A model generated the notes under the pieces. It searched no databases. It saw only the letters and a list, made by a program, of their open reading frames with translations, and was not told where the DNA came from. A program made the position numbers and the translations under genes. DNA of 64,000 nucleotides from Pseudomonas sp. S06B 330. Its GTDB lineage: Bacteria; Pseudomonadota; Gammaproteobacteria; Pseudomonadales; Pseudomonadaceae. The stretch spans positions 4,398,501 through 4,462,500 of the forward strand of contig NZ_CP088149.1 in the NCBI RefSeq assembly GCF_002845275.2. The letters are read 5' to 3'. Positions 1-64,000 of the stretch are shown piece by piece. Within the stretch, counting starts at the first letter, position 1. Every line of letters begins with the position of its first letter.

Positions 1-76
1 CCACACCGCCGCTTTATGTTTCCAGCCAATCCCAGCACAATGAGCGACCTTTCAAGCGTCACCCGTAGGAACCTGC
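1..76. other. Left edge, no gene seen
   Basis: The first 76 bases hold no convincing coding start or end. They probably contain the promoter and leader of the small gene that starts at 77. I see no hairpin or repeat in them. Confidence 0.4.
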
Positions 77-460
77 ATGAAACTCGATAAACCCACCGCC
101 ATTGCCCGTCGCAACCAGGAACTGGAAAGACCAGTACTTTCCAGCGACAACACCCTGTTTGCCGTGCTCGACACCAAGCGCAGCCTGTGGTGGTTTGATG
201 TGCCGGTGAAGCTGGTACTGCGCAAAGACACGCCTGACTGGGTCAACCTGCTGCTGCACACGCCCGAGACCGATGAGCTGCAGCACTTGAAGGTGCCGGT
301 GAACTTTCTGAAGGCCCATCTGGAGAAGATGGAAGTGCGCCACCCCGGCAAGCGGCGCTCGACCATCAGCCTGGCATTGAGCGCCGACCGCGACTCGATG
401 CTCCAGGACCTGCGCCCAGGTGGCGAAAACCTGAGTTTTGCAGGCTTCAAGCAGGCCTGA
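77..460 (+). CDS. Conserved hypothetical protein, 127 aa
   Basis: I do not recognise a named family. The protein is small, soluble and charged, with no signal peptide or membrane segment. It begins MKLDKPTAIARRNQELERP and carries a basic stretch (HPGKRRSTISLAL) in its second half. Codon use is like the neighbouring core genes, and an ATG directly follows a GGAACCTGC stretch. It ends one base before the stop of the convergent CvfB-like gene, so the pair are tightly packed tail to tail. No function is assigned. Confidence 0.6.
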   Translation: MKLDKPTAIARRNQELERPVLSSDNTLFAVLDTKRSLWWFDVPVKLVLRKDTPDWVNLLLHTPETDELQHLKVPVNFLKAHLEKMEVRHPGKRRSTISLALSADRDSMLQDLRPGGENLSFAGFKQA

Positions 461-1297
461 TCAGACCAGTTCGATGCGGTCAGCGTGGATGACGATACGG
501 CCATCCTTGTACAAGGCACCGATGGCCTTCTTGAAGTTACCTTTGCTGACCCCGAACAGATCGCTGATCAGTTGCGGATCGCTCTTGTCGCTGACCGGTA
601 GTACGCCGTTGGCGTCCTTGAGCTTGGCCAGGATCTTGTCGTTGAGGCTATTGGCAAGGTCCTGACCCATCGGCTGCAGGCTCAAGGCAATCTTGCCGTC
701 GCTGCGCAGCTCCTTGATGTAACCTTTCTCCTGCTTGCCCGAACGCAGGAACTTGAACACCTCGTTCTTGTGGATCAAGCCCCAGTGCTTGTTGTTGATA
801 ATCGCCTTGAAGCCCATCGGGGTTTCTTCGACCACCAGCAGATCAACTTCCTGACCGGTCGCGTAGTTGGCCGGCACCTTGTCCAGGTAGCGGTCCAGTC
901 GCGCCGTGGCGGTGATCCGCCGGGTTCGCTTGTCCAGGTAGGCATGCACGACGCAGTACTCACCCTGACGCATCTGGCGCTTTTCTTCGGAGTACGGCAT
1001 CAACAGGTCCTTGGGCAGGCCCCAGTCGAGGAAGATGCCGATACTGTTGATTTCCTTGACCTTGAGGCTGGCGAATTCGCCGACCTGCAGTTTGGTCTTT
1101 TCGGTGGTGGCGATCAGCTTGTCTTCACTGTCCAGGTAGACAAAGACGTTCAGCCAATCTTCGACCTCGGTGGGCGTGTCCTTGGGGATGTAGCGGTTGG
1201 GCAGGAGGATTTCGCCATCCGCGCCGCCGTCCAGGTACAGGCCGAAGTCCGTGTGTTTCACGATTTGCAAACTGTTGTAACGCCCAACTAAAGCCAT
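461..1297 (-). CDS. CvfB-like S1 RNA-binding protein
   Basis: A 278-residue protein of the CvfB/YitL family: tandem S1-type OB folds followed by a C-terminal winged helix. The first S1 unit is seen at MALVGRYNSLQIVKHTDFG with the GLYLDGG turn; another contains FKAIINNKHWGLIHKNEVF. The winged helix lies near the end (DLFGVSKGNFKKAIGALYKDG). Such proteins bind RNA and affect expression of selected genes; the exact target here is unknown. I chose the ATG at 1297 over an upstream in-frame start because it begins the S1 fold directly and sits behind GAGGAT. The next gene, at 1443, is divergent. Confidence 0.85.
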   Translation of the reverse strand: MALVGRYNSLQIVKHTDFGLYLDGGADGEILLPNRYIPKDTPTEVEDWLNVFVYLDSEDKLIATTEKTKLQVGEFASLKVKEINSIGIFLDWGLPKDLLMPYSEEKRQMRQGEYCVVHAYLDKRTRRITATARLDRYLDKVPANYATGQEVDLLVVEETPMGFKAIINNKHWGLIHKNEVFKFLRSGKQEKGYIKELRSDGKIALSLQPMGQDLANSLNDKILAKLKDANGVLPVSDKSDPQLISDLFGVSKGNFKKAIGALYKDGRIVIHADRIELV

Positions 1298-1442
1298 TTC
1301 CGAAAATCCTCGTTGCGAGGTCGGCATTCTACACCTGAACCGGCAAAACCGCCCGGTCGCCGTTGCTTACCCATCGCTAAAAGGAACCCCGAGGGCTCAG
1401 GCTGTTCTATAAAGACATGCAAGCCTTTGCAAGGATTCGCTC

Positions 1443-2312
1443 ATGTACGCCTGCCTGCGCAAGTACCTGCGTCCCCTGCTACTGCTGGTGCTCTCGGCCC
1501 TGCTGGTGCTGTCCTGCAGCCGCATCGACCTGGCTTATCGCAACCTCGACGTGCTGGTGCCGTGGTCGCTCAACGACTACCTGAACATGAACCGCCAGCA
1601 GAAGACCTGGCTCAACCAGCGCCTCAAACAGCACCTGGCCTGGCATTGCCGCACACAACTGCCGGGGTACGTGGCCTGGATCGAAGAAGTCCGACAGATG
1701 GTCGCCAACGATCAGATCACCGAGCAGCAACTGCAAGTTCGCACGCAGGAGGCGAAACAGGCCATCGCCAAAGTGGCGGACCAGATCACCCCTTCTGCGG
1801 CGCAATTGCTGCGGGCGATGGACGATGAACAAGTGCGCGAGATGCGTCAGGCCTTCGCTGAGGACATTAGTGAGCGTCAGGCCAAGTATGTAGAGACGCC
1901 GCTGGCGCGGCAGATCGAGCGCCGTGCCGAGCGCATGGAAAAACGCCTGACCCCCTGGCTCGGCGAGCTGAGCGCGCAGCAACGGTTGCGAATCATGACC
2001 TGGTCGCAAAGCCTGGGCGAACAGAATCGTCAGTGGATCGCCAACCGGGCCAACTGGCAGGCGCACTTTAGCGCCGCCATGGAACAGCGCAACAGTGACA
2101 GCTTCGAGCTGCAACTGACGCGCTTGCTCAAAGACCGTGACAGCCTATGGACCCCGGAATATCGCCTGACCACCCAACGCGCCGAAGCGGCAGCACGCAA
2201 GTTGCTGGTCGACCTGATGGCGCAGAGCAGCGAACAACAGCGCCAGCACCTGGAACATAAGCTGGACCAGGTGCGCAAGGATTTCAGTGCGTTGAAGTGC
2301 ATACAGGCGTAG
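1443..2312 (+). CDS. DUF6279-type lipoprotein
   Basis: A 289-residue predicted outer-envelope lipoprotein. The N-terminus is basic, then hydrophobic (LRPLLLLVLSALLVLSC), with a lipobox ending at a Cys near residue 25. The rest is helical and rich in Gln, Arg and Glu (YRNLDVLVPWSLNDYLNM and long charged helices), which matches the DUF6279 family as I know it. The function of that family is unknown. It converges with aceK; the 46-base gap contains half of a small palindromic repeat (GGCTGCAAAGCAGCC). Confidence 0.75.
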   Translation: MYACLRKYLRPLLLLVLSALLVLSCSRIDLAYRNLDVLVPWSLNDYLNMNRQQKTWLNQRLKQHLAWHCRTQLPGYVAWIEEVRQMVANDQITEQQLQVRTQEAKQAIAKVADQITPSAAQLLRAMDDEQVREMRQAFAEDISERQAKYVETPLARQIERRAERMEKRLTPWLGELSAQQRLRIMTWSQSLGEQNRQWIANRANWQAHFSAAMEQRNSDSFELQLTRLLKDRDSLWTPEYRLTTQRAEAAARKLLVDLMAQSSEQQRQHLEHKLDQVRKDFSALKCIQA

Positions 2313-2358
2313 CCGCTGCCGTCAGGCTGCGATCGGCTGCAAAGCAGCCGTCATTCGG

Positions 2359-4074
2359 TCACCGCGCCTTGCGCCGGTACGGGAACACATCAATCACCTT
2401 GCCGCCACGAATCGCCTCCTGCAGGCTTTTCCAGTAATCCGCATCGTACAACTCGCCATGCAACTGACTGAACAGCCGGCGCTGGCCACTGTCGGCGAAC
2501 AGAAACGGTGGAAACTCCTCAGGGAACACATCGAGCGGCCCAATTGAGTACCACGGTTCTCCGGACATTTCGTCCTCCGGATAACGCGGCGGCGGGATGT
2601 AACGGAAGTTGACCTCAGTAAGAAAGCAAATTTCGTCATAATCGTAGAACACTACCCGCCCATGACGGGTGACGCCGAAGTTCTTCAGCAACATGTCACC
2701 GGGAAAGATATTCGCCGCTGCCAGTTGTTTGATCGCCAGACCATAATCTTCGAGGGCCTCACGCACTTGGGCATCGTTGGCGTTCTCCAGATAGAGGTTG
2801 AGCGGAGTCATACGCCGCTCGGTCCAGCAGTGGCGCACCAGCACGGTGTCACCTTCCACCGCGACTGTCGAAGGCGCAACGTCCAACAGTTCGGCGAGGC
2901 ACTCGGGCTCAAACTTGCTCAAGGGGAAGCGGAAGTCGGAAAACTCCTGGGTATCCGCCATGCGCCCGACCCGATCGACGCTTTTCACCAGCCGGTACTT
3001 CTCTATCACGGTGGCCCGGTCAACACTCTTGGACGGCGAGAAGCGGTCCTTGATGATCTTGAACACGGTGTTGAAGCCCGGCAGGGTGAACACGCTCATG
3101 ACCATGCCACGCACACCCGGCGCCATGATGAAGCGATCATCGGTGCTGGCCAGGTGGTTGATCAGGGCGCGGTAAAACTCCGATTTACCGTGTTTGTAGA
3201 AGCCGATCGAGGTGTACAGCTCGGCAATGTGCTTGCCCGGCAGGATGCGTTTGAGGAAGCTGACAAAGTCAGCAGGCACCGGCACATCGACCATGAAATA
3301 GGAACGGGTGAAGGAAAAGATGATCGACACCTCGGCTTCGTCGGTGATCAACGCATCAATCTCGATACCGTGGCCTTCGCGGTGCAGCAACGGGATCACC
3401 AACGGCCATTGCTCATCCTGGGTATAGAGGCGTCCGACCAGATAGGCGCCCTTGTTGCGGTACAGCACCGGTGAAAACAACTCCACGGCTAGCGCCGGGT
3501 CCTTACACACCCAGTCCGGCAGATGCCCACGCAACTGTACTTCAAGACGAGTCAGGTCGCCGTGCAGATCACCATAAGGCACATCAAAGCAATAGTCGGC
3601 GAAAATCTGCGCCAGCACACTGGCCAGGCTGCCCTGCGGTCGATAGGTACGGGTTTGCGCTGCACGTTCATGGCTGCGCAGCGAGGGCCGGGTGGTATGA
3701 ATGAACATGCAACCGTCGCTGATCAGGTCATGGCTGAACAGGCTGCAGAAGATCGAGTTGTACCAGGTCTCCGACAACTCATCGTCCAGGCGCGGGTCGA
3801 TCAGGCCAATATAAGCGCTCTTGACCAACGGCCACTGCGCCACATCCAACAACAGGTCTTCGGCAAAGGCATCGTGCAGCCAAGCACTGACTTCGCTGAC
3901 CTTTTCCTCGTAGAGGTTGATCCGCGCCGCTGAAGCGCTCTGGGTCTGTTGCCACTGCGCGAGTTCAAATCGCTCACGGGCGCCGATGGTAATCTGGCGA
4001 AAATGCTCACGGTAATCATCGAAGCCATCGAGGATCATCCGGGCGATATCGGCGGCCGGCCAGTGCTGGGGCAT
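2359..4074 (-). CDS. aceK: Isocitrate dehydrogenase kinase/phosphatase
   Basis: AceK, 571 residues, the usual length. It phosphorylates and dephosphorylates isocitrate dehydrogenase and so sets the split between the TCA cycle and the glyoxylate shunt. The N-terminal half is the regulatory domain. The ATP loop is at about residues 318-332 ([15 protein letters not shown]), followed by the lysine-containing FKIIKD. In the C-terminal third lie GDMLLKNFG and YDYDE, which fit the kinase catalytic and metal-binding positions. It stands alone, not next to aceA or aceB as in enterics, which is normal in Pseudomonas. Confidence 0.96.
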
Positions 4075-4260
4075 ACATCAGACCTCTGCAGGAATGTCGA
4101 AGCCTGAGCTTAGCCAGTAGCCGAAGGCAGGGAAAGCCTGGTGACCCGGGTGTATCGGCCAAACTCACCGCCTTGGCAATTTCAGCGCAAGAAAGGGAGA
4201 GAGCCGACCTTGGGTTCTGGCGTAAACTCGCGCCCCGCCCCAAAGGACCCGGAGAGCCCC

Positions 4261-5142
4261 ATGAGCCCCATCGCTGTCACCCGCTTATTAATACTTGCCG
4301 CTGTCTGGGGGGCCAGCTTTCTCTTCATGCGCATCATCGCGCCAGTGCTGGGCACCGTGCCAACCGCCTTCTTCCGGGTGTCGATTGCCTGCCTGGGCTT
4401 GCTGGTGATTCTCGCTCTGCTGCGAGTGCGCTGGGATTTCAACGGCAAACTCAAAGCCTGCCTGGTGCTGGGCATGATCAACTCAGGGATTCCGGCAACG
4501 CTCTATTCGGTAGCGGCCCAGGTGTTGCCGGCCGGTTACTCGGCCATCTTCAATGCCACCACACCGCTGATGGGCGTGTTGATTGGCGCCCTGTTCTTTC
4601 GCGAACCGATGACCCTGGCCAAGCTCAGTGGCATTTTTCTTGGATTGTTAGGGGTCGGCATTCTCAGCGGTGCGGGCCCGGTAGCGTTCGACCAACAACT
4701 GCTGCAAGGCGCTCTTTCGTGCCTGGCGGCGACCATCTGCTACGGTTTTGCCGGCTTCCTCGCGCGGCGTTGGCTTGACCACCAGGGCGGCCTTGATAGC
4801 CGACTGTCGGCACTGGGCAGCATGATGGGGGCGACCTTGTTGCTGTTACCGCTGTTCGGTTACAGCGTGATAAGCCAGCCACCCACCAGTTGGGGCGGTT
4901 GGGAGGTATGGCTGTCGTTGCTGGGCCTGGGCCTGGTGTGTACAGCGTTTGCCTACATCCTCTATTTCCGTCTGCTCAGCGAAATCGGCCCGGTCAAGGC
5001 CAGTACCGTGACCTTTATGATCCCGGCATTTGGTGTGCTGTGGGGGGCCTGGCTGCTGGATGAGCCGTTGTCGATGGCGCACTTGTATGGTGGGCTGTTG
5101 ATTGCCGTGGCGTTGTGGCTGGTGCTCAAGCCGGCTAAATAA
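4261..5142 (+). CDS. DMT/EamA-family transporter
   Basis: A 293-residue inner-membrane protein with about ten hydrophobic segments in two repeated EamA halves. The first half opens MSPIAVTRLLILAAVWGASF and has the family signature around RIIAPVLGTVPTAFFRV. Substrates of this family are small metabolites such as amino acids; none can be named here. I chose the ATG at 4261 behind GGAGAGCCCC rather than upstream starts because it begins the first membrane segment. The gene faces a second, different EamA transporter downstream. Confidence 0.85.
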   Translation: MSPIAVTRLLILAAVWGASFLFMRIIAPVLGTVPTAFFRVSIACLGLLVILALLRVRWDFNGKLKACLVLGMINSGIPATLYSVAAQVLPAGYSAIFNATTPLMGVLIGALFFREPMTLAKLSGIFLGLLGVGILSGAGPVAFDQQLLQGALSCLAATICYGFAGFLARRWLDHQGGLDSRLSALGSMMGATLLLLPLFGYSVISQPPTSWGGWEVWLSLLGLGLVCTAFAYILYFRLLSEIGPVKASTVTFMIPAFGVLWGAWLLDEPLSMAHLYGGLLIAVALWLVLKPAK

Positions 5143-5143
5143 A

Positions 5144-5168
5144 TCGCGGGGCAAGCCCGCTCCCACAG
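5144..5168. repeat. REP element
   Basis: A single REP unit right after the stop of the DMT gene. It contains the hairpin GCGGG-GCAAG-CCCGC (5146-5160) followed by TCCCACA, the common Pseudomonas intergenic pattern. It may act as the shared terminator of the two convergent transporter genes. Confidence 0.7.
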
Positions 5169-5206
5169 TGTGAAGAAAACCTGTGATAGCGGACTCGCCC
5201 CGAGAA

Positions 5207-6106
5207 TCACTCTGCCTGAAACTGCCCAGCGCCAATCGCTGGCTTACGGAAGACAAACAGCAGGCCAACCACAATCAAGCCCATGCCCAACAGGCTCAGC
5301 GCCGCCAGACGGTTGCCGAAGATCAGGTAGTCCATGACTGCCGTCACCGCCGGCACCAAGTAGAACAAGCTGGTGACATTGACCAGGTTGCCGCGAGCGA
5401 TCAGGCGGTACAACAGCAACGTCGCCAGCAACGACACCACCAGGCTCATCCACAACAACGCGCCGACGAAGCTCGTGGTTAATTCCACCTGCAATGGCTG
5501 GAACGGCGCAAATACCGCACACATCAGCAGCGCGGCAATGTACTGCAACGGCAGAGTGCCCATGGGATTGCTGGTGATGCGTTTTTGCATGATCGAACCG
5601 AAGGTCATGCTCGCCAGCGCCAACAGCGCAAAGAGCATCCCCAGCAGGGAAACCCCGCCTAGATTGATGCCCTGAAAGACCACCATGATCAGCCCGCTCA
5701 ACCCCAGACACAATCCGAACACGCGGCTCCAGGAACGCTGGCGCTCCATCAGCACCACGGTGAGGATTGGTTGTACGCCCATGACCGTGGCCATGACACC
5801 GGGAGTGACCTGAGTGTTGAGTGCCAGAAGATAGAAGATCTGGTAGGCGCCGAGCAGCACCGCACCGGTGGCCAGTGCCTGTAGCACCGCCGTGCGTCCA
5901 CGTGGCCAGCGCAACTTGAGCAGCGGTGCGAGCAGCAACAGCCCGCACAGCGCCAACGCAGCACGCATCAGTAAAAAGGCAAAGGGACTGGCATGGGCCA
6001 GCCCCAGCTTTGAGACAATCGCCCCGCTACTCCAGAGCAGGACAAACAGGCTGGTGGTGGCCGCCGAGGCCACGGATTCTTTCGAGAGAGCAAACATAAA
6101 TGCCAC
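5207..6106 (-). CDS. DMT/EamA-family transporter
   Basis: A 299-residue multispanning inner-membrane protein of the EamA family. Its sequence differs clearly from the convergent DMT gene at 4261, so this is not a recent duplication. The first membrane segment carries LFVLLWSSGAIVSKLGLAHA, a common form of the EamA start. The second half contains TFGSIMQKRI. A likely small-metabolite exporter with unknown substrate. The C-terminal tail is short and polar (VFRKPAIGAGQFQAE). Confidence 0.83.
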   Translation of the reverse strand: MAFMFALSKESVASAATTSLFVLLWSSGAIVSKLGLAHASPFAFLLMRAALALCGLLLLAPLLKLRWPRGRTAVLQALATGAVLLGAYQIFYLLALNTQVTPGVMATVMGVQPILTVVLMERQRSWSRVFGLCLGLSGLIMVVFQGINLGGVSLLGMLFALLALASMTFGSIMQKRITSNPMGTLPLQYIAALLMCAVFAPFQPLQVELTTSFVGALLWMSLVVSLLATLLLYRLIARGNLVNVTSLFYLVPAVTAVMDYLIFGNRLAALSLLGMGLIVVGLLFVFRKPAIGAGQFQAE

Positions 6107-6487
6107 CTGTATTCGGGCAGATAAGCCGAACGGTGCTGCCCGTGCTGAGCAGCCAACCGTATTCAGTAGGGTGCAGGTGTGATGGGACGCAGCGATTGGC
6201 TGCTTAGCCCAGCACTACCACGCCTGGCGGTGCGACAACGCACACGACCACGCTACTGACAGGTGGAGGGTAATGACTGATCATGGCCGGTTGCTGATTC
6301 CCACGCACGACTACTGCCGCGTCGGGCGCGGTAGCGAATACGGTGCTGAGTGGGGAAGCTGGCATGAGCAGGTCTTCGGTGAGGTGAACTGTGGCTGACT
6401 ATAGACCAGCCTGTTTCTGGCTGGCAAGTCGATATATTCGTGGGAGCGGATTCATCCGCTCCCACACAATCAACTGCTCCCACTCGG
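6107..6487. other. Intergenic region with one strong palindrome
   Basis: A 381-base gap between the promoter side of the DMT gene and the end of lpxO. The only structure I see is a 12-bp perfect inverted repeat, GTGGGAGCGGAT at 6440-6451 and its complement at 6454-6465, with a 2-base gap. It lies 23 bases downstream of the lpxO stop and could be a terminator. Open reading frames here look like chance. Confidence 0.6.
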
Positions 6488-7423
6488 TCAAAACAGCCAG
6501 CGATACAACAGGTAAGCCACCACCCCAGCCAGCACCGGGCGCAATACCCGGTAAGCCTTCGGATTGGCACGTTTGAACTGCTTGACCTGGCTGCTAATGA
6601 CATTGCTGAAGCGCTTGCTCCAAGCGTAGGCCTGGTTGATCCCACCCACCCGTTCGTCATCGGTATTCTGCGGTGCCGTAGCGCGGCCGAGGAAGGCACT
6701 GACCTTACGGTTGATGCGAGTCATCCACGGGCTGTTGAGTGGGCGCTCGACGTCGCAGAACAGAATCACCCGGGTAGTCTCGGTTTCGTTCTTCACCCAG
6801 TGCACATAGGTTTCATCGAACATCACGTCCTCACCATCGCGCCAGGCATACGCCTGACCATCGACATAAATCCGGCAGTTGTCGGAGTTTGGCGTCGACA
6901 GGCCCAGGTGATAGCGCAGGGAACCGCCAAAGGGGTCGCGGTGCGGGTTCAGGTGGCTGCCTCCGGGCAGCAGGGCGAACATCGCGCCTTTGACATTGGG
7001 GATGCTGTTAACCAGTTCGACAGTCTTGGGGCAGAGTGCTTCGGCCGACGGCAAGGCCTTGTCGTACCACTTCAGGTAGAAACGCTTCCAGCCCTTCTTG
7101 AAGAACGAACCGAAGCCGGCATCGTTGTCTTTCTCGGCAGCGCGGATGTAACCCTCGTCGAACAGGTGCATGGCCTCTTCGCGGATCACTTCCCAGTTGT
7201 CTTTGAGCACATCAAGCTCGGGAAAGCGCTCACGGTCCAGGTAAGGTTTGGACGGCACCCCGGAGAACAGGTACATCAAGGCGTTATACGGGGCGAACAA
7301 CGCCGAATGGTTGACGAACTGGCGCAGCATAGGCAAACGCGTCTTGCCGCGCAGGTGGACAAACAGCGTACTGCCAAAAAACAACAGCAATACACCTGCC
7401 TTGGCGACAAAGGAAAAGCTCAT
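6488..7423 (-). CDS. lpxO: Lipid A hydroxylase LpxO
   Basis: An aspartyl/asparaginyl beta-hydroxylase-type Fe(II)/2-oxoglutarate dioxygenase of 311 residues, with an N-terminal membrane anchor (VAKAGVLLLFFGSTLFVHL) and a second hydrophobic segment at the C-terminus. LpxO adds a 2-hydroxyl to a secondary acyl chain of lipid A. The catalytic core shows HLNPHRDPFGGSLRYHLGL, with the HxD iron ligands and the Arg for 2-oxoglutarate, then ETYVHWVKNET with the distal His. The start at 7423 is fixed by AAGGAGTGTTGC directly upstream. It stands alone between the DMT gene and cysK. Confidence 0.9.
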   Translation of the reverse strand: MSFSFVAKAGVLLLFFGSTLFVHLRGKTRLPMLRQFVNHSALFAPYNALMYLFSGVPSKPYLDRERFPELDVLKDNWEVIREEAMHLFDEGYIRAAEKDNDAGFGSFFKKGWKRFYLKWYDKALPSAEALCPKTVELVNSIPNVKGAMFALLPGGSHLNPHRDPFGGSLRYHLGLSTPNSDNCRIYVDGQAYAWRDGEDVMFDETYVHWVKNETETTRVILFCDVERPLNSPWMTRINRKVSAFLGRATAPQNTDDERVGGINQAYAWSKRFSNVISSQVKQFKRANPKAYRVLRPVLAGVVAYLLYRWLF

Positions 7424-7545
7424 GCAACACTCCTTGAAATCAAGATCCGGCAATCTATGCCTGTTTACGCGACCATCATAAACGGATACCGCCTCTGCAA
7501 AAATATCCGCTGCCAGTATTCAGTGTTAAGGATTGTGCAATAAAC

Positions 7546-7569
7546 CCCGGCGCAAAAAATTGCCCCGGG
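7546..7569 (-). terminator. Terminator-like hairpin after cysK
   Basis: A hairpin made of CCCGG-C-GCAA on one side and TTGC-C-CCGGG on the other, with an A4 loop, 17 bases past the cysK stop. On the minus strand it is followed by GTTTATT. It fits a rho-independent terminator for cysK, with a weak U-tract. Confidence 0.55.
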
Positions 7570-7585
7570 TCAGCCCGCAAACACT

Positions 7586-8560
7586 TTACTGCTGGTTTTC
7601 CTGCTCGGTGAAAAGGTCAGCAAAGAGCATGCTCGACAAGTAACGTTCACCAGAGTCCGGGAGGATGACGACGATGGTCTTGCCCTGCATCTCAGGTTTT
7701 TCCGCCAGGCGCACGGCCGCCGCCATGGCGGCCCCCGAGGAGATCCCGCAGAGAATGCCCTCTTCCTGCATCAAGCGCAGGGCCATGGTTTTGGACTCGT
7801 CATCGCTGACCAGCTCCACCTGGTCGACCATGGCCAGATCAAGGTTCTTCGGTACAAAACCGGCGCCAATGCCCTGGATCTTGTGCGGGTTGGGCTTGAG
7901 CTCTTCACCGGCACGAGCCTGGGTAATGACAGGTGAAGTGATTGGCTCGACCGCCACCGAGAGAATCGCCTTGCCCTGCGTCAGTTTGATATAGCGCGAG
8001 ATGCCAGTAATGGTACCGCCGGTGCCGACCCCGGCGACCAGCACATCGACCGCGCCATCGGTATCGTTCCAGATTTCCGGACCCGTGGTTTTCTCATGGA
8101 TCGCCGGGTTGGCCGGGTTCTCGAACTGGCCGGGCAAGTAGTAGCTGGAGGGGTCGCTGGCGACAATTTCATTGGCTTTTTCGATCGCGCCTTTCATGCC
8201 CTTGGCAGGGTCGGTCAGCACCAGTTCGGCCCCTAACGCCTTGAGCACCTTGCGCCGTTCGATGCTCATCGAGGCCGGCATGGTCAACTGCAATTTATAG
8301 CCTCGGGCTGCCGCAACGAAGGCCAGGCCAATACCGGTGTTGCCCGAGGTCGGCTCGACAATGGTCATGCCGGTCTTGAGCTTACCGCTGCTTTCTGCGT
8401 CCCAGATCATGTTCGCGCCGATCCGGCACTTGACCGAATAGCCCGGATTACGCCCTTCGGTCTTGGCCAGGATGGTGACCCCACGTGGGGCGATACGGTT
8501 GATCTGCACCAGCGGCGTGTTGCCGATGGAATGCGCATTGTCAGCATAGATACGGCTCAT
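7586..8560 (-). CDS. cysK: Cysteine synthase A
   Basis: O-acetylserine sulfhydrylase, 324 residues. It makes L-cysteine from O-acetylserine and sulfide with PLP. The PLP lysine sits in [10 protein letters not shown], and the substrate loop [11 protein letters not shown] and the phosphate loop [10 protein letters not shown] are intact. The start at 8560 ([19 protein letters not shown]) follows AAAGGACCCCTGCT, which excludes a longer in-frame extension. The gene is divergent from the DUF748 gene at 8693. Confidence 0.95.
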
Positions 8561-8692
8561 AGCAGGGGTCCTTTTATGCACCGGGTGGAAAACTTCAAGG
8601 GTAAGCCTGCAGCGACGGTGCGTCCACATCCGGCGAAACCCCTGGCGCTGACAACGGTCAACCGATCACCAACGTGCCGGGAACCGCCGCCG

Positions 8693-9766
8693 ATGAAACG
8701 TCGCTATCGCTGGTCCTTGTGGGGGCTGTTGAGCATTGTCCTGTTACTGCTGGCCCTGCATCTGGCCTTACCGGTACTGGTGCGCAACTACCTCAATGAC
8801 AAACTTGCCGACATGGGTGATTACCGCGGCCAGATCACCGACGTCGACCTGGCCTTATGGCGCGGGGCTTACAGAATCAACGGCCTGAACATCGTCAAGA
8901 CCACCGGTAAGGTGCCGGTGCCGTTTCTTCAGGCGCCCGTCATCGACCTGTCGGTCAGTTGGCATGCGCTGTGGTACGACCATGCAGTGGTGGCCGAAGT
9001 GGTGTTTGTGCGCCCCGAACTGAACTTCGTCGACGGTGCCAGCAAGCAGACTTCGCAGACCGGTCAGGGCACCGACTGGCGCCAGCAGCTGGAAAAGCTG
9101 CTGCCCATTACCCTCAACGAGGTACGCATCAACAACGGCGCCCTGACCTTTCGTAACTTCAATTCCAAACCGCCGGTCAACCTCAAGGCCAGCCAACTCG
9201 ATGCCAGCATCCGCAACCTGACCAATGTCGAGGACCTCAAAGGCCGCCGCGATGCGCGCTTTGAGGGTAAGGCGCTGCTGCTGGGCGATGCCCAAGTGCA
9301 AAGCAGTGCCACCTTCGACCCCTTCAGTGATTTCGATGACTTTCAGTTTCGCCTGCGCGTCACGGGCATCGAGTTGCGTCGGCTTAATGACTTTGCCAGA
9401 GCCTACGGCAAGTTCGACTTCAATGCCGGCCACGGCGACCTGGTAATCGAAGCCGAGGCGCAAAAAGGCCGTCTCAACGGTTATATCAAGCCATTGCTGC
9501 GCGATGTCGATGTATTCAACTGGCAGCAGGACGTCCAGGAAGAGGACAAGGGCTTCTTCCGTTCGATCTGGGAAGCGCTGGTGGGGGGTGGCGAGACGGT
9601 GCTGAAAAACCAGCGCAAGAATCAGTTCGCCACCCGCGTTGAGCTCAGTGGTAGCGTGCATAAAAGCAACATCAGCGCGTTTGAGGCGTTCTTGCAGATT
9701 CTGCGCAACGGTTTCATCCAGGCTTTTAATGCCCGCTATGAGCAACCGCCGCCCAAGTCTGACTGA
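8693..9766 (+). CDS. DUF748 (AsmA-like) envelope protein
   Basis: A 357-residue protein with one N-terminal membrane anchor (WSLWGLLSIVLLLLALHLA) and a large beta-rich periplasmic part typical of DUF748/AsmA-like proteins (VRNYLNDKLADMGDYRGQI, then repeated strands). AsmA-like proteins are linked to lipid transport or outer-membrane homeostasis; the role of this one is unknown. The start at 8693 is chosen because it begins the basic n-region (MKRRYRW) just before the anchor. Upstream in-frame sequence would overlap the cysK start. Confidence 0.75.
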   Translation: MKRRYRWSLWGLLSIVLLLLALHLALPVLVRNYLNDKLADMGDYRGQITDVDLALWRGAYRINGLNIVKTTGKVPVPFLQAPVIDLSVSWHALWYDHAVVAEVVFVRPELNFVDGASKQTSQTGQGTDWRQQLEKLLPITLNEVRINNGALTFRNFNSKPPVNLKASQLDASIRNLTNVEDLKGRRDARFEGKALLLGDAQVQSSATFDPFSDFDDFQFRLRVTGIELRRLNDFARAYGKFDFNAGHGDLVIEAEAQKGRLNGYIKPLLRDVDVFNWQQDVQEEDKGFFRSIWEALVGGGETVLKNQRKNQFATRVELSGSVHKSNISAFEAFLQILRNGFIQAFNARYEQPPPKSD

Positions 9767-9903
9767 ACAACGCTGTAATGGCCGATTCAGAGACTGAATG
9801 AGTCGCCTGCGTTCCCAGTCGCCCGGGGCCCGCGTTATAGTCAGGCATAACAATTTTCCCGCCGGGGGCCCTGCTCCCCGGTGCTACGTTTGAGGATCGG
9901 TTC

Positions 9904-10749
9904 ATGAAGTTCGAAGGCACCCGCGCATACGTCGCTACAGACGACCTGAAACTGGCGGTCAACGCGGCGATCACCCTGGAGCGGCCGTTGCTGGTCAAAG
10001 GCGAACCGGGTACCGGCAAGACCATGCTCGCCGAACAGCTCGCCGAATCCTTTGGCGCCAAGCTGATCACTTGGCACATCAAGTCGACCACCAAGGCCCA
10101 CCAAGGCCTCTATGAGTACGATGCGGTCAGCCGCCTGCGTGATTCGCAGCTGGGCGTGGACAAGGTTCACGACGTGCGCAACTACTTGAAGAAAGGCAAG
10201 CTTTGGGAAGCGTTCGAGGCTGAAGAGCGGGTGATCCTGCTGATCGACGAAATCGACAAAGCCGACATCGAGTTCCCCAACGACCTGTTGCAAGAACTGG
10301 ACAAGATGGAGTTCTACGTTTACGAGACCGACGAGACGATCAAGGCCAAGCAGCGCCCGATCATCATCATTACCTCGAACAACGAAAAAGAACTGCCTGA
10401 CGCCTTCCTGCGTCGCTGCTTCTTCCACTACATCGCCTTCCCGAATCGCGACACCCTGCAGAAGATCGTCGACGTTCACTACCCCAACATCAAGAAGGAC
10501 CTGGTCAGCGAAGCGCTGGACGTGTTCTTCGATGTGCGCAAAGTACCGGGGCTGAAGAAAAAACCGTCCACCTCCGAGCTGGTCGACTGGCTCAAGCTGC
10601 TGATGGCCGACAACATCGGCGAAGCCGTACTGCGTGAACGCGATCCGACCAAAGCCATCCCACCCTTGGCCGGCGCACTGGTGAAGAACGAACAAGACGT
10701 GCAACTGCTCGAGCGCCTGGCCTTCATGAGCCGTCGCGGTAACCGCTGA
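9904..10749 (+). CDS. MoxR-family AAA+ ATPase
   Basis: A 281-residue AAA+ ATPase of the MoxR type. Walker A is GEPGTGKT at residues 33-40, Walker B is ILLIDEIDKAD at about 111-121, and sensor 1 is IIITSNNEKELPDAFLRRC. MoxR ATPases act as chaperones that load or activate partner proteins, usually together with a VWA protein. Here that partner follows at 10767 with only a 17-base gap, so the two are almost certainly cotranscribed. Confidence 0.9.
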   Translation: MKFEGTRAYVATDDLKLAVNAAITLERPLLVKGEPGTGKTMLAEQLAESFGAKLITWHIKSTTKAHQGLYEYDAVSRLRDSQLGVDKVHDVRNYLKKGKLWEAFEAEERVILLIDEIDKADIEFPNDLLQELDKMEFYVYETDETIKAKQRPIIIITSNNEKELPDAFLRRCFFHYIAFPNRDTLQKIVDVHYPNIKKDLVSEALDVFFDVRKVPGLKKKPSTSELVDWLKLLMADNIGEAVLRERDPTKAIPPLAGALVKNEQDVQLLERLAFMSRRGNR

Positions 10750-10766
10750 GTCAGAGGGCAATTGCC

Positions 10767-11945
10767 ATGTTGCTCAACCTGTTCAATGAAATGCGCGCCG
10801 CCAAGGTGCCGGTGTCGGTGCGTGAGCTGCTGGATTTGCTCAATGCCCTCAAACAACGGGTCACCTTCGCCGACATGGACGAGTTCTACTACCTGTCGCG
10901 GGCAATCCTGGTCAAGGACGAACGGCACTTCGACAAGTTCGACCGCGCCTTCTCCGCCTACTTCAAAGGCCTGGAGAACCTCAACCAGCACCTGGAAGCA
11001 TTGATTCCGGAAGACTGGCTACGCAAGGAATTCGAACGCTCGCTGACCGATGAAGAGCGCGCCCAGATTCAATCTCTGGGCGGTCTCGACAAGCTGATCG
11101 AAGAGTTCAAGAAACGCCTGGAAGAACAGAAGGAACGCCATGCCGGCGGCAACAAGTGGATCGGCACCGGTGGCACCAGCCCGTTCGGCTCAGGCGGCTT
11201 CAACCCGGAAGGCATTCGCATCGGTGATGCCGGCAAGCGCCAGGGCAAGGCGGTCAAGGTCTGGGACCAGCGCGAGTACAAAAACCTCGACGACCAGGTC
11301 GAACTGGGGACGCGCAACATCAAGCTGGCCCTGCGCCGGTTGCGCAAGTTCGCGCGCCAGGGCGCAGCCGAAGAGCTGGACATCGATGGCACCATCGACC
11401 ACACCGCTCGCGACGCTGGCCTGCTCAACATCCAGATGCGTCCGGAGCGACGCAACAGCGTCAAGTTGCTGTTGCTGTTCGACATCGGCGGTTCGATGGA
11501 CGCGCATGTGCGGATCTGCGAAGAGCTGTTCTCGGCGTGCAAAACCGAGTTCAAGCACCTGGAGTACTACTACTTCCACAACTTCGTGTACGAGTCGGTG
11601 TGGAAGAACAACATGCGCCGTACCTCCGAGCGCACCTCGACCATGGACTTGCTGCACAAATACGGCGCTGACTACAAAGTGGTGTTCGTTGGCGACGCGG
11701 CCATGGCGCCCTACGAAATCACCCAGCCGGGCGGTAGCGTTGAGCATTGGAACGAAGAAGCCGGCTACGTGTGGATGCAGCGCTTCATGGAGAAATACAA
11801 AAAGCTTATCTGGATCAACCCGTACCCCAAGGACACCTGGGGCTATACCGCTTCGACCAACATCGTTCGCGAACTGATCGAGGACCGGATGTTTCCACTG
11901 ACCTTGCGTGGGTTGGAGGAAGGGATGCGCTTTTTGTCCAAGTAA
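10767..11945 (+). CDS. VWA (CoxE-like) protein, MoxR partner
   Basis: A 392-residue cytoplasmic protein. The N-terminal half is helical with a long charged stretch (IEEFKKRLEEQKERH), followed by a Gly/Ser-rich linker near 130-150. The VWA domain starts near residue 233. Its MIDAS motif reads DIGGSMDAH (about 239-247), so the first Ser of the usual DxSxS is Gly. Paired with the MoxR ATPase upstream, it should form a metal-dependent chaperone-adaptor pair whose client is unknown. Confidence 0.87.
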   Translation: MLLNLFNEMRAAKVPVSVRELLDLLNALKQRVTFADMDEFYYLSRAILVKDERHFDKFDRAFSAYFKGLENLNQHLEALIPEDWLRKEFERSLTDEERAQIQSLGGLDKLIEEFKKRLEEQKERHAGGNKWIGTGGTSPFGSGGFNPEGIRIGDAGKRQGKAVKVWDQREYKNLDDQVELGTRNIKLALRRLRKFARQGAAEELDIDGTIDHTARDAGLLNIQMRPERRNSVKLLLLFDIGGSMDAHVRICEELFSACKTEFKHLEYYYFHNFVYESVWKNNMRRTSERTSTMDLLHKYGADYKVVFVGDAAMAPYEITQPGGSVEHWNEEAGYVWMQRFMEKYKKLIWINPYPKDTWGYTASTNIVRELIEDRMFPLTLRGLEEGMRFLSK

Positions 11946-11950
11946 GCTTG

Positions 11951-12037
11951 GGGCCGCTAAGCGGCCCATCGCCGGCAAGGCCGGCTCCCACAAGGTCTAC
12001 TGCAGGCCAATGTGGGAGCCGGCCTTGCCGGCGGTGA
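11951..12037. repeat. Terminator hairpin plus inverted REP pair
   Basis: Just after the VWA stop lies GGGCCGC-TAA-GCGGCCC (11951-11967), then two REP units in opposite orientation, 11968-11992 and 12011-12037. They differ at only one base of the shared 25. The pair would fold into a long hairpin between the convergent VWA and pxpC genes and probably ends transcription from both sides. Confidence 0.75.
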
Positions 12038-12044
12038 GGCCCTG

Positions 12045-12962
12045 TCAGCCAACAAATCTCTGCAGAAAGTCTCGCTGTTCGCCCCAAGCCAATTCCTGCA
12101 CCACCGGCCTGAATCTGACCACACTCCCCGGCAACATCTGTCCCAGACGTGCCAAAGCCAGCGGCGTCAATGCCCCCAGGCGCGGATACCCCCCAATGGT
12201 CTGACGATCATTGAGCAACACGATCGGTTGCCCATCGGGCGGCACCTGCACCGCCCCCAGTGGGATACCTTCAGAAATCATCGGCGCCCCCTGATACTGC
12301 AAGGCCGGCCCGAGCAAACGCATACCCATGCGATCAGCACGGCTGTCCAGGGTCCAGTCACGGTTGAACGCTTCGAACAGGCTAGTACCACTGAAATCGC
12401 CGATCTGTGCACCCAGCACCAGATCCAGGCTGTGGTTGCTGAAGTCCGGACGCAACGCCAACGGTACTTCCCGCCCGGCAGACGACTGGCCGCTGTAAGT
12501 CAGTCGCAGGCCTTTGGCCAAAGGCGAACCCAAGCCATCAAGCCCACCCAGTTCTTCACGTAGGACAGTGGCGCAACTGCCCAATACCTGCGGCGCATCG
12601 AAACCTCCGGGGGCAGCCAGATAAGCCCGGGCACCTAGCAACGGCTGGTTCAGACGCAGCCGCTGGCCCTTGTTCAGGGTGAAGCTGGACCATGGCTTGA
12701 GCGGCTCACCGTCAATACGCGCATCCAGATCAGCCCCCGCCAGGGCCAGACAACAGTCCTGTTCAGCCACCAGGCTAAAACCGCCCAAGGTAATCTCCAG
12801 CACCGCAGCATCGGCGGCGTTGCCCAGCAGCCAATTGGCCCAGCGCATCGACACCCAGTCCAGCGCCCCGCCCTGGGTCACCCCCAAATGGCGTACGCCA
12901 AAGCGCCCAGCGTCTTGCAACAGGCACAGCGGTGTACTGGCCTCAATCGACAAGCGGCTCAT
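12045..12962 (-). CDS. pxpC: 5-oxoprolinase subunit C
   Basis: A biotin-dependent carboxyltransferase-fold protein of 305 residues (KipA/PxpC type). With PxpA and PxpB it hydrolyses 5-oxoproline to glutamate using ATP. Family hallmarks are LCLLQDAGRFGVRHLGVTQ at the start with GGALD just after, and LNDRQTIGGYPRLGAL near the end. Its ATG overlaps the pxpB stop by four bases, showing coupled translation as the last gene of the operon. Confidence 0.93.
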   Translation of the reverse strand: MSRLSIEASTPLCLLQDAGRFGVRHLGVTQGGALDWVSMRWANWLLGNAADAAVLEITLGGFSLVAEQDCCLALAGADLDARIDGEPLKPWSSFTLNKGQRLRLNQPLLGARAYLAAPGGFDAPQVLGSCATVLREELGGLDGLGSPLAKGLRLTYSGQSSAGREVPLALRPDFSNHSLDLVLGAQIGDFSGTSLFEAFNRDWTLDSRADRMGMRLLGPALQYQGAPMISEGIPLGAVQVPPDGQPIVLLNDRQTIGGYPRLGALTPLALARLGQMLPGSVVRFRPVVQELAWGEQRDFLQRFVG

Positions 12963-13663
12963 GCCAAGGCCTCCAGCGGAGTATCGTCGCCGCCCAGATT
13001 GATGAAGGTGGCGTGATCCACCGCCACGAAGCGGACCCGATCCCCTGGCTGCAACAAGCTATAGCCGTCGCGCTGGCGATCGAAGAGCTTGCTTGGGGTG
13101 CGGCCGATCAGGTTCCAGCCCCCCGGTGATACTGCCGGATACGCGGCGGTCTGGCGCTCGGCGATGCCGACGCTACCGGCCGCCACGCGTTTGCGCGGGG
13201 TGGCCAGGCGCGGCGCGGCCAGGGCCTCTTCGACCAGGCCCATGAAGGCAAACCCGGGTGCGAAGCCAAGCGCGAACACTTGATACTCGCGCTCGCTGTG
13301 ACGACGGACGATATCGGCCACCGAGGTGCGACAACGCTCGGCCAATAGGCTCAGCTCCGGACCGACACTGAGGTCGTACCAGACCGGAATCTCGTGCAGC
13401 TGCCCGCCACTGCCGTTATCCGCCTGCAGGTTTTCCAGGGCCTCACGAATCAGGGTCCGGGCCTGATCCGGCGACAGCTGCAGCAAGTCGAAATGCACCA
13501 TCACCGTGGTATAGGACGGCACCAGATCAAGGAGCTGCTCGGCGAACACCGCGCGCAAACGCTGACTGGCCGCCAGCATCCAAGGCATGTTGGCTTCATC
13601 GATGGCGTCAAACAGGCGCACCATCAGGCAGTCGATGGCCACCGTTTCAATCCGGTAGTTCAT
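12959..13663 (-). CDS. pxpB: 5-oxoprolinase subunit B
   Basis: PxpB (KipI type), 234 residues, the partner of PxpC in the ATP-dependent 5-oxoprolinase. Recognisable segments are [14 protein letters not shown], the family's [15 protein letters not shown], and [12 protein letters not shown] near the end. Start and stop overlap the flanking pxp genes by four bases each, so A, B and C are translationally coupled. Confidence 0.93.
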
Positions 13664-14412
13664 GACGCCACCAGCGCATCAAGCGCCTGACGGATCTGCT
13701 GCACGGCTGCCACCGAACTGTCATTGTCGCCATGCACGCACAGGGTCTGGGCTTGCAGGTGCAGCTCACTGCCATCCACCGCAATCAGTGGCTCACCACG
13801 GGCCAGGCGCAGGGCCTGGTCGACGATCCGCGCCGGGTCGTGATGCACGGCACCTGGCAAGCGCCGCGACACCAGGTGGCCGGCAGCGTCGTAGGCACGG
13901 TCAGCGAAGGCTTCGAACCACAAGCTGATACCGTATTCGTCCCCCAAGGCCTGGGCAGCGCTGTTGTCGGCCGTGGCCATGAGCATCAGCGGCAACTCAC
14001 GGTCATAGCTGGCCACTGCTTCCAATACCGCCCGCAGTTTGAGCGGATCAGCCATCATGTCGTTGTACAGCGCACCATGGGGTTTGACGTAAGCAACCCG
14101 AGCCCCTTGGGTGCGACAGATGCCATCCAGGGCACCTATCTGGTAATGCAGCAGGTCGCGGATTTCCTCGGCGCTACAGGCCATGGAGCGCCGGCCGAAA
14201 CCCGCCAGGTCCTGGTAGGCCGGATGGGCACCAATGCGCACGTTGTTGGCGAGGGCCAGGGCAACGGTCTGACGCATGATGCCGGGATCGCCAGCATGGA
14301 AACCACAGGCGATGTTGGCACAATCAACAAACGGCATGACCTGGGCATCCAGGCCCATGGTCCAGCTGCCAAAACTCTCACCCATATCGCAATTCAGTAG
14401 CAGGCGGCTCAC
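13660..14412 (-). CDS. pxpA: 5-oxoprolinase subunit A
   Basis: PxpA (LamB/YcsF family), 250 residues, the third subunit of 5-oxoprolinase. The N-terminus [14 protein letters not shown] and the internal [12 protein letters not shown] and [11 protein letters not shown] are diagnostic. I chose a GTG start at 14412 because AAGGAGTGACAGAC lies directly before it and the family motif begins four residues later; an upstream in-frame ATG-like extension lacks this. The gene follows the MFS transporter by 25 bases. Confidence 0.93.
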
Positions 14413-14437
14413 GTCTGTCACTCCTTCAGGCTCGGTC

Positions 14438-15724
14438 TTAGCAGGCTTCAAGTTCTTTACCGCGGGTTTCCGGCAGGCTCAGGGCCGCCAGAATCACCAC
14501 CCCGTAGGACACCGCTGCAAATGCGCCGATCCCCAGGCCCAGCGGCACCTTCTGGCTCAGCATACCAATCAGCAGCGGGAAGAACGCCGCCAGGGCACGA
14601 CCGATGTTGTAGCAGAAACCCTGCCCCGAACCACGAATACGGGTGGGGAAGAGTTCAGTGAGGAACGCGCCCATGCCGCTGAAAATGCCCGAGGCGAAAA
14701 AGCCCAGGGGGAAGCCCAGCCAGAGCATCACGCCATCACTGACCTGCATCTGGGTGTACAGCAGGACGATGATGAACGAGCCCACGGCGAAGAGGATGAA
14801 GTTCTTTTTTCGCCCCAACAGGTCGGTGAGGTAAGCGCTGATTACATAGCCGATGTAAGAACCGAAGATCACCATCGCCAGGTAGCCGCCAGTGCCAAGC
14901 ACACTCAGCCCACGTTCGTTCTTGAGGAAGGTCGGCAACCAGGAGGTGATGGCGTAGTAGCCGCCCAAGGCACCGGTGGTCAGCAGCGATGCGCGGATCG
15001 TAGTGAAAAGCATGCCGGGCGCGAAGATTTCATAGAAGTGCGACGGCGCCTCGGTTTTTTCCGCCGCCTTGGCCAGGCGGTAAACTTCTGGGTCCTTGAC
15101 CAGGCGACGGACGAAAATCACGAACACCGCAGGCACGATCCCCAGCAGGAACAGGGCGCGCCAGGCGTCTTCAGGCGGCAGCAAGGTGAACAGCACCGCG
15201 TAGAGAATCGCCGTCAGGCCCCAGCCAATGGCCCAGCCAGACTGCACCATGCCCACCGCCTTGCCGCGATCCTTGGCGCGGATAACCTCACCGATCAGCA
15301 CGGCACCGGCGGTCCATTCACCTCCGAAGCCAAAGCCCATCAGGGTGCGAGCGATCAACAGTTGCTCATAGTTCTGGGCAAAGCCGCAAAGGAAGGTGAA
15401 AAAGGCGAACCACAACACCGTCAGTTGCAGGGTGCGCACGCGACCGATGCGGTCGGAGAGGATACCGGCGATCCAGCCACCCAGGGCCGATGCAATCAGG
15501 GTACTGGTGTGAATCAGGCCGGCTTCGGCGGTGGTGATACCCCACAGGGCGATCAGCGTGGGGATAACAAAGCTGAGCATCTGGGTGTCCATGCCATCCA
15601 GGCCGTAGCCGATCTTGCAGCTCCAGAAAGTCCGACGTTCCTGTTTGTTGATGTTGCGGTACCAGTCGAAAGGTCCCGCTACAGAACTGGATTTGACCTG
15701 TTGCTGCACGCCCGATGGGTTCAT
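14438..15724 (-). CDS. MFS transporter of the pxp operon
   Basis: A 428-residue major facilitator with twelve predicted membrane segments. The loop 2-3 motif is [19 protein letters not shown], and [17 protein letters not shown] is typical of the sugar/aromatic-acid porter group. It is the first gene of the operon with pxpA, pxpB and pxpC, which suggests import of 5-oxoproline or a precursor; this is inference from position only. The start lies 142 bases from the divergent LysR gene. Confidence 0.88.
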
Positions 15725-15866
15725 GGTTGCCTCAGCTTGTTGGTATTGTTTTAAAAGGCGGCGATCTTTGTCGCAACCGGACTGTCATTTTTCGACGCAG
15801 ACGTACTGTCGTCCAACGAGAAATACCAGCGGTCTGGGATAAGAAAAATTGATCAGTGAGCGTGCC
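15725..15866. promoter_or_regulatory. Divergent promoter region, pxp operon and LysR
   Basis: The 142 bases between the MFS start and the divergent LysR start must hold promoters for both directions, and by the usual LysR logic the operator. The part next to the LysR gene is AT-rich (AGAAAAATTGATCA). I could not pick a confident T-N11-A box by eye. Confidence 0.45.
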
Positions 15867-16778
15867 ATGAACCTCAAGTTCCTCGAAACCTTCGTCTGGG
15901 TCGCCAGACTCAAGAGCTTTCGCCTGACCGCCGAAAAGCTCTTCACCACCCAGGCCTCGATCTCCAGCCGCATCGCTGCGCTGGAGGCTGACCTGGGGGT
16001 AAAGCTGCTGCTGCGCGACTCACGTGGCGTCAGCCTGACCCCCGAAGGCAGCAAGGTGCTTGAGTTTGCCGAACAGATGCTCGCCACCGCCAAGGCCCTC
16101 AAGCAATCGCTGGACAGTGACCGGGCGAAAGTCGGTCGAGTGCGCCTGGGGGTGATGGACACGGTCATCCATACCTGGATGAGCCCGCTGGTCTCGGAAC
16201 TGATGGAACGCTACCCACAAGTTGAAATCGAGATAGTCGCCGATACTGCGCTAAATTTGCGCGAACAGCTGCAAAAAGGATTTCTTGATGTGATCCTGCA
16301 AACCGACCTGCTACGTCAGGAGACAATCCGCAGCCTGGACCTGGCGCGCTACCCGATGGGCTGGATTGTCGCCACGCAGTCGATCTACAACCGTGACTAT
16401 GCCTCGCTTGCCGAGCTTGCCCGCGAGCGCATCGTGACCTTTTCGAAAAACTCCCGACCGCATCAGGAAGTCCTCAGCCTGCTTCAGGCTGAGGGGGTCA
16501 GCGCACCGCGCCTTAACTGCGTCAACTCAGTGGCGGCAATCACCCGCTTGCTGCGTGATGGCTTCGGCATTGGCGCCCTGCCGCCGGCCTTGGTCAGCGA
16601 GGAACTGGCCAGAGGAGAACTGACCCAGCTGCCCTTGATCCAACAACCACCGAGCCTGGAGCTGGTGGTGGCCTGGCAGACCGGGGTCGAGTTGGTCGAT
16701 GAAGTGGTGGCGCTGTGTCGCAATGTGCTCGAACGCTATGCCAGCAACGCTGGACCGCAGCGGATCAAGCTGGTCTAG
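15867..16778 (+). CDS. LysR-family regulator of the pxp operon
   Basis: A 303-residue LysR-type regulator. The N-terminal winged helix is MNLKFLETFVWVARLKSFRL, with the recognition helix region QASISSRIAALEADLG. The effector-binding domain follows (VRLGVMDTVIHTWM). The ATG at 15867 is preferred over a TTG six codons upstream. Divergent placement suggests it controls the MFS-pxpABC operon, probably in response to 5-oxoproline or glutamate. It overlaps the convergent DUF2937 gene by four bases. Confidence 0.87.
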   Translation: MNLKFLETFVWVARLKSFRLTAEKLFTTQASISSRIAALEADLGVKLLLRDSRGVSLTPEGSKVLEFAEQMLATAKALKQSLDSDRAKVGRVRLGVMDTVIHTWMSPLVSELMERYPQVEIEIVADTALNLREQLQKGFLDVILQTDLLRQETIRSLDLARYPMGWIVATQSIYNRDYASLAELARERIVTFSKNSRPHQEVLSLLQAEGVSAPRLNCVNSVAAITRLLRDGFGIGALPPALVSEELARGELTQLPLIQQPPSLELVVAWQTGVELVDEVVALCRNVLERYASNAGPQRIKLV

Positions 16779-17296
16779 CGCCAGCTCTCGATCACCGCTT
16801 TGCGCCGTCCGCCGAGCACCACCCAGCCGATCAGCAGCAACAGGCTTTCCACCAGCAGCGCCAACAACAAGGCACAACTCAGGCCCCAGGCCAGGGCCTC
16901 GGGGGCCAGTAGGATCTGGTAGCTGTAGCCTTTGAGGGTTTCTTCGCGCAGTTGGCTGTCGGCGCTTACCAGCACATGCCAGGTCCGCTGCAGCCAGGGG
17001 CCCTGAAGCACCTGCCACTCGTGTTCGAACAGACGATTGCGAATCAACAGACTCTCGATGCTGTTGGCATCGCTGTTGAACACCGGATCGTCGCTGCTGC
17101 GGTAGTGACGGACCAAGGCCTGCAGATCACCGTTGAAGAAACGCTGGGCAGTGGCTTCGAAGCCTTTGAGGCCCTCACGGGACTCCAACAGGTGCGCTTC
17201 GACCCGCTGGCTGTAGTCATTGATCAGGCCTGGGACCTGCACTCCTACCAACAAGCCAAAGGTAAACAGCAGCAACCGCAGGTAACTTCTGAACAT
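16775..17296 (-). CDS. DUF2937-family membrane protein
   Basis: A 173-residue inner-membrane protein with a hydrophobic N-terminus (LRLLLFTFGLLVGVQVPGL) and a second strong membrane segment near 135-160 (LSCALLLALLVESLLLLIG). The region between them should be periplasmic. The opening fits the DUF2937 family; no function is known. It is the last gene of a three-gene minus-strand run with the glutamine amidotransferase (10-base gap) and a small membrane protein. Confidence 0.75.
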   Translation of the reverse strand: MFRSYLRLLLFTFGLLVGVQVPGLINDYSQRVEAHLLESREGLKGFEATAQRFFNGDLQALVRHYRSSDDPVFNSDANSIESLLIRNRLFEHEWQVLQGPWLQRTWHVLVSADSQLREETLKGYSYQILLAPEALAWGLSCALLLALLVESLLLLIGWVVLGGRRKAVIESWR

Positions 17297-17306
17297 GGAC
17301 TATCCC

Positions 17307-18080
17307 TTAGCGTTGTCCTTGGGCGATGCATTCACCACGGCGCCACAGTGCCCACTGGCCGGGCTCGTAGCGCTGCCAGGTTTCGTTTTCGGTCAGCGCT
17401 TCGGTGGCGATTACCGTGACCACGTCGTTAGGAGTGGTTTCGGCCTGGAAGTCGACGATCATATCGACATCCTTGAGCCGCGCCGGCCCGAACGGTGCGC
17501 GTCGGGTGATGTGTACAAGCTTGGTCGAACAGAAGCAGAACAGCCAGTCGCCATCGCTGAGCAAGCAGTTGAAAACGCCCTTGTCACGGTACTCGGCGCA
17601 CGCCTCCACCAGTACCGGTAGGAGCATTTCGACCTCGACCGGTTCAGGGAACGCCTCGCGTATGCGGTTGAGTACGTCGCAGAAGGCCGCTTCGCTGTCA
17701 GTGTCACCGATCGGCCGATAGAACGTGGCCTGCCCCGTGAACTCACCCAACTGACCGTTGTGCGCAAAGCACCAGTTACGCCCCCACAGCTCACGCACAA
17801 AGGGGTGCGTGTTGGACAGGCAGACCTGGCCGACATTGGCCTGGCGAATGTGGCCAATGACCACTTCGCTCTTGATCGGATAACGCTGGACCAGATTGGC
17901 CACTTCCGACTCGCAACTGGCTGCCGGGTCCTGAAACAGGCGCAGGCCACGCCCTTCATAAAAGCCGATGCCCCAGCCATCACGGTGTGGTCCGGTGCGC
18001 CCGCCACGTTGCATCAGCCCGGTGAAGCTGAAAACGATGTCAGTCGGCACATTAGCGCTCATGCCCAATAATTCACACAT
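17307..18080 (-). CDS. Class II glutamine amidotransferase
   Basis: A 257-residue stand-alone class II (Ntn-type) glutamine amidotransferase of the YafJ type. After Met removal the catalytic nucleophile would be Cys2 (MCELLGMSANVP), followed by the family motif GLMQRGGRTGPHRDGWGIG and the Asn/Gly region WCFAHNGQLGEF. The acceptor of the released ammonia is unknown. It is flanked by two small membrane-protein genes in the same orientation with gaps of 23 and 10 bases. Confidence 0.9.
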   Translation of the reverse strand: MCELLGMSANVPTDIVFSFTGLMQRGGRTGPHRDGWGIGFYEGRGLRLFQDPAASCESEVANLVQRYPIKSEVVIGHIRQANVGQVCLSNTHPFVRELWGRNWCFAHNGQLGEFTGQATFYRPIGDTDSEAAFCDVLNRIREAFPEPVEVEMLLPVLVEACAEYRDKGVFNCLLSDGDWLFCFCSTKLVHITRRAPFGPARLKDVDMIVDFQAETTPNDVVTVIATEALTENETWQRYEPGQWALWRRGECIAQGQR

Positions 18081-18103
18081 GTGTGGCTGCTCCCGGGCAA
18101 AGA

Positions 18104-18595
18104 CTACAAGCGCGGCTCAACCCGCGGACGGTTGCCACCCAGTGGCGCTTCGGGCGGGTTGCGATAGCGGTCGCGATTGTCGGCAGTAAAACCTGGGGCA
18201 TCCGCCGGCGCTTCTTCCGCGTCCCGCTTGGCGACTGCCTCAGCCTGCTCGCGGCGGGCTCTGGCACGTTTTTGCAGGGGCCAGCGCACGAGCACGAACA
18301 GCCCGTACAGGGCGAAGGCGATCATGCCGTACATAGCCAGGTCGGCGGCGGCGCGCAAGGCGTTGTTGCCCACCTTGAACAGTAGGTCGAGGGCGACAAT
18401 GGCAATGGCCGGTGCGAGTTTGTCCTTGACCGGGTCGATGATGGTCGGGGTCAGCAACAATACTGCCATCACCACCCGCAGCGGTTCGCGCAGCCAGCGC
18501 CACATCCAGCGGGTCAGGCGAAAGCCCACCGCCAGGCACCCCAGGGCAGCCAGGGCGTAAAGGCCCCAGGCGAGCAGATAGTCGTTCTCGGTCAT
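18104..18595 (-). CDS. Conserved inner-membrane protein, 163 aa
   Basis: I know no characterised relative. It has about three membrane segments (LLAWGLYALAALGCLAVGF, VVMAVLLLTPTII, YGMIAFALYGLFVLV) and then a charged, Ala/Arg/Glu-rich cytoplasmic tail (RARARREQAEAVAKRDAEE) ending in a Pro-rich stretch. It is the first gene of the run that includes the class II amidotransferase and lies divergent from the oligopeptidase gene at 18680. Confidence 0.7.
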   Translation of the reverse strand: MTENDYLLAWGLYALAALGCLAVGFRLTRWMWRWLREPLRVVMAVLLLTPTIIDPVKDKLAPAIAIVALDLLFKVGNNALRAAADLAMYGMIAFALYGLFVLVRWPLQKRARARREQAEAVAKRDAEEAPADAPGFTADNRDRYRNPPEAPLGGNRPRVEPRL

Positions 18596-18679
18596 GGTGT
18601 CCGTGGCAAGCTAAGCAAATAGACGCTTATGATAAACACATTTCAGCGCGCAGGCGCCCCCCAGCCAAGAGATCCCCGA

Positions 18680-20731
18680 ATGTCCGCAGACGCCAACGCT
18701 CCCCGCGCCCCGATTGCCCGCAAGGCTGAAGGCGCCGATCCCTATGCCTGGCTTCAGGAACGCGACACGCCCGAAGTGATTGATTACCTGAATGCCGAGA
18801 ACGCCTATCAGCAAGCACAACTGGCCGACCAGGCCGAGCTGCGCGAGCAACTGTTCGAAGAGATCAAAGGGCGGATCCTGGAAACCGATCTGTCGCTGCC
18901 TTCGCCCTGGGGCCCGTACCTGTACTACAGCCGCACCACCGCTGGCGAAGAGTACCCACGCCATTACCGTTGCCCGCGTCCGGCGGATGACTCGAACACC
19001 GTCGACGAAAGCCAGGAAGAGCTGCTGCTGGACCCCAACCAGCTGGCCAACGGCGGCTTTCTCTCGCTCGGTGCCTTCAACGTCAGCCCCGACCATCAGC
19101 GCCTGGCGTACAGCCTCGATACCAGCGGCGATGAAATCTACACCCTGTACGTCAAAGAACTGACCAGCGGCGCGATCGAACAACTGCCGTTCGAAGATTG
19201 CGACGGCAGCATGACCTGGGCCAATGACAGCCAGACCCTGTTCTTCGCTGAACTGGACGACACTCACCGGCCGCACAAGCTGCTGCGCCATCGCCTTGGT
19301 CGTGAAGGTTGCCAGCACGTGTTCGAAGAAAGCGACGGACGCTTCTTCCTGCATTGCTACCGGGCCAGCTCCGAGCGCCAACTGATCCTGCTGCTCAACA
19401 GCAAGACCACCAGCGAAGCCTGGGTGCTCGACGCCGAGCAGCCTGACGGTGATTTCACCTGTCTGGCGCCCCGCGCTGAAGGCCACGAATACTTCCCCGA
19501 CCACGGTCAGCTCGACGGCCAATGGCGCTGGTTCATCCGCAGCAACCAGGACGGCATCAACTTCGCCCTGTACCAGGCCGAGGCTGAGCACGTACCGACC
19601 CGCGCCCAGTGGCAACTGCTGGTGCCCCATCGCGACGACGTCATGCTCGAAGGCCTGAGCCTGAATGCCAGCGCCTTGAGCCTGAGCCTGCGTGAAGGCG
19701 GCCTGCCGATCATCGAAGTCCACCCTCACGGGCTTGCGCCCTATCGCGTCGAGTTGCCCGATGCGGCCTACAGCCTGTACGTGCAAGACAGCCTGGAGTT
19801 TGCCAGCACTCGCATCCGCCTGCGCTACCAGGCCCTGAATCGCCCGGCTCAGGTGCGCCAGCTGGAACTGGCCGATGGCAGCCAACAGGTGCTCAAGGAA
19901 ACCCCGGTGCTCGGCCCCTTCGACCCCGACGCCTACGTCAGCCAGCGCCTGTGGGCCACTGCCAGTGACGGCACGCAAATACCGATCAGCCTGGTGCAAC
20001 GCCGCAGCGACCTGGGCAAGCCGGTGCCACTGTACCTGTATGGCTACGGTGCCTATGGCGAAAGCCTCGACCCGTGGTTCTCGCATGCCCGCCTGAGCCT
20101 GCTCGATCGTGGCGTGGCCTTCGCCATTGCGCATGTGCGTGGTGGCGGTGAGCTGGGTGAAGCCTGGTACCGGGCAGGCAAACAGGAACACAAACACAAT
20201 ACCTTCAGCGATTTCATTGCCTGCGCCGAGCACCTGATCGCTCAAGGTGTCACCGGTGCTGATCAGCTGGCTATCAGTGGCGGCAGCGCGGGCGGCCTGC
20301 TCATCGGCGCGGTGCTCAACCAGCGCCCGGAGCTGTTCAAAGCGGCGATTGCCGAGGTGCCGTTCGTCGATGTGCTCAACACCATGCTCGATCCGGAGCT
20401 GCCGTTGACCATCACCGAGTATGACGAATGGGGCAATCCGCAAGAGCCTGAGGTGTATGAGCGGATCAAGGCCTACGCGCCCTACGAGAACGTCAAGGCC
20501 CAGGCCTACCCGGCCTTGCTGGTGGTCGCCGGTTACAACGACAGCCGCGTGCAGTATTGGGAAGCGGCCAAGTGGGTGGCCAAGCTGCGGGTGACCAAGA
20601 CTGACGACAACCTGTTACTGCTCAAGACCGAAATGGATGCCGGCCACGGCGGCATGAGCGGGCGCTATCAAGGGCTGCGCGATGTGGCGCTGGAATATGC
20701 CTTTGTATTTAACGTGCTGGGCGTGGTGTAA
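18680..20731 (+). CDS. ptrB: Oligopeptidase B, S9 family
   Basis: A prolyl-oligopeptidase-family serine peptidase of 683 residues, the usual size. It cleaves small peptides after basic residues in the cytoplasm. The N-terminal half is the beta-propeller (LSLGAFNVSPDHQRLAYSLD). The C-terminal alpha/beta hydrolase domain has the nucleophile in ISGGSAGGLLIG, PLYLYGYGAYGES upstream of it, and the Asp and His in YNDSRVQYW and DAGHGGMSGRYQ. The ATG at 18680 is preferred; an upstream in-frame start would add 17 unlikely residues. Confidence 0.92.
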   Translation: MSADANAPRAPIARKAEGADPYAWLQERDTPEVIDYLNAENAYQQAQLADQAELREQLFEEIKGRILETDLSLPSPWGPYLYYSRTTAGEEYPRHYRCPRPADDSNTVDESQEELLLDPNQLANGGFLSLGAFNVSPDHQRLAYSLDTSGDEIYTLYVKELTSGAIEQLPFEDCDGSMTWANDSQTLFFAELDDTHRPHKLLRHRLGREGCQHVFEESDGRFFLHCYRASSERQLILLLNSKTTSEAWVLDAEQPDGDFTCLAPRAEGHEYFPDHGQLDGQWRWFIRSNQDGINFALYQAEAEHVPTRAQWQLLVPHRDDVMLEGLSLNASALSLSLREGGLPIIEVHPHGLAPYRVELPDAAYSLYVQDSLEFASTRIRLRYQALNRPAQVRQLELADGSQQVLKETPVLGPFDPDAYVSQRLWATASDGTQIPISLVQRRSDLGKPVPLYLYGYGAYGESLDPWFSHARLSLLDRGVAFAIAHVRGGGELGEAWYRAGKQEHKHNTFSDFIACAEHLIAQGVTGADQLAISGGSAGGLLIGAVLNQRPELFKAAIAEVPFVDVLNTMLDPELPLTITEYDEWGNPQEPEVYERIKAYAPYENVKAQAYPALLVVAGYNDSRVQYWEAAKWVAKLRVTKTDDNLLLLKTEMDAGHGGMSGRYQGLRDVALEYAFVFNVLGVV

Positions 20732-20780
20732 ATCGGATTTTTTGTTGTCTGATCGCGAACACAGGACTATGAAGCCTTTT

Positions 20781-20806
20781 GTGGGAGCGTATCAATCCGC
20801 TCCCAC
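20781..20806. repeat. REP-like palindrome
   Basis: GTGGGAGCG at 20781-20789 pairs with CGCTCCCAC at 20798-20806. It is the same theme as the palindrome at 6440-6465, so both belong to one dispersed repeat family. It lies between the oligopeptidase stop and the next gene and may end transcription. Confidence 0.6.
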
Positions 20807-20848
20807 GATTAAAGGCTGGGACCTCAATTCAACAAGAAACGACCGTAA

Positions 20849-21319
20849 ATGCCTGAACCGACTCATCTGAACAACGAAATCCGCGACATGCTCATGGACT
20901 GCGGGCTGTTCGACCAACTGCAGCCCGGCGACTTCCAGCATGCCGCCGGCTACTTCAGCATTGCCACCTTGAGCACTGGCGAAGAAATCTTCGCGGAAGG
21001 CGATGCGGGCACCTTCATGTGCATCATCCACCACGGTGTGGTCTCGGTGCGCAAAACCGACAGCGAACAGCGCCAGGTGGAAATCGCCACCCTACGCAAA
21101 GGCCGTGCCTTTGGCGAAATGGCCGTGCTCGATGGCGAGCGTCGCTCGGCCAGCTGCGTGGCCGCCAGCGACTGCCAACTGCTGAGCCTGGGCAAGGATT
21201 CACTGGAAAAGATGATCAACGACGCCCCAAAGGTCGCCGCCAAGATCATCCGCGCCCTGGCCGTGGCGCTGTCACGACGTTTGCGCATGCAAGACGGTCA
21301 GCGCCTGGCCCAGGTCTAG
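20849..21319 (+). CDS. Cyclic nucleotide-binding domain protein
   Basis: A 156-residue protein made almost entirely of one cNMP-binding beta-barrel. The phosphate-binding cassette reads GRAFGEMAVLDGERRSASCVA, with the conserved Gly-Glu and Arg. There is no DNA-binding helix-turn-helix after the C-terminal helix, so it is not a Crp-type regulator. It probably acts as a small sensor or adaptor that binds a cyclic nucleotide. Its last four bases overlap the stop of the convergent small gene. Confidence 0.85.
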   Translation: MPEPTHLNNEIRDMLMDCGLFDQLQPGDFQHAAGYFSIATLSTGEEIFAEGDAGTFMCIIHHGVVSVRKTDSEQRQVEIATLRKGRAFGEMAVLDGERRSASCVAASDCQLLSLGKDSLEKMINDAPKVAAKIIRALAVALSRRLRMQDGQRLAQV

Positions 21320-21594
21320 TCCGCTTTCATCCCGCCCTTGCCCTCCTCGGGTGTGAGCCCCGGCAAGGGTTGGTCCCTGGGCGGCATGGGCACCGGCATG
21401 GACGGCAGCAGCGGCGAGCCCGGTCGCGCATCACCGGCCCGCGGTGGGGTACTGGGGGTGATTTGTGGGTAAGGCGTTGGCGTCGCCGTACCCGGTGCGC
21501 CCGGCACCGGTGCTATCGGCCGCGGTTGCAGGTCGGCGGCCTGAGTGGTTTGCACACTGGCAAGGATCAGCAAGGCAATAGTCAGGCAGCGCAT
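21316..21594 (-). CDS. Small secreted Pro-rich protein
   Basis: A 92-residue protein with a clear signal peptide (MRCLTIALLILASVQTTQAA) and a mature part dominated by Pro, Gly and Thr (PRPIAPVPGAPGTATPTPYP). It is disordered and carries no domain I recognise. AAGGAG seven bases upstream fixes the ATG at 21594. Probably periplasmic. Confidence 0.65.
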   Translation of the reverse strand: MRCLTIALLILASVQTTQAADLQPRPIAPVPGAPGTATPTPYPQITPSTPPRAGDARPGSPLLPSMPVPMPPRDQPLPGLTPEEGKGGMKAD

Positions 21595-21720
21595 GAGCAA
21601 ACTCCTTGAAACACCTTCTCACAGGCTACTCCCAAGCGTAGCGGTTTGCCTGTCCGAATGGCCCGTCATCAGGCTAAACTTCAAGGCATAACCGTAACAA
21701 GCCCGAGAAAAGGTAATCCC

Positions 21721-22092
21721 ATGAGTTCGCCATCCTCCGCCTCCGCCACCGCACGGCTTGACCGTATCCTCGCCGACGCCAAGCGCGACAAGGAGATGGG
21801 CTACCGCGACAAAGCCCTGCGTATGTACCCGCACGTCTGCGGCCGTTGCGCCCGCGAGTTCGCCGGCAAGCGCCTGAGTGAGCTGACCGTGCACCACCGT
21901 GACCACAACCACGACAACAACCCCCAGGACGGTTCCAACTGGGAGCTGCTGTGCCTGTATTGCCACGACAACGAGCACGCCCGCTACACCGACCAGCAGT
22001 ACTTCAGCGAAGGCTCCACCAGCAGCCCGACCATCGCCAAGGCCACCCACAACCCGTTCGCCGGGCTGGCCGGTCTGCTGAAAAAAGACTAA
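21721..22092 (+). CDS. YajD-like HNH nuclease family protein
   Basis: A 123-residue protein with a single HNH/Zn-ribbon core: CGRCAREF, then LTVHHRDHNHDNNP, then LLCLYCHDNEH. The CxxC pairs and the HH-N-H residues are all in place. The family is widespread and usually annotated as a YajD HNH nuclease; its biological role is unclear. The start at 21721 is chosen because the sequence before it is not family-like. The gene is followed closely by an RNA methyltransferase. Confidence 0.88.
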   Translation: MSSPSSASATARLDRILADAKRDKEMGYRDKALRMYPHVCGRCAREFAGKRLSELTVHHRDHNHDNNPQDGSNWELLCLYCHDNEHARYTDQQYFSEGSTSSPTIAKATHNPFAGLAGLLKKD

Positions 22093-22164
22093 GCCAAATC
22101 CCCTGCCCCACAGCCGCCGGCAAGCCCGTATAATCGCGTTCTTTTTTGCGAAGGGCCCCGGCAC

Positions 22165-22635
22165 GTGGCGAACAAACGGTACAGCTGCATTGGTCTGTTC
22201 AACCCCAAGTCAGCGGAGAACGTCGGTTCAGTGATGCGCGCAGCGGGTTGCTACGGCGTCAACTCGGTGTTCTACACCGGCAAGCGCTATGAGCGCGCCC
22301 GTGACTTCGTCACCGACACCAAGCGGGTGCATTACGACATTCCGCTGATCGGCATCGATGACCTGCAGAAGATCATCCCCCTGGGCTGCACGCCCGTAGC
22401 GGTTGAACTGATCGACGGTGCCCGGCCATTGCCCGAGTACACTCACCCTGACCGTGCCATCTACATCTTCGGCCCGGAAGACGGCTCTCTGGACCCAAGC
22501 GTGCGGGCCTGGTGCGAAGAGACCATCTACATCCCGACCAACGGTTGCATGAACCTCGCCGCCACGGTCAACGTGGTGCTCTACGACCGCTTGGCCAAGG
22601 GTTTGAACACCCGCTCCGGGCCGAAATTCAAGTAA
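22165..22635 (+). CDS. SpoU/TrmH-type RNA methyltransferase
   Basis: A 156-residue SPOUT methyltransferase. Motif 1 is NPKSAENVGSVMRAAGCYG, motif 2 is YIFGPEDGSLDP and motif 3 is IPTNGCMNLAATVNVVLYD. This single-domain form would 2'-O-methylate a ribose in tRNA or rRNA using SAM; the target is not certain. The start is a GTG at 22165 (GTGGCGAACAAACGG). Confidence 0.88.
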   Translation: MANKRYSCIGLFNPKSAENVGSVMRAAGCYGVNSVFYTGKRYERARDFVTDTKRVHYDIPLIGIDDLQKIIPLGCTPVAVELIDGARPLPEYTHPDRAIYIFGPEDGSLDPSVRAWCEETIYIPTNGCMNLAATVNVVLYDRLAKGLNTRSGPKFK

Positions 22636-22701
22636 TCCGAAGGAACAGTCCCGCGCCTGCGGTGGTCTGCTGGATATCATCGCCCCCACTGGAGAATGAC
22701 C

Positions 22702-23061
22702 ATGTCCGCAAACAAGACGTTAATCCCTGCCCTGCAAGACAAGCCCGAGCACAACGTACAAGGCTGGGAACGCGCCACGTCCGTGGCCGGTGGGGTGATT
22801 ATGGTCAGCAAGGGCATGCGCCGTGGCGGGCTGTTCGGGCTGATTCAAGTGGCCATCGGCGGTGTCGCCCTGGCGCGTGGCATCACCGGCCACAGTTCAC
22901 TGAAAAGCCTGCTGGAGCGTGGCCGCAGTGACCTCGACCAGTTGCGCTCGACCCTAGAGCGCAACGGCGCAGAGCTGCAAGCACTCAGGGCCAGTGCCGA
23001 CGCCGCCACCCGCAGCGCCACAGTCACTGGCAACGACTCACTGAAGAACCCGACCCCTTAA
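22702..23061 (+). CDS. YgaP-type (DUF2892) membrane protein
   Basis: A 119-residue protein with an N-terminal DUF2892-like hydrophobic hairpin (NVQGWERATSVAGGVIMVS and GGLFGLIQVAIGGVALARG) and a charged C-terminal helix (LLERGRSDLDQLRSTLERN). GGAG at 22691-22694 sits seven bases before the ATG at 22702, which beats an ATG two codons earlier. Function unknown. It overlaps the convergent gene by four bases. Confidence 0.7.
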   Translation: MSANKTLIPALQDKPEHNVQGWERATSVAGGVIMVSKGMRRGGLFGLIQVAIGGVALARGITGHSSLKSLLERGRSDLDQLRSTLERNGAELQALRASADAATRSATVTGNDSLKNPTP

Positions 23062-24278
23062 CGCAGCAATGTGCTCGCCAGCACCTCGGATTCACGGCCC
23101 AGCACCCGTTCGCTGAGTTGAATGAACTCGGCGGTGCTGACGCCATTCAGGCGCATGAGTGCGCGGCTGACGTCATCGAGTGAACGCTGATTGTGGGTGT
23201 GCAGGCGGATCTCCCGATCCAAGGCCTGCAACAGCAGCACACCACGTGCGATCACTGCATTGTCAACCTGCTCGCCGCGCAGACTGGTGACCTTGGCGCT
23301 GCGTTGTTCAAGCCCGGTCTGCAAGGCCTGATAACGCTCTTCGGTAATACCGCCCGCGCGGCGCAGCAACTCGATGGCGTAATATTCATTGATGCTTTCA
23401 CCAATCCAGTCACTGGCCTCACGGTCATTGACCTGGGCAAAGACCTGCACCAGCTCACGCAGCAACGGACTTGAGCCGTTTTCACTGACCAACGGCCGGC
23501 TACTGTGCAGGTAGATTGAGTTGTGCCCAGCGCGAGTGCCGCGCCAGAGCTGCTCTCGTGCACCGACCAGAAGTAGCTTTGCCGGATTGCGCGGGAACAC
23601 CGCCTGCAGCTGCGGCCAGACGAAGGTCAGCAAAGTCAGGTTATCCATGCGGCGCATGCCCTGGCCCAGGGGCGCGGCGACACTGACTTCGGTCTCGCCA
23701 AGGCGCGCACGCCGGGTGCCGATGGTGCCGGCAATCATCCAGCCGGTGGGGCGGTCGAACAAACGCGAGACGTTGTCGATGCGAAAGCGCTGCTTGCCAA
23801 TTCGCGGCCAGGGCGTTTCGACACTTTTCCAGCCTTTAGGCAGCTCGAAACTCAGGCGCGCTACCAGCTCAGTGCCATCTTGCTGATCAAGGCGCGCCGG
23901 CGGGACCAGGTCGTCACCGCGAAACAGCGCCCAATCAGGGGTCACGCGTGATTCATAGCTGCCATTGCTCAGGCGATGGGCCAGGCGTACGCGGTACGTC
24001 AGTTGGCTCTTGCCGGGAGCCGGCTGCCAGCGCCCGCGCAAGCCATCGCCTTGCATCTGCCAGTGGCCGTCAGCCTTGAAGTCGCTGTAGGCGCCTTCCT
24101 TGCCCAAGTCAAAATCCAGGCTGCGCACCGCAGCTCCTTCGGCCAGGGTCAGTTGCACCTCGGCTTGCTCGCTGTGCGGCAAGAAGTGGACGTGATAATC
24201 CAGATTGACCTTCTTCGCCCAGGCCGGCGAACTGGCTAACAGGCCCAGGGCCAACAGCCAATGGCAACGCACACGCAT
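23058..24278 (-). CDS. Secreted M1-like protein with degenerate zinc site
   Basis: A 406-residue protein with a signal peptide (MRVRCHWLLALGLLASSPAWA). The N-terminal half is beta-rich, and the second half resembles the gluzincin helical domain. Near 289-300, DWIGESINEYYA looks like the WxxEGxxxYY segment of M1/M61 peptidases. Where HExxH should stand (about 274-278) I read RELVQ, so the His ligands are missing. It is probably an inactive peptidase-like binding protein in the periplasm. It follows the YcgN-type gene by 49 bases. Confidence 0.6.
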   Translation of the reverse strand: MRVRCHWLLALGLLASSPAWAKKVNLDYHVHFLPHSEQAEVQLTLAEGAAVRSLDFDLGKEGAYSDFKADGHWQMQGDGLRGRWQPAPGKSQLTYRVRLAHRLSNGSYESRVTPDWALFRGDDLVPPARLDQQDGTELVARLSFELPKGWKSVETPWPRIGKQRFRIDNVSRLFDRPTGWMIAGTIGTRRARLGETEVSVAAPLGQGMRRMDNLTLLTFVWPQLQAVFPRNPAKLLLVGAREQLWRGTRAGHNSIYLHSSRPLVSENGSSPLLRELVQVFAQVNDREASDWIGESINEYYAIELLRRAGGITEERYQALQTGLEQRSAKVTSLRGEQVDNAVIARGVLLLQALDREIRLHTHNQRSLDDVSRALMRLNGVSTAEFIQLSERVLGRESEVLASTLLR

Positions 24279-24327
24279 GCAGAAACTCCTTGTTCCTTTA
24301 ACGCGATACCCGGCAAGCCTGGACGGC

Positions 24328-24777
24328 TCAGCCAGCGCGGAAAATCAGATAATCTTCCCAGTCGTCTTCGTCCACGCTGTTTTCGCTCAACATGCGCCCG
24401 GACTGGGAAATACGCTGTTTATGCACCTGCTCGCGGTCACCACAGACCAGATGGTGCCAGCTGGGCAGATCCTTGCCCTCGCTGACCAGACGGTAACCGC
24501 AGGTGGTCGGCAACCATTTGAACTGGTCAGCCTTGCCCGGCGTCAGTTGAATGCAATCGGGCACCCACTTGAGCCGGTTCGGGTAGTCGCTGCACTGACA
24601 GGTGTTCAAATCCAGCAGCTTGCAAGCGATACGTGTGTAATAGACGCTGTTGTCGTCTTCGTCTTCAAGCTTTTGCAGGCAGCACAGGCCACAGCCGTCA
24701 CACAGCGACTCCCATTCCTGGTGGTCGAGCTGTTCGAGGGTTTTACGCTTCCAGAAAGCGTCGGCACTGGCAATCAT
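24328..24777 (-). CDS. YcgN-family cysteine-cluster protein
   Basis: A 149-residue UPF0260/YcgN protein. The Cys cluster [16 protein letters not shown], then [16 protein letters not shown], then PDCIQLTP suggests a metal or Fe-S site. The role is unknown. In Pseudomonas it is usually found near rnd and ycgL; here a divergent nitroreductase gene lies between them. The sequence ends [16 protein letters not shown], typical of the family. Confidence 0.88.
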
Positions 24778-24923
24778 GTAACGGGTGTCCTGTTCAAAAG
24801 AGGTGCCGCAGGGCGGCGGCGCCAGTCTAGGGCGAGTCTTGGACCAATACCAGACCGCTTGTCAGTGTCAGTACGACACAGTAGCTTTACCGGCGGTCCC
24901 TCTTCACCTTTCAGGAACTCACC

Positions 24924-25517
24924 ATGAGTGCAAATCTTCGCGTTGCCGAACATGCCATTGACGAACAATTCATCAAGCGCTGGTCGCCACGCGCCTTCAC
25001 TAATGAGCCGATCAGCGAAGCCACCTTGCTGAGCTTCCTTGAAGCCGCACGCTGGGCCCCTTCGGCTTACAACTCGCAGCCATGGCGCTTTCTTTATGCC
25101 CGCCGCGACACGCCGAACTGGCAGCGCTATCTGGGCCTGCTCAATGAATTCAACCGCAGCTGGGCGCAACATGCCGCCGCGCTGGTAATCGTCATCTCCA
25201 AGACCACCTTCGCCGCGCCCGGCAGCAGCGAAGAGAAACCTGCCTTGTGGCACACCTTCGACACCGGTTCTGCCTGGGGGCACCTGGCCCTGCAAGCGAG
25301 CCTCAGCGGTTGGCACACCCATGGCATGGCCGGTTTCGACCAGGAACTGACCCGCAAAGAGCTGAAGATTCCTGAAGGCTACGCACTGCATGCGGTAGTG
25401 GCGATTGGCAAGCTGGGCGACAAGGCCAGCCTGGCTCAAGCGCTGCAGGCCCGTGAAGAACCTAGCCCGCGCCGTTCGCTGAGCGAATTGGCGGCTGAGG
25501 GTGATTTCACGCTGTAG
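24924..25517 (+). CDS. Nitroreductase-family protein
   Basis: A 197-residue FMN-dependent nitroreductase-fold protein. Seen are the N-terminal substrate/FMN motif RWSPRAFTNEPISEATLLSF, EAARWAPSAYNSQPWRFLYA, and GSAWGHLALQASLSGWHTHG in the C-terminal half. It probably reduces quinones, nitro compounds or an unidentified metabolite with NAD(P)H. ATG 24924 follows a purine-rich TTCAGGAACTCACC. Confidence 0.87.
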   Translation: MSANLRVAEHAIDEQFIKRWSPRAFTNEPISEATLLSFLEAARWAPSAYNSQPWRFLYARRDTPNWQRYLGLLNEFNRSWAQHAAALVIVISKTTFAAPGSSEEKPALWHTFDTGSAWGHLALQASLSGWHTHGMAGFDQELTRKELKIPEGYALHAVVAIGKLGDKASLAQALQAREEPSPRRSLSELAAEGDFTL

Positions 25518-25642
25518 CCGCTGCCGAGGCACGAGGCTGTGATCGACTGCGAAGCAGTCGCCCCCCCAGACGCCTCATTGGGCCTGGGGGGCTGGTTTTA
25601 CGGCCGTTTCACGACCGATCGCAGCCTGGCGGCAGCGGCTAC
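25514..25642. repeat. Nested palindromic repeat with terminator
   Basis: A 129-base element made of nested hairpins. The outer arms GTAGCCGCTGCCG (25514-25526) and its exact complement (25630-25642) enclose CGACTGC-GAA-GCAGTCG (25544-25560) and a terminator-like CCCCCCAG / CTGGGGGG stem followed by TTTT. A half copy of the inner unit occurs near 2320-2353. It separates the nitroreductase from the convergent dehydrogenase. Confidence 0.7.
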
Positions 25643-25647
25643 CCGAT

Positions 25648-26580
25648 TCAATAGCCGCGCTGGAAATCCACTTCCCCGCGCAACGCTTCACCCACCTGAT
25701 ACGCCCGCAGATTCTCGACAAACAAGCGCACCATCGCCGCAGGCGAAGTCGGTGCCGAACTATGCCCGGTCAACAGCAAACCCCAGGCGGTCCAGAACGG
25801 ATGACGGGCCGGCAGCGGCTCCTGGCGGCAGACATCGATCACCGCCCCTGCCAGATGCCCGAGCTTCAACGCCTCAACCAGATCACCATCAACCACCGCC
25901 ACGCCACGCCCGGCATTGATGAACAGCGCATCGGGATTGAACCGGGCAAACAGCGCAGCATCGTACAGATCGTGGGTAGCCGGGGTATCCGGGAGCAAAT
26001 TGACCACGTAATCGACATCGCCGACCAGACGCCCCAGTTCACTCATGGCCGCCACTTCGATGAAGGGGGCCTGTTCACGGGCCTGACTGGCGATACCGTA
26101 GAGTTTGACGCCAAACGGCAGGAGGAACTCAGCAACCCGCTGACCAATATCACCTGTGCCGACGATCAACACCCGGCGCCCTTCCAGGCTGCGCCCGGGG
26201 CGGTCATCCCACTTGCGCTCAACCTGGCTGACCAGGCGCGCCATCACTTCCCGTTCGTGCCCCAGCAGGTAGGTCAGGACGTATTCGGCCATCACCTGGC
26301 CGAAGATGCCAACCGCACGGGTCAGGCGATAGTCACGCTGCAGGCCGTCTGCCAGCAGTGGCGTGATACCCGCCCAGGTCGATTGCAACCACTGCGGCTG
26401 GTGCCCCTGGCGCAATAAGGTTGCAAGCAGGTCAGGCTGACCTAGCCATACTGGACATTGAGCAGCTTGCTCGGCCAATACCGCCGAGTCGCCGCTAGTC
26501 AGGACTTCAAGCGCCGGTACAGCCTCGCGTAGCAGGCGAGCGTAGAGGGCATGATCCTGTTCCGCGATCAAAACACGCAT
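25648..26580 (-). CDS. D-2-hydroxyacid dehydrogenase, GhrA-like
   Basis: A 310-residue NAD(P)-dependent 2-hydroxyacid dehydrogenase close to the glyoxylate/hydroxypyruvate reductase A group. The Rossmann motif is RRVLIVGTGDIGQRVAEFLL. Catalytic segments are NLLPDTPATHDLYD (substrate region), INAGRGVAVVDGDLVEAL (Arg) and the His in LLTGHSSAPTS. The gene is 17 bases after ycgL on the same strand and probably cotranscribed with rnd-ycgL. Confidence 0.87.
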   Translation of the reverse strand: MRVLIAEQDHALYARLLREAVPALEVLTSGDSAVLAEQAAQCPVWLGQPDLLATLLRQGHQPQWLQSTWAGITPLLADGLQRDYRLTRAVGIFGQVMAEYVLTYLLGHEREVMARLVSQVERKWDDRPGRSLEGRRVLIVGTGDIGQRVAEFLLPFGVKLYGIASQAREQAPFIEVAAMSELGRLVGDVDYVVNLLPDTPATHDLYDAALFARFNPDALFINAGRGVAVVDGDLVEALKLGHLAGAVIDVCRQEPLPARHPFWTAWGLLLTGHSSAPTSPAAMVRLFVENLRAYQVGEALRGEVDFQRGY

Positions 26581-26597
26581 GTTCTTACAACCTTGAC

Positions 26598-26891
26598 TTA
26601 TACCGGGTCGTTGCGACGCAACAGCTCTTCGGGCAGGTGCTCGATGTACTCATCCTCGACCGGCGGCATCTGCAGGTGATACCCCTGCTGCTCGAGGTTT
26701 TCCAGGACCTTGGCGATGTCTTCGCGGGCCAACTGACGCTCCGGGGTGAGGACCAAGTCAAAAGCATGTACCGGCTTGCCGAAGAAAGGCAGCAGCGCCT
26801 CAGGAACGCGCTCCAGGCCGTCGGCCTTGAGTACGTAAAGGTACATTTCGTTCTTGCGTGGGCTCTTGTAGATCGAGCAGATGCGTTTCAT
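26598..26891 (-). CDS. YcgL-domain protein
   Basis: A 97-residue YcgL (UPF0745) protein. [20 protein letters not shown] and the later [19 protein letters not shown] are characteristic. The family has a small alpha/beta fold of unknown function and is almost always next to rnd. Its start overlaps the rnd stop by four bases, so the two are translationally coupled. Confidence 0.9.
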
Positions 26892-28021
26892 TTCGGTTCT
26901 CCAGCGCTAGCCAGGCAGTCGAGCAGCGCCTGCCCCATCCGTTCACGGCGCCAGCCGCGCAACGCATCGGGTAGTTGATAAGGTCCGGACGGGTAGCCGC
27001 TCTTGAGCAGCAATTCGAGGATTTTCTTGCGCAACATCAGCTCCGGGGCGATGTTCAGGCGCTCGGCCTCGGCCTGGCCGATGGCACGCAACTGCTTGAG
27101 CAGCGCCGACGCCTCGATTGGCAATGGCTCGGGCACGGCCGGCGGCCATTGCGCCGCCGGCAGGCTGGCGGCCTGCTTGATCAGCTCAAGCAGGAACTCA
27201 CCGTCCTGACGGATGGTGCGCGGATGCATGTCTTCGATCTTAGCCAGCGCCGCAAGCGTCTGCGGCTGGGTCTTGGCTATCGGCCACAGGGCATTCTCGC
27301 GCAGGATGCGATTACGCGGCAGGTCACGGGCGCGCGCTTCACGCTCGCGCCAGGCGCACAGTTCACGCAGCACCGCCAACTGAGCCCGGGAAAGTTTCCA
27401 GGCCAGTTTGGCGTCGCGGTACAACTCGTAAGGGTCGATTTCACGGCGCAACTGGGCTACCAGTTCGGCACCATCTTCCAACACCCAGGCATTCTTATCA
27501 TCCGACAGTTGCGGGCGCAGGCGCTCGTAGAGCTCGGCCAGGTGCACCGCATCTTCGGCGGCATAGCTGACTTGAGTCTCCGACAACGGACGTTGCAGCC
27601 AGTCAGAGCGGGTCTCGCCCTTGGGCAGCTCGATGCCGAGCACTTCCTGGACCAGACGCGAATAGCCCATGGAGAAACCCAGGTTCAGGTAACCGGCGGC
27701 CAGCTGGGTATCGAACAGCGGCGCTGGCAGGCTGCCCGTCAGGCGCGAGAGCACTTCGAGGTCTTCGCTGCAGGCATGCAGCACCTTGATCACCTGGGTG
27801 TCTTCGAGCAGCTCGGCCAGCGGCTGCCAGTTGCTGACCCGCAAGGGATCGATGAGGTAGGCACGCGCCCCATCGCCAACCTGGATCAGCCCGGCAATCG
27901 GATAAAAGGTATCAACCCGCATGAACTCGGTGTCGACGGCCACGAAGGGCAGCTGGCGCCACTGCTGGCAGTGTTCGGCCAGGCTGCTGTCGTCGCAAAT
28001 CCAGTGTATTTCGATAGCCAC
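26888..28021 (-). CDS. rnd: Ribonuclease D
   Basis: RNase D, 377 residues, a 3'-5' exoribonuclease that trims tRNA precursors. The DEDD signature starts with [27 protein letters not shown] and [16 protein letters not shown] carry further acidic residues. HRDC-type helices follow in the C-terminal half. I chose the GTG at 28021 because GGGAGAGCCTT precedes it and the protein then opens [11 protein letters not shown] like its relatives. Confidence 0.93.
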
Positions 28022-28117
28022 AAGGCTCTCCCACAAACAATGGCGCGCAGTATATACGTCGCAGGGCATTGCCGGGAAACCGCTCGACCGCTATCCCTGC
28101 CTGGCCTGAGCGTTGTT

Positions 28118-29788
28118 TCAATGTTGAGCCAGTACCGGGCGGCAACTGGCGAACATGTCCAGTTGTGGCTTGTAGACCGCAGTGCGCACCTGCAACAGGC
28201 CAAGCATGGAGTGGAACAGATTGTCCTGACTCAACGGCGCGTTACGCATCTGGTTCAGGCAGTCGGTATCAACCGCAAAATCCTGGCGATAACTGTCGGA
28301 GAACCAGGCCAGCATCGGCACGTGCTTCTGTTGCTCTGGCGCCAACACATAAGGCGTACCATGCAGGAACAAGTTGTACTCGCCCAACGACTCACCATGG
28401 TCAGACAGGTAAAGCATGGCAGTGTCGACTTTGTCTTGTTTGCTGCGCAGGATATCAATCAACGACGCCAGCACATGATCGGTATAGACCAGCGTATTGT
28501 CATACGCATTGATGATGCTTTGTTCGCTGCACTGGTTCAACGCGTTACTCAGGCACACCGGCATGAAGCGTTCGAACGCCACCGGGTAGCGCTTGAAGTA
28601 CTCCGGCCCATGACTACCCATCTGGTGCAGGACCAGCACGGTGTCTTGCTGCAGGTTGTCAATCATCGCGCCCAGGCCTTGCAGGAGAACCTCGTCATGG
28701 CATTCGCTATCAGTACACAGCGTCGGGTCTTTGCCATTGCTGACATCTTCGTACTGCACCCTGTCGCACGTGCCCTTGCAGCCTGACTGGTTGTCACGCC
28801 AACGGACACTCAAGCCGGCACGCTGTAGTACATCCAGCACACCCTCCTGGCGCTTGGCGGTGCTGGCCTGATAATCCTTACGAGTCAGATTCGAGAACAT
28901 GCAAGGCACCGACACGGCCGTTTCAGTTCCGCAGGAGTGCACATCACTGAAGGCAATCAACCCCGCCTCCTTGCTCAGTTGCGGCGTGGTATCGCGGCTG
29001 TAGCCCAACAGCCCAAAGTTCTGCGCCCGGGCGCTCTCCCCCACTACCAGCACCGTCAGCGACTTGCGTGCATGCTGTTGCCAGGCTGGATCACGCTGGG
29101 CGTCTTCTCCCACCTTGGCAAAGGGCTGGGCCGCCGTGCCAATCTGCTCGCCGACGTAACGAATAGAGGCGCCGACCACATTGCTGGGCACCAGCATCAG
29201 GCGGATTTCATGATGATTGCGAAACAATGAGGCCAGCCCCTGGTAGTTGAGCAACGCCACCATGCCGAGCAAGGCGACACAGATAACACTGGTAATGAAC
29301 TTGCCAAACAATTCGCGATACCAAACCCGATAAGTTATCGGCGTGTAATAAAGCAACAGGGAAGGTAGCGCACCCAGCAACACCATATAAAAACCAAGTT
29401 TCAACGAAAGCAGATCAAACACTTCTGCCGTATTGGTTTCCGCCGTGTTGCGCACCATGCCAACATCAATCAATACACCATATTGGTTCATGAAGTACGC
29501 CGCACCAGCGCCGACCATGAACAGAACAACAAGTACCGGTTTCAACAACCCCTTGAAGGTCACGAAGGTCAAGACCAGGTTGAACGCACAGACGATCAGA
29601 ACAGCAAACGCCAAACGCAGGAACAGCCCCGAAAGACCCGGTTCGACAACGCTGGACAAATGTTCCCAGAGTACCGAGTTGAAGGCGAACAGCAGGTACA
29701 GACTGGCAAACAACGTAACCCATTCGGCTCGCAGTGGTTTGATCTTGAACATGATGCCCGCTTGGTCATTTACTGATAAGAGTGTCAT
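28118..29788 (-). CDS. eptA: Lipid A phosphoethanolamine transferase
   Basis: An EptA-type transferase, 556 residues from this start. Five N-terminal membrane segments precede a periplasmic sulfatase-fold domain. The metal site begins VLVVGESARAQNFG (about 247-260), and the nucleophilic Thr is in SCGTETAVSVPCMFS (about Thr288). It adds phosphoethanolamine to lipid A, which lowers binding of cationic peptides such as polymyxin. An alternative ATG at 29752 (MFKIKPLRAEW) matches relatives better; the upstream ATG has AAAGG ten bases before it. The promoter side is AT-rich. Confidence 0.88.
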   Translation of the reverse strand: MTLLSVNDQAGIMFKIKPLRAEWVTLFASLYLLFAFNSVLWEHLSSVVEPGLSGLFLRLAFAVLIVCAFNLVLTFVTFKGLLKPVLVVLFMVGAGAAYFMNQYGVLIDVGMVRNTAETNTAEVFDLLSLKLGFYMVLLGALPSLLLYYTPITYRVWYRELFGKFITSVICVALLGMVALLNYQGLASLFRNHHEIRLMLVPSNVVGASIRYVGEQIGTAAQPFAKVGEDAQRDPAWQQHARKSLTVLVVGESARAQNFGLLGYSRDTTPQLSKEAGLIAFSDVHSCGTETAVSVPCMFSNLTRKDYQASTAKRQEGVLDVLQRAGLSVRWRDNQSGCKGTCDRVQYEDVSNGKDPTLCTDSECHDEVLLQGLGAMIDNLQQDTVLVLHQMGSHGPEYFKRYPVAFERFMPVCLSNALNQCSEQSIINAYDNTLVYTDHVLASLIDILRSKQDKVDTAMLYLSDHGESLGEYNLFLHGTPYVLAPEQQKHVPMLAWFSDSYRQDFAVDTDCLNQMRNAPLSQDNLFHSMLGLLQVRTAVYKPQLDMFASCRPVLAQH

Positions 29789-29922
29789 TGCGACACTGCC
29801 TTTAGACCTTGCAAACGTTAATTAGAAGCGCATAAATTTTTTGTGAAAAAGACGCCAATATTTAGTGGGCCGACGTCTATTTATTCATTACATTTTTTTC
29901 ACATTAGTTGTGCCAACTGGCA

Positions 29923-30288
29923 TTAACCTGGCAAACGAAGCTTGGTATAAGAGTCACGATCAATATCGAGCACCTCGACACACAACTGGATATCCACCCC
30001 CGGCGCACTCGGAATCGCTTCTTTGAGCACCTCAAGCAGGCTTGCCGACAGCTGTTGTTTAACCTCCGGGGAACGCCCGCTAAGGATCGCCAGCTTGACA
30101 TGGGCAAAGGCCCGTTCGTTCAGGGCAACGCCCACTCGGTAAGTGGCCAGGGCTACGGCACGGCTCTTGATGTCCAGCTCATCAGCGAACTGGCCGCTGC
30201 CCACCAAAGCATGGTTCAGGCGCAGCAACAAGCGGTCGGCGTTCAGATCCTTGAGGTTGTCGCTGTATTCAACATGAAGATGAGGCAT
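29923..30288 (-). CDS. 5-carboxymethyl-2-hydroxymuconate isomerase-like
   Basis: A 121-residue tautomerase-superfamily protein of the CHMI (HpaF) type. The start at 30288 gives MPHLHVEYSDNL, which exposes Pro1 as the catalytic base after Met removal. The C-terminal part has VDIQLCVEVLDIDRDSY. CHMI acts in homoprotocatechuate breakdown, but no other hpa gene is nearby, so it may serve another substrate here. Confidence 0.82.
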   Translation of the reverse strand: MPHLHVEYSDNLKDLNADRLLLRLNHALVGSGQFADELDIKSRAVALATYRVGVALNERAFAHVKLAILSGRSPEVKQQLSASLLEVLKEAIPSAPGVDIQLCVEVLDIDRDSYTKLRLPG

Positions 30289-30403
30289 TTCGCGGATCCT
30301 TGGGGGCAAATGTTGCAACAGACTACCTCAGCCCCGAAACCTGGCAAAGACGACTATCCTCATAGTTCATGACTTCCACCCCAACCCCCAGAGAGGTGAA
30401 GAA

Positions 30404-30631
30404 ATGCCGGTCAAGCACGATCTACTCGCAGACTTGAACATGACCAGGGACGCGTTCGACGCCAAGAAGAAGACCGACTCGCGACTCAGCGACTTGCACG
30501 AAAAATACAACGCCATCGACGCTGAGGTGCTTAAAGCAGAAAGCAGCAGCGCCACCGACGAGCAAATCACCAACCTGAGAAAAAAACGCCTGCTGATCAA
30601 GGACGAGATCGTCGCCCATGTGAACCCCTAA
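30404..30631 (+). CDS. YdcH-like (DUF465) small helical protein
   Basis: A 75-residue helical hairpin protein of DUF465/YdcH type. It has two charged helices (FDAKKKTDSRLSDLHEKYNA, then TNLRKKRLLIKDEIVAH) separated by a Ser/Ala turn. Such proteins are abundant, small and of unknown function. GAGAGGTGAAGAA is just before the ATG. A strong terminator follows at 30647. Confidence 0.8.
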   Translation: MPVKHDLLADLNMTRDAFDAKKKTDSRLSDLHEKYNAIDAEVLKAESSSATDEQITNLRKKRLLIKDEIVAHVNP

Positions 30632-30646
30632 AGTCCCCCAGAATAA

Positions 30647-30676
30647 AAAAGCCCCGCAGCTTGCTGCGGGGCTTTT
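30647..30676. terminator. Bidirectional rho-independent terminator
   Basis: Perfect 14-bp arms AAAAGCCCCGCAGC (30647-30660) and GCTGCGGGGCTTTT (30663-30676) with a TT loop. It has runs of A and T on both sides, so it can end transcription from the YdcH-like gene and from the convergent PhyH gene. Confidence 0.9.
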
Positions 30677-30695
30677 GTTTGTCCCATTACCGATA

Positions 30696-31499
30696 TCAAG
30701 TGCGTGACCAAACCACTGGAAACCAGTCTTCGCGCATGCGATCGCCAGCCTTCAGGTCAATGCCCGGAAACGGCGGCGAAGTGCGCCCCGGTCGCTGCAC
30801 GTAGCGCACATCATCACCCAAAAAGCGTGTCGAGAAGGCCCGCCGGCGGTTGCTCCCGGTGTTGCCAGCAGCGCCATGCACGGTGCGAAAATCGAAAACC
30901 ACGGCATCGCCCGGCTCAAGTTCGGGGGAGAGAATGTGGTACTCACCGTTTTCCACATCCGGCATGTCCATGAACACGCTTTCGCCGGACTCAGAATCGG
31001 TTGCGCCATAGAAATCCTTGTTGTTGGCCCAGCTTTTGGGGCGCACAGGTTTAGGCCAGCGATGGGAACCCAACACCACGCTCAACGTGTTGTGACAGGT
31101 CACCGGGTCAAGGGGAATCCAGTAGCTGGCCGTTTGCTGTCCGTCCACGCAGTAGTACGGCAGGTCCTGGTGCCAGGGCGTTGGCTTGGACGTTCCGGGT
31201 TCTTTGACCAGAATATGGTCATGGAATACCTGCACGTGCTGGGACTGCATCAAGCTCCCGGCAATACCCGCCGCCGGTGAATTGAGCACAAAGTCTGTGA
31301 ACGTGGGAATACGCTGCCAGTTGCAGTAGTCCTCGAAGAAGCGCCCGCCCTCGCCACTGCCAACGTTCTCGATGGCAAAAGCGCTGGGGGCCGCCAGGTT
31401 CTGTTCGAAGCCTTCACGCAAGCGCTCGATCCAGTCACGAAATACGCCACGTAAGACGATGGCACCGTCACGTTGGAATTGTTCGATATCGGCTTTCAT
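30696..31499 (-). CDS. Phytanoyl-CoA dioxygenase-family protein
   Basis: A 267-residue Fe(II)/2-oxoglutarate dioxygenase of the PhyH family. The iron site is formed by PWHQDLPYYC (HxD) and a distal His in FDFRTVHGAAGN, with an Arg for 2-oxoglutarate nearby (NRRRAFSTRF). The substrate is unknown. The start at 31499 (MKADIEQFQRDGAIVLRG) follows AGAGGACTGCCCCG and matches family starts. It is divergent from the amino-acid permease at 31704, which suggests an amino acid or betaine-like substrate. Confidence 0.85.
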   Translation of the reverse strand: MKADIEQFQRDGAIVLRGVFRDWIERLREGFEQNLAAPSAFAIENVGSGEGGRFFEDYCNWQRIPTFTDFVLNSPAAGIAGSLMQSQHVQVFHDHILVKEPGTSKPTPWHQDLPYYCVDGQQTASYWIPLDPVTCHNTLSVVLGSHRWPKPVRPKSWANNKDFYGATDSESGESVFMDMPDVENGEYHILSPELEPGDAVVFDFRTVHGAAGNTGSNRRRAFSTRFLGDDVRYVQRPGRTSPPFPGIDLKAGDRMREDWFPVVWSRT

Positions 31500-31703
31500 C
31501 GGGGCAGTCCTCTCTTGTTGTAATGCCCAAAAGTATTGGACGCCAGCCCGCTGCCGGTAAACGACACTTTGCCTATTCGCCACTATCAGCATTCTGTATG
31601 ACCCGGCTTATTGTCAGGCCCGTCAATTGGCCGGTTAATAGCCCTGCCTGTCTCCTTCGGCGCTTTGCCACTGAACAATAAGAACAATGAGGAGTTACCT
31701 GGG

Positions 31704-33107
31704 ATGAACGACAACAACACCGCCTTGCGGCGAGGTCTGAGCACCCGCCATATCCGTTTCATGGCCCTCGGTTCAGCCATTGGAACCGGGCTGTTCTATG
31801 GCTCGGCCTCGGCTATCAAACTGGCCGGACCCTCTGTGCTACTGGCCTACCTGATTGGCGGCGCGGCCATCTACATGATGATGCGCGCGCTGGGCGAGAT
31901 GGCCGTGCGCAACCCTGTCTCCGGCTCTTTTGGCCTGTACGCCAGCCAGTACCTTGGGCGCTTCCCGGGCTTCCTGACCGGTTGGAGCTATGCGTTCTCC
32001 ATGCTGGTGGTGTGCCTGGCGGACGTCACCGCCTTCGGTGTCTACATGAGTTTCTGGTTTCCGCAGACACCGCGCTGGATCTGGGTGCTGGGCATCGTGT
32101 TCTTCATCGGCGCCTTGAACCTGTGCAGCGTCAAAGTGTTCGGCGAGCTGGAGTTCTGGCTGTCACTGCTCAAGGTCACGGCGATTGTGTCGATGATCCT
32201 GGCCGGTGCGGCGGTGCTAATGTTCGGCATCCAACTGGGCGGCTCCGCCGAGCAGGTGGCAAACATCAGTAACCTGTGGAGCCACGGCGGCTTCTTCCCC
32301 AACGGCGTCAGCGGCATGATCGCCTCTTTCACCGTGGTGATGTTCGCCTTCGGCGGGGTCGAAATGATCGGCATCACCGCCGGTGAAGCCCGGGATCCGC
32401 AGCGGGTCATTCCCAAAGCCATCAACTCGGTGCCGTTGCGTATCCTGCTGTTCTACGTGTTCACCCTGTTCATCCTCATGTCGATCTACCCCTGGACCCG
32501 CATCGGCAGCGAAGGTAGCCCCTTCGTACAGATCTTCAGTGGCCTGGGCATCGGCTCGGCCGCCACCCTGCTGAACATTGTGGTGATCTCTGCTGCGGTG
32601 TCGGCGATCAACAGCGATATTTTCGCCGCCGGGCGCATGATGTACGGCATGGCCCAGAACGGTCAGGCGCCGACAGGCTTCTCGCGCCTGTCACGCTTTG
32701 GCGTGCCGTGGATGACCGTAATGGTCATGGGTGCAGCGCTGTTGTTCGGGGTGTTGCTCAACTACCTGGCGCCAGAGAACCTGTTCCTGATCTTGGCCGC
32801 AGTGGTAACTTTTTCAATCGTTTGGGTGTGGCTGATGATCCTGCTGTCACAGATGGTGATGCGCCGCAGCATGAGCAGCGAAGAGGTCGCCAAACTGCAC
32901 TTCCCGGTCCCCCTGTGGCCAGTAGGCCCAGCCTGCGCGGCGGCGTTCATGCTATTCATCTTTGGGGTCCTGGCCTGGTTCCCGGACACCCGCATGGCCC
33001 TGTATGTTGGCATCGGCTGGCTGGCGTTGCTGTCGCTGGGCTATTGGCTGTTTGTGGCGCGCCAATCCAAGCCACTGGTGGTGGCAACCGGGTCGGCCAA
33101 CAGCTGA
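31704..33107 (+). CDS. APC-family amino-acid permease
   Basis: A 467-residue amino-acid permease of the AAT/GABA-permease type with twelve predicted membrane segments. The first helix has the unwound binding motif [19 protein letters not shown], and [18 protein letters not shown] is the typical helix 6 region. Proline or a similar neutral amino acid is a plausible substrate. The ATG at 31704 is chosen behind GGAGTTACCTGG. It converges with a LysR gene two bases after its stop. Confidence 0.88.
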
Positions 33108-33108
33108 G

Positions 33109-34005
33109 TTAAGCGGGAAACTGCTGGGCTGCCCAGTCCAGGAACGCCTGCGCTGCCGCTGAGGGGCGCATGGCACTGGACTGGGCCAACACCACCGGCT
33201 GCGGGCTCACCGCCTCAAGCAAGGGGCGGCAGGCCAAGGGCTTGCCGTCATAACTGCAATCACTCACTGGCCGCGTGCAAGACAGCGCCACGCCATAACC
33301 ATGGGCCACCAGCCCGCGCTGCATCTCGAACGTTTGCGTCAATTGCAGCGCCGCAGGTTGCAGGTCGTGTGCCCAGAATAACGACAGAAAGTACTCCCGG
33401 GTTCTGGAAATGTCTTCCAGGATCAAGCATTCGGCGGCCAGATCGACCAGCGATACCTTGTCCTGTAATGCCAAAGGATGATCAGCCGGCAACAGTGCGT
33501 AGGGCGCCAGTTGTGCCAGCACATGCTTCACGATGGGCGAGTCGAGCCCCACATCGTATGTGAGCGCAAGCTCTGCCTTGCCATCAGCCAACCTGCGATT
33601 GACCTCGGCCAGATCGGCCTCGAACAAGGTGATACTGACCTCGGGATAACGCTGGCGAAACCCGCTCAACAGCCTTGGCGCGTAGTAGGGCCCCAGATCC
33701 TGAAAACAGATCAGGCTCAACGCCCCGCGCAACCCGGCTTGTTGCTCACCGGGCCCGGTAATGGCCGTTGCCATGTCAAGAATACCGCGCGCCCGTTCCA
33801 GCAGCTTGCGTCCGCCCGGGGTCAGCTCCAAGCCGCGACTGACCTGGCGATGAAAGAGCTTTTCACCCAGGATCGACTCCAACTGCGACAGGGCCAGGGA
33901 GACTGAAGGCTGGGAGATATGCTTGGCCCGCGCGGCGGCACTGACACTGCCCTGCTCGGCAGCAGCGACGAAATACTCCAGCTGGCGGAAGGTGAATCCG
34001 ATCAT
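33109..34005 (-). CDS. LysR-family regulator
   Basis: A 298-residue LysR-type regulator. DNA-binding part: FTFRQLEYFVAAAEQGSVSA, then HISQPSVSLALSQLESILG. The effector domain follows (GALSLICFQDLGPYYAP). It lies between the amino-acid permease (convergent) and the alanine/glycine symporter (69 bases upstream, same strand). It may control either one; neither arrangement is the classic divergent pair. Confidence 0.85.
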   Translation of the reverse strand: MIGFTFRQLEYFVAAAEQGSVSAAARAKHISQPSVSLALSQLESILGEKLFHRQVSRGLELTPGGRKLLERARGILDMATAITGPGEQQAGLRGALSLICFQDLGPYYAPRLLSGFRQRYPEVSITLFEADLAEVNRRLADGKAELALTYDVGLDSPIVKHVLAQLAPYALLPADHPLALQDKVSLVDLAAECLILEDISRTREYFLSLFWAHDLQPAALQLTQTFEMQRGLVAHGYGVALSCTRPVSDCSYDGKPLACRPLLEAVSPQPVVLAQSSAMRPSAAAQAFLDWAAQQFPA

Positions 34006-34074
34006 CGCGAGGCCCTGACTGATGGTTGGAACGTCGGACCATTATGACCTGTTGCCTCGCGATGAGCCTGGCTA

Positions 34075-35514
34075 TTACCGGTCTTTCACCACTTCAAGTG
34101 GCTGACCGCCGCCATCGGCAGCCCCCCAGATTCCAGCGTCGATCTTGCCCGACAGCTCCGGATAATCCTTGGCGTTGAATTCCGGCGTGCCCACCGCCCG
34201 CTGCGCGAAGTAGTCGCGGGTCAGTTTGATCACCACACCCGACAACAGGCAAATCGCGATCAGGTTAATGGTTGCCATCAATCCCATTGCCGCATCGGCG
34301 GCATCGAACACCGTGCCAACACTTTCGTAAGCGCCCCAGACCACCATCAACAGGGCCGCGATACGCAGCACGGTCAGCCCCAGGCGGCTGTTCAGCTTCA
34401 GGTAGACCATGGCGTTTTCGGCATAGGTGTAGTTGCCGATGATGGAGGTAAAGGCAAAGAAGAAAATCGCCACGGCAATGAAGTACTGCCCGGCCGAACC
34501 AATGTGCACGTTCATGGCGGCTTGAGTCAGCGGCGTGCCGGTCATTTCAGGCCCAGGAATCACACCCGACAGCAGGATCATGATCGCTGTGGCACTGCAG
34601 ATCAGCAGAGTATCGATAAAGACCCCCAGTGCCTGCACAAAACCTTGCGAGGACGGATGGTGAGGGTTGGGAGTGGCCACAGCCGCAATGTTCGGTGCCG
34701 AGCCCATACCGGCCTCGTTGGAGAACAAACCACGCTTGACGCCGTTGAGCATGGCTCCGGCCACACCGCCGACCGCTGACTCCAGGCCGAAGGCACTCTT
34801 GATGATCAGCATCAACACACCTGGCACTTCACCCAGGTTGGTCACGATCACATAGATCGCCACCAACAGATAGGCGCCAGCCATGAACGGCACGACAAGC
34901 TCGGCAAAGCGAGCAATTTTCTTGATGCCGCCAAAAATCACCAGCCCAGCCAACACTGCCACCACCACGCCGGTGGTCAGCTTGGGCACACCAAAGGCGC
35001 CTTGGGTGGCATCGGCAATGGAGTTGGCCTGGACCGCACCAAACACCAGGCCAAAGGCAATGATCAGGCACACCGAGAAAATGGCCGCCGCCCAGGGTGC
35101 ATTCAACCCCCTGGCGATATAGAACGCCGGGCCGCCGCGATACTCACCTTGGTCATTGCGGACCTTGTACAACTGCGCCAGGGTGCTTTCGGCATAGGCC
35201 GTTGCCATGCCCAGCGAGGCCACCACCCACATCCAGAACACCGCACCCGGCCCACCCAGGGTAATGGCCACGGCGACGCCAGCGAGGTTGCCGGTACCTA
35301 CCCGCGAGGCAAGGCTGGTGCACAACGCCTGGAACGGTGTAATCCCGCACGCGTCGTTGGCAGGTGCACGCAGCACCGAGCGGAAGAACTCGGGCAAATG
35401 GCGAAACTGAATAAAGCCCAAGCGGACAGTGAAGTAGATACCTGCGGCCAGCAGGCCATAGATCAGGACATACTCCCAGAGGTAGGTATTGAGTGTGTTG
35501 ATCACGGCTGTCAT
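34075..35514 (-). CDS. Alanine/glycine:cation symporter
   Basis: An AgcS (DAACS) family transporter, 479 residues, with about eleven membrane segments. Diagnostic motifs are SLASRVGTGNLAGVAVAI, AVFWMWVVASLGMATAYAES and GLFSNEAGMGSAPNIAA. It imports alanine or glycine with sodium or protons. The last residues (GGGQPLEVVKDR) are polar. The 5' leader contains a short hairpin at 35537-35554. Confidence 0.92.
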   Translation of the reverse strand: MTAVINTLNTYLWEYVLIYGLLAAGIYFTVRLGFIQFRHLPEFFRSVLRAPANDACGITPFQALCTSLASRVGTGNLAGVAVAITLGGPGAVFWMWVVASLGMATAYAESTLAQLYKVRNDQGEYRGGPAFYIARGLNAPWAAAIFSVCLIIAFGLVFGAVQANSIADATQGAFGVPKLTTGVVVAVLAGLVIFGGIKKIARFAELVVPFMAGAYLLVAIYVIVTNLGEVPGVLMLIIKSAFGLESAVGGVAGAMLNGVKRGLFSNEAGMGSAPNIAAVATPNPHHPSSQGFVQALGVFIDTLLICSATAIMILLSGVIPGPEMTGTPLTQAAMNVHIGSAGQYFIAVAIFFFAFTSIIGNYTYAENAMVYLKLNSRLGLTVLRIAALLMVVWGAYESVGTVFDAADAAMGLMATINLIAICLLSGVVIKLTRDYFAQRAVGTPEFNAKDYPELSGKIDAGIWGAADGGGQPLEVVKDR

Positions 35515-35872
35515 CGTATGTTCCCAAATAAAGCGCAGGGCCGCGAAGGGCCCTACTCAGTCTGTAAAGCAAGCGGCGTCAGAGGACGATCCGTGCCTTC
35601 TTCAATATGAATGGCCTGAAACGGTGGGAGACGCCCACGGTTCCAACATAGCGCTTAGGTATCACCGTATTGGTGATGAATGACGTCGAGGATCGGGATT
35701 CGCTTCGACCCACGCGCACGAGCCAGGAGCCTGGCCCTTGCGTTGAAGGCTGGCATATTAACAGATCTGACCGTGACCTTGCCGCTGGGTGACGCTAGCC
35801 CAGAACACAGACACCCTAACGAATGCGGCATAAGTGGAACTGCCTATCCGCACCCAGCGGCCCTGAGGCGGG
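35515..35872. other. Intergenic leader and spacer
   Basis: A 358-base gap upstream of the symporter gene. It has two small inverted repeats: AGGGCC-GCGAAG-GGCCCT (35537-35554) close to the start, and ATCACC-GTATT-GGTGAT (35661-35677), which could be an operator. I checked for a glycine riboswitch by eye and found no match to its conserved core. A 70-residue reading frame on the plus strand looks like chance. Confidence 0.5.
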
Positions 35873-36250
35873 TTACGGCAAGGTTAGGGTAATCACATAG
35901 GTGCCAGTGGTGACTGGCGTACCGACGTTATCGACCAGCACATACTGCCGATCGTAGTAGCGGCCCGGGTGCCCACTGCCAGCAACCCGCTTGACCTGAA
36001 CCGATGTATTATCCAAGGCCCTGACCGCAGCCTGCGAATTGATCGGGCGCACTTCAATGCCTGGCTCGCGCGCCGATGCCGAACACCCCTGCATTCGCCA
36101 ACCGTTCAGCTGGGAGGATGTCGTGCACGGCGACTCGACGATACTGCCGGTAAATCTGATCGTCCCCTGAGCCATCGGCGTCGACGCCTGACACACGGCG
36201 CAGAAGCTCAAGAGCAAGGCCACACTAGCTATAGGTAACGTCGTCTTCAT
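35873..36250 (-). CDS. Small type 1 fimbrial pilin-like protein
   Basis: A 125-residue secreted protein. Signal peptide: MKTTLPIASVALLLSFCAVC. The mature part begins with the pilin-like strand GTIRFTGSIVESPC, has a second Cys at RMQGCSAS, and ends GTYVITLTLP like a minor pilin. It is shorter than a standard pilin (about 150-180 residues). GAGGAGTG before the ATG is a good ribosome site. No chaperone or usher gene is near, so the pilus system is incomplete here. Confidence 0.65.
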   Translation of the reverse strand: MKTTLPIASVALLLSFCAVCQASTPMAQGTIRFTGSIVESPCTTSSQLNGWRMQGCSASAREPGIEVRPINSQAAVRALDNTSVQVKRVAGSGHPGRYYDRQYVLVDNVGTPVTTGTYVITLTLP

Positions 36251-36607
36251 GCTGACACTCCTCTAGAAAAAAAGCCTCTGCTATAAGTGTCGGCAAGCTC
36301 GGGTGAATTTCCAGGAGGGTCTGCTGGCAAAAGCGGCGCAATGCCAAGTGCATCGCAAATTGGAGCAACGACTTAGCGTAGGTAGAACGGCTGGATGTGG
36401 TGTGTGGCCTTTTTCTGATGGTGAAAAGTCTTGGGCGCCGACGTTGCGGAGCTGGCCACAGAGCGGGAACAGCTTAAAATAACGCCCCCTATCGATGAAG
36501 CCTGGACAATGGGCAGCAACACCCTGTTCTAAGAATCGCCTGATATCCATCGGCATGCTGCAGGCTTAACGTAAGGCGCTTACCGGCCGACACGTATAGC
36601 CCTCCTG
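36251..36607. other. Intergenic region between fimbrial genes
   Basis: A 357-base gap with divergent fimbrial genes on each side. I see no strong hairpin and no convincing gene; a 91-residue minus-strand frame has atypical composition (rich in Arg, Cys and His) and no family look. It may be the remains of deleted fimbrial sequence plus two promoters. Confidence 0.4.
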
Positions 36608-37744
36608 ATGAAGTGTTTAAAACCACAGCACCCGCTACTCACCGTTCTCGCCTCAGCATTGCTCGCCTGTACGTCAGAGGCCATGGCCGGGAGTTGCTTT
36701 GACATCGAATCCACCACCCAAACCCTCAACTTCGGCGCCAGTCTGGCAAACGCAAGCCTGACAATCCCCGCCGATACGCCCAATGGCACGGTGGTCTACC
36801 AAGACACCCTGCAAGGGACTTCGCATCATTGGCTGTGCAGGGAAAACGCGCGGTACGGCATATTTTTGGATCCAAAATTTGGCACACCGGCCCAGCTGGC
36901 AACCACCCTCCCTCTAGGCAAAACAGGGCTCTCGTTCCGCCTCTGGATTGCTTCGATGAGTCGCTATGAATTCGCTGCGGGAAGTGTCCCTGCGAACCCC
37001 AGCTATCACATCGGCGCAGGTGATTACCGGTTGGAAATCGTCAAGACGGGTGAGCTGGCCTCACAAGTCAAGGTCGATGCGGGCTACCTGGGGAGCCTGC
37101 AAAGCGATGATCTGATTCTGAAAAAACTCAACCTGACCAACCCCATCGTATTAAATGCGGCCTCCTGCCAAACCCCTTCTGTGCCAGTCGCCATGGGTGA
37201 CGACTACCAACTCCACGAATTTCGCGACGCTGACGCCAAGCCGCGAACGGTGCGTTTTGACATTGCCTTGAACCAATGCCAGACCGGCATCAACAAAGTG
37301 ACCTATTCGCTCAAAGCCACCACCCCTGTCATCGACCGCGCGAAGGGCATTGTGGCGCTCAACTCAGGGTCCTCCGCCATCCGTGAAACGCTGCTGGAAA
37401 GCTTGAGCTTGTCGACCACGCACCAGACCGCATTGAGCGCGCCACTGTCCGAGGACGAGATTCATTTATTGCTGGGTAAAACGCCGGGCAAGCAGTGGAG
37501 CATCTGGCTGACCGAGCGCATGCGCGACTTCCTTAAAGCGAAGAAGTTGAACTTGCTCTATGTCAGCAGCGGTGTGGATGCACAGGTCTGGCGCCTGTAC
37601 AACACCGCACCAGTGGTTGGCGATTTCCCCAAGGCTATGCTGAACCGCCTGGAAAGCCTCAAACGCAACAACACCAGCAACCTGCAAGAAATTTGCTTGA
37701 CCCATGCCTCGGACGGGCCCTCGCAGTTGTACATCCATAGCTAG
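36608..37744 (+). pseudogene. Fimbrial tip adhesin, truncated and chimeric
   Basis: A 378-codon frame. Residues 1-28 form a signal peptide ending AMA. Residues 29 to about 180 look like an adhesin domain (SCFDIESTTQTLNFGASL, later HHWLCREN). About 181-257 is the first half of a pilin domain (VLNAASCQTPSVPVAMG, then FDIALNQCQTGINKVTYSLK). From about residue 258 the sequence stops looking like a pilin and becomes helical and charged (ERMRDFLKAKKLNLLYVSS), with no strand to complete the fold. The frame ends in the transposase fragment. I read it as a gene fused to foreign sequence. Confidence 0.55.
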
Positions 37745-38067
37745 GTTCTGCATGAAAAGAGCTGTCGCAGACACCGCATGGAACACGCCAGCGAAGCCAT
37801 GGCGGCATAGCTTTTCGCGAGCTTGTCGAAGCGCATCACCATCCGACGGTTCTCCTTCTGCCAGCCGAACATGCGCTCGATGATGTTGCGCTGCCGGTAT
37901 TTGGAGTGATCAAACAGCCTCGGTAAACCTGGCTTAGGTTTGCGCCTCATCGAACGCAGCGGGATGACGGGTTGCATTCGACACTGGTCGCAATAACGGC
38001 GTAACGCCTTGGCGTCATAGCCCTTGTCGGCGAGCAACCATTTGCAGCAGTGCGTAGCTGATGTCAC
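37741..38067 (-). pseudogene. IS5-type transposase, C-terminal fragment
   Basis: Only the last part of a DDE transposase remains, about 95-108 residues: LLADKGYDAKALRRYC, then NIIERMFGWQKENRRMVMRF with the catalytic Glu, then KSYAAMASLACSMRCL. The N-terminal half with the first Asp is missing; the sequence before it does not translate to transposase. The stop lies at the end of the adhesin frame. I could not find a matching inverted repeat on the far side, so the element is dead. Confidence 0.8.
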
Positions 38068-38413
38068 TGGCTTGACCGCCAGAGAGGAGGAAACGCTACG
38101 GTGTCCCGTTAGCGTCGCAGAGCCTGTGGATTTATGCCGTCGAGCTAAGCGGTCGCTTAGGTAGAGGCGGCGATTGGGTTTCTCGGGATTTCGTACAGAG
38201 CTTAAATAGACTGATCAGCAGCGTAGCTGCTTCCAATTATTTGCAAAAATACAACAGCACATTGAATTATTAACAGCATCAAACTGAAGCAGGTATTTGG
38301 GGCTATTACCAACACAAAAAAGCAGCTTGCTAAATAGCGAAGCTGCTTTGTGAACTACTCGCTTATCTCGCTAGTACTACGTTCCCTATCACCGAAAAAC
38401 GTAGCACGCTCGA
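38068..38413. other. Degraded region with terminator
   Basis: About 346 bases between the transposase fragment and a lipoprotein gene. The first part is GC-rich and may be IS-derived but has no open frame; from about 38200 it turns AT-rich. It ends with a 10-bp hairpin, AAAGCAGCTT (38319-38328) and AAGCTGCTTT (38340-38349), a likely terminator for the lipoprotein gene. Confidence 0.5.
38319..38349 (-). terminator. Terminator after lipoprotein gene
   Basis: Perfect 10-bp arms with an 11-base loop, preceded on the plus strand by a run of A, which gives a U-tract on the minus strand. It lies 65 bases past the lipoprotein stop. Confidence 0.7.
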
Positions 38414-38848
38414 TTAACGAATACTGCGGATGTTACCTTTGCTGCCCTTAACGGTGACAGAAACCTTCTTGAAGACAAAGTAGTTTTCTTCACTGATTTC
38501 ATAGCGTGGCGCTACGATCAAGTCAGCGTTAGAAGCCTTGACAGCCTTGTAAGCGGCAGCCGATTTGACCGCGCTGATCGGGTCCAGCATGCCCAGGGCA
38601 CCGCCACTTTCACCGCCATAGCTCACGCCATCGGCAAACTCGGTGTCACCGCCGAACTTGAACACACCGAACAAGATGTTGACCGAGGACTGACCGGAGA
38701 TCGCTTCGCCTACTGCAACATCAGCCTTCAGATCAGCCTTAACTTGGCTGTCGATAGGAGAGGACGGTTGGCTGATGTTATAGCTGGTGCAACCGCTGGC
38801 TGCAGCAATGAGCGTCGACAGGGCGAGCAACTTGAAAACCTTGTTCAC
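38414..38848 (-). CDS. Predicted lipoprotein of unknown function
   Basis: A 144-residue protein with a lipoprotein signal: VNKVFKLLALSTLIAAASGC, lipobox ASGC. The mature part is rich in Ala, Gly and Ser with KADLKADVAVGEAISGQS and a C-terminal beta region (YFVFKKVSVTVKG). It may form a small TRL-like domain. I prefer the GTG at 38848 because AAGGAAAGG is just upstream; an ATG six codons earlier has no ribosome site. Three 22-bp tandem repeats lie upstream. Confidence 0.65.
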   Translation of the reverse strand: MNKVFKLLALSTLIAAASGCTSYNISQPSSPIDSQVKADLKADVAVGEAISGQSSVNILFGVFKFGGDTEFADGVSYGGESGGALGMLDPISAVKSAAAYKAVKASNADLIVAPRYEISEENYFVFKKVSVTVKGSKGNIRSIR

Positions 38849-38960
38849 AAACCTTTCCTTATGCATTGTCAGAGAGAGGCACTTATGCAAATGCCCTTTC
38901 CCACATTTTTTGTGGGCCTTTAACAATAACAACGCTCATTCTGACAAAAAATAGGAAAGT

Positions 38961-39026
38961 TCTGAAACTTGCGGTAGAAAATTCTGAAGCCTGCCATAGA
39001 AAATTCTGAAGCTTGCCGTAAAAGGA
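38961..39026. repeat. Three 22-bp tandem repeats
   Basis: Three head-to-tail units of 22 bases: 38961-38982, 38983-39004 and 39005-39026, each starting TCTGAA and containing a CTTGC-like core. The first two agree at most positions; the third has decayed at its end. They lie about 115 bases upstream of the lipoprotein start, so they could be an iterated regulator site. Confidence 0.7.
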
Positions 39027-39090
39027 TTTTAAAATTAATTGAAGAACCTGCGCAGGGTTTCATGCACAACAACTAAAACGGCCAGAAAAC

Positions 39091-39126
39091 AAAAAACCCC
39101 TGAAGCCAGGGCTTCAGGGGTTTTTT
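39091..39126. terminator. Strong terminator, original end of tRNA-Ser transcript
   Basis: Perfect 17-bp arms, AAAAAACCCCTGAAGCC (39091-39107) and GGCTTCAGGGGTTTTTT (39110-39126), with a 2-base loop. It lies next to the displaced 3' end of tRNA-Ser, so before integration it was very likely the tRNA terminator on the minus strand. Confidence 0.85.
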
Positions 39127-39130
39127 GATG

Positions 39131-39158
39131 TATGGCGGAGAGATAGGGATTTGAACCC
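39131..39158. repeat. attL: duplicated 3' end of tRNA-Ser
   Basis: A 28-base exact copy of 46263-46290. It covers the 3' part of tRNA-Ser(CGA) including CCA and the T-arm, and the match ends where the real gene continues. It is the left boundary of the integrated element. Confidence 0.9.
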
Positions 39159-39249
39159 GCCCTGATCGCCCCGCAGACCGCCACAGGCCAGCAAACGCGG
39201 CTATTCTTGATTGGCGCATGGCCCGCTTGGGCCCGTTGCGGCCTGGTAC

Positions 39250-39270
39250 TTGCCCTAAATGTGCCCTAAA
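39250..39270. other. Candidate left arm-type integrase sites
   Basis: Two copies of GCCCTAAA in direct repeat (TTGCCCTAAATGTGCCCTAAA), 92 bases inside attL. A matching pair sits at the other end of the element at 46176. Tyrosine integrases with N-terminal arm-binding domains use such repeats; the assignment is inference. Confidence 0.45.
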
Positions 39271-39306
39271 TATCTGCTCCCTCTCGAAGCCTTCAGGACA
39301 TCACAC

Positions 39307-39513
39307 ATGGACGAGAATGCGACCATTACTGCCGATACATTGGAACTGCTGATGATGAACCAAACCGCCATCAGAGCGGCGATGGAAGAGGTATCGCTCT
39401 GGGTCAGTCAGCGTGGCTCGACTCAAATCCACGATAACGTGATGGTGGCCCTCACAACGCTGGACACGCATAGCGAAGCGATCTGCCGTGGGATAGAACG
39501 CTTGCGGTCTTAA
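39307..39513 (+). CDS. Small hypothetical protein of the element
   Basis: A 68-residue soluble, acidic, helical protein starting MDENATITADTLELLMMNQT. I recognise no family. The ATG at 39307 is preferred over an upstream frame start because AGGACATCACAC precedes it. It is the first gene inside the left boundary. Confidence 0.5.
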   Translation: MDENATITADTLELLMMNQTAIRAAMEEVSLWVSQRGSTQIHDNVMVALTTLDTHSEAICRGIERLRS

Positions 39514-39795
39514 ATCTGCCGGAGCTGCTCGGCATGCGGAAGCGCCCTCAGTCTTACCGAGCGCCTCGAACCAAAATTTGGCAGCGGAAATGATCCGAGC
39601 AATGATGGATAGGGGGACTCATGGCACAGCCCTCGATTCAAAAGGGGTTTAACCAAAACTATATGTTCGCGTACCATTTATTTACCATTCAGTCTTCCTT
39701 AAAGGCTTCAACGGACAAATTTTTATCGCCCGCTCCGACTAAATCTTCTCAACATCGCTTACCCTAGAAAACACCAGCCCCACACCTCAAGAAAC

Positions 39796-40374
39796 TTATT
39801 TAATTCCTTTTAGTATAGAGATAATTATTGCGGAAAGCACTTCGACGGCCTCGTGAGCGCCAAACCCTTCAGCCATCAAGGTCCTAGCAACTTCTTCGAT
39901 TGCTCCGTAAATCGCGATTACATTTAAACGATTTTTTACTTCTGACCCAGATAGAAAACTCCCAAAAACCTCTAAATATGCCTCAACAAAGAAATCTCGT
40001 ATACGAAACCGAATATCTTGATGATCTGGATATGCCAGCAGTGCAGACACAACCGATTCGTACTGGGGGCCGCAAAGACTGACGCACGCCATGTACGAAT
40101 CAGCCACCGCATAAGCTGCACATTCCAGAGTTCGTTTGCCAGAAACCATAGTAGCTTGTGTTGCGACGATGACCTGCTCGTCGTAACGCCTGTAGAGCTG
40201 TACAAGCAGTCCCTCTCGCGATGAAAAGTGGTCGTAGGTCAATGCCTTTGTTACCCCCGCTTTTTCCGCAAGAGTAATCAGCGTCAATGCGTCTGTACCT
40301 TCTGTCCTGACAATTTCTTCAGCGGTTGATAGAAGTTGTTCTCGCCTGTCATCTTTCGATAAACGCTTAGCCAT
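39796..40374 (-). CDS. TetR-family regulator
   Basis: A 192-residue TetR-type repressor. The N-terminal helix-turn-helix is EEIVRTEGTDALTLITLAEK, then AGVTKALTYDHFSSREGLL. The ligand domain is unlike any I can name. It lies 38 bases downstream of the flavoprotein gene on the same strand, so the two probably form one transcript that represses itself through the iterated operator at 41853. Confidence 0.85.
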   Translation of the reverse strand: MAKRLSKDDRREQLLSTAEEIVRTEGTDALTLITLAEKAGVTKALTYDHFSSREGLLVQLYRRYDEQVIVATQATMVSGKRTLECAAYAVADSYMACVSLCGPQYESVVSALLAYPDHQDIRFRIRDFFVEAYLEVFGSFLSGSEVKNRLNVIAIYGAIEEVARTLMAEGFGAHEAVEVLSAIIISILKGIK

Positions 40375-40412
40375 ACCCTCCCCTTTTTTAATCCCGAACG
40401 GCCATGAAATGT

Positions 40413-41774
40413 TCAGACATTATTGTAATGTCCATAAGCATCCAAACTCATATACAGCAAAATTTCGCTATACCCTGGGTACGGATGAATAACTTCCTGT
40501 AGCTTCTGGAAAGGGATGCGCTGTTGCTTCATGACCTGCAGTTCGCCCAGCAGTTCACAGGCACGCTCGCCCAGAATACTGGCGCCCAAAATCTCCCCCT
40601 TTGCATCGCATATAACCTTAGCCATCCCAACGGTTTTCTGGTCAACTACTGCGCGATCAAGCTCCGAATACTGTGTGACGAATACCGTTATGTTATCTCC
40701 ATACATGAGTCGCGCGTCCGCCTCCATTAAGCCGCAATGCGCCAATTCAGGCTCGGTAAACGTACACCAAGCCACCCCACCAAGATCAATAGGTTTTTTT
40801 TTGCCGCTTCCAAAGAGGTTACGGATCAGGCCGCGTGCTTGGTAGCCAGCTGTATGCGAAAAAAGATATGGGCCGACCACATCACCAACTGCGTAAGTCC
40901 GTTGCGCCGTTGTTTCGCAGAATTCATTGACCTTGATTCCCTTGCCATCGTAATCAACACCTATCACATTCAAATTGATCGTAGCAGTGTTAGGTTTTCT
41001 GCCCAAAGCGAGCAGGAGAGCCTCTCCGCGAATTTCATCCGTTTGCTCCCCATGCGTCACAGTCAATATGACTTCAGACCCATGCTGCTGAACGTGCTCT
41101 ACCGCACAATTTGTATAGACTTCTACGCCTTCCTCTGTTAGCAACTGCTGCACCGCCGCAGCAAACTCGTGCTCCTCGCGAGGGAGTACTGATGCGGCGC
41201 GATCCACAAGCTTGACCTTGACGCCTAGGCGCTGCATTGCTTGGGATAGCTCGACCCCGATCGCACCGGCTCCTAGGATAATCAAACTTTTCGGCAGCGA
41301 TTCAAGCTGAAAGACGTTCTCATTAGTGAGATACGAAACAGTATCTAGACCACATATATCGGGCACGATAGGGGATGAACCTGTGGCGATCACAATGTGC
41401 TCAGCATGCACAGTCTGCCCATCTACATCTAGCGTGTGAAGACCGGTGAATTGTGCAGTCCCACACAAGTATTCGATACCGGCACTTTCCAGCAACGGAA
41501 CGGTTTCCGCTTGATGGGCTTGTTCGATGAGCGCTCTTACCTTGCCCATGATTGCAGCGCTATCCACGCTGACGTGACCGAACCGCTGTGCCACCTTCAC
41601 ATCTTTAGCAATCTGGATGAGCGCCTTGCTGGGTATGCACCCAGCCCATGTGCACTCTCCGCCAGGATTGTGCTTTTCAATGAGGATGACACGCTTGCCT
41701 ACGGCGGCAGCGCTCAGGGCCGCGTTCAGCCCACCGGCTCCGGCACCGATGATCGCCAAATCGTACTTTTGCAT
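40413..41774 (-). CDS. Flavoprotein disulfide reductase
   Basis: A 453-residue FAD/NAD(P)-binding class I disulfide oxidoreductase. The FAD motif is AIIGAGAGGLNAALSAAA; the redox-active pair is in GGECTWAGCIPSKAL (Cys41 and Cys46). The second Rossmann motif is LIILGAGAIGVELSQAM, and the dimer domain is C-terminal. The His that acts as acid/base in lipoamide dehydrogenase is replaced by Tyr (IHPYPGYSE, about 432), as in mercuric-reductase-like proteins, so it is not a pyruvate dehydrogenase E3. The ATG at 41774 follows AAGGAAATAACA. Confidence 0.87.
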   Translation of the reverse strand: MQKYDLAIIGAGAGGLNAALSAAAVGKRVILIEKHNPGGECTWAGCIPSKALIQIAKDVKVAQRFGHVSVDSAAIMGKVRALIEQAHQAETVPLLESAGIEYLCGTAQFTGLHTLDVDGQTVHAEHIVIATGSSPIVPDICGLDTVSYLTNENVFQLESLPKSLIILGAGAIGVELSQAMQRLGVKVKLVDRAASVLPREEHEFAAAVQQLLTEEGVEVYTNCAVEHVQQHGSEVILTVTHGEQTDEIRGEALLLALGRKPNTATINLNVIGVDYDGKGIKVNEFCETTAQRTYAVGDVVGPYLFSHTAGYQARGLIRNLFGSGKKKPIDLGGVAWCTFTEPELAHCGLMEADARLMYGDNITVFVTQYSELDRAVVDQKTVGMAKVICDAKGEILGASILGERACELLGELQVMKQQRIPFQKLQEVIHPYPGYSEILLYMSLDAYGHYNNV

Positions 41775-41852
41775 TGTTATTTCCTTCTGTAGAGCGAGTG
41801 TGGAGGTTGTTCTTGCCTTGTCGAGGACGAGCATGAAGAAGGAGCTTCGCAA

Positions 41853-41894
41853 AGTTACCTTTAGTAAGTTACCAATGGTAGGTTACCTTCCGAA
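41853..41894. promoter_or_regulatory. Iterated 14-bp operator candidate
   Basis: GTTACC occurs three times at exact 14-base spacing (41854, 41868, 41882), inside 14-base units AGTTACCTTTAGTA, AGTTACCAATGGTA and GGTTACCTTCCGAA. The middle unit contains the dyad TACC-AAT-GGTA (41870-41880). It lies about 80-120 bases upstream of the flavoprotein start and is the likely binding site of the downstream TetR protein. Confidence 0.6.
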
Positions 41895-42074
41895 AGTTCT
41901 GCAAGCAACAAAAACCTTTCGCTTGTCTGTGGACTAGGAAAATTAGGTAACTGAGCGGCAGGAGAGCGACTCGATACCCGGAACATCTTGAATCGGGAAT
42001 TAGATGCTCCGGCGCCTAGCCAGATGTGAGATACCAACATCACCCATGTCTGGGCCCAGGGGCCACGGAATTGC

Positions 42075-42215
42075 CTAGCTGTCATGCTGGATCTTTGTAG
42101 GCGCCGAGTGATGGGTTGGGCCTTGTTCGCCGCGCTTTGTGCACGGAGCAGGAGCCTCGGCTGGACTTGCAGGAAGGGTCTGCGGGTTCGGTGGGCCGAA
42201 CGGATGTTGACGCAT
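42075..42215 (-). CDS. Possible small gene after Rz
   Basis: A 46-codon frame, MRQHPFGPPNPQTLPASPAE and onward, with AAGGAG 12 bases before the ATG and only 24 bases after the Rz stop. It is Pro- and Ala-rich without a recognised domain. It may be a small late phage gene or chance. Confidence 0.3.
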   Translation of the reverse strand: MRQHPFGPPNPQTLPASPAEAPAPCTKRGEQGPTHHSAPTKIQHDS

Positions 42216-42239
42216 CCACTCGGCCCGCTCCTTTTCAAC

Positions 42240-42755
42240 TCAGCGTGTGATTGCTCGCACGTAGGCCTGACAGGCCTTTAGGGCAATCAATCCTTGGTCG
42301 CCATGGTCGGTGATGCTGATAATTCGTCGAGCATGCGCTGGGTCAAGTTGGGCTCGTACGGCACCATGAACCACGCCGCCGCTGCCGGTGGTGGCTGGCA
42401 GCCCACTGCCACTACACGTGGCGGTACTGTCGAGTAGGACTGACAGCCGGAGATCAGCAGTAGCAAGGCGGTCACGCAAGCGGGCTTGAGTCTGTTGGGC
42501 ATCGCGTAATTCCTGATAGTGGGTCTGATCATTCGCCTGCAGGCGATCCTCCAGCGCTCGGCGCTGGGTCTGCTCGCTCTCCTGCCAATCGATCACCGCC
42601 GTGGCGGCAAGCTCTCGCTCCGTCTGGTAGGCGCTGGACTGGTCGGCGAGTTCCTTTTGGTAGTGGTTGGCCTGCCATGCCCAGGCGCCTCGGGCGCCGA
42701 CGTATACACCGAGCAGCAGTGCAACGACCGCCAACCGCCAGCCTTGAGCGCTCAC
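42240..42755 (-). CDS. Phage i-spanin Rz
   Basis: A 171-residue inner-membrane spanin. One N-terminal membrane anchor (LAVVALLLGVYVGARGAWAW) is followed by a long coiled-coil periplasmic part (ELADQSSAYQTERELAATAV, then LRDAQQTQARLRDRL). With Rz1 it breaches the outer membrane in phage lysis. Its ATG overlaps the GH19 stop by four bases. Rz1 is nested within it in another frame. Confidence 0.85.
   Translation of the reverse strand: MSAQGWRLAVVALLLGVYVGARGAWAWQANHYQKELADQSSAYQTERELAATAVIDWQESEQTQRRALEDRLQANDQTHYQELRDAQQTQARLRDRLATADLRLSVLLDSTATCSGSGLPATTGSGGVVHGAVRAQLDPAHARRIISITDHGDQGLIALKACQAYVRAITR
42287..42502 (-). CDS. Phage o-spanin Rz1, nested in Rz
   Basis: A 71-residue lipoprotein encoded wholly inside Rz in a different frame. 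The signal is MPNRLKPACVTALLLLISGC with lipobox ISGC; the mature part is Pro-rich (VPPRVVAVGCQPPPAAAAW), as in Rz1 proteins. The nested arrangement is classical for phage lysis cassettes. Confidence 0.8.
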   Translation of the reverse strand: MPNRLKPACVTALLLLISGCQSYSTVPPRVVAVGCQPPPAAAAWFMVPYEPNLTQRMLDELSASPTMATKD

Positions 42756-43219
42756 TGCAGCACCTCAAGCGCTAGTTTATAAAGCGCCTCGCGATCCTCC
42801 AGGCCATTGGTACCGCCATTGATACGTTTGGTGATGGTGAGGAAGTCGCCCTTATCGGCCAGGGTGTTCAGACCGGCGCGATGCCAGAACCAACCCGCCG
42901 ACATCGAGGCATACACCGGCTGCTCCAGCAGTTCAGGGGTGGCAAGCAATCGGCTGTCGCCGAACAAAGCCTCACTGCAGGCCTCATAGTTAGCCCGCCC
43001 GGTTACTTGAATCAGCCCCCGACCGCGATACTTTTGCCCGTCGCCATCAGCCTCGGGGGTGTTGCCCAGGCGCTGGGCAAGTTTGCCGGTGTCGTACTTG
43101 GCCAGGTAGGCATCCCCACCCAGCTCGCGGACATAACGGAACTGGCCGGACTCATGACCGATCTGGGCGATGAAAGCAGCCATGCGCAGACGGGTGGGCG
43201 TTGAAACGGCTTTTACCAT
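42752..43219 (-). CDS. GH19 endolysin, N-terminus truncated
   Basis: A chitinase class I (GH19) fold lysin that cuts peptidoglycan. The catalytic region is AAFIAQIGHESGQF with Glu, then KYRGRGLIQVTGRANYE and a C-terminal SAGWFWHRAGLNTLAD. From the ATG at 43219 it has 155 residues, while intact relatives are near 180-210; the usual first helices are absent and no good ribosome site precedes the start. It is probably cut at its 5' end by the deletion that brought in the primase remnant, but the catalytic core is complete. Confidence 0.78.
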   Translation of the reverse strand: MVKAVSTPTRLRMAAFIAQIGHESGQFRYVRELGGDAYLAKYDTGKLAQRLGNTPEADGDGQKYRGRGLIQVTGRANYEACSEALFGDSRLLATPELLEQPVYASMSAGWFWHRAGLNTLADKGDFLTITKRINGGTNGLEDREALYKLALEVLQ

Positions 43220-43790
43220 CGAGCAGCGCCTGCAGGCCGGTACGGGTTCCGTCGGCCAAGACGCCGCCGATGATGGCCGAGGTTTGCTCGGCAGCGTCCT
43301 CAAGCTTGGCCACGCCGCAGGCAACAATCACCGCCTTACCCTCTACCAAGGCAAACCGCTGAAAGATCCGCTCTGCCGTCCAGCCACTCCCCCCGCCCCC
43401 CTCTGGAGCAGGAGCCCCGCCAGCATCAGCGGGCTCTGCCAGGGATGGGGTGTGGGGAAGGTCAACACATTGGTTTGGTACCACCAGTTGCGCCACAGCC
43501 TCAAGCTGCCCACGCACCACATCAAGACCTTGCTCGATGTGCAAATCATTCCAATCCCTGGACATCAAGCAGCCTCCCCAAAATTCGGAAACGCGGCAAT
43601 ACCGCCGACTTCGAGAGCGGCGGCTTCAGCCTTGGTGCGCCCCGGGTTACCAGGTGCGCTCGGGTCATCATCACCCGCTACCACGATCGGTACGCCCGGG
43701 TACGCGGCACGCATTGCGTTTGTCACCTTGACCAGGTTGCCCGAGTCGACTGCCATAGCCACCGGCCAACCAGTGGCCAGCCGAGAAAAC
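43220..43790 (-). pseudogene. Phage Toprim primase remnant, frameshifted
   Basis: The frame ending at 43565 contains a clear Toprim segment: PIVVAGDDDPSAPGNPGRTK with the DxD-type acidic cluster, ending AAFPNFGEAA. The reading then continues in another frame from 43566 as SRDWNDLHIEQGLDVVRGQL, exactly the following primase helix; the switch occurs at the TGATG overlap. Downstream the homology fades before the GH19 core. Both helicase and N-terminal zinc parts are gone. It is a deletion and frameshift relic of a phage replication gene. Confidence 0.7.
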
Positions 43791-43798
43791 TGCAACTC

Positions 43799-43987
43799 TT
43801 GATTACCCCTTCTACATGGATACGTAAAGAGCTGCTTTTCCCTGTATTTGGACTGAGCACCGAGGCAGTACGAAAATATCGAGACCGTGGTATCTGGCTG
43901 GAGGAAAAGCAATGGCGTGTCGATCCAGCCAACGTCATTGTTTACAACCGGGTTGAGATTGAAAGATGGATGGCGGGTCATCCATGA
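43799..43987 (+). CDS. Excisionase-like protein
   Basis: A 62-residue protein, with a TTG start inferred. STWIRKELLFPVFGLSTEAV, then YRDRGIWLEEKQWRVDPANV and IERWMAGHP, looks like the winged-helix excisionases found next to Pseudomonas phage integrases. Its stop overlaps the integrase start (ATGA), so the pair are coupled. The start codon is uncertain because no ATG fits before the conserved part. Confidence 0.65.
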   Translation: MITPSTWIRKELLFPVFGLSTEAVRKYRDRGIWLEEKQWRVDPANVIVYNRVEIERWMAGHP

Positions 43988-45246
43988 CAGCGAAGCTGCC
44001 ACCAGGTGTCGATGCGCTGCCCCCGGGCGTCGACATCAACGGCAACCAACTACGGGTCGCCTTCATGTACGAAGGCCAACGGCGGCGAGAGCCCCTGCGC
44101 AATGTCGCCAAGATAAACAAAGCGGCAATCGCATATGCGGATAACAAGCGCAGGACAATTCTTGCCGAAATCCGGGAGGGCCGCTTTGATTATGCGGCCC
44201 ACTTCCCCGACTCAAGCTGGCTCAAGGCACGCATTGAAGAACAGGTACAACCTGAGAAACGCACAGTTGCAGAAGGCATAAAACGGTGGCTGGATGTTCA
44301 AAAAGTCAGACGTGCCAACAGCACATTCATTAACTATAAAAGCAAGTCAAAGCATGTAATAAAAAAATTTGGCGACCGTACCATATCAAGCATTTCAAAG
44401 AGCGACATTGAATTATTCCAAGCAGAACTACTGACTTCAGGGCTGAGCCCCAAAACGGTTAATGACATCTTCACTATCGTGCGCGGGGTATGGGCGGACG
44501 CATTCAGCGACGAGATCATAAAATCCGATCCTATGGCGCGTATCGAGAACATTCAGTCTGATGCCGACGTTGAGTTTGCCGATCCATTCACCCGCAGCGA
44601 AATAGATCGTGTTGCAGAGGCAGACCCTGAGCGCACGCCAGACAGTCGGATGATCGTCTTCAACTGCTGGGCCGGTCTGTCTCTGTCCGAGCTGATCGCG
44701 ACGGCAGTCGAGGATGTCGACCTGGTGGCCGGCACCATCACCATCCGCCGAGCTCTGGTCACTGGAGAGTTCAAGGTACCTAAGGAGCGCGCACGAATCC
44801 GCACTGTAGAGCTGATTACACCGGCCCTAGAACTGATGACCGCCATCGTGGGCGAAGCGGCATTGACTGAGCCGACGCACATCACTGTCGTCCAGCGGGA
44901 CAACATCACCAAGAAGCATGAGCGCGTGCGCTTCCTGTTCCGCAGCTCATCAAGCGGCCTGCTGTGGAACGGTAAGACCGTCAGCAACTGGTTCACCGCT
45001 CACCTTGAAAAAGCAGGCATCCGTCATCGGGGAGCAAACCAGGCACGCCACACATTCGCGAGTCAGGCACTGTCGAGCTATGTACCAATTGAGTGGGTAG
45101 CCCGCCAACTGGGACATAGCGACACAACAATGGTGCGCAAACACTATGGCAGGTGGGTCTCAAAAGACACCAAGAGTATGGCGGAGATTGTTTCAAAGAT
45201 GATGGGATTCGGGGGAGGACTGAATCCCGAGTTAAAAGAGAACTAA
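43984..45246 (+). CDS. Tyrosine integrase
   Basis: A 420-residue site-specific recombinase. The N-terminal part (LPPGVDINGNQLRVAFMYEG) fits a DUF3596-type arm-binding domain, then a SAM-like core-binding domain (about 92-190), then the catalytic domain. His378 and nucleophile Tyr388 are seen in LGHSDTTMVRKHYGRW, and Arg355 in QARHTFAS. The first catalytic Arg, expected in a GLRxSE motif, is Ser233 (GLSLSE), and the box II His is Asn352. It is close to the tRNA end, as expected for the element's integrase. Confidence 0.9.
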   Translation: MTAKLPPGVDALPPGVDINGNQLRVAFMYEGQRRREPLRNVAKINKAAIAYADNKRRTILAEIREGRFDYAAHFPDSSWLKARIEEQVQPEKRTVAEGIKRWLDVQKVRRANSTFINYKSKSKHVIKKFGDRTISSISKSDIELFQAELLTSGLSPKTVNDIFTIVRGVWADAFSDEIIKSDPMARIENIQSDADVEFADPFTRSEIDRVAEADPERTPDSRMIVFNCWAGLSLSELIATAVEDVDLVAGTITIRRALVTGEFKVPKERARIRTVELITPALELMTAIVGEAALTEPTHITVVQRDNITKKHERVRFLFRSSSSGLLWNGKTVSNWFTAHLEKAGIRHRGANQARHTFASQALSSYVPIEWVARQLGHSDTTMVRKHYGRWVSKDTKSMAEIVSKMMGFGGGLNPELKEN

Positions 45247-45280
45247 CACCGACCTGCCCGTAACATGCCCCAGAAACGAC

Positions 45281-45305
45281 GAAGCCCCCGGACTCCGGGG
45301 GCTTC
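45281..45305. terminator. Terminator between integrase and HslV-like gene
   Basis: Perfect 11-bp arms GAAGCCCCCGG (45281-45291) and CCGGGGGCTTC (45295-45305), loop ACT. It serves the convergent integrase and HslV-like genes. It has no long T-run. Confidence 0.75.
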
Positions 45306-45326
45306 GGGCGCTACGCTGAATAAACC

Positions 45327-46052
45327 TCAGCGCTGCATAATACGACCGAGAGCACTTCTCAGTCGCTCCTTGTCAGCGGCAGTCGGCTGCATGTACTGAG
45401 CGTCGCAAGGCGCGCTTAGCGCTACGGCGCCCTGAGCAACCTGGTCCACGACGTTTTTCACGCGATCATCGTTGACCGCCGCTTCTCCGATCGACACTGG
45501 ATTCTGCCCGCTTGTCAAGTACATTACCATTCCCCTCTCCATGAAGGCTACGTTCAGGCCTTTCAGGCCAACGTCTTGAGTAAGATTGCCCGTCTTTGTA
45601 GCCAGTTCAAAAAATTTTGTTTCGCCGCCGCTGTATGGGTCCATCAGCTTAGCTGTGTCCACCGACTTTACAGCGCAACTGTTACGAATCCAGCAACCTG
45701 CTGCGTGTCTCGCGCCCGAACCAGCAAAGCTAGCGACCATTGCGCCAGTTGCGTCGGGGTATTGGATATCCTGTCCGTATTCCAATATCACGCTGCCATC
45801 AGACTTGTCAACCATCAGCATTGCGATACCGGACAAGCCTGGATCATCCTTGATGCTGTCGTCGAAAAGGAACTCTTTCCAAGCTTGAATGACCTGAGAG
45901 TCGCCAGCAAAAAGGAAAACGGCGTGCTCGGTGTCAACAATCTTCTCAAAGCCGCTGTCATCGACGTAAAACACAGCATAGTCGGTATTGAAAGACCAGC
46001 GAGAATCCGTACCAGCCTTCAGCGCGCCCTTATCGTAGACATTCGTTGTCAT
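45327..46052 (-). CDS. HslV/proteasome-like Ntn-hydrolase
   Basis: A 241-residue protein I read as a remote relative of 20S/HslV peptidase subunits. It begins MTTNVYD; Met removal would expose Thr as nucleophile. Asp16 in TDSRWS matches Asp17 of HslV, Lys37 in FEKIVDTEHAVFLFAGD matches Lys33, and the GSG at 111-113 plus the following Ala-rich helix match the GSGG segment. The tail of about 90 residues is extra. No HslU-like ATPase is near. It lies between integrase and attR, a usual cargo place. Function unknown; fold from motifs only. Confidence 0.6.
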   Translation of the reverse strand: MTTNVYDKGALKAGTDSRWSFNTDYAVFYVDDSGFEKIVDTEHAVFLFAGDSQVIQAWKEFLFDDSIKDDPGLSGIAMLMVDKSDGSVILEYGQDIQYPDATGAMVASFAGSGARHAAGCWIRNSCAVKSVDTAKLMDPYSGGETKFFELATKTGNLTQDVGLKGLNVAFMERGMVMYLTSGQNPVSIGEAAVNDDRVKNVVDQVAQGAVALSAPCDAQYMQPTAADKERLRSALGRIMQR

Positions 46053-46175
46053 CGGAGTTCCGTTTCCCGAAAAAATTCGCGAAATTCTACGTCATTCCAT
46101 AACGATATCAAGCGCTATTTTCCACCCCAATCAGATGGTCTGAGGCGACCTAACGCGGCCTATTAGTCCGGTTAA

Positions 46176-46194
46176 TTGCCCTAAAAACGCCCTA
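46176..46194. other. Candidate right arm-type integrase sites
   Basis: Two GCCCTA copies in direct repeat (TTGCCCTAAAAACGCCCTA), 68 bases inside attR. They match the pair at 39250-39270 in sequence and spacing. Likely arm-binding sites for the integrase; not proven. Confidence 0.45.
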
Positions 46195-46215
46195 GCTCGA
46201 AACACCTGAACGACA

Positions 46216-46249
46216 AAGCCCCCGAGAACGTCAACGTTTTCGGGGGCTT
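46216..46249. terminator. Element-borne terminator beside tRNA-Ser
   Basis: Arms AAGCCCCCGAGAACG (46216-46230) and CGTTTTCGGGGGCTT (46235-46249) with one mismatch and a 4-base loop. It sits just past the tRNA 3' end and now replaces the original terminator at 39091. Confidence 0.75.
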
Positions 46250-46262
46250 CGTCTATTTCGCA

Positions 46263-46290
46263 TATGGCGGAGAGATAGGGATTTGAACCC
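46263..46290. repeat. attR: 3' end of tRNA-Ser
   Basis: The 28-base repeat shared with 39131-39158, here within the intact tRNA gene. Integration restores the gene, so the tRNA stays functional. Confidence 0.9.
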
Positions 46291-46354
46291 TAGGTACTGT
46301 TGCCAGTACAACGGATTTCGAATCCGTCCCGTTCGGCCACTCCGGCATCTCTCC
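46265..46354 (-). tRNA. tRNA-Ser (CGA)
   Basis: A 90-base serine tRNA on the minus strand. The acceptor stem GGAGAGA pairs with TCTCTCC, the anticodon loop reads TTCGAAA (anticodon CGA, codon UCG), there is a long variable arm as expected for Ser, and CCA is encoded. It follows purC on the same strand. It is the target of the element at 39131-46290. Confidence 0.95.
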
Positions 46355-46447
46355 AGTGGCGCGCATGATACCAGCAGTTTGCCCAAAGGCAAAGCCTGTT
46401 TGCGAAAAAAATTCGCGTGGTATCAGGCGCTTGCGTGAACTTGCCGC

Positions 46448-47158
46448 TTACAGCGGCACGCCCAGGCGTTTGGCAACTTCTTCGTAGGCTTCAATGACGT
46501 CGCCCAGACCCTGGCGGAAGCGGTCCTTGTCCATCTTCTTGCGGGTTTCTTTGTCCCACAGGCGGCAGCCGTCCGGGCTGAACTCGTCACCGAGGACGAT
46601 CTCGCCGTGGAATACGCCGAACTCCAGCTTGAAGTCGACCAGCAGCAGGCCTGCGTCGTCGAAGAGCTTGTTCAGCACTTCGTTGACCTTGAGCGACAGG
46701 GCTTTCATCTTCACCAACTGCTCGGCGGTGCCCCAGCCAAAGGCAACCACGTGGGATTCGTTGATGAACGGGTCACCCTTCTCGTCGTTCTTGAGAAACA
46801 GCTCGAAGGTCGACGGCTCAAGCTTGATGCCCTCTTCCACGCCCAGACGCTTGACCAGGCTGCCGGCAGCGTAGTTACGCACGACGCATTCAACCGGGAT
46901 CATGTCGAGCTTCTTGACCAGGCACTCGTTGTCGCCCAGCAGCTTGTCGAACTGAGTAGGGATGCCGGCTTCTTCAAGCTTTTGCATGATGAAGGCGTTG
47001 AACTTGTTGTTCACCATGCCTTTGCGGTCGAGCTGTTCGATACGCTTACCGTCGAACGCCGAGGTGTCGTTGCGAAACAGCAGGATCAAGCGGTCAGCGT
47101 CGTCGGTCTTGTAAACCGACTTGGCTTTGCCGCGGTAGAGTTCTTCACGTTTTTCCAT
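46448..47158 (-). CDS. purC: SAICAR synthase
   Basis: Phosphoribosylaminoimidazole-succinocarboxamide synthase, 236 residues, the usual size. It joins CAIR and aspartate in purine synthesis. Motifs: [37 protein letters not shown], and [19 protein letters not shown] with SPDGCRLWD. It is the last protein gene of the dapA-bamC-MBL-purC run, with tRNA-Ser after it. Confidence 0.96.
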
Positions 47159-47187
47159 GATGGGCTCCGCTTGCTAAATAAGATGGG

Positions 47188-47946
47188 CTAGGCGATTTCG
47201 CGCCAGTCGAGCCCGCAATCCTGGTTGGCCACTTGCAGCCAGTCCGGGTCGCACCCGAGGGTGTCGACGAAACATTGCCGGGCCAGCTGTGGCTGGTTGT
47301 TCTTGCTACTGAGATGGGCCAGCACCAGATGTTGCAGGTTCTGCCAGTCCAGCTCCGACACCAGGCGCGCGGCCTGATGGTTGTTCAAATGTCCGTAGTC
47401 GCCACCCACCCGTTGCTTGAGAAACATCGGGTAAGGCCCGCGTCCGAGCAGGTCGCGGCAATGGTTGGCCTCGATCAGCAAGGCATCCAGGCCTTGATAG
47501 CTTTCCAGCAGAGCTGCGTCGTAGGAGCCAAGGTCGGTCAGCACGCCGAAACGCCGGCTTCCGTTGTCAAACACGTACTGCAATGGCTCAAGCGCGTCGT
47601 GGGTTACGCCTACGGCGCGGATGCTTAATCCACCGATTTGCAGGTGCTCATTTGCCGCCAGAAAACCCGCTGCCTCGACCGGCTTACGCATGCCACGCAA
47701 CGTGCCGCGGCTGAGGTAGACCGGTACATTGTAGCGCCGCGCCAGCAACCCCACCCCATGCACGTGATCGGCATGTTCGTGGGTGACCAGCACAGCACTC
47801 AACTGCTGGGCAGAAACGCCGAGCAGCGCCAGGCGCCGCTCGGTTTCACGCAGGGAAAAGCCGCAATCGACCAAGACAAGGGTGTTGCCACTGGCGATCA
47901 GCGTGCCATTTCCCTGGCTTCCACTTCCAAGTACGGCGAAGCGCAC
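47188..47946 (-). CDS. MBL-fold metallohydrolase
   Basis: A 252-residue metallo-beta-lactamase-fold hydrolase. The zinc motif is THEHADHVHG, with further ligands near GVTHDALEPL and LIEANHCRD. It belongs to the YycJ/WalJ-like group. The substrate is unknown. It starts one base after the bamC stop and ends 29 bases before purC, a conserved Pseudomonas order as I recall it. Confidence 0.88.
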   Translation of the reverse strand: MRFAVLGSGSQGNGTLIASGNTLVLVDCGFSLRETERRLALLGVSAQQLSAVLVTHEHADHVHGVGLLARRYNVPVYLSRGTLRGMRKPVEAAGFLAANEHLQIGGLSIRAVGVTHDALEPLQYVFDNGSRRFGVLTDLGSYDAALLESYQGLDALLIEANHCRDLLGRGPYPMFLKQRVGGDYGHLNNHQAARLVSELDWQNLQHLVLAHLSSKNNQPQLARQCFVDTLGCDPDWLQVANQDCGLDWREIA

Positions 47947-49062
47947 TTAACCCAGGTTGTCCTGAATCGCGCTCAGCACGCGGCGGGCGACATCAGTCGG
48001 GGCCACAGTGTTGATGTTCTTCTCGACGGTAACCTGAACGCTATCACCGACCTTGCTCAGGCGAACCTGGTAACGCTCGGCACGGGCTTCACGCTCTTCC
48101 TTGCTCGGCGCGCTGCCGAACAGCTTGCTGAAGAAACCAGGCTCCTGGTCTTTGGCCTCGGCGGTTTCAGCCAGGTTGATGTAGTACAGGCCCAGGCTGC
48201 GGTTGATGTCTTCAACGCGCCATTCGCCCTGTTCCAGGGCACGGCCAACACTGGACCAGGCACGATCAAGGTCAGCACCCATGTTCAGCACCGGGTTGCC
48301 GCTGCCGTCTTCGCTCAGGCTGACACGACTCGGGGCATCGAAGTCACGCGCGGCGAGCAATGATACCGAACCGCCCTTCTCGGCGCTGCGGGTCATGCTG
48401 GCGAGCATTTCATCGACCAGCATGGCATCGACACCGGTGTTTTCCGAACGGGCCGGGAAATCAGGCTCGGCAGTACTGCCGGCGGGACGCTCGACACTGA
48501 CGATGTAAACCTCACTGGTGTTGCGCTGCACGCCCGGCTCAATACGAATGCGGGTACGCACTTCGTTGTCGCGGCTGCTCGACGCACTGGCCAGACGACC
48601 GGCCATCGCCCCGGAAAGCTCGTCAAAACGCTGCCAGGTGGTGTTGAACTCACCGGTCTGTGGGCGCTCTTCGGCGATGCGGAAACCGTTGTCTTCAAAG
48701 AACTGCCGAGCGACCGGCCAGACTTCGGCAGGCGCACGCTGGGCCAGGACCCAACGGGAACTGCCGCTCTTCTGCAGGCTGAAATCACTGATGTCGGCTG
48801 CCGCGTTCAACGGCAATGGCCGTGGCACCTCGAACTCACCCTTGACGTTATCGTCAGCGACGTTGCGCGGGATCGGCAGCAGCGGATCCAGGCGTTTGGC
48901 ACTGCTGACGTCAGGTGGCAGTTGCATCGGTGCCTTCTGAGTGGCCTCCAGATAATCGCTGCCACGGTCACGGAAGTAACCCTCTTCGCCCCAGAGCCAG
49001 CCACAACCACTGGTGCTGGAAATGATCAAGGCAAGGGCGGAAAGACCAGCCAATCGCTTCAT
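47947..49062 (-). CDS. bamC: Outer-membrane assembly lipoprotein BamC
   Basis: BamC (NlpB), 371 residues, an accessory lipoprotein of the BAM complex that inserts beta-barrel proteins in the outer membrane. The signal is MKRLAGLSALALIISSTSGC with lipobox TSGC; the conserved unstructured start SDYLEATQKAPMQLPPDV follows. Two helix-grip domains make up the rest. The ATG at 49062 is chosen since it starts the signal peptide. It follows dapA by 17 bases. Confidence 0.93.
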   Translation of the reverse strand: MKRLAGLSALALIISSTSGCGWLWGEEGYFRDRGSDYLEATQKAPMQLPPDVSSAKRLDPLLPIPRNVADDNVKGEFEVPRPLPLNAAADISDFSLQKSGSSRWVLAQRAPAEVWPVARQFFEDNGFRIAEERPQTGEFNTTWQRFDELSGAMAGRLASASSSRDNEVRTRIRIEPGVQRNTSEVYIVSVERPAGSTAEPDFPARSENTGVDAMLVDEMLASMTRSAEKGGSVSLLAARDFDAPSRVSLSEDGSGNPVLNMGADLDRAWSSVGRALEQGEWRVEDINRSLGLYYINLAETAEAKDQEPGFFSKLFGSAPSKEEREARAERYQVRLSKVGDSVQVTVEKNINTVAPTDVARRVLSAIQDNLG

Positions 49063-49079
49063 GCGGTGTACGTCCTCAA

Positions 49080-49958
49080 TTAAAACTTCAGGCCGCACTG
49101 GCGCATCGCCTGGCGTACCGTATCGTGACAGGATTCGCTCAGCCAGGTCAGCGGCAAGCGGATGCCTTTGTGCATCAGGCCCATTTCGACCAAAGCCCAC
49201 TTCACCGGAATCGGGTTGGCTTCGATGAACAGGTCCTTGTGCAGAGGCATTAATTTTTCGTTGATGGCGCGGGCTTTCTCGGCATTGCCTTCGAGCGCGG
49301 CCTCACAGAGATCAGCCATTTCCCGCGGGGCAACGTTGGCGGTCACGGAAATGTTGCCTTTGCCGCCGAGCAGGATCAGCTCGACTGCAGTCGGATCATC
49401 GCCGGAGAGCACGATGAAGTCATCGCTCACACCATCGAGAATGGCCTTGGCGCGCTTCAGGTCGCCGGTGGCTTCCTTGATGCCGATGATGTTCGGCACG
49501 CTCGACAGGCGAATCACGGTCTCGGCCTGCATGTCGCAGGAGGTGCGGCCGGGTACGTTGTAGAGGATCTGCGGGATGTCGACGGCTTCGGCAATGTGCT
49601 TGAAGTGCTGGTACAGACCTTCCTGAGTCGGCTTGTTGTAGTACGGGACAACCAGCAGGCAGGCATCAGCACCGGCATCCTTGGCGTTCTGGGTCAGGTG
49701 CACCGCTTCGCTGGTGGAGTTGGCACCGGTACCGGCGATCACCGGGATACGGCCATTGACCTGCTTAACCACGGCCTTGATGACTTCAATGTGCTCATTG
49801 ACATCCAGGGTCGCCGACTCGCCGGTGGTACCGACGGCAACGATGGCATGGGTGCCGTTTTCCAGGTGGAAGTCCACGAGTTTGCTGAGGCTGTCCCAAT
49901 CAAGACGCCCTTGTGCATCCATGGGTGTGACCAATGCCACCATACTGCCCGCAATCAT
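49080..49958 (-). CDS. dapA: 4-hydroxy-tetrahydrodipicolinate synthase
   Basis: DapA, 292 residues, first committed enzyme of lysine and diaminopimelate synthesis. Motifs: [29 protein letters not shown], the Tyr in [11 protein letters not shown], and the Schiff-base Lys in [16 protein letters not shown] before the ATG at 49958 excludes an 81-codon upstream extension. It heads the run to purC and diverges from the gcvR-like gene. Confidence 0.96.
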
Positions 49959-50218
49959 GAAACTGCTCCTGCCGGAAAAAGAGAGCGGTAATGGTACTGG
50001 CGCCATCGGCCTTGCACAAGCGAAGCAGGCGGCTGGAGCATTCCCCTCAGCGGCCATTTTCGCTACCCTTCTCTCTTTGATCGGTACACAGCGGCCCGCC
50101 GGGCTGCCGACAACCTGCGCAGGCAGTGCCCAAAGCCTCGATCCTGAGCCCCGGGACCACGCCTTCCCGCCATTCTGACCTGTCGGGTACCGACCGCTCA
50201 TCGCTTTAGGAATGCTGC

Positions 50219-50779
50219 ATGTCCACCCCCACCGTTCGCGAACAATTCCTTGTCATCAGTGCTTTGGGTGCCAATCCCATGGAACTGACCAACATCCTGT
50301 GCCGAGCCAGTAACGACAATCGCTGCTCGGTCGTCACCTCGCGCCTGACCCGCCACGGCGAGTGCAGTGCGCTGGTCCTCCAGGTTGCCGGTAGCTGGGA
50401 CGCCTTGGCGCGCTTTGAAGGCGCCCTGCCGGGTCTGGCCAAGAAGCACACCTTCACCGTGAATGTGGTGCGTAGCGCCGAACTTGAAGTGCGCCCACTG
50501 GCCCTGCCGTACGTGGCCTATGTCAGCGCCGCCTATCGGCCGGACATCATCAATGAGCTGTGTCAGTTCTTCATCGACCACCATGTCGAACTGGAGAACC
50601 TGACCTGCGACACCTACCAGGCGCCACAGACCGGCGGCACCATGCTCAACGCCACGTTCACCGTGACCCTGCCGGCCGGCACCCAGATCAGCTGGCTGCG
50701 CGACCAGTTCCTGGACTTCTCCGACGCCCTGAACCTGGATGCGCTGATTGAACCTTGGCGCCCACAGAACCCACTGTAA
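50219..50779 (+). CDS. GcvR-like ACT-domain protein
   Basis: A 186-residue protein with two ACT domains, resembling the glycine cleavage system repressor GcvR. First [22 protein letters not shown]; second: [19 protein letters not shown]. In enterics GcvR antagonises GcvA in a glycine-dependent way; whether this holds in Pseudomonas is unclear. It is followed by bcp after 11 bases. TTAGGAATGCTGC is its ribosome site. Confidence 0.85.
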
Positions 50780-50790
50780 GGAAGCATTCC

Positions 50791-51264
50791 ATGGCCGTTG
50801 AACTCGACCAACCCGTCGCCGATTTCCAGGCCCAGGCCACCAGTGGCCAAAGCATCAGCCTGGCAGACCTTGCGGGTAAGCAAGTGGTGCTCTACTTCTA
50901 CCCCAAGGACAGCACCCCCGGCTGCACCACTGAAGGCCAGGGCTTTCGTGATCAGTATGCGGCCTTCCAAGCAGCCAATACCGAGGTGTTTGGCGTGTCT
51001 CGTGACGGGATCAAATCCCACGAGAACTTCAAAGCCAAGCAGGCATTCCCGTTTGAACTGATCAGCGACAAGGATGAAGCCCTGTGCCAGCTGTTCGACG
51101 TGATCAAACTGAAGAAGCTGTACGGCAAGGAATACCTGGGCGTTGATCGCAGCACGTTCCTGATCGACAAGAACGGTGTGCTGCGCAAGCAATGGCGTGG
51201 CGTGAAGGTGCCTGGGCATGTGGATGCCGTTTTGGCTGAAGCACAGGCACTGAACAAGGCCTAA
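50791..51264 (+). CDS. bcp: Peroxiredoxin Bcp
   Basis: A thioredoxin-dependent peroxiredoxin (BCP/PrxQ type), 157 residues. The peroxidatic Cys is in STPGCTTEGQGF. The resolving Cys usually five residues later is missing, so it is a 1-Cys or atypical form. It removes hydroperoxides in the cytoplasm. The start at 50791 follows AAGGAAGCATTCC. Confidence 0.92.
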   Translation: MAVELDQPVADFQAQATSGQSISLADLAGKQVVLYFYPKDSTPGCTTEGQGFRDQYAAFQAANTEVFGVSRDGIKSHENFKAKQAFPFELISDKDEALCQLFDVIKLKKLYGKEYLGVDRSTFLIDKNGVLRKQWRGVKVPGHVDAVLAEAQALNKA

Positions 51265-51287
51265 GCCCCACGGCCTTGAACACCGTA

Positions 51288-51370
51288 GTGGGAGCCGGCC
51301 TTGCGGCGATGGTTTCAGCGCAGTGTCAGCTGATGCGCGCTGCCTGCATCGCCGCAAGGCTGGCTCCCAC
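51288..51370. repeat. Inverted REP pair
   Basis: Two REP units in opposite orientation, 51288-51310 and 51348-51370, nearly exact complements (one mismatch in 23). They separate the convergent bcp and AI-2E genes and can form a long hairpin terminator. Confidence 0.75.
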
Positions 51371-51384
51371 AACCCTGCTCATCA

Positions 51385-52455
51385 TCAAAGCAGCGGCGCC
51401 ACCGCAGGTTCCTGGCGCGGCCAGGCATCCAGCACCGCCTTGAACAGAGTTGCCAATGGGATCGCGAAGAAAATCCCCCAGAAGCCCCATAGCCCACCAA
51501 ACAGCAGCACTGCACAGATGATTGCCACCGGGTGCAGGCTCACCGCCTCAGAGAACAGCAGCGGCACCAGGACGTTGCCATCCAGCGCCTGGATGATCGC
51601 GTAGACCGCCATCAAATAGATGAACTGGTCACCCCAACCCCACTGGAACAGCGCGATCAAGGTGACCGGCACGGTGACCACCACGGCGCCGACATACGGC
51701 ACCACCACCGACAATCCCACCAGCAACGCCAGCAGCGCCGCATAGTTGAGCCCCAGGGTGATAAAGGCGATGTAGGTCGCCACGCCACAAATCAAGATCT
51801 CGATGCCTTTGCCACGAATGTAATTGGCGATCTGCCGGTTCATTTCCTCGGCGACCCGGGTCATCAGCGCCCGCTCGCGTGGCAGATAGCCGCTGACCCA
51901 GCGCGCGATCAGTTCACGGTCCTTGAGGAAGAAAAACACCAGGATCGGCACCAGTACCAGGTAGATCATGACGCTCATCAGCAACGGCAGACTGGAGAGC
52001 GAAAAGGTCAACGCCCACTGACCAAATTTGCCAATCTCACCACGCATGGCCTCAATCGCCCGCAGCACTTGCTCGTCAGACACCAGGTGCGGATAACGTT
52101 CAGGCAACAGCAGCAACAGTGACTGCCATTTGCCGAGCATGCCTGGCAGCTCATTGAGCAAGGTAATCAACTGATGCCAAAGCAACGGCACCAACACCAG
52201 CAGAAACACCGCCAGCGCGCCCATGAACAGGGTAAAGACCAGGCCGACGGCATAGCGGGTCGGCACCCGCAGGCGCTCCAGGGCGTTGACCAGCCCCTGC
52301 ATGAGGAACGCCAGGACCATACCGGCCAGCACTGGCGCCAGCATGCCACCGAGGGTCAGCACGGCGGTGAAGGCCAGAAACAGCAGAACCATCAGCACCA
52401 CTGCTTCTTCATTGGAGAAGTAGCGTTGCATCCAGTCGCGAAGCACCTTGAACAT
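51385..52455 (-). CDS. AI-2E-family transporter
   Basis: A 356-residue inner-membrane protein of the AI-2E/PerM family with about seven or eight membrane segments. The C-terminal half has GLSVVVPYVGAVVVTVPVTL and the family loop IIQALDGNVLVPLLFSEAV. Members export small molecules or act as sodium/proton antiporters; the substrate is unknown. It follows the TusA-like gene by 23 bases, and the order TusA-AI-2E is conserved. Confidence 0.87.
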   Translation of the reverse strand: MFKVLRDWMQRYFSNEEAVVLMVLLFLAFTAVLTLGGMLAPVLAGMVLAFLMQGLVNALERLRVPTRYAVGLVFTLFMGALAVFLLVLVPLLWHQLITLLNELPGMLGKWQSLLLLLPERYPHLVSDEQVLRAIEAMRGEIGKFGQWALTFSLSSLPLLMSVMIYLVLVPILVFFFLKDRELIARWVSGYLPRERALMTRVAEEMNRQIANYIRGKGIEILICGVATYIAFITLGLNYAALLALLVGLSVVVPYVGAVVVTVPVTLIALFQWGWGDQFIYLMAVYAIIQALDGNVLVPLLFSEAVSLHPVAIICAVLLFGGLWGFWGIFFAIPLATLFKAVLDAWPRQEPAVAPLL

Positions 52456-52478
52456 TGACGATCCTTAAGGAGAAAAAC

Positions 52479-52718
52479 TCAGGCTTTGCGCAGCCAGTAG
52501 GTGTAGACACCGTCCTCAGCTGTTTCGAGCAACAGCGTATGACCGGCCAATTTGGCAAAAGTGCGAAAGTCGCGTTGCGATCCGCCATCAGTGGCCAGCA
52601 CTTTGAGCACAGCGCCACTGGCCAGGCGATTGAGCTCCATCTTCGCCTTGAGCAGTGGCAGCGGGCAGTTCAGACCGCAGGCGTCGAGTTCGGCGTCAAA
52701 CGTCGGGGTATCGCTCAT
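52479..52718 (-). CDS. TusA-family sulfur carrier
   Basis: A 79-residue SirA/TusA-like protein. The active Cys is in ELDACGLNCPLPLLKAKMEL, and RDFRTFAKLAGHTLL follows. It carries persulfide sulfur; a related Pseudomonas protein (PA1006, from memory) affects molybdenum cofactor use. It starts a minus-strand pair with the AI-2E gene. Confidence 0.88.
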   Translation of the reverse strand: MSDTPTFDAELDACGLNCPLPLLKAKMELNRLASGAVLKVLATDGGSQRDFRTFAKLAGHTLLLETAEDGVYTYWLRKA

Positions 52719-52822
52719 CAGGGGCTCCAGGCAGATTCGATCAAGTCTCGTAGAATACCGCCACTGGTCGCCAACGTGTGAGCCAGCTACAGTAAGGCTC
52801 TTTGTCGACCAGAGCTTCGTGC

Positions 52823-54256
52823 ATGAATTTACTGCGCCCTACCCTGCTGACGCTGGCCTGTTTAATGGCGCTGCCAAGCCATGCCGACGACCTGCCGTCA
52901 CTTGGCGACGCCAGTTCTGCCATTGTCTCCCCACAACAAGAGCATCAGTTGGGCCGCGCCTGGCTCAGTCTGCTGCGGGGCAATGTCAACCAACTGAACG
53001 ATCCCCAGCTCAAGGACTATGTTGAAACCAGCGTCTATCGCCTGGCCGAAACCAGCCAGCTACAGGACCGGCGCCTGGAATTCATCCTCATCGACAGTCG
53101 CGAGCTCAACGCCTTTGCCGCCCCGGGCGGGATTGTCGGGGTCAACGGTGGCCTGTTTCTCAATGCCCAGACCGAAGGTGAATACGCCTCGGTACTGGCC
53201 CACGAATTGGCGCACTTGTCGCAACGCCACTTTGCTCGCGGCGTTGAAGCCCAACAGCGCATGCAGTTGCCAATGATGGCGGCATTGCTCGCCGGTATCG
53301 TTGCCGCTGCCGCCGGTGCGGGCGATGCGGGTATCGCCGCTATCGCCGGTACCCAAGCAGCAGCCATTCAGGAACAACGGCGATTCTCTCGGCAGAACGA
53401 ACAGGAAGCCGACCGCATCGGCATCCTCAACCTGGAAAAGGCCGGTTACGATCCGCGCAACATGCCCAGCATGTTCGAGCGCCTGATGCGCCAGTACCGC
53501 TACGACGCCAAACCACCCGAATTCCTGTTGACTCACCCGGTAACCGAGTCGCGTATCGCCGACACCCGTAACCGTGCAGAGCAAGCGCCCAAGGGCGGCA
53601 CCGAAGACAGCAAGCGCTATCAACTGATCCGCGCCCGTGTCGCGCTGATCTATGAGGGCACCCCAGGCCTTGCCGCCAAGCGCTTTCGCGCCCAACTGGA
53701 CGAGGATCCGAGCCTCGACTCGGCCCGTTATGGTTTGGCCCTGGCACAGATCAAGGGTGGCCGTCTCAATGAGGCGCGGGACAGCCTCAAGCCGTTGCTG
53801 AGCAAGGCGCCCAACGACATCACCTACAACCTTGCGCAGATCGACCTGGAGATCACCAACAATCGCCTGGCCGATGCCCAGCAGCGGGTTGAGCGGATGC
53901 GAGCGCTGTACCCGGCGAACTACCCGCTGCAGCAAGCGCGGATTGACCTGTTGCTCAAACAGAACCGTCCGGCGGAAGCTGAAAAAGCCCTGGATGCCCT
54001 ACTGAAGAACCGCCCGGATGATCCAGACGTGTGGTACGACGTCGCTGAAGTTCGCGGGCTGTCCGGCAATACGATTGGCCTGCACCAGGCACGTGCCGAG
54101 TACTTCGCCCTGGTCGGCGACTATGACCAGGCGGTGCAGCAGCTCGACTATGCCAAGCAACGTGCCGGCACCAACTTTGTGCTGGCGTCGAAGATCGATG
54201 CGCGTCAGCGTGAAATGCTGGAGCAGCAGCGGATGATTAAAGAGATGATGCGCTGA
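52823..54256 (+). CDS. M48 metalloprotease with TPR, BepA-like
   Basis: A 477-residue periplasmic zinc protease. Signal peptide: MNLLRPTLLTLACLMALPSHA. The zinc site HELAH is at about 127-131, with the third ligand in NEQEADRIG. TPR-like helices fill the second half (LKPLLSKAPNDITYNLAQID, then RPAEAEKALDALLKNRPDD). BepA-type proteases check outer-membrane proteins, including LptD. The start at 52823 begins the signal peptide. It lies between the TusA-like gene (divergent) and nadA (convergent). Confidence 0.92.
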   Translation: MNLLRPTLLTLACLMALPSHADDLPSLGDASSAIVSPQQEHQLGRAWLSLLRGNVNQLNDPQLKDYVETSVYRLAETSQLQDRRLEFILIDSRELNAFAAPGGIVGVNGGLFLNAQTEGEYASVLAHELAHLSQRHFARGVEAQQRMQLPMMAALLAGIVAAAAGAGDAGIAAIAGTQAAAIQEQRRFSRQNEQEADRIGILNLEKAGYDPRNMPSMFERLMRQYRYDAKPPEFLLTHPVTESRIADTRNRAEQAPKGGTEDSKRYQLIRARVALIYEGTPGLAAKRFRAQLDEDPSLDSARYGLALAQIKGGRLNEARDSLKPLLSKAPNDITYNLAQIDLEITNNRLADAQQRVERMRALYPANYPLQQARIDLLLKQNRPAEAEKALDALLKNRPDDPDVWYDVAEVRGLSGNTIGLHQARAEYFALVGDYDQAVQQLDYAKQRAGTNFVLASKIDARQREMLEQQRMIKEMMR

Positions 54257-54257
54257 C

Positions 54258-54327
54258 ATCGCGGGCAAGCCCGCTCCCACACGATCAGCGCTTGCTGATC
54301 CATTGTGGGAGCCTGCCTTGCTGGCGA
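54258..54327. repeat. Inverted REP pair with central hairpin
   Basis: REP units at 54258-54281 and 54304-54327 in opposite orientation, with GATCAGC-GCTT-GCTGATC (54283-54300) between them. They separate the convergent protease and nadA genes and probably terminate both. Confidence 0.7.
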
Positions 54328-54391
54328 GGGTATCGGCTGGGTGCCAGTTGGTGCCGCCTCGTTGGGGCTGTCGAATCACGGAGCCCAGGTA

Positions 54392-55450
54392 TCAGGCATT
54401 ACCGGACAGCTTCATCCGCGCGGCCTGAGTAAAGTCGAGCATACGCTTGAGCGGCTTGATCGCCTGAGGAATCAGCGCAGGCTCCACGAAGATCTCGTTA
54501 CTGCCTTCACGCAGGCACTGCAAGGTGCGCTCCAGGGTATTCATCGCCATCCACGGGCAATGGGCGCAACTGCGGCACGCCGCCCCGTTACCCGCCGTAG
54601 GGGCCTCAATGAACACCTTGTCCGGGCACAACTGCTGCATCTTGTAGAAGATGCCGCGGTCGGTCGCAACGATAAAGGTTTTGTTCGGCAGAGTTTGCGC
54701 AGCGGCAATCAACTGACTGGTGGAACCCACAGCATCGGCCAGATCGATCACCGCCTCCGGCGACTCCGGGTGCACCAGAATCGCGGCATCGGGATACAGC
54801 GCCTTCATATCGGCCAGCTGACGCGACTTGAACTCTTCATGGACGATGCAAGCACCTTCCCACAGCAGCATGTCGGCGCCGGTCTGCTTCTGGATGTAGC
54901 GCCCCAGATGCTGGTCAGGCCCCCAGATGATGGTTTCGCCGTTGTCCATCAGGCTTTCGACGATTTCCAGTGCGCAGCTGGAGGTCACCACCCAGTCGGC
55001 ACGGGCTTTGACCGCCGCCGAGGTGTTGGCGTACACCACTACCGTGCGCTCCGGGTGCTTGTCGCAAAACGCCGAAAACTCTTCTACCGGGCAGCCCAGG
55101 TCAAGCGAACAGGTCGCTTCCAGGGTCGGCATCAGCACGCGCTTTTCCGGGTTGAGGATTTTTGCCGTCTCACCCATGAAGCGCACCCCGGCGACAATCA
55201 CCGTGCTGGCTTCGTGCTGGTTGCCGAAGCGGGCCATTTCCAGTGAGTCGGACACGCAGCCACCGGTTTCCTCGGCCAGCGCCTGGATCACCGGGTCACA
55301 GTAGTAATGGGCAACCAGCACCGCGTTCTGCGCCTTGAGTTCGGCGGCGATGGCGGCACGGTAATCGGCCTCTTGCTCGGCGGTCAGCGGCGTGGGCTGC
55401 TTGGCATCGAGGTGGGCTTGGACCAAAAGGCGTTCGGAAATCTGGGTCAT
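54392..55450 (-). CDS. nadA: Quinolinate synthase A
   Basis: NadA, 352 residues, makes quinolinate from iminoaspartate and dihydroxyacetone phosphate for NAD synthesis. It is a 4Fe-4S enzyme; candidate cluster Cys residues are in [24 protein letters not shown] and [10 protein letters not shown]. The ATG at 55450 ([17 protein letters not shown]) fits the family start; the upstream frame extends without support. Confidence 0.95.
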
Positions 55451-55649
55451 GATCGCTGGACCTGCAGGCGCTTGTGCGCGTAAGTCGAGTGTATCACCGA
55501 GCCCTGGCAAATCGGCTACAGGCTCCGCAGGCAAGGCGCTGAACGGCGTTGCTGGCAGAACCAAAGACCTTCTGCGGCCTCGGGTTTTTATGGGATGCCG
55601 AAGGCTACAGATAATCGGATGAATTCAAAAGGTTTTTTTAGTGAAACCA

Positions 55650-55682
55650 GCCTCGGAGCGACAGGCCTGCCGCCCCGAAGCC
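55650..55682 (-). terminator. Terminator after the DUF945 gene
   Basis: An imperfect hairpin (GCCTCGGAGCGACAGG with CCTGCCGCCCCGAAGC), followed on the minus strand by a run of A and T (CACTAAAAAAACC) some bases later. It sits just past the DUF945 stop. A weak U-tract makes the call tentative. Confidence 0.45.
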
Positions 55683-55687
55683 TACGA

Positions 55688-57187
55688 TCAGCCCTCGCGT
55701 GGGGGCATGCCCCCCAAGTTGGCCATGATCAGGCTGGCAAACTGTTCGACGGTCATTTTCTGGCCATTGAAGTCAACCATGCCATCGGCATAGTGCACGC
55801 TGGCCAGGATGTCGTTGCCTTGCACCGTTGCCATCTGGCTCTGCACGGCCATCATGCCGAGCATTTCCCCGGTCTGGGACGCTTGCTGGGCAAGCACTTG
55901 TTCATCGCTCTGGCCCTGCAGGCGGGCCTGTAAAGTCGCCAGGTCGCCCACCATTGGTTTGGACACCTGCAGCGTACTTTGCACCTGAGTGATCATCTGC
56001 TTGTACAGCTCTGCCGACGGTAGCTCCAGGGAAGATGGCTTGCCCAAATCGACACTTAGCTTGAAATGGCTTTCACCGTTGGCCGTCTTGAACGAAAAGT
56101 CTTCTAGGGCAATCTGCGGCTTCGCAGCCAGCAGTTGCTGGACGTTGGCGTTGACCTGGTTTTTTTCAGACTCGGTCATCGGCAAGGACGGCAACACCTG
56201 ACCTTGCGCTGCTGCTGCCTGGAACTCCGGCAGCCGACTCTGGTACCAAGTCAGCAATGCCTGCATGGCTGGCATGTCAATGTTCTTGATGTTCCAGACC
56301 ATGGCGCTGGAACCTACCGGCTTACCATCAAAACTGATGTCGCCAACTTTGTAGACGATCTTGCCGCCAAACTGATCGCCGTCGGCCCGGGACTCGCTGC
56401 GCTGCTCAAGTTGCTTGAGCAAAAGCACTTTCTGCTCCTCACCCTTGGCCGCACTGAAGTGGTCAAGGACCATGTCGGTGGAGCCGACATAGAAACCGTA
56501 GGGCGTCTTGGTCAAGTTACCGTCGAGGCTGAGGTTCTTGAGCTCGATCTTCAGCGGCCCGATCTCCTTATCAACCAGGTCCAGGCTAAAGCTCGGCGCA
56601 GCGCCACTGAATGTGATCTGCTCGCCATCGCGCGTGCCACTGGCCTGAATCGCCAATCCGGAGAATTTGGTCGTAGCCCCACCCACCTCGGTCACTTGCA
56701 TAGGCGGCATGATCAGCGTGCCGTCCGTCGAGCCGTCATAGCCCAGGCTACTTTGGCCGAACACTGGTGGCACCTCACCGCTGGCGGCAAACCACTCGGC
56801 CGTGAGCGCGTCCTTCTCCAAGGCGTAATTACTGGCTGCCATTACCGGCATGAGTTTCAACGCCTTGACCCGGCTCCAGGGCAACGGGCCGTGTTCGATA
56901 TGATCGACAAACCCCAGCTCGAAACTCTGCGAGGCGTCGGCGCCCTGCAGTTCCGTAACTTTGACCCGGTAATGCGCGGTACTGGAGAACAGGTGTGACT
57001 CCAGCGACGCCAGTTCCAGGGTCACCTTACCGCTTAACCCCGACGATTGCTTGAGCTGCACATTGGCTTGCGCCATGGCCTGCTCAAGCACTTCAGGCAA
57101 TTGCTTGCCGGTGTACCAGGCCCCGGCCGTGCAGACTGCTGCCACGGCAACGACCAGGCCTGAAAGTACACCTACTGACTTCTTCAT
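55688..57187 (-). CDS. DUF945 (YdgA-like) protein
   Basis: A 499-residue protein of the DUF945 family. It has an N-terminal membrane anchor (VGVLSGLVVAVAAVCTAGAW) and a large periplasmic part. Features: WYTGKQLPEVLEQAMAQAN, later VNANVQQLLAAKPQIALED, then the C-terminal VHYADGMVDFNGQKMTVEQF. The function is unknown; YdgA was reported as a dimeric membrane protein. It precedes nadA on the same strand with a 237-base gap. Confidence 0.85.
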   Translation of the reverse strand: MKKSVGVLSGLVVAVAAVCTAGAWYTGKQLPEVLEQAMAQANVQLKQSSGLSGKVTLELASLESHLFSSTAHYRVKVTELQGADASQSFELGFVDHIEHGPLPWSRVKALKLMPVMAASNYALEKDALTAEWFAASGEVPPVFGQSSLGYDGSTDGTLIMPPMQVTEVGGATTKFSGLAIQASGTRDGEQITFSGAAPSFSLDLVDKEIGPLKIELKNLSLDGNLTKTPYGFYVGSTDMVLDHFSAAKGEEQKVLLLKQLEQRSESRADGDQFGGKIVYKVGDISFDGKPVGSSAMVWNIKNIDMPAMQALLTWYQSRLPEFQAAAAQGQVLPSLPMTESEKNQVNANVQQLLAAKPQIALEDFSFKTANGESHFKLSVDLGKPSSLELPSAELYKQMITQVQSTLQVSKPMVGDLATLQARLQGQSDEQVLAQQASQTGEMLGMMAVQSQMATVQGNDILASVHYADGMVDFNGQKMTVEQFASLIMANLGGMPPREG

Positions 57188-57239
57188 GAATTGTTCCGCT
57201 TGTCCATTTGTTGAGGGTTGTTGCTATAAGGCCAGTGGC

Positions 57240-58109
57240 CTATTCGTTGACGTCCATGTACTCACGGGCCCAGACGATGTAGTCGCCAGGCACGGTGTAG
57301 GTATGGGTCAGTTCGGTGGCACTCAGGTCTGAGGCACTGCTGGTGATCCGCCGCTGTTCGCGCAGGCAGTCGTAGGTGGCCTTGATCGCCGCGAAGTAAG
57401 CGCCATGGCCATCCACCGCAATGCGCACGCCCAGTTGCGCCAAGCGTGCATCGTCGTGCAGCTGTGGGTTGCCGTAGGTCACCAGCATCAACGGCACGCT
57501 CAGGTGCGCGGCGATCTGCTCAAGGTGCTCAAAATCGCGGATGCCGACCATGCACAGCGCGTCGGCACCAGCATTCTGATAAGCCACGGTACGGGCGATC
57601 ACTTCTTCGACCGGGATCAGCGCCGCGTTGGTCCGGGCGATGATCGAAAGCTCCGGATCGACCCGTGCCTCCAAGGCTGCGCGAATCTTCCCGACGCCCT
57701 CGGCAATACTGATCAGGTCGGTGGACTTACGCCCGAACTGGGCCGGCAGCAAGGTGTCTTCAATGGTCAACGCGGCAATACCGGCGCGCTCCAGTTCGGT
57801 AACCGTGCGCATCACGTTCAAGGCATTGCCATAACCGTGGTCAGCGTCGGCAATCACCGGCAACTGCGCCACACGGCCAATACGCGTGGCCTGCTCAGCG
57901 AACTCGCTGAGGGTGATCAGGGCAAAATCAGGTGCAGCCAGCACCTGCAGGGAAGCGACCGAACCACCCAGGATACCCACCTCGAACCCCAGATCAGCGG
58001 CGATACGCGCTGACATGGGGTCAAACACGGAGGCCGTGTGGTAACAGGCAGGAGAAGCAAGGAGTTGACGAAACGCGCGACGCAGGTCTTGGTGGGAGGC
58101 TCTTGGCAT
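57240..58109 (-). CDS. Oxaloacetate decarboxylase-like, PEP mutase family
   Basis: A 289-residue isocitrate lyase/PEP mutase-superfamily enzyme close to the Pseudomonas oxaloacetate decarboxylase PA4872 as I remember it. Motifs: [18 protein letters not shown] with metal Asp residues, [15 protein letters not shown], and [19 protein letters not shown]. It may decarboxylate oxaloacetate. It lies downstream of the AraC gene on the same strand. Confidence 0.82.
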
Positions 58110-58201
58110 GGTCTTTCCAATCTATCGACTTCATTTATTGGACAGAACATACCACTGCAGGCCCCCTCGCCGACAGGGTCAGATTGACGGCGCCTGCCCG
58201 C

Positions 58202-59113
58202 TCAAGTGCGCCGCTGTGCGCGTTTGAGGGTTTCGCTGGGCAACTCTTTGAACAGTTGCTGGTAGCTGCTGGAGAACCGCCCCAAGTGCCAGAACGACCA
58301 ATGCATGGCCACTTCGGCGACGGTGCTGTCGTTTGAACGGCAGGCCAGCAGCTCGCGGCGTGCACTGTTCAAGCGGCGCAAACGCAGCCAATGGGCCGGG
58401 GTCATCCCGGTATAGGTTTTGAAGGCTTGCTGCAGTTGGCGCAAGGGCACTTCGGCGACCTGCGCCAGTTCCAGCAGGTTAAGGGTTTCTTCCGGGCAGT
58501 CAGCCGCCCATTGACTGATCCGGCGCATGATCGTGCGTTCTTCGGTGCGCCGCCACAAGGCGCTGCGGTCCAGACAGACACAGGCACTGTCGAGGATGAA
58601 CAGACAATCCTGGAGCAATTGCTCAGCCAATGCCTCACGGCTCGGCGGATCGATCTCTTGCCCCAAGCGCGTCAAGGTGCTGCTCAACCAACTGCTGAAC
58701 AACCCATTTTGCATCGAGTTGAGCGGGGCCATGAACAGCCCTTCCAGGCGCGCAATATCAAGCCCATGACGTTGGACAAACTCAGGGCCGAAAACCACCG
58801 CCACTTCCTGGTAGTTCTCCGGGGTGATCCAGATGTTGCGGCTCTCGCCATTGAGCAGGTACAGGCTGTTGTCGCTACGGTCAAAACAGAACGTCAGGGC
58901 ACCGGACGGCGCATGAAAACTCTGCTCCACCCGCGTGTTCATCGACTCTTCGTAAATCTCCACTCCCTCAAGTTCCAGGCAACGGATCCGCCCGGCGAAA
59001 TGCCCGGGTGACATCTGCTGGTAGTGCACCGCCCAATTGGGTGATGCACGCTCTTGCTCGATTACGGTTGCGGTGCTGAAAGCCTGGACCTGGAACTGAT
59101 TTGGCGCTGTCAT
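58202..59113 (-). CDS. AraC-family regulator
   Basis: A 303-residue AraC-type regulator with an N-terminal sensor part of the EutR-like kind (GRIRCLELEGVEIYEESM) and a C-terminal double helix-turn-helix (LLELAQVAEVPLRQLQQAFK, then VAEVAMHWSFWHLGRFSSS). The ATG at 59113 follows GAGCAGCTC. It is divergent from the gamma-glutamylpolyamine synthetase gene at 59287, so it is the prime candidate to control the polyamine operon. Confidence 0.85.
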   Translation of the reverse strand: MTAPNQFQVQAFSTATVIEQERASPNWAVHYQQMSPGHFAGRIRCLELEGVEIYEESMNTRVEQSFHAPSGALTFCFDRSDNSLYLLNGESRNIWITPENYQEVAVVFGPEFVQRHGLDIARLEGLFMAPLNSMQNGLFSSWLSSTLTRLGQEIDPPSREALAEQLLQDCLFILDSACVCLDRSALWRRTEERTIMRRISQWAADCPEETLNLLELAQVAEVPLRQLQQAFKTYTGMTPAHWLRLRRLNSARRELLACRSNDSTVAEVAMHWSFWHLGRFSSSYQQLFKELPSETLKRAQRRT

Positions 59114-59286
59114 GAGCTGCTCGTTACGCACTCTTTTGGTGCATTTTATTCTGCGAAAAGTGGATAGATGGATACGCAAGCGTCACCCAAGATAGACCGC
59201 AACGCGCTGCAGGGGAAGTCGTCCAGACGGCATACCAGCCTTGATCGCTGGTCCTGGCGCGGAATAAAACCAATAACGAGGTCTTT
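59114..59286. promoter_or_regulatory. Divergent promoter region, AraC and polyamine operon
   Basis: A 173-base intergenic region between divergent starts. It has AT-rich patches on both sides (TTTTATTCTGCGAAAAG; GGAATAAAACC). AraC direct repeats could not be fixed by eye, but this is where they should be. AACGAGGTCTTT carries the ribosome site of the downstream gene. Confidence 0.4.
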
Positions 59287-60645
59287 ATGAATGCCCCTTT
59301 CGATCAGCTGTCTGCGTGGCTGAAAGAACACAAGATTACCGAAGTCGAGTGCGTGGTCAGTGATCTGACCGGTATCGCCCGCGGCAAAATTGCACCCACC
59401 AACAAGTTCCTGCATGAGCGAGGCATGCGCCTGCCGGAAAGTGTGCTGTTGCAAACGGTAACCGGGGATTTTGTCGACGACGACATCTACTACGACCTGC
59501 TCGATCCTGCCGACATTGACATGATCTGCCGCCCAGACTCGGCGGCTGTGTATGTGGTGCCTTGGGCGCTGGAGCCAACTGCCATCGTCATCCACGACAC
59601 CTTCGACAAGCAGGGCAACCCGATTGAACTGTCGCCGCGCAATGTCCTGAAAAAAGTGCTCAAGCTGTATGCCGACAAGGGCTGGCAGCCGATCGTCGCA
59701 CCAGAAATGGAGTTCTACCTGACCCAGCGTTGCGAAGACCCTGACCTACCGCTGCAGGCGCCACTGGGCCGTTCCGGCCGCGCCGAAAGTGGTCGGCAGT
59801 CGTTTTCGATCGATGCTGCCAACGAATTCGATCCGCTGTTTGAAGACGTCTACGACTGGTGCGAAGCCCAGGGCCTGGACCTCGACACGCTGATTCACGA
59901 AGACGGTCCGGCACAGATGGAGATCAACTTCCGTCACGGCGACGCCCTGGACCTGGCCGACCAGATCACCGTATTCAAGCGCACCATGCGCGAGGCAGCG
60001 CTCAAGCACAACGTCACCGCTACCTTTATGGCCAAGCCGGTCGGCGACGAGCCCGGCAGCGCCATGCACCTGCACCAGAGCGTGGTCGACATCGCCACCG
60101 GCAAGCCGATCTTCGTCACCGACGATGGGCAGATGAGTGAGCTGTTCCTGCAACACATCGGCGGCCTGCAGAAGTACATCCCCAAGGTGTTGCCGATGTT
60201 CGCCCCGAACGTCAACTCATTCCGCCGCTTCCTCCCCGATACCTCGGCACCGGTTAACGTCGAGTGGGGCGAAGAGAACCGTACCGTGGGCCTGCGTGTG
60301 CCAACCTCAAGCCCAGACGCCATGCGCGTGGAAAACCGCCTGCCCGGCGCCGACGCCAACCCGTACCTGGCGATTGCCGCGAGCCTGTTGTGCGGTTACC
60401 TGGGTATGGTCGAGAAGATCAACCCCAGCGCCCCGGTCCAAGGCCGGGCCTATGAGCGCCGCAACCTGCGCCTGCCGATCACCATCGAAGACGCCTTGGC
60501 CAACATGGAAGACTGCCCGAGCGTGGAGCAGCACCTGGGCAGCAAGTTTGTCCGTGGCTATGTCGCGGTCAAACGCGCCGAACACGAAAACTTCAAGCGG
60601 GTGATCAGCTCCTGGGAGCGGGAGTTCTTACTGCTCAGCGTCTGA
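59287..60645 (+). CDS. Gamma-glutamylpolyamine synthetase, GS family
   Basis: A 452-residue glutamine-synthetase-fold enzyme of the PuuA/SpuI type. It joins glutamate to putrescine or another polyamine, the first step of the gamma-glutamyl route. Motifs: VVSDLTGIARGKIAPTNKFL at the start, the metal Glu in APEMEFYL, HEDGPAQMEINFRHGDALD, and the ATP region GSAMHLHQSVVD. There is no adenylylation Tyr motif of GlnA. First gene of the operon with the binding protein and oxidase. Confidence 0.9.
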   Translation: MNAPFDQLSAWLKEHKITEVECVVSDLTGIARGKIAPTNKFLHERGMRLPESVLLQTVTGDFVDDDIYYDLLDPADIDMICRPDSAAVYVVPWALEPTAIVIHDTFDKQGNPIELSPRNVLKKVLKLYADKGWQPIVAPEMEFYLTQRCEDPDLPLQAPLGRSGRAESGRQSFSIDAANEFDPLFEDVYDWCEAQGLDLDTLIHEDGPAQMEINFRHGDALDLADQITVFKRTMREAALKHNVTATFMAKPVGDEPGSAMHLHQSVVDIATGKPIFVTDDGQMSELFLQHIGGLQKYIPKVLPMFAPNVNSFRRFLPDTSAPVNVEWGEENRTVGLRVPTSSPDAMRVENRLPGADANPYLAIAASLLCGYLGMVEKINPSAPVQGRAYERRNLRLPITIEDALANMEDCPSVEQHLGSKFVRGYVAVKRAEHENFKRVISSWEREFLLLSV

Positions 60646-60659
60646 GCGCCGTTACGTAA

Positions 60660-61781
<1,122 letters not shown>

Positions 61782-61795
61782 ACCAGGGAGCCTCT

Positions 61796-63091
61796 ATGAA
61801 TCCTGCTGCGCAACATGCCAGCTCCTACTACAAGGCATCGGTAGGCCCGATGCCAGAACACCCGGCCTTGGCAGGCGAACTGAGCGCTGATGTGTGTGTT
61901 ATCGGCGGCGGTTTTACTGGCGTCAACACGGCGATCGAACTGGCCCAGCGCGGGCTCTCGGTCATACTGCTGGAGGGACGACGCATTGGCTGGGGCGCCA
62001 GCGGGCGTAACGGCGGCCAACTGATCCGTGGCATTGGTCACGAGGTTGAAGGCTTTGCCCGCTACGTTGGCCAGGACGGTGTGAAGTACCTGCAACGTGC
62101 CGGCATCGAATCGGTCGAGGTGGTGGCCAACCGCATCCAGGAGCACAGCATTGACTGCGACCTGCGCTGGGGCTTCTGTGAACTGGCCAACACCCCGGCT
62201 CAGTTCGCCGCCTTTCGCGCCGAGCAGGACAGCCTGGCAGCACTGGACTACCGCCACGAAACGCAATTGGTCGGCCCTGAGCAGATGCACCAGGTGGTCG
62301 CCTCTTCGGCTTACGCCGGCGGTTTGATCGATCGCGGCTCGGGCCATCTGCACCCGCTCAACCTGGTGCTGGGCGAGGCCCGCGTGGCGACCTCGCTGGG
62401 CGTACGGATCTTTGAGCACAGCCCAGTGCTGGAGATCAATCACGGCGCTACCGTGCAGGTACGCTGCGCCCAAGGCAGCGTACGCGCCGGCAGCTTGGTG
62501 CTGGCCTGCAACGCGCACCTGGATGAACTGGAACCCCGCCTGAGCGGCAAGGTGTTGCCCGCCGGCAGCTACATCATTGCTACTGAACCGCTGTCAGCGG
62601 CCCAAGCCAGTGAACTGATCCCACAGAACCTGGCGCTGTGCGACCAGAAAGTCGGCCTCGACTACTACCGCCTCAGCGCCGACCGGCGCCTGTTGTTTGG
62701 CGGCGCGTGCCACTACTCCGGCCGCGACCCCCTGGACATCGCCGCCTACATGCGTCCGAAGATGCTCAAGGTATTCCCGCAACTGGCCAACACCCGCATT
62801 GAGTTTCAGTGGGGGGGCAAGATCGGCATCACAGCCAATCGCTTTCCCCAGGTCGGTCGCCTGTCACAGCACCCGAATGTGTACTACGCCCAAGGCTATT
62901 CAGGCCATGGCCTGAATGTCACCCACTGGACCGCCCGGTTACTTGCTGAAGCAATCGATGTCGGCCACAGCCAGGGCATGGATGTGTTCAGTGCCGTGCC
63001 GCACATGACCTTCCCGGGCGGCAAGGCGCTGCGTTCCCCCCTGCTGGCATTGGGAATGTTGTGGTACCGCTTGCGCGAAGTGCTGGGTTAA
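61796..63091 (+). CDS. FAD-dependent amine oxidase, PuuB-like
   Basis: A 431-residue DAO-family oxidase resembling gamma-glutamylputrescine oxidase. FAD motif: VCVIGGGFTGVNTAIELAQ; then RRIGWGASGRNGGQLIRG and the C-terminal FAD contact YYAQGYSGHGLNVTHW. It would oxidise the gamma-glutamylated polyamine made by the GS-type enzyme. The ATG at 61796 is preferred because GGGAGCCTCT lies before it; an ATG six codons earlier has none. Confidence 0.9.
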   Translation: MNPAAQHASSYYKASVGPMPEHPALAGELSADVCVIGGGFTGVNTAIELAQRGLSVILLEGRRIGWGASGRNGGQLIRGIGHEVEGFARYVGQDGVKYLQRAGIESVEVVANRIQEHSIDCDLRWGFCELANTPAQFAAFRAEQDSLAALDYRHETQLVGPEQMHQVVASSAYAGGLIDRGSGHLHPLNLVLGEARVATSLGVRIFEHSPVLEINHGATVQVRCAQGSVRAGSLVLACNAHLDELEPRLSGKVLPAGSYIIATEPLSAAQASELIPQNLALCDQKVGLDYYRLSADRRLLFGGACHYSGRDPLDIAAYMRPKMLKVFPQLANTRIEFQWGGKIGITANRFPQVGRLSQHPNVYYAQGYSGHGLNVTHWTARLLAEAIDVGHSQGMDVFSAVPHMTFPGGKALRSPLLALGMLWYRLREVLG

Positions 63092-63196
63092 TCGGCACGA
63101 GTATTTACGACGGGCGACTTGCGACAGACGCAATTGCAGCTACTTTCAGCTAAGTCCTTGTTTCAACATATGACTTGCTTCGGAGGGCATCGGAGA

Positions 63197-63607
63197 ATGT
63201 TTGCAGCTCAGCTGTCGCACCGCCCAACCCCTTGGTTTCTTGGCGCTCTGCTGCTGGCCTTGGCAGGTTGCAGCAGTATTGACGCCCGCACCACAGAGTA
63301 CGTCGGTGCGCCTCACGCCGCGCCCAGCAGTGCGGCAAACGTCGAAGTACTGCGCAGCGAGCCAACCCGCGCCCACGACCGCTTGGGCGAGATCGTGGTC
63401 GACGCCAGCGTCGAGCCAGCACCACCGATCACCGAGGTCGAACAGAAACTACGCGAGGAAACTGCGAAGATCGGCGGCGATGCAGTCGTAGTGGTCTACG
63501 ACCGCATCCAACCGGTCTCAGCCTATGTCAGCGGCCCGCTCTGGGACCGCGATATCCAGACCATCGAAGGGCGCAAGCTCAAAGGCATCGTTATCAAGTA
63601 CCAGTAA
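63197..63607 (+). CDS. Predicted lipoprotein, 136 aa
   Basis: A 136-residue lipoprotein: FLGALLLALAGCSSIDA with lipobox LAGC. The mature part has a beta/alpha pattern near VEQKLREETAKIGGDAVVVV, which resembles the YbjQ/DUF4156-like small-domain lipoproteins. GGAGGGCATCGGAGA precedes the ATG at 63197. Function unknown. Confidence 0.72.
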   Translation: MFAAQLSHRPTPWFLGALLLALAGCSSIDARTTEYVGAPHAAPSSAANVEVLRSEPTRAHDRLGEIVVDASVEPAPPITEVEQKLREETAKIGGDAVVVVYDRIQPVSAYVSGPLWDRDIQTIEGRKLKGIVIKYQ

Positions 63608-63694
63608 TGCATCGCCTTCACTGATCGGCCCAACCTGGCTTGAGCTCAACACGTGGGTCCTGCGCCTGCAATACGCCTGGTGAGACCGCGAAGC

Positions 63695-64000
63695 TCAGCC
63701 GGCAGACGGCAACACGGCCAGCGGATCAATCGGCTTGCCGTTCTGGCGAATCTCGAAATACAGCTGCACCCTGTCAGCGTCCAGGGAGCCCGCTTCAGCG
63801 ATTTTCTGCCCCTTGCTGACCGTCTGCCCTTCCTTGACCAGCAACTTGCTGTTGTGGCCGTAGACGCTGGCATGGGACGACCCGTGCTGGAGGATGATCA
63901 GGTTGCCGTATCCGCGGATGTTCACCGCAAAAGCCACCTTGCCACCGAGGCTGGCATATACCGGCTGGCCTTGGGTCGCGGAAATGGTAATGCCCTTGTT
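63695..64000 (-). CDS. NlpD/EnvC-like M23 protein, 3' part
   Basis: The last 101 residues of a murein hydrolase activator-type M23 domain; the 5' part is outside the window. Seen: NIRGYGNLIILQHGSSHAS, VYGHNSKLLVKEGQTVSKGQ, and YFEIRQNGKPIDPLAVLP. The final HxH of active M23 peptidases reads LYFEIR, so zinc ligands are missing, as in NlpD, which activates amidases rather than cutting itself. Confidence 0.82.
   Translation of the reverse strand, partial: NKGITISATQGQPVYASLGGKVAFAVNIRGYGNLIILQHGSSHASVYGHNSKLLVKEGQTVSKGQKIAEAGSLDADRVQLYFEIRQNGKPIDPLAVLPSAG

Follow-up and report, generated by a model that had tools for sequence, protein, structure and literature searches.

An RPC-like proteasome homolog carried as prophage cargo beside tRNA-Ser in Pseudomonas, possibly for phage defence

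In a survey made from sequence, Fuchs, Alva and Lupas (2021; PMC8665760) described 22 new families of prokaryotic proteasome-like proteins, for which the accessible part of that paper reports neither functions nor informative gene contexts nor AAA+ partners. The same text describes PPH, a phage-borne protein of about 140 residues, and RPC, a PPH-related protein without helix H2, whose C-terminal extension has no known structural counterpart and which is placed in Proteobacteria only, with WP_140207863 as a published sequence. Prophage cargo hotspots of anti-phage systems are also among the closest described systems; one is the P2-like gpA-gpQ interval, where, in the available sections of Rousset (2022; PMC9122126), anti-phage genes such as old and tin are concentrated, and among the hotspot contents given there we found no proteasome-like gene. 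A Gifsy defence protein was considered as a parallel and set aside because, in the accessible part of PMC12724215, it is described as containing an ATPase domain. Here we describe an RPC-like gene in a 64,000-nucleotide stretch of the Pseudomonas sp. S06B 330 chromosome, the whole of which is referred to as the window. The sequence-only reading of this DNA knew of no described system of such a type; this has to be given up for the family itself, which was described from sequence in 2021 (PPH/RPC; PMC8665760, accessible part), and still holds for its role, as the listed open-licence PMC papers yielded neither a functional study of PPH or RPC nor a link of either to defence or a defence slot.

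The gene lies at one end of a 7.16-kb element that is bounded by a 28-bp direct repeat and ends in a tRNA-Ser gene. The features of the element are as follows.

39131 to 39158, plus strand: distal copy of the 28-bp att repeat, at the element end away from the tRNA gene
42240 to 42755, minus strand: Rz-like spanin gene of the prophage remnant (phrog_2466, 1e-55)
42752 to 43327, minus strand: endolysin gene of the prophage remnant (phrog_181, 2e-63)
43966 to 45246, plus strand: tyrosine integrase gene, convergent with the RPC-like gene (phrog_1, 2e-52)
45280 to 45306, minus strand: terminator-like hairpin between the convergent integrase and RPC-like genes (scan)
45327 to 46052, minus strand: RPC-like proteasome-homolog gene, 241 amino acids (open reading frame; 125 homologs at E<=1e-3; PHROG 1040)
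46084 to 46111, minus strand: sigma-70-like promoter candidate, TTGATA-16-TAGAAT (consensus scan only)
46216 to 46249, plus strand: terminator-like hairpin between the RPC-like gene and the tRNA gene (scan)
46263 to 46290, plus strand: second copy of the 28-bp att repeat, at the 3' end of the tRNA gene
46265 to 46354, minus strand: tRNA-Ser(cga), the attachment site

The repeats and the tRNA gene bear out the earlier suggestion of cargo next to an att site, here one at a tRNA gene. The element, which also contains an excisionase-like open reading frame and a primase-like fragment, looks like a decayed prophage or prophage remnant. The primase-like fragment forms the beginning of an open reading frame at 43152-43568, which suggests that an internal deletion has shrunk the prophage. 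At 39796-41852 the att-bounded element carries a TetR-like regulator and an FAD/NAD(P) oxidoreductase-like gene (both by reading of the sequence), a pair that is unusual for a prophage remnant and for which PHROG matches were uninformative.

The open reading frame at 45327-46052 is real, as first observed, and lies on the minus strand: its ATG is the earliest ATG, GTG or TTG downstream of an in-frame stop, and on the plus strand of the same interval the translated frame is interrupted by a stop. It is the sole open reading frame of at least 70 amino acids from the integrase to the tRNA gene. The promoter candidate is located 31 bp upstream of the ATG, and the consensus scan found three promoter-like sites in the scanned stretch against 0.6 expected; the terminator-like hairpins, two against 1.4 expected, occur at chance frequency.

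A predicted model of the protein matches proteasome beta-type structures over residues 2-158 and has their sandwich fold, with model residue 2 aligned to mature residue 1 of the 20S beta subunit, and on the evidence of this model the fold is almost certainly proteasome-like. Foldseek TM-scores against the PDB, normalised to the query, are low among the 50 matches listed (0.29-0.45). The domains of the protein and the codons of its predicted active site are given below.

45330 to 45578, minus strand: C-terminal extension, residues 159-241, mostly helical (model; no PDB match found)
45579 to 46052, minus strand: proteasome-beta-like (PPH-like) catalytic domain, residues 1-158 (structure matches over 2-158, hhalign)
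45624 to 45641, minus strand: Asp138 ... Ser141-Gly-Gly, equivalents of beta Asp166 and Ser169 (conservation, alignments)
45714 to 45722, minus strand: Gly-Ser-Gly 111-113, region of beta Ser129 (conservation, alignments)
45942 to 45944, minus strand: Lys37 codon, equivalent of beta Lys33 (120/120, alignments through PPH)
46005 to 46007, minus strand: Asp16 codon, equivalent of beta Asp17 (conservation, alignments through PPH)
46047 to 46049, minus strand: Thr2 codon, predicted N-terminal nucleophile after removal of Met (conservation, structural alignment)

Conservation was read from an alignment of 120 listed homologs among the 125 found at E<=1e-3. Lys37, Ala49, Gly50, Gly111, Gly113, Asp138 and Gly142 are present in all 120, Asp16 in 119 (with one gap), Gly143 in 118, and Thr2 and Thr3 in 117 each, the other three being gapped. 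Position 112 is Ser in 69, Thr in 50 and Asn in one, and position 141 is Ser in 90 and Thr in 30; the Gly-Gly after residue 141 is absent from the pairwise alignments of five loci (L033 and L035-L038). Judged by this conservation, the residue pattern exceeds chance. All of the residues named by the sequence-only reading (Thr2, Asp16 within TDSRWS, Lys37, GSG at 111-113, Asp138 and SGG at 141-143) proved to be correctly placed, the homologs of the protein retain the Thr, Asp and Lys apart from the gaps just given, and a fold unrelated to the Ntn-hydrolases was not seen, the model matching 20S beta instead. The numbering departs from the HslV scheme that it had proposed: counted from the mature Thr, the Asp is at 15 and the Lys at 36, not at 17 and 33. 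In alignments made through PPH, Asp16 and Lys37 fall on Asp17 and Lys33 of beta-5 (numbering counted from the alignment), and the invariant Gly50 is the equivalent of Gly47 of the oxyanion hole. The Thr is able to become N-terminal, since it directly follows the earliest possible start codon and is held by 117 of the 120 homologs. Conservation, model, structure matches and alignments thus agree on an Ntn-hydrolase of proteasome-like type with a full catalytic set, and the protein is very probably an active N-terminal-threonine hydrolase. Methionine aminopeptidase would remove Met1 to expose Thr2, no propeptide being involved; Thr2, Asp16 and Lys37 would make up the nucleophile site, with the oxyanion hole provided by Gly50 and further support for the site coming from Ser112, Asp138 and Ser141.

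Relative to the 20S proteasome beta subunit, with which it shares fold and catalytic residues, the protein has no propeptide, one helix fewer and an 83-residue extension. In the predicted model a single helix (52-63), against two in beta subunits, separates strands 44-51 and 76-82, and no helix precedes residue 52. No alpha-subunit or unfoldase gene was seen in the att-bounded element. At the level of sequence the link to 20S beta runs through phage PPH, not to HslV: hhalign to a PPH profile gives a probability of 97.6 and an E value of 3.9e-12, whereas the RPC profile alone reaches 20S beta at only E 0.011. The PHROG family phrog_1040, which matches at 2.1e-11, bears the name ‘peptidase HslV family’, but the NCBIfam scan of the protein was empty. 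A single-sequence search of the PDB returned chance matches only, and the Pfam scan gave nothing usable (the Y01A match, E 0.22, is noise). With PPH the protein has in common the MTT start and the D-S-R, K, GSG and D..TGG catalytic set, but PPH lacks a C-terminal extension, and at 241 amino acids the protein is well above the PPH size of about 140. What it does have are the described traits of RPC, namely the relation to PPH, a C-terminal extension without a matching structure, the absence of helix H2 (by comparison with the published topology) and a proteobacterial host, and we take it to match RPC by that published description, on which alone membership of the cluster was judged. PPH proteins are often named ‘proteasome subunit beta’, and the long form is a ‘hypothetical protein’ wherever it is named. 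The difference from RPC as presented in the accessible part of PMC8665760 is one of setting, being Proteobacteria and not phages in the paper and prophage cargo, in a slot that also holds defence genes, here. Modelled alone, the extension had no PDB match, the model itself being only moderate (pLDDT 80.9, pTM 0.53).

The RPC-like gene is under selection. Between the window protein and four relatives that are 81-85% identical, whole-protein dN/dS is 0.08-0.12, and across all ten pairs it is 0.05-0.12, with synonymous sites near saturation in some pairs; for the extension only, values are 0.02-0.14. The long form is rare: 6 of 398 same-genus genomes have it, that of the window among them, and the remaining 12 same-genus matches are partial or shorter. 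In a class-wide set (369 genomes, one other match, partial) and a phylum-wide set (398 genomes, two other matches, partial) it was confined to the genome of the window. INPHARED phages had no match to the window protein at 1e-5 or to a distant homolog at 1e-2; at E up to 10, 73 records were matched, none near significance (best listed E about 1). Plasmids gave no match at 1e-3. All members of the family seen in this analysis therefore come from prophages, IMG/VR contigs, genomes or metagenome proteins, and none from a phage isolate.

The genomic surroundings of the homologs were compared at 32 distinct loci, that is, 33 less one (L031) whose sequence is identical to that of L012; the census leaves out loci with only short PPH-like or partial matches, and includes incomplete, broken or unresolved genes (L013, L014, L034, L041) and loci truncated at contig ends. 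A convergent tyrosine integrase is the next gene downstream in nine of the 32 as well as in the window, so that homologs do recur beside integrases, a point that the sequence-only reading had proposed to check; the ten cases amount to about six lineages, because L016 and L018, and L035, L036 and L038, are close relatives. L015 was left out of this count; its integrase is on the same strand, at a distance of 4.6 kb. A tRNA scan of 35 loci (some of them duplicates) found a tRNA-Ser gene upstream of the homolog in two further contigs, those of L006 (the same contig as L018) and L027. At L037 the homolog is flanked, beyond one small open reading frame on each side, by a gpA-like replication gene (phrog_91) and a portal gene (phrog_68), which is the P2 gpA-gpQ position; the window gene is in an analogous variable slot. 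A superinfection-exclusion gene is found one small open reading frame upstream of the homolog at L023, and the homolog of L020 is near an O-antigen acetylase gene. Further homologs have lysis, tail, packaging or repressor genes as neighbours, or unknown ones. Upstream of the L010 homolog are ribonucleotide reductase genes, an HTH gene and a metalloprotease-like gene, and downstream a transposase fragment and a NACHT gene whose protein matches Pfam NACHT. The metalloprotease-like and NACHT genes of L011 are 91% identical to those of L010, and the metalloprotease-like, RPC-like and NACHT genes (with the HTH gene in L010, 1697-11759) form a cassette common to two same-genus genomes, within 8 kb of which, at L010, an integrase profile finds nothing; neither NACHT protein was matched by a PADLOC model.

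The integrase-to-tRNA slot itself was surveyed in prophages with related integrases, in 40 places made up of the best 20 other places from one integrase search, all 19 loci from another, and the window. A tRNA-Ser gene was reached in 25, which were scored, and no tRNA in the other 15. Counting a slot as filled if it holds an open reading frame of 70 amino acids or more, 6 of the 25 are empty, measuring about 110-135 bp at most, and the other 19 contain a variety of genes; no other slot protein resembles that of the window (best E 0.36). Twenty-six cargo proteins from 20 loci were scanned against PADLOC, a defence library only, after leaving out L132, L135 and, by eye, spurious-looking open reading frames and near-duplicates. 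Six or seven of them, at six loci, matched at 1e-10 or better, a raw count whose uncertainty arises because M03B was assumed to be the partner open reading frame of M03A. The loci concerned are as follows.

L109 and L110: bSEFIR
L111: PDC-M03
L112: type IV restriction-like
L124: PDC-S60
L130: NsnA/PD-T4-2_A

SEFIR was placed by the count for that model, and M03A, NsnA, PD-T4-2_A, S60 and type IV by model searches and coordinates. The tRNA-Ser gene is reached in just three of these loci (L112, L124 and L130), as L109-L111 end before it. Outside the slot, the type IV model matched in five of eight genomes and the NsnA and PD-T4-2_A models in one of eight, so that some of the PADLOC matches belong to widespread families; every match of PDC-M03A (13 genomes or records) and of PDC-S60 (18) was within the slot. 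Judged by these raw matches, defence-type cargo lies in this slot in some sister prophages. No PADLOC model matches the window protein. Cargo unrelated to known defence is frequent as well, 19 or 20 of the 26 scanned proteins having no PADLOC match; by eye, several of these resemble HNH, ABC-ATPase, DUF3800 and YfbU genes. Many such fillings may represent new systems. Across L098-L136 the slot is a highly variable cargo site at tRNA-Ser in Pseudomonas-type prophages, with many fillings unmatched in PADLOC.

We propose that the window gene is a one-gene prophage cargo encoding a proteasome-like N-terminal-threonine hydrolase that most likely blocks competing phages, a proposal whose prospects we judge to be even; a role in phage defence, taken by itself, stands at about the same level. 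Weighing against the proposal are the empty PADLOC scan of the protein, the frequency of slot cargo unrelated to known defence, the homologs beside other phage genes or the O-antigen acetylase gene, the three PADLOC-positive loci that do not reach the tRNA, the slot matches to widespread families, the chance frequency of the terminator-like sites, the decayed look of the element, the failed profile comparison with host HslV, the weak RPC-profile match to 20S beta and the low Foldseek TM-scores. The gene would be expressed in the lysogen from its own promoter, and its product, probably acting without a dedicated unfoldase, would cut one particular stretch of a protein that is exposed or disordered. 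Choice of the target or of a partner subunit would probably fall to the C-terminal extension. The benefit to the lysogen would most likely be that infection by competing phages is blocked or aborted. The fuller reading, in which a beta-like protein alone, without alpha subunits or an AAA+ unfoldase, is a single-gene anti-phage defence or superinfection-exclusion protease exchanged by prophages and bacterial islands, is tentative and somewhat short of even. If it is true, this would be the first proteasome-family immune effector in bacteria, bringing the proteasome-type threonine protease into bacterial immunity as a compact N-terminal-threonine hydrolase needing no ATPase. As it is, a family type listed in 2021 is placed in cargo slots of prophages where defence genes also occur, which allows a concrete and cheap test.

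Phage cargo positions also house anti-defence genes, and protease chemistry would suit either use. The prophage protease could accordingly destroy a host defence protein or the regulator of a rival element and so aid establishment of the prophage, as might be expected of homologs that adjoin phage genes in varied places; however, its own promoter candidate (consensus scan) and its place at the far end of the prophage are consistent with expression in the lysogen, and we regard counter-defence as unlikely. Much the same holds for host fitness cargo unrelated to phages, for example in clearing damaged or disordered proteins, which we consider rather improbable: the accessible part of PMC8665760 raises ATPase-free function for some homologs (an uncapped-20S role), and the TetR-like and oxidoreductase-like genes share the element, but the rarity of the long form in the same-genus, class-wide and phylum-wide sets and the defence-like nature of some slot neighbours point away from it. 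The gene might instead serve its own prophage, cutting a repressor or another lysogeny protein and so setting induction. It adjoins the integrase, and homologs are found beside an S24 repressor (L026) and beside HTH and metalloprotease-like genes (L010); yet there is no tie to one repressor type, the contexts extending to P2-like, lysis-adjacent and island settings, and sister prophages with empty slots manage without the gene, so this too is improbable.

That the protein is an alternative peptidase for the host HslU, the host-ATPase idea of the sequence-only reading, is very doubtful. The host does carry hslU and hslV, as that reading expected, elsewhere in the genome: across the whole genome the NCBIfam HslV model matches only the true HslV of the host (283 bits), and the only full-length hslU match adjoins that hslV gene, far from the RPC-like gene. 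HslV (ClpQ) and the window protein are of a common fold class and both do without alpha subunits, but the particular resemblance to HslV was not upheld and HslV identity was rejected, there being neither an HslV family match nor a profile match to the host HslV (a weak test, with a single sequence); the one helix in place of two, and new families without co-occurring AAA+ partners in the available text of PMC8665760, argue in the same direction. Equally doubtful is a sequence-specific protein ligase or transpeptidase in place of a protease. Connectase demonstrates ligation by a protein of this fold, but its strands 3 and 4 are separated by a two-helix insertion (PMC8665760, accessible part), and the model of the window protein has no helix before residue 52.

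Two further observations concern individual homologs. In Pasteurella bettyae the homolog (L014, 7986-9895) is broken up over two reading frames and adjoins a transposase gene of IS1595 type. At L045, L046 and L048, around 885-2560, a short PPH gene overlaps a conserved open reading frame of 207-213 amino acids with a HELYH motif, which by eye looks like a metallopeptidase.
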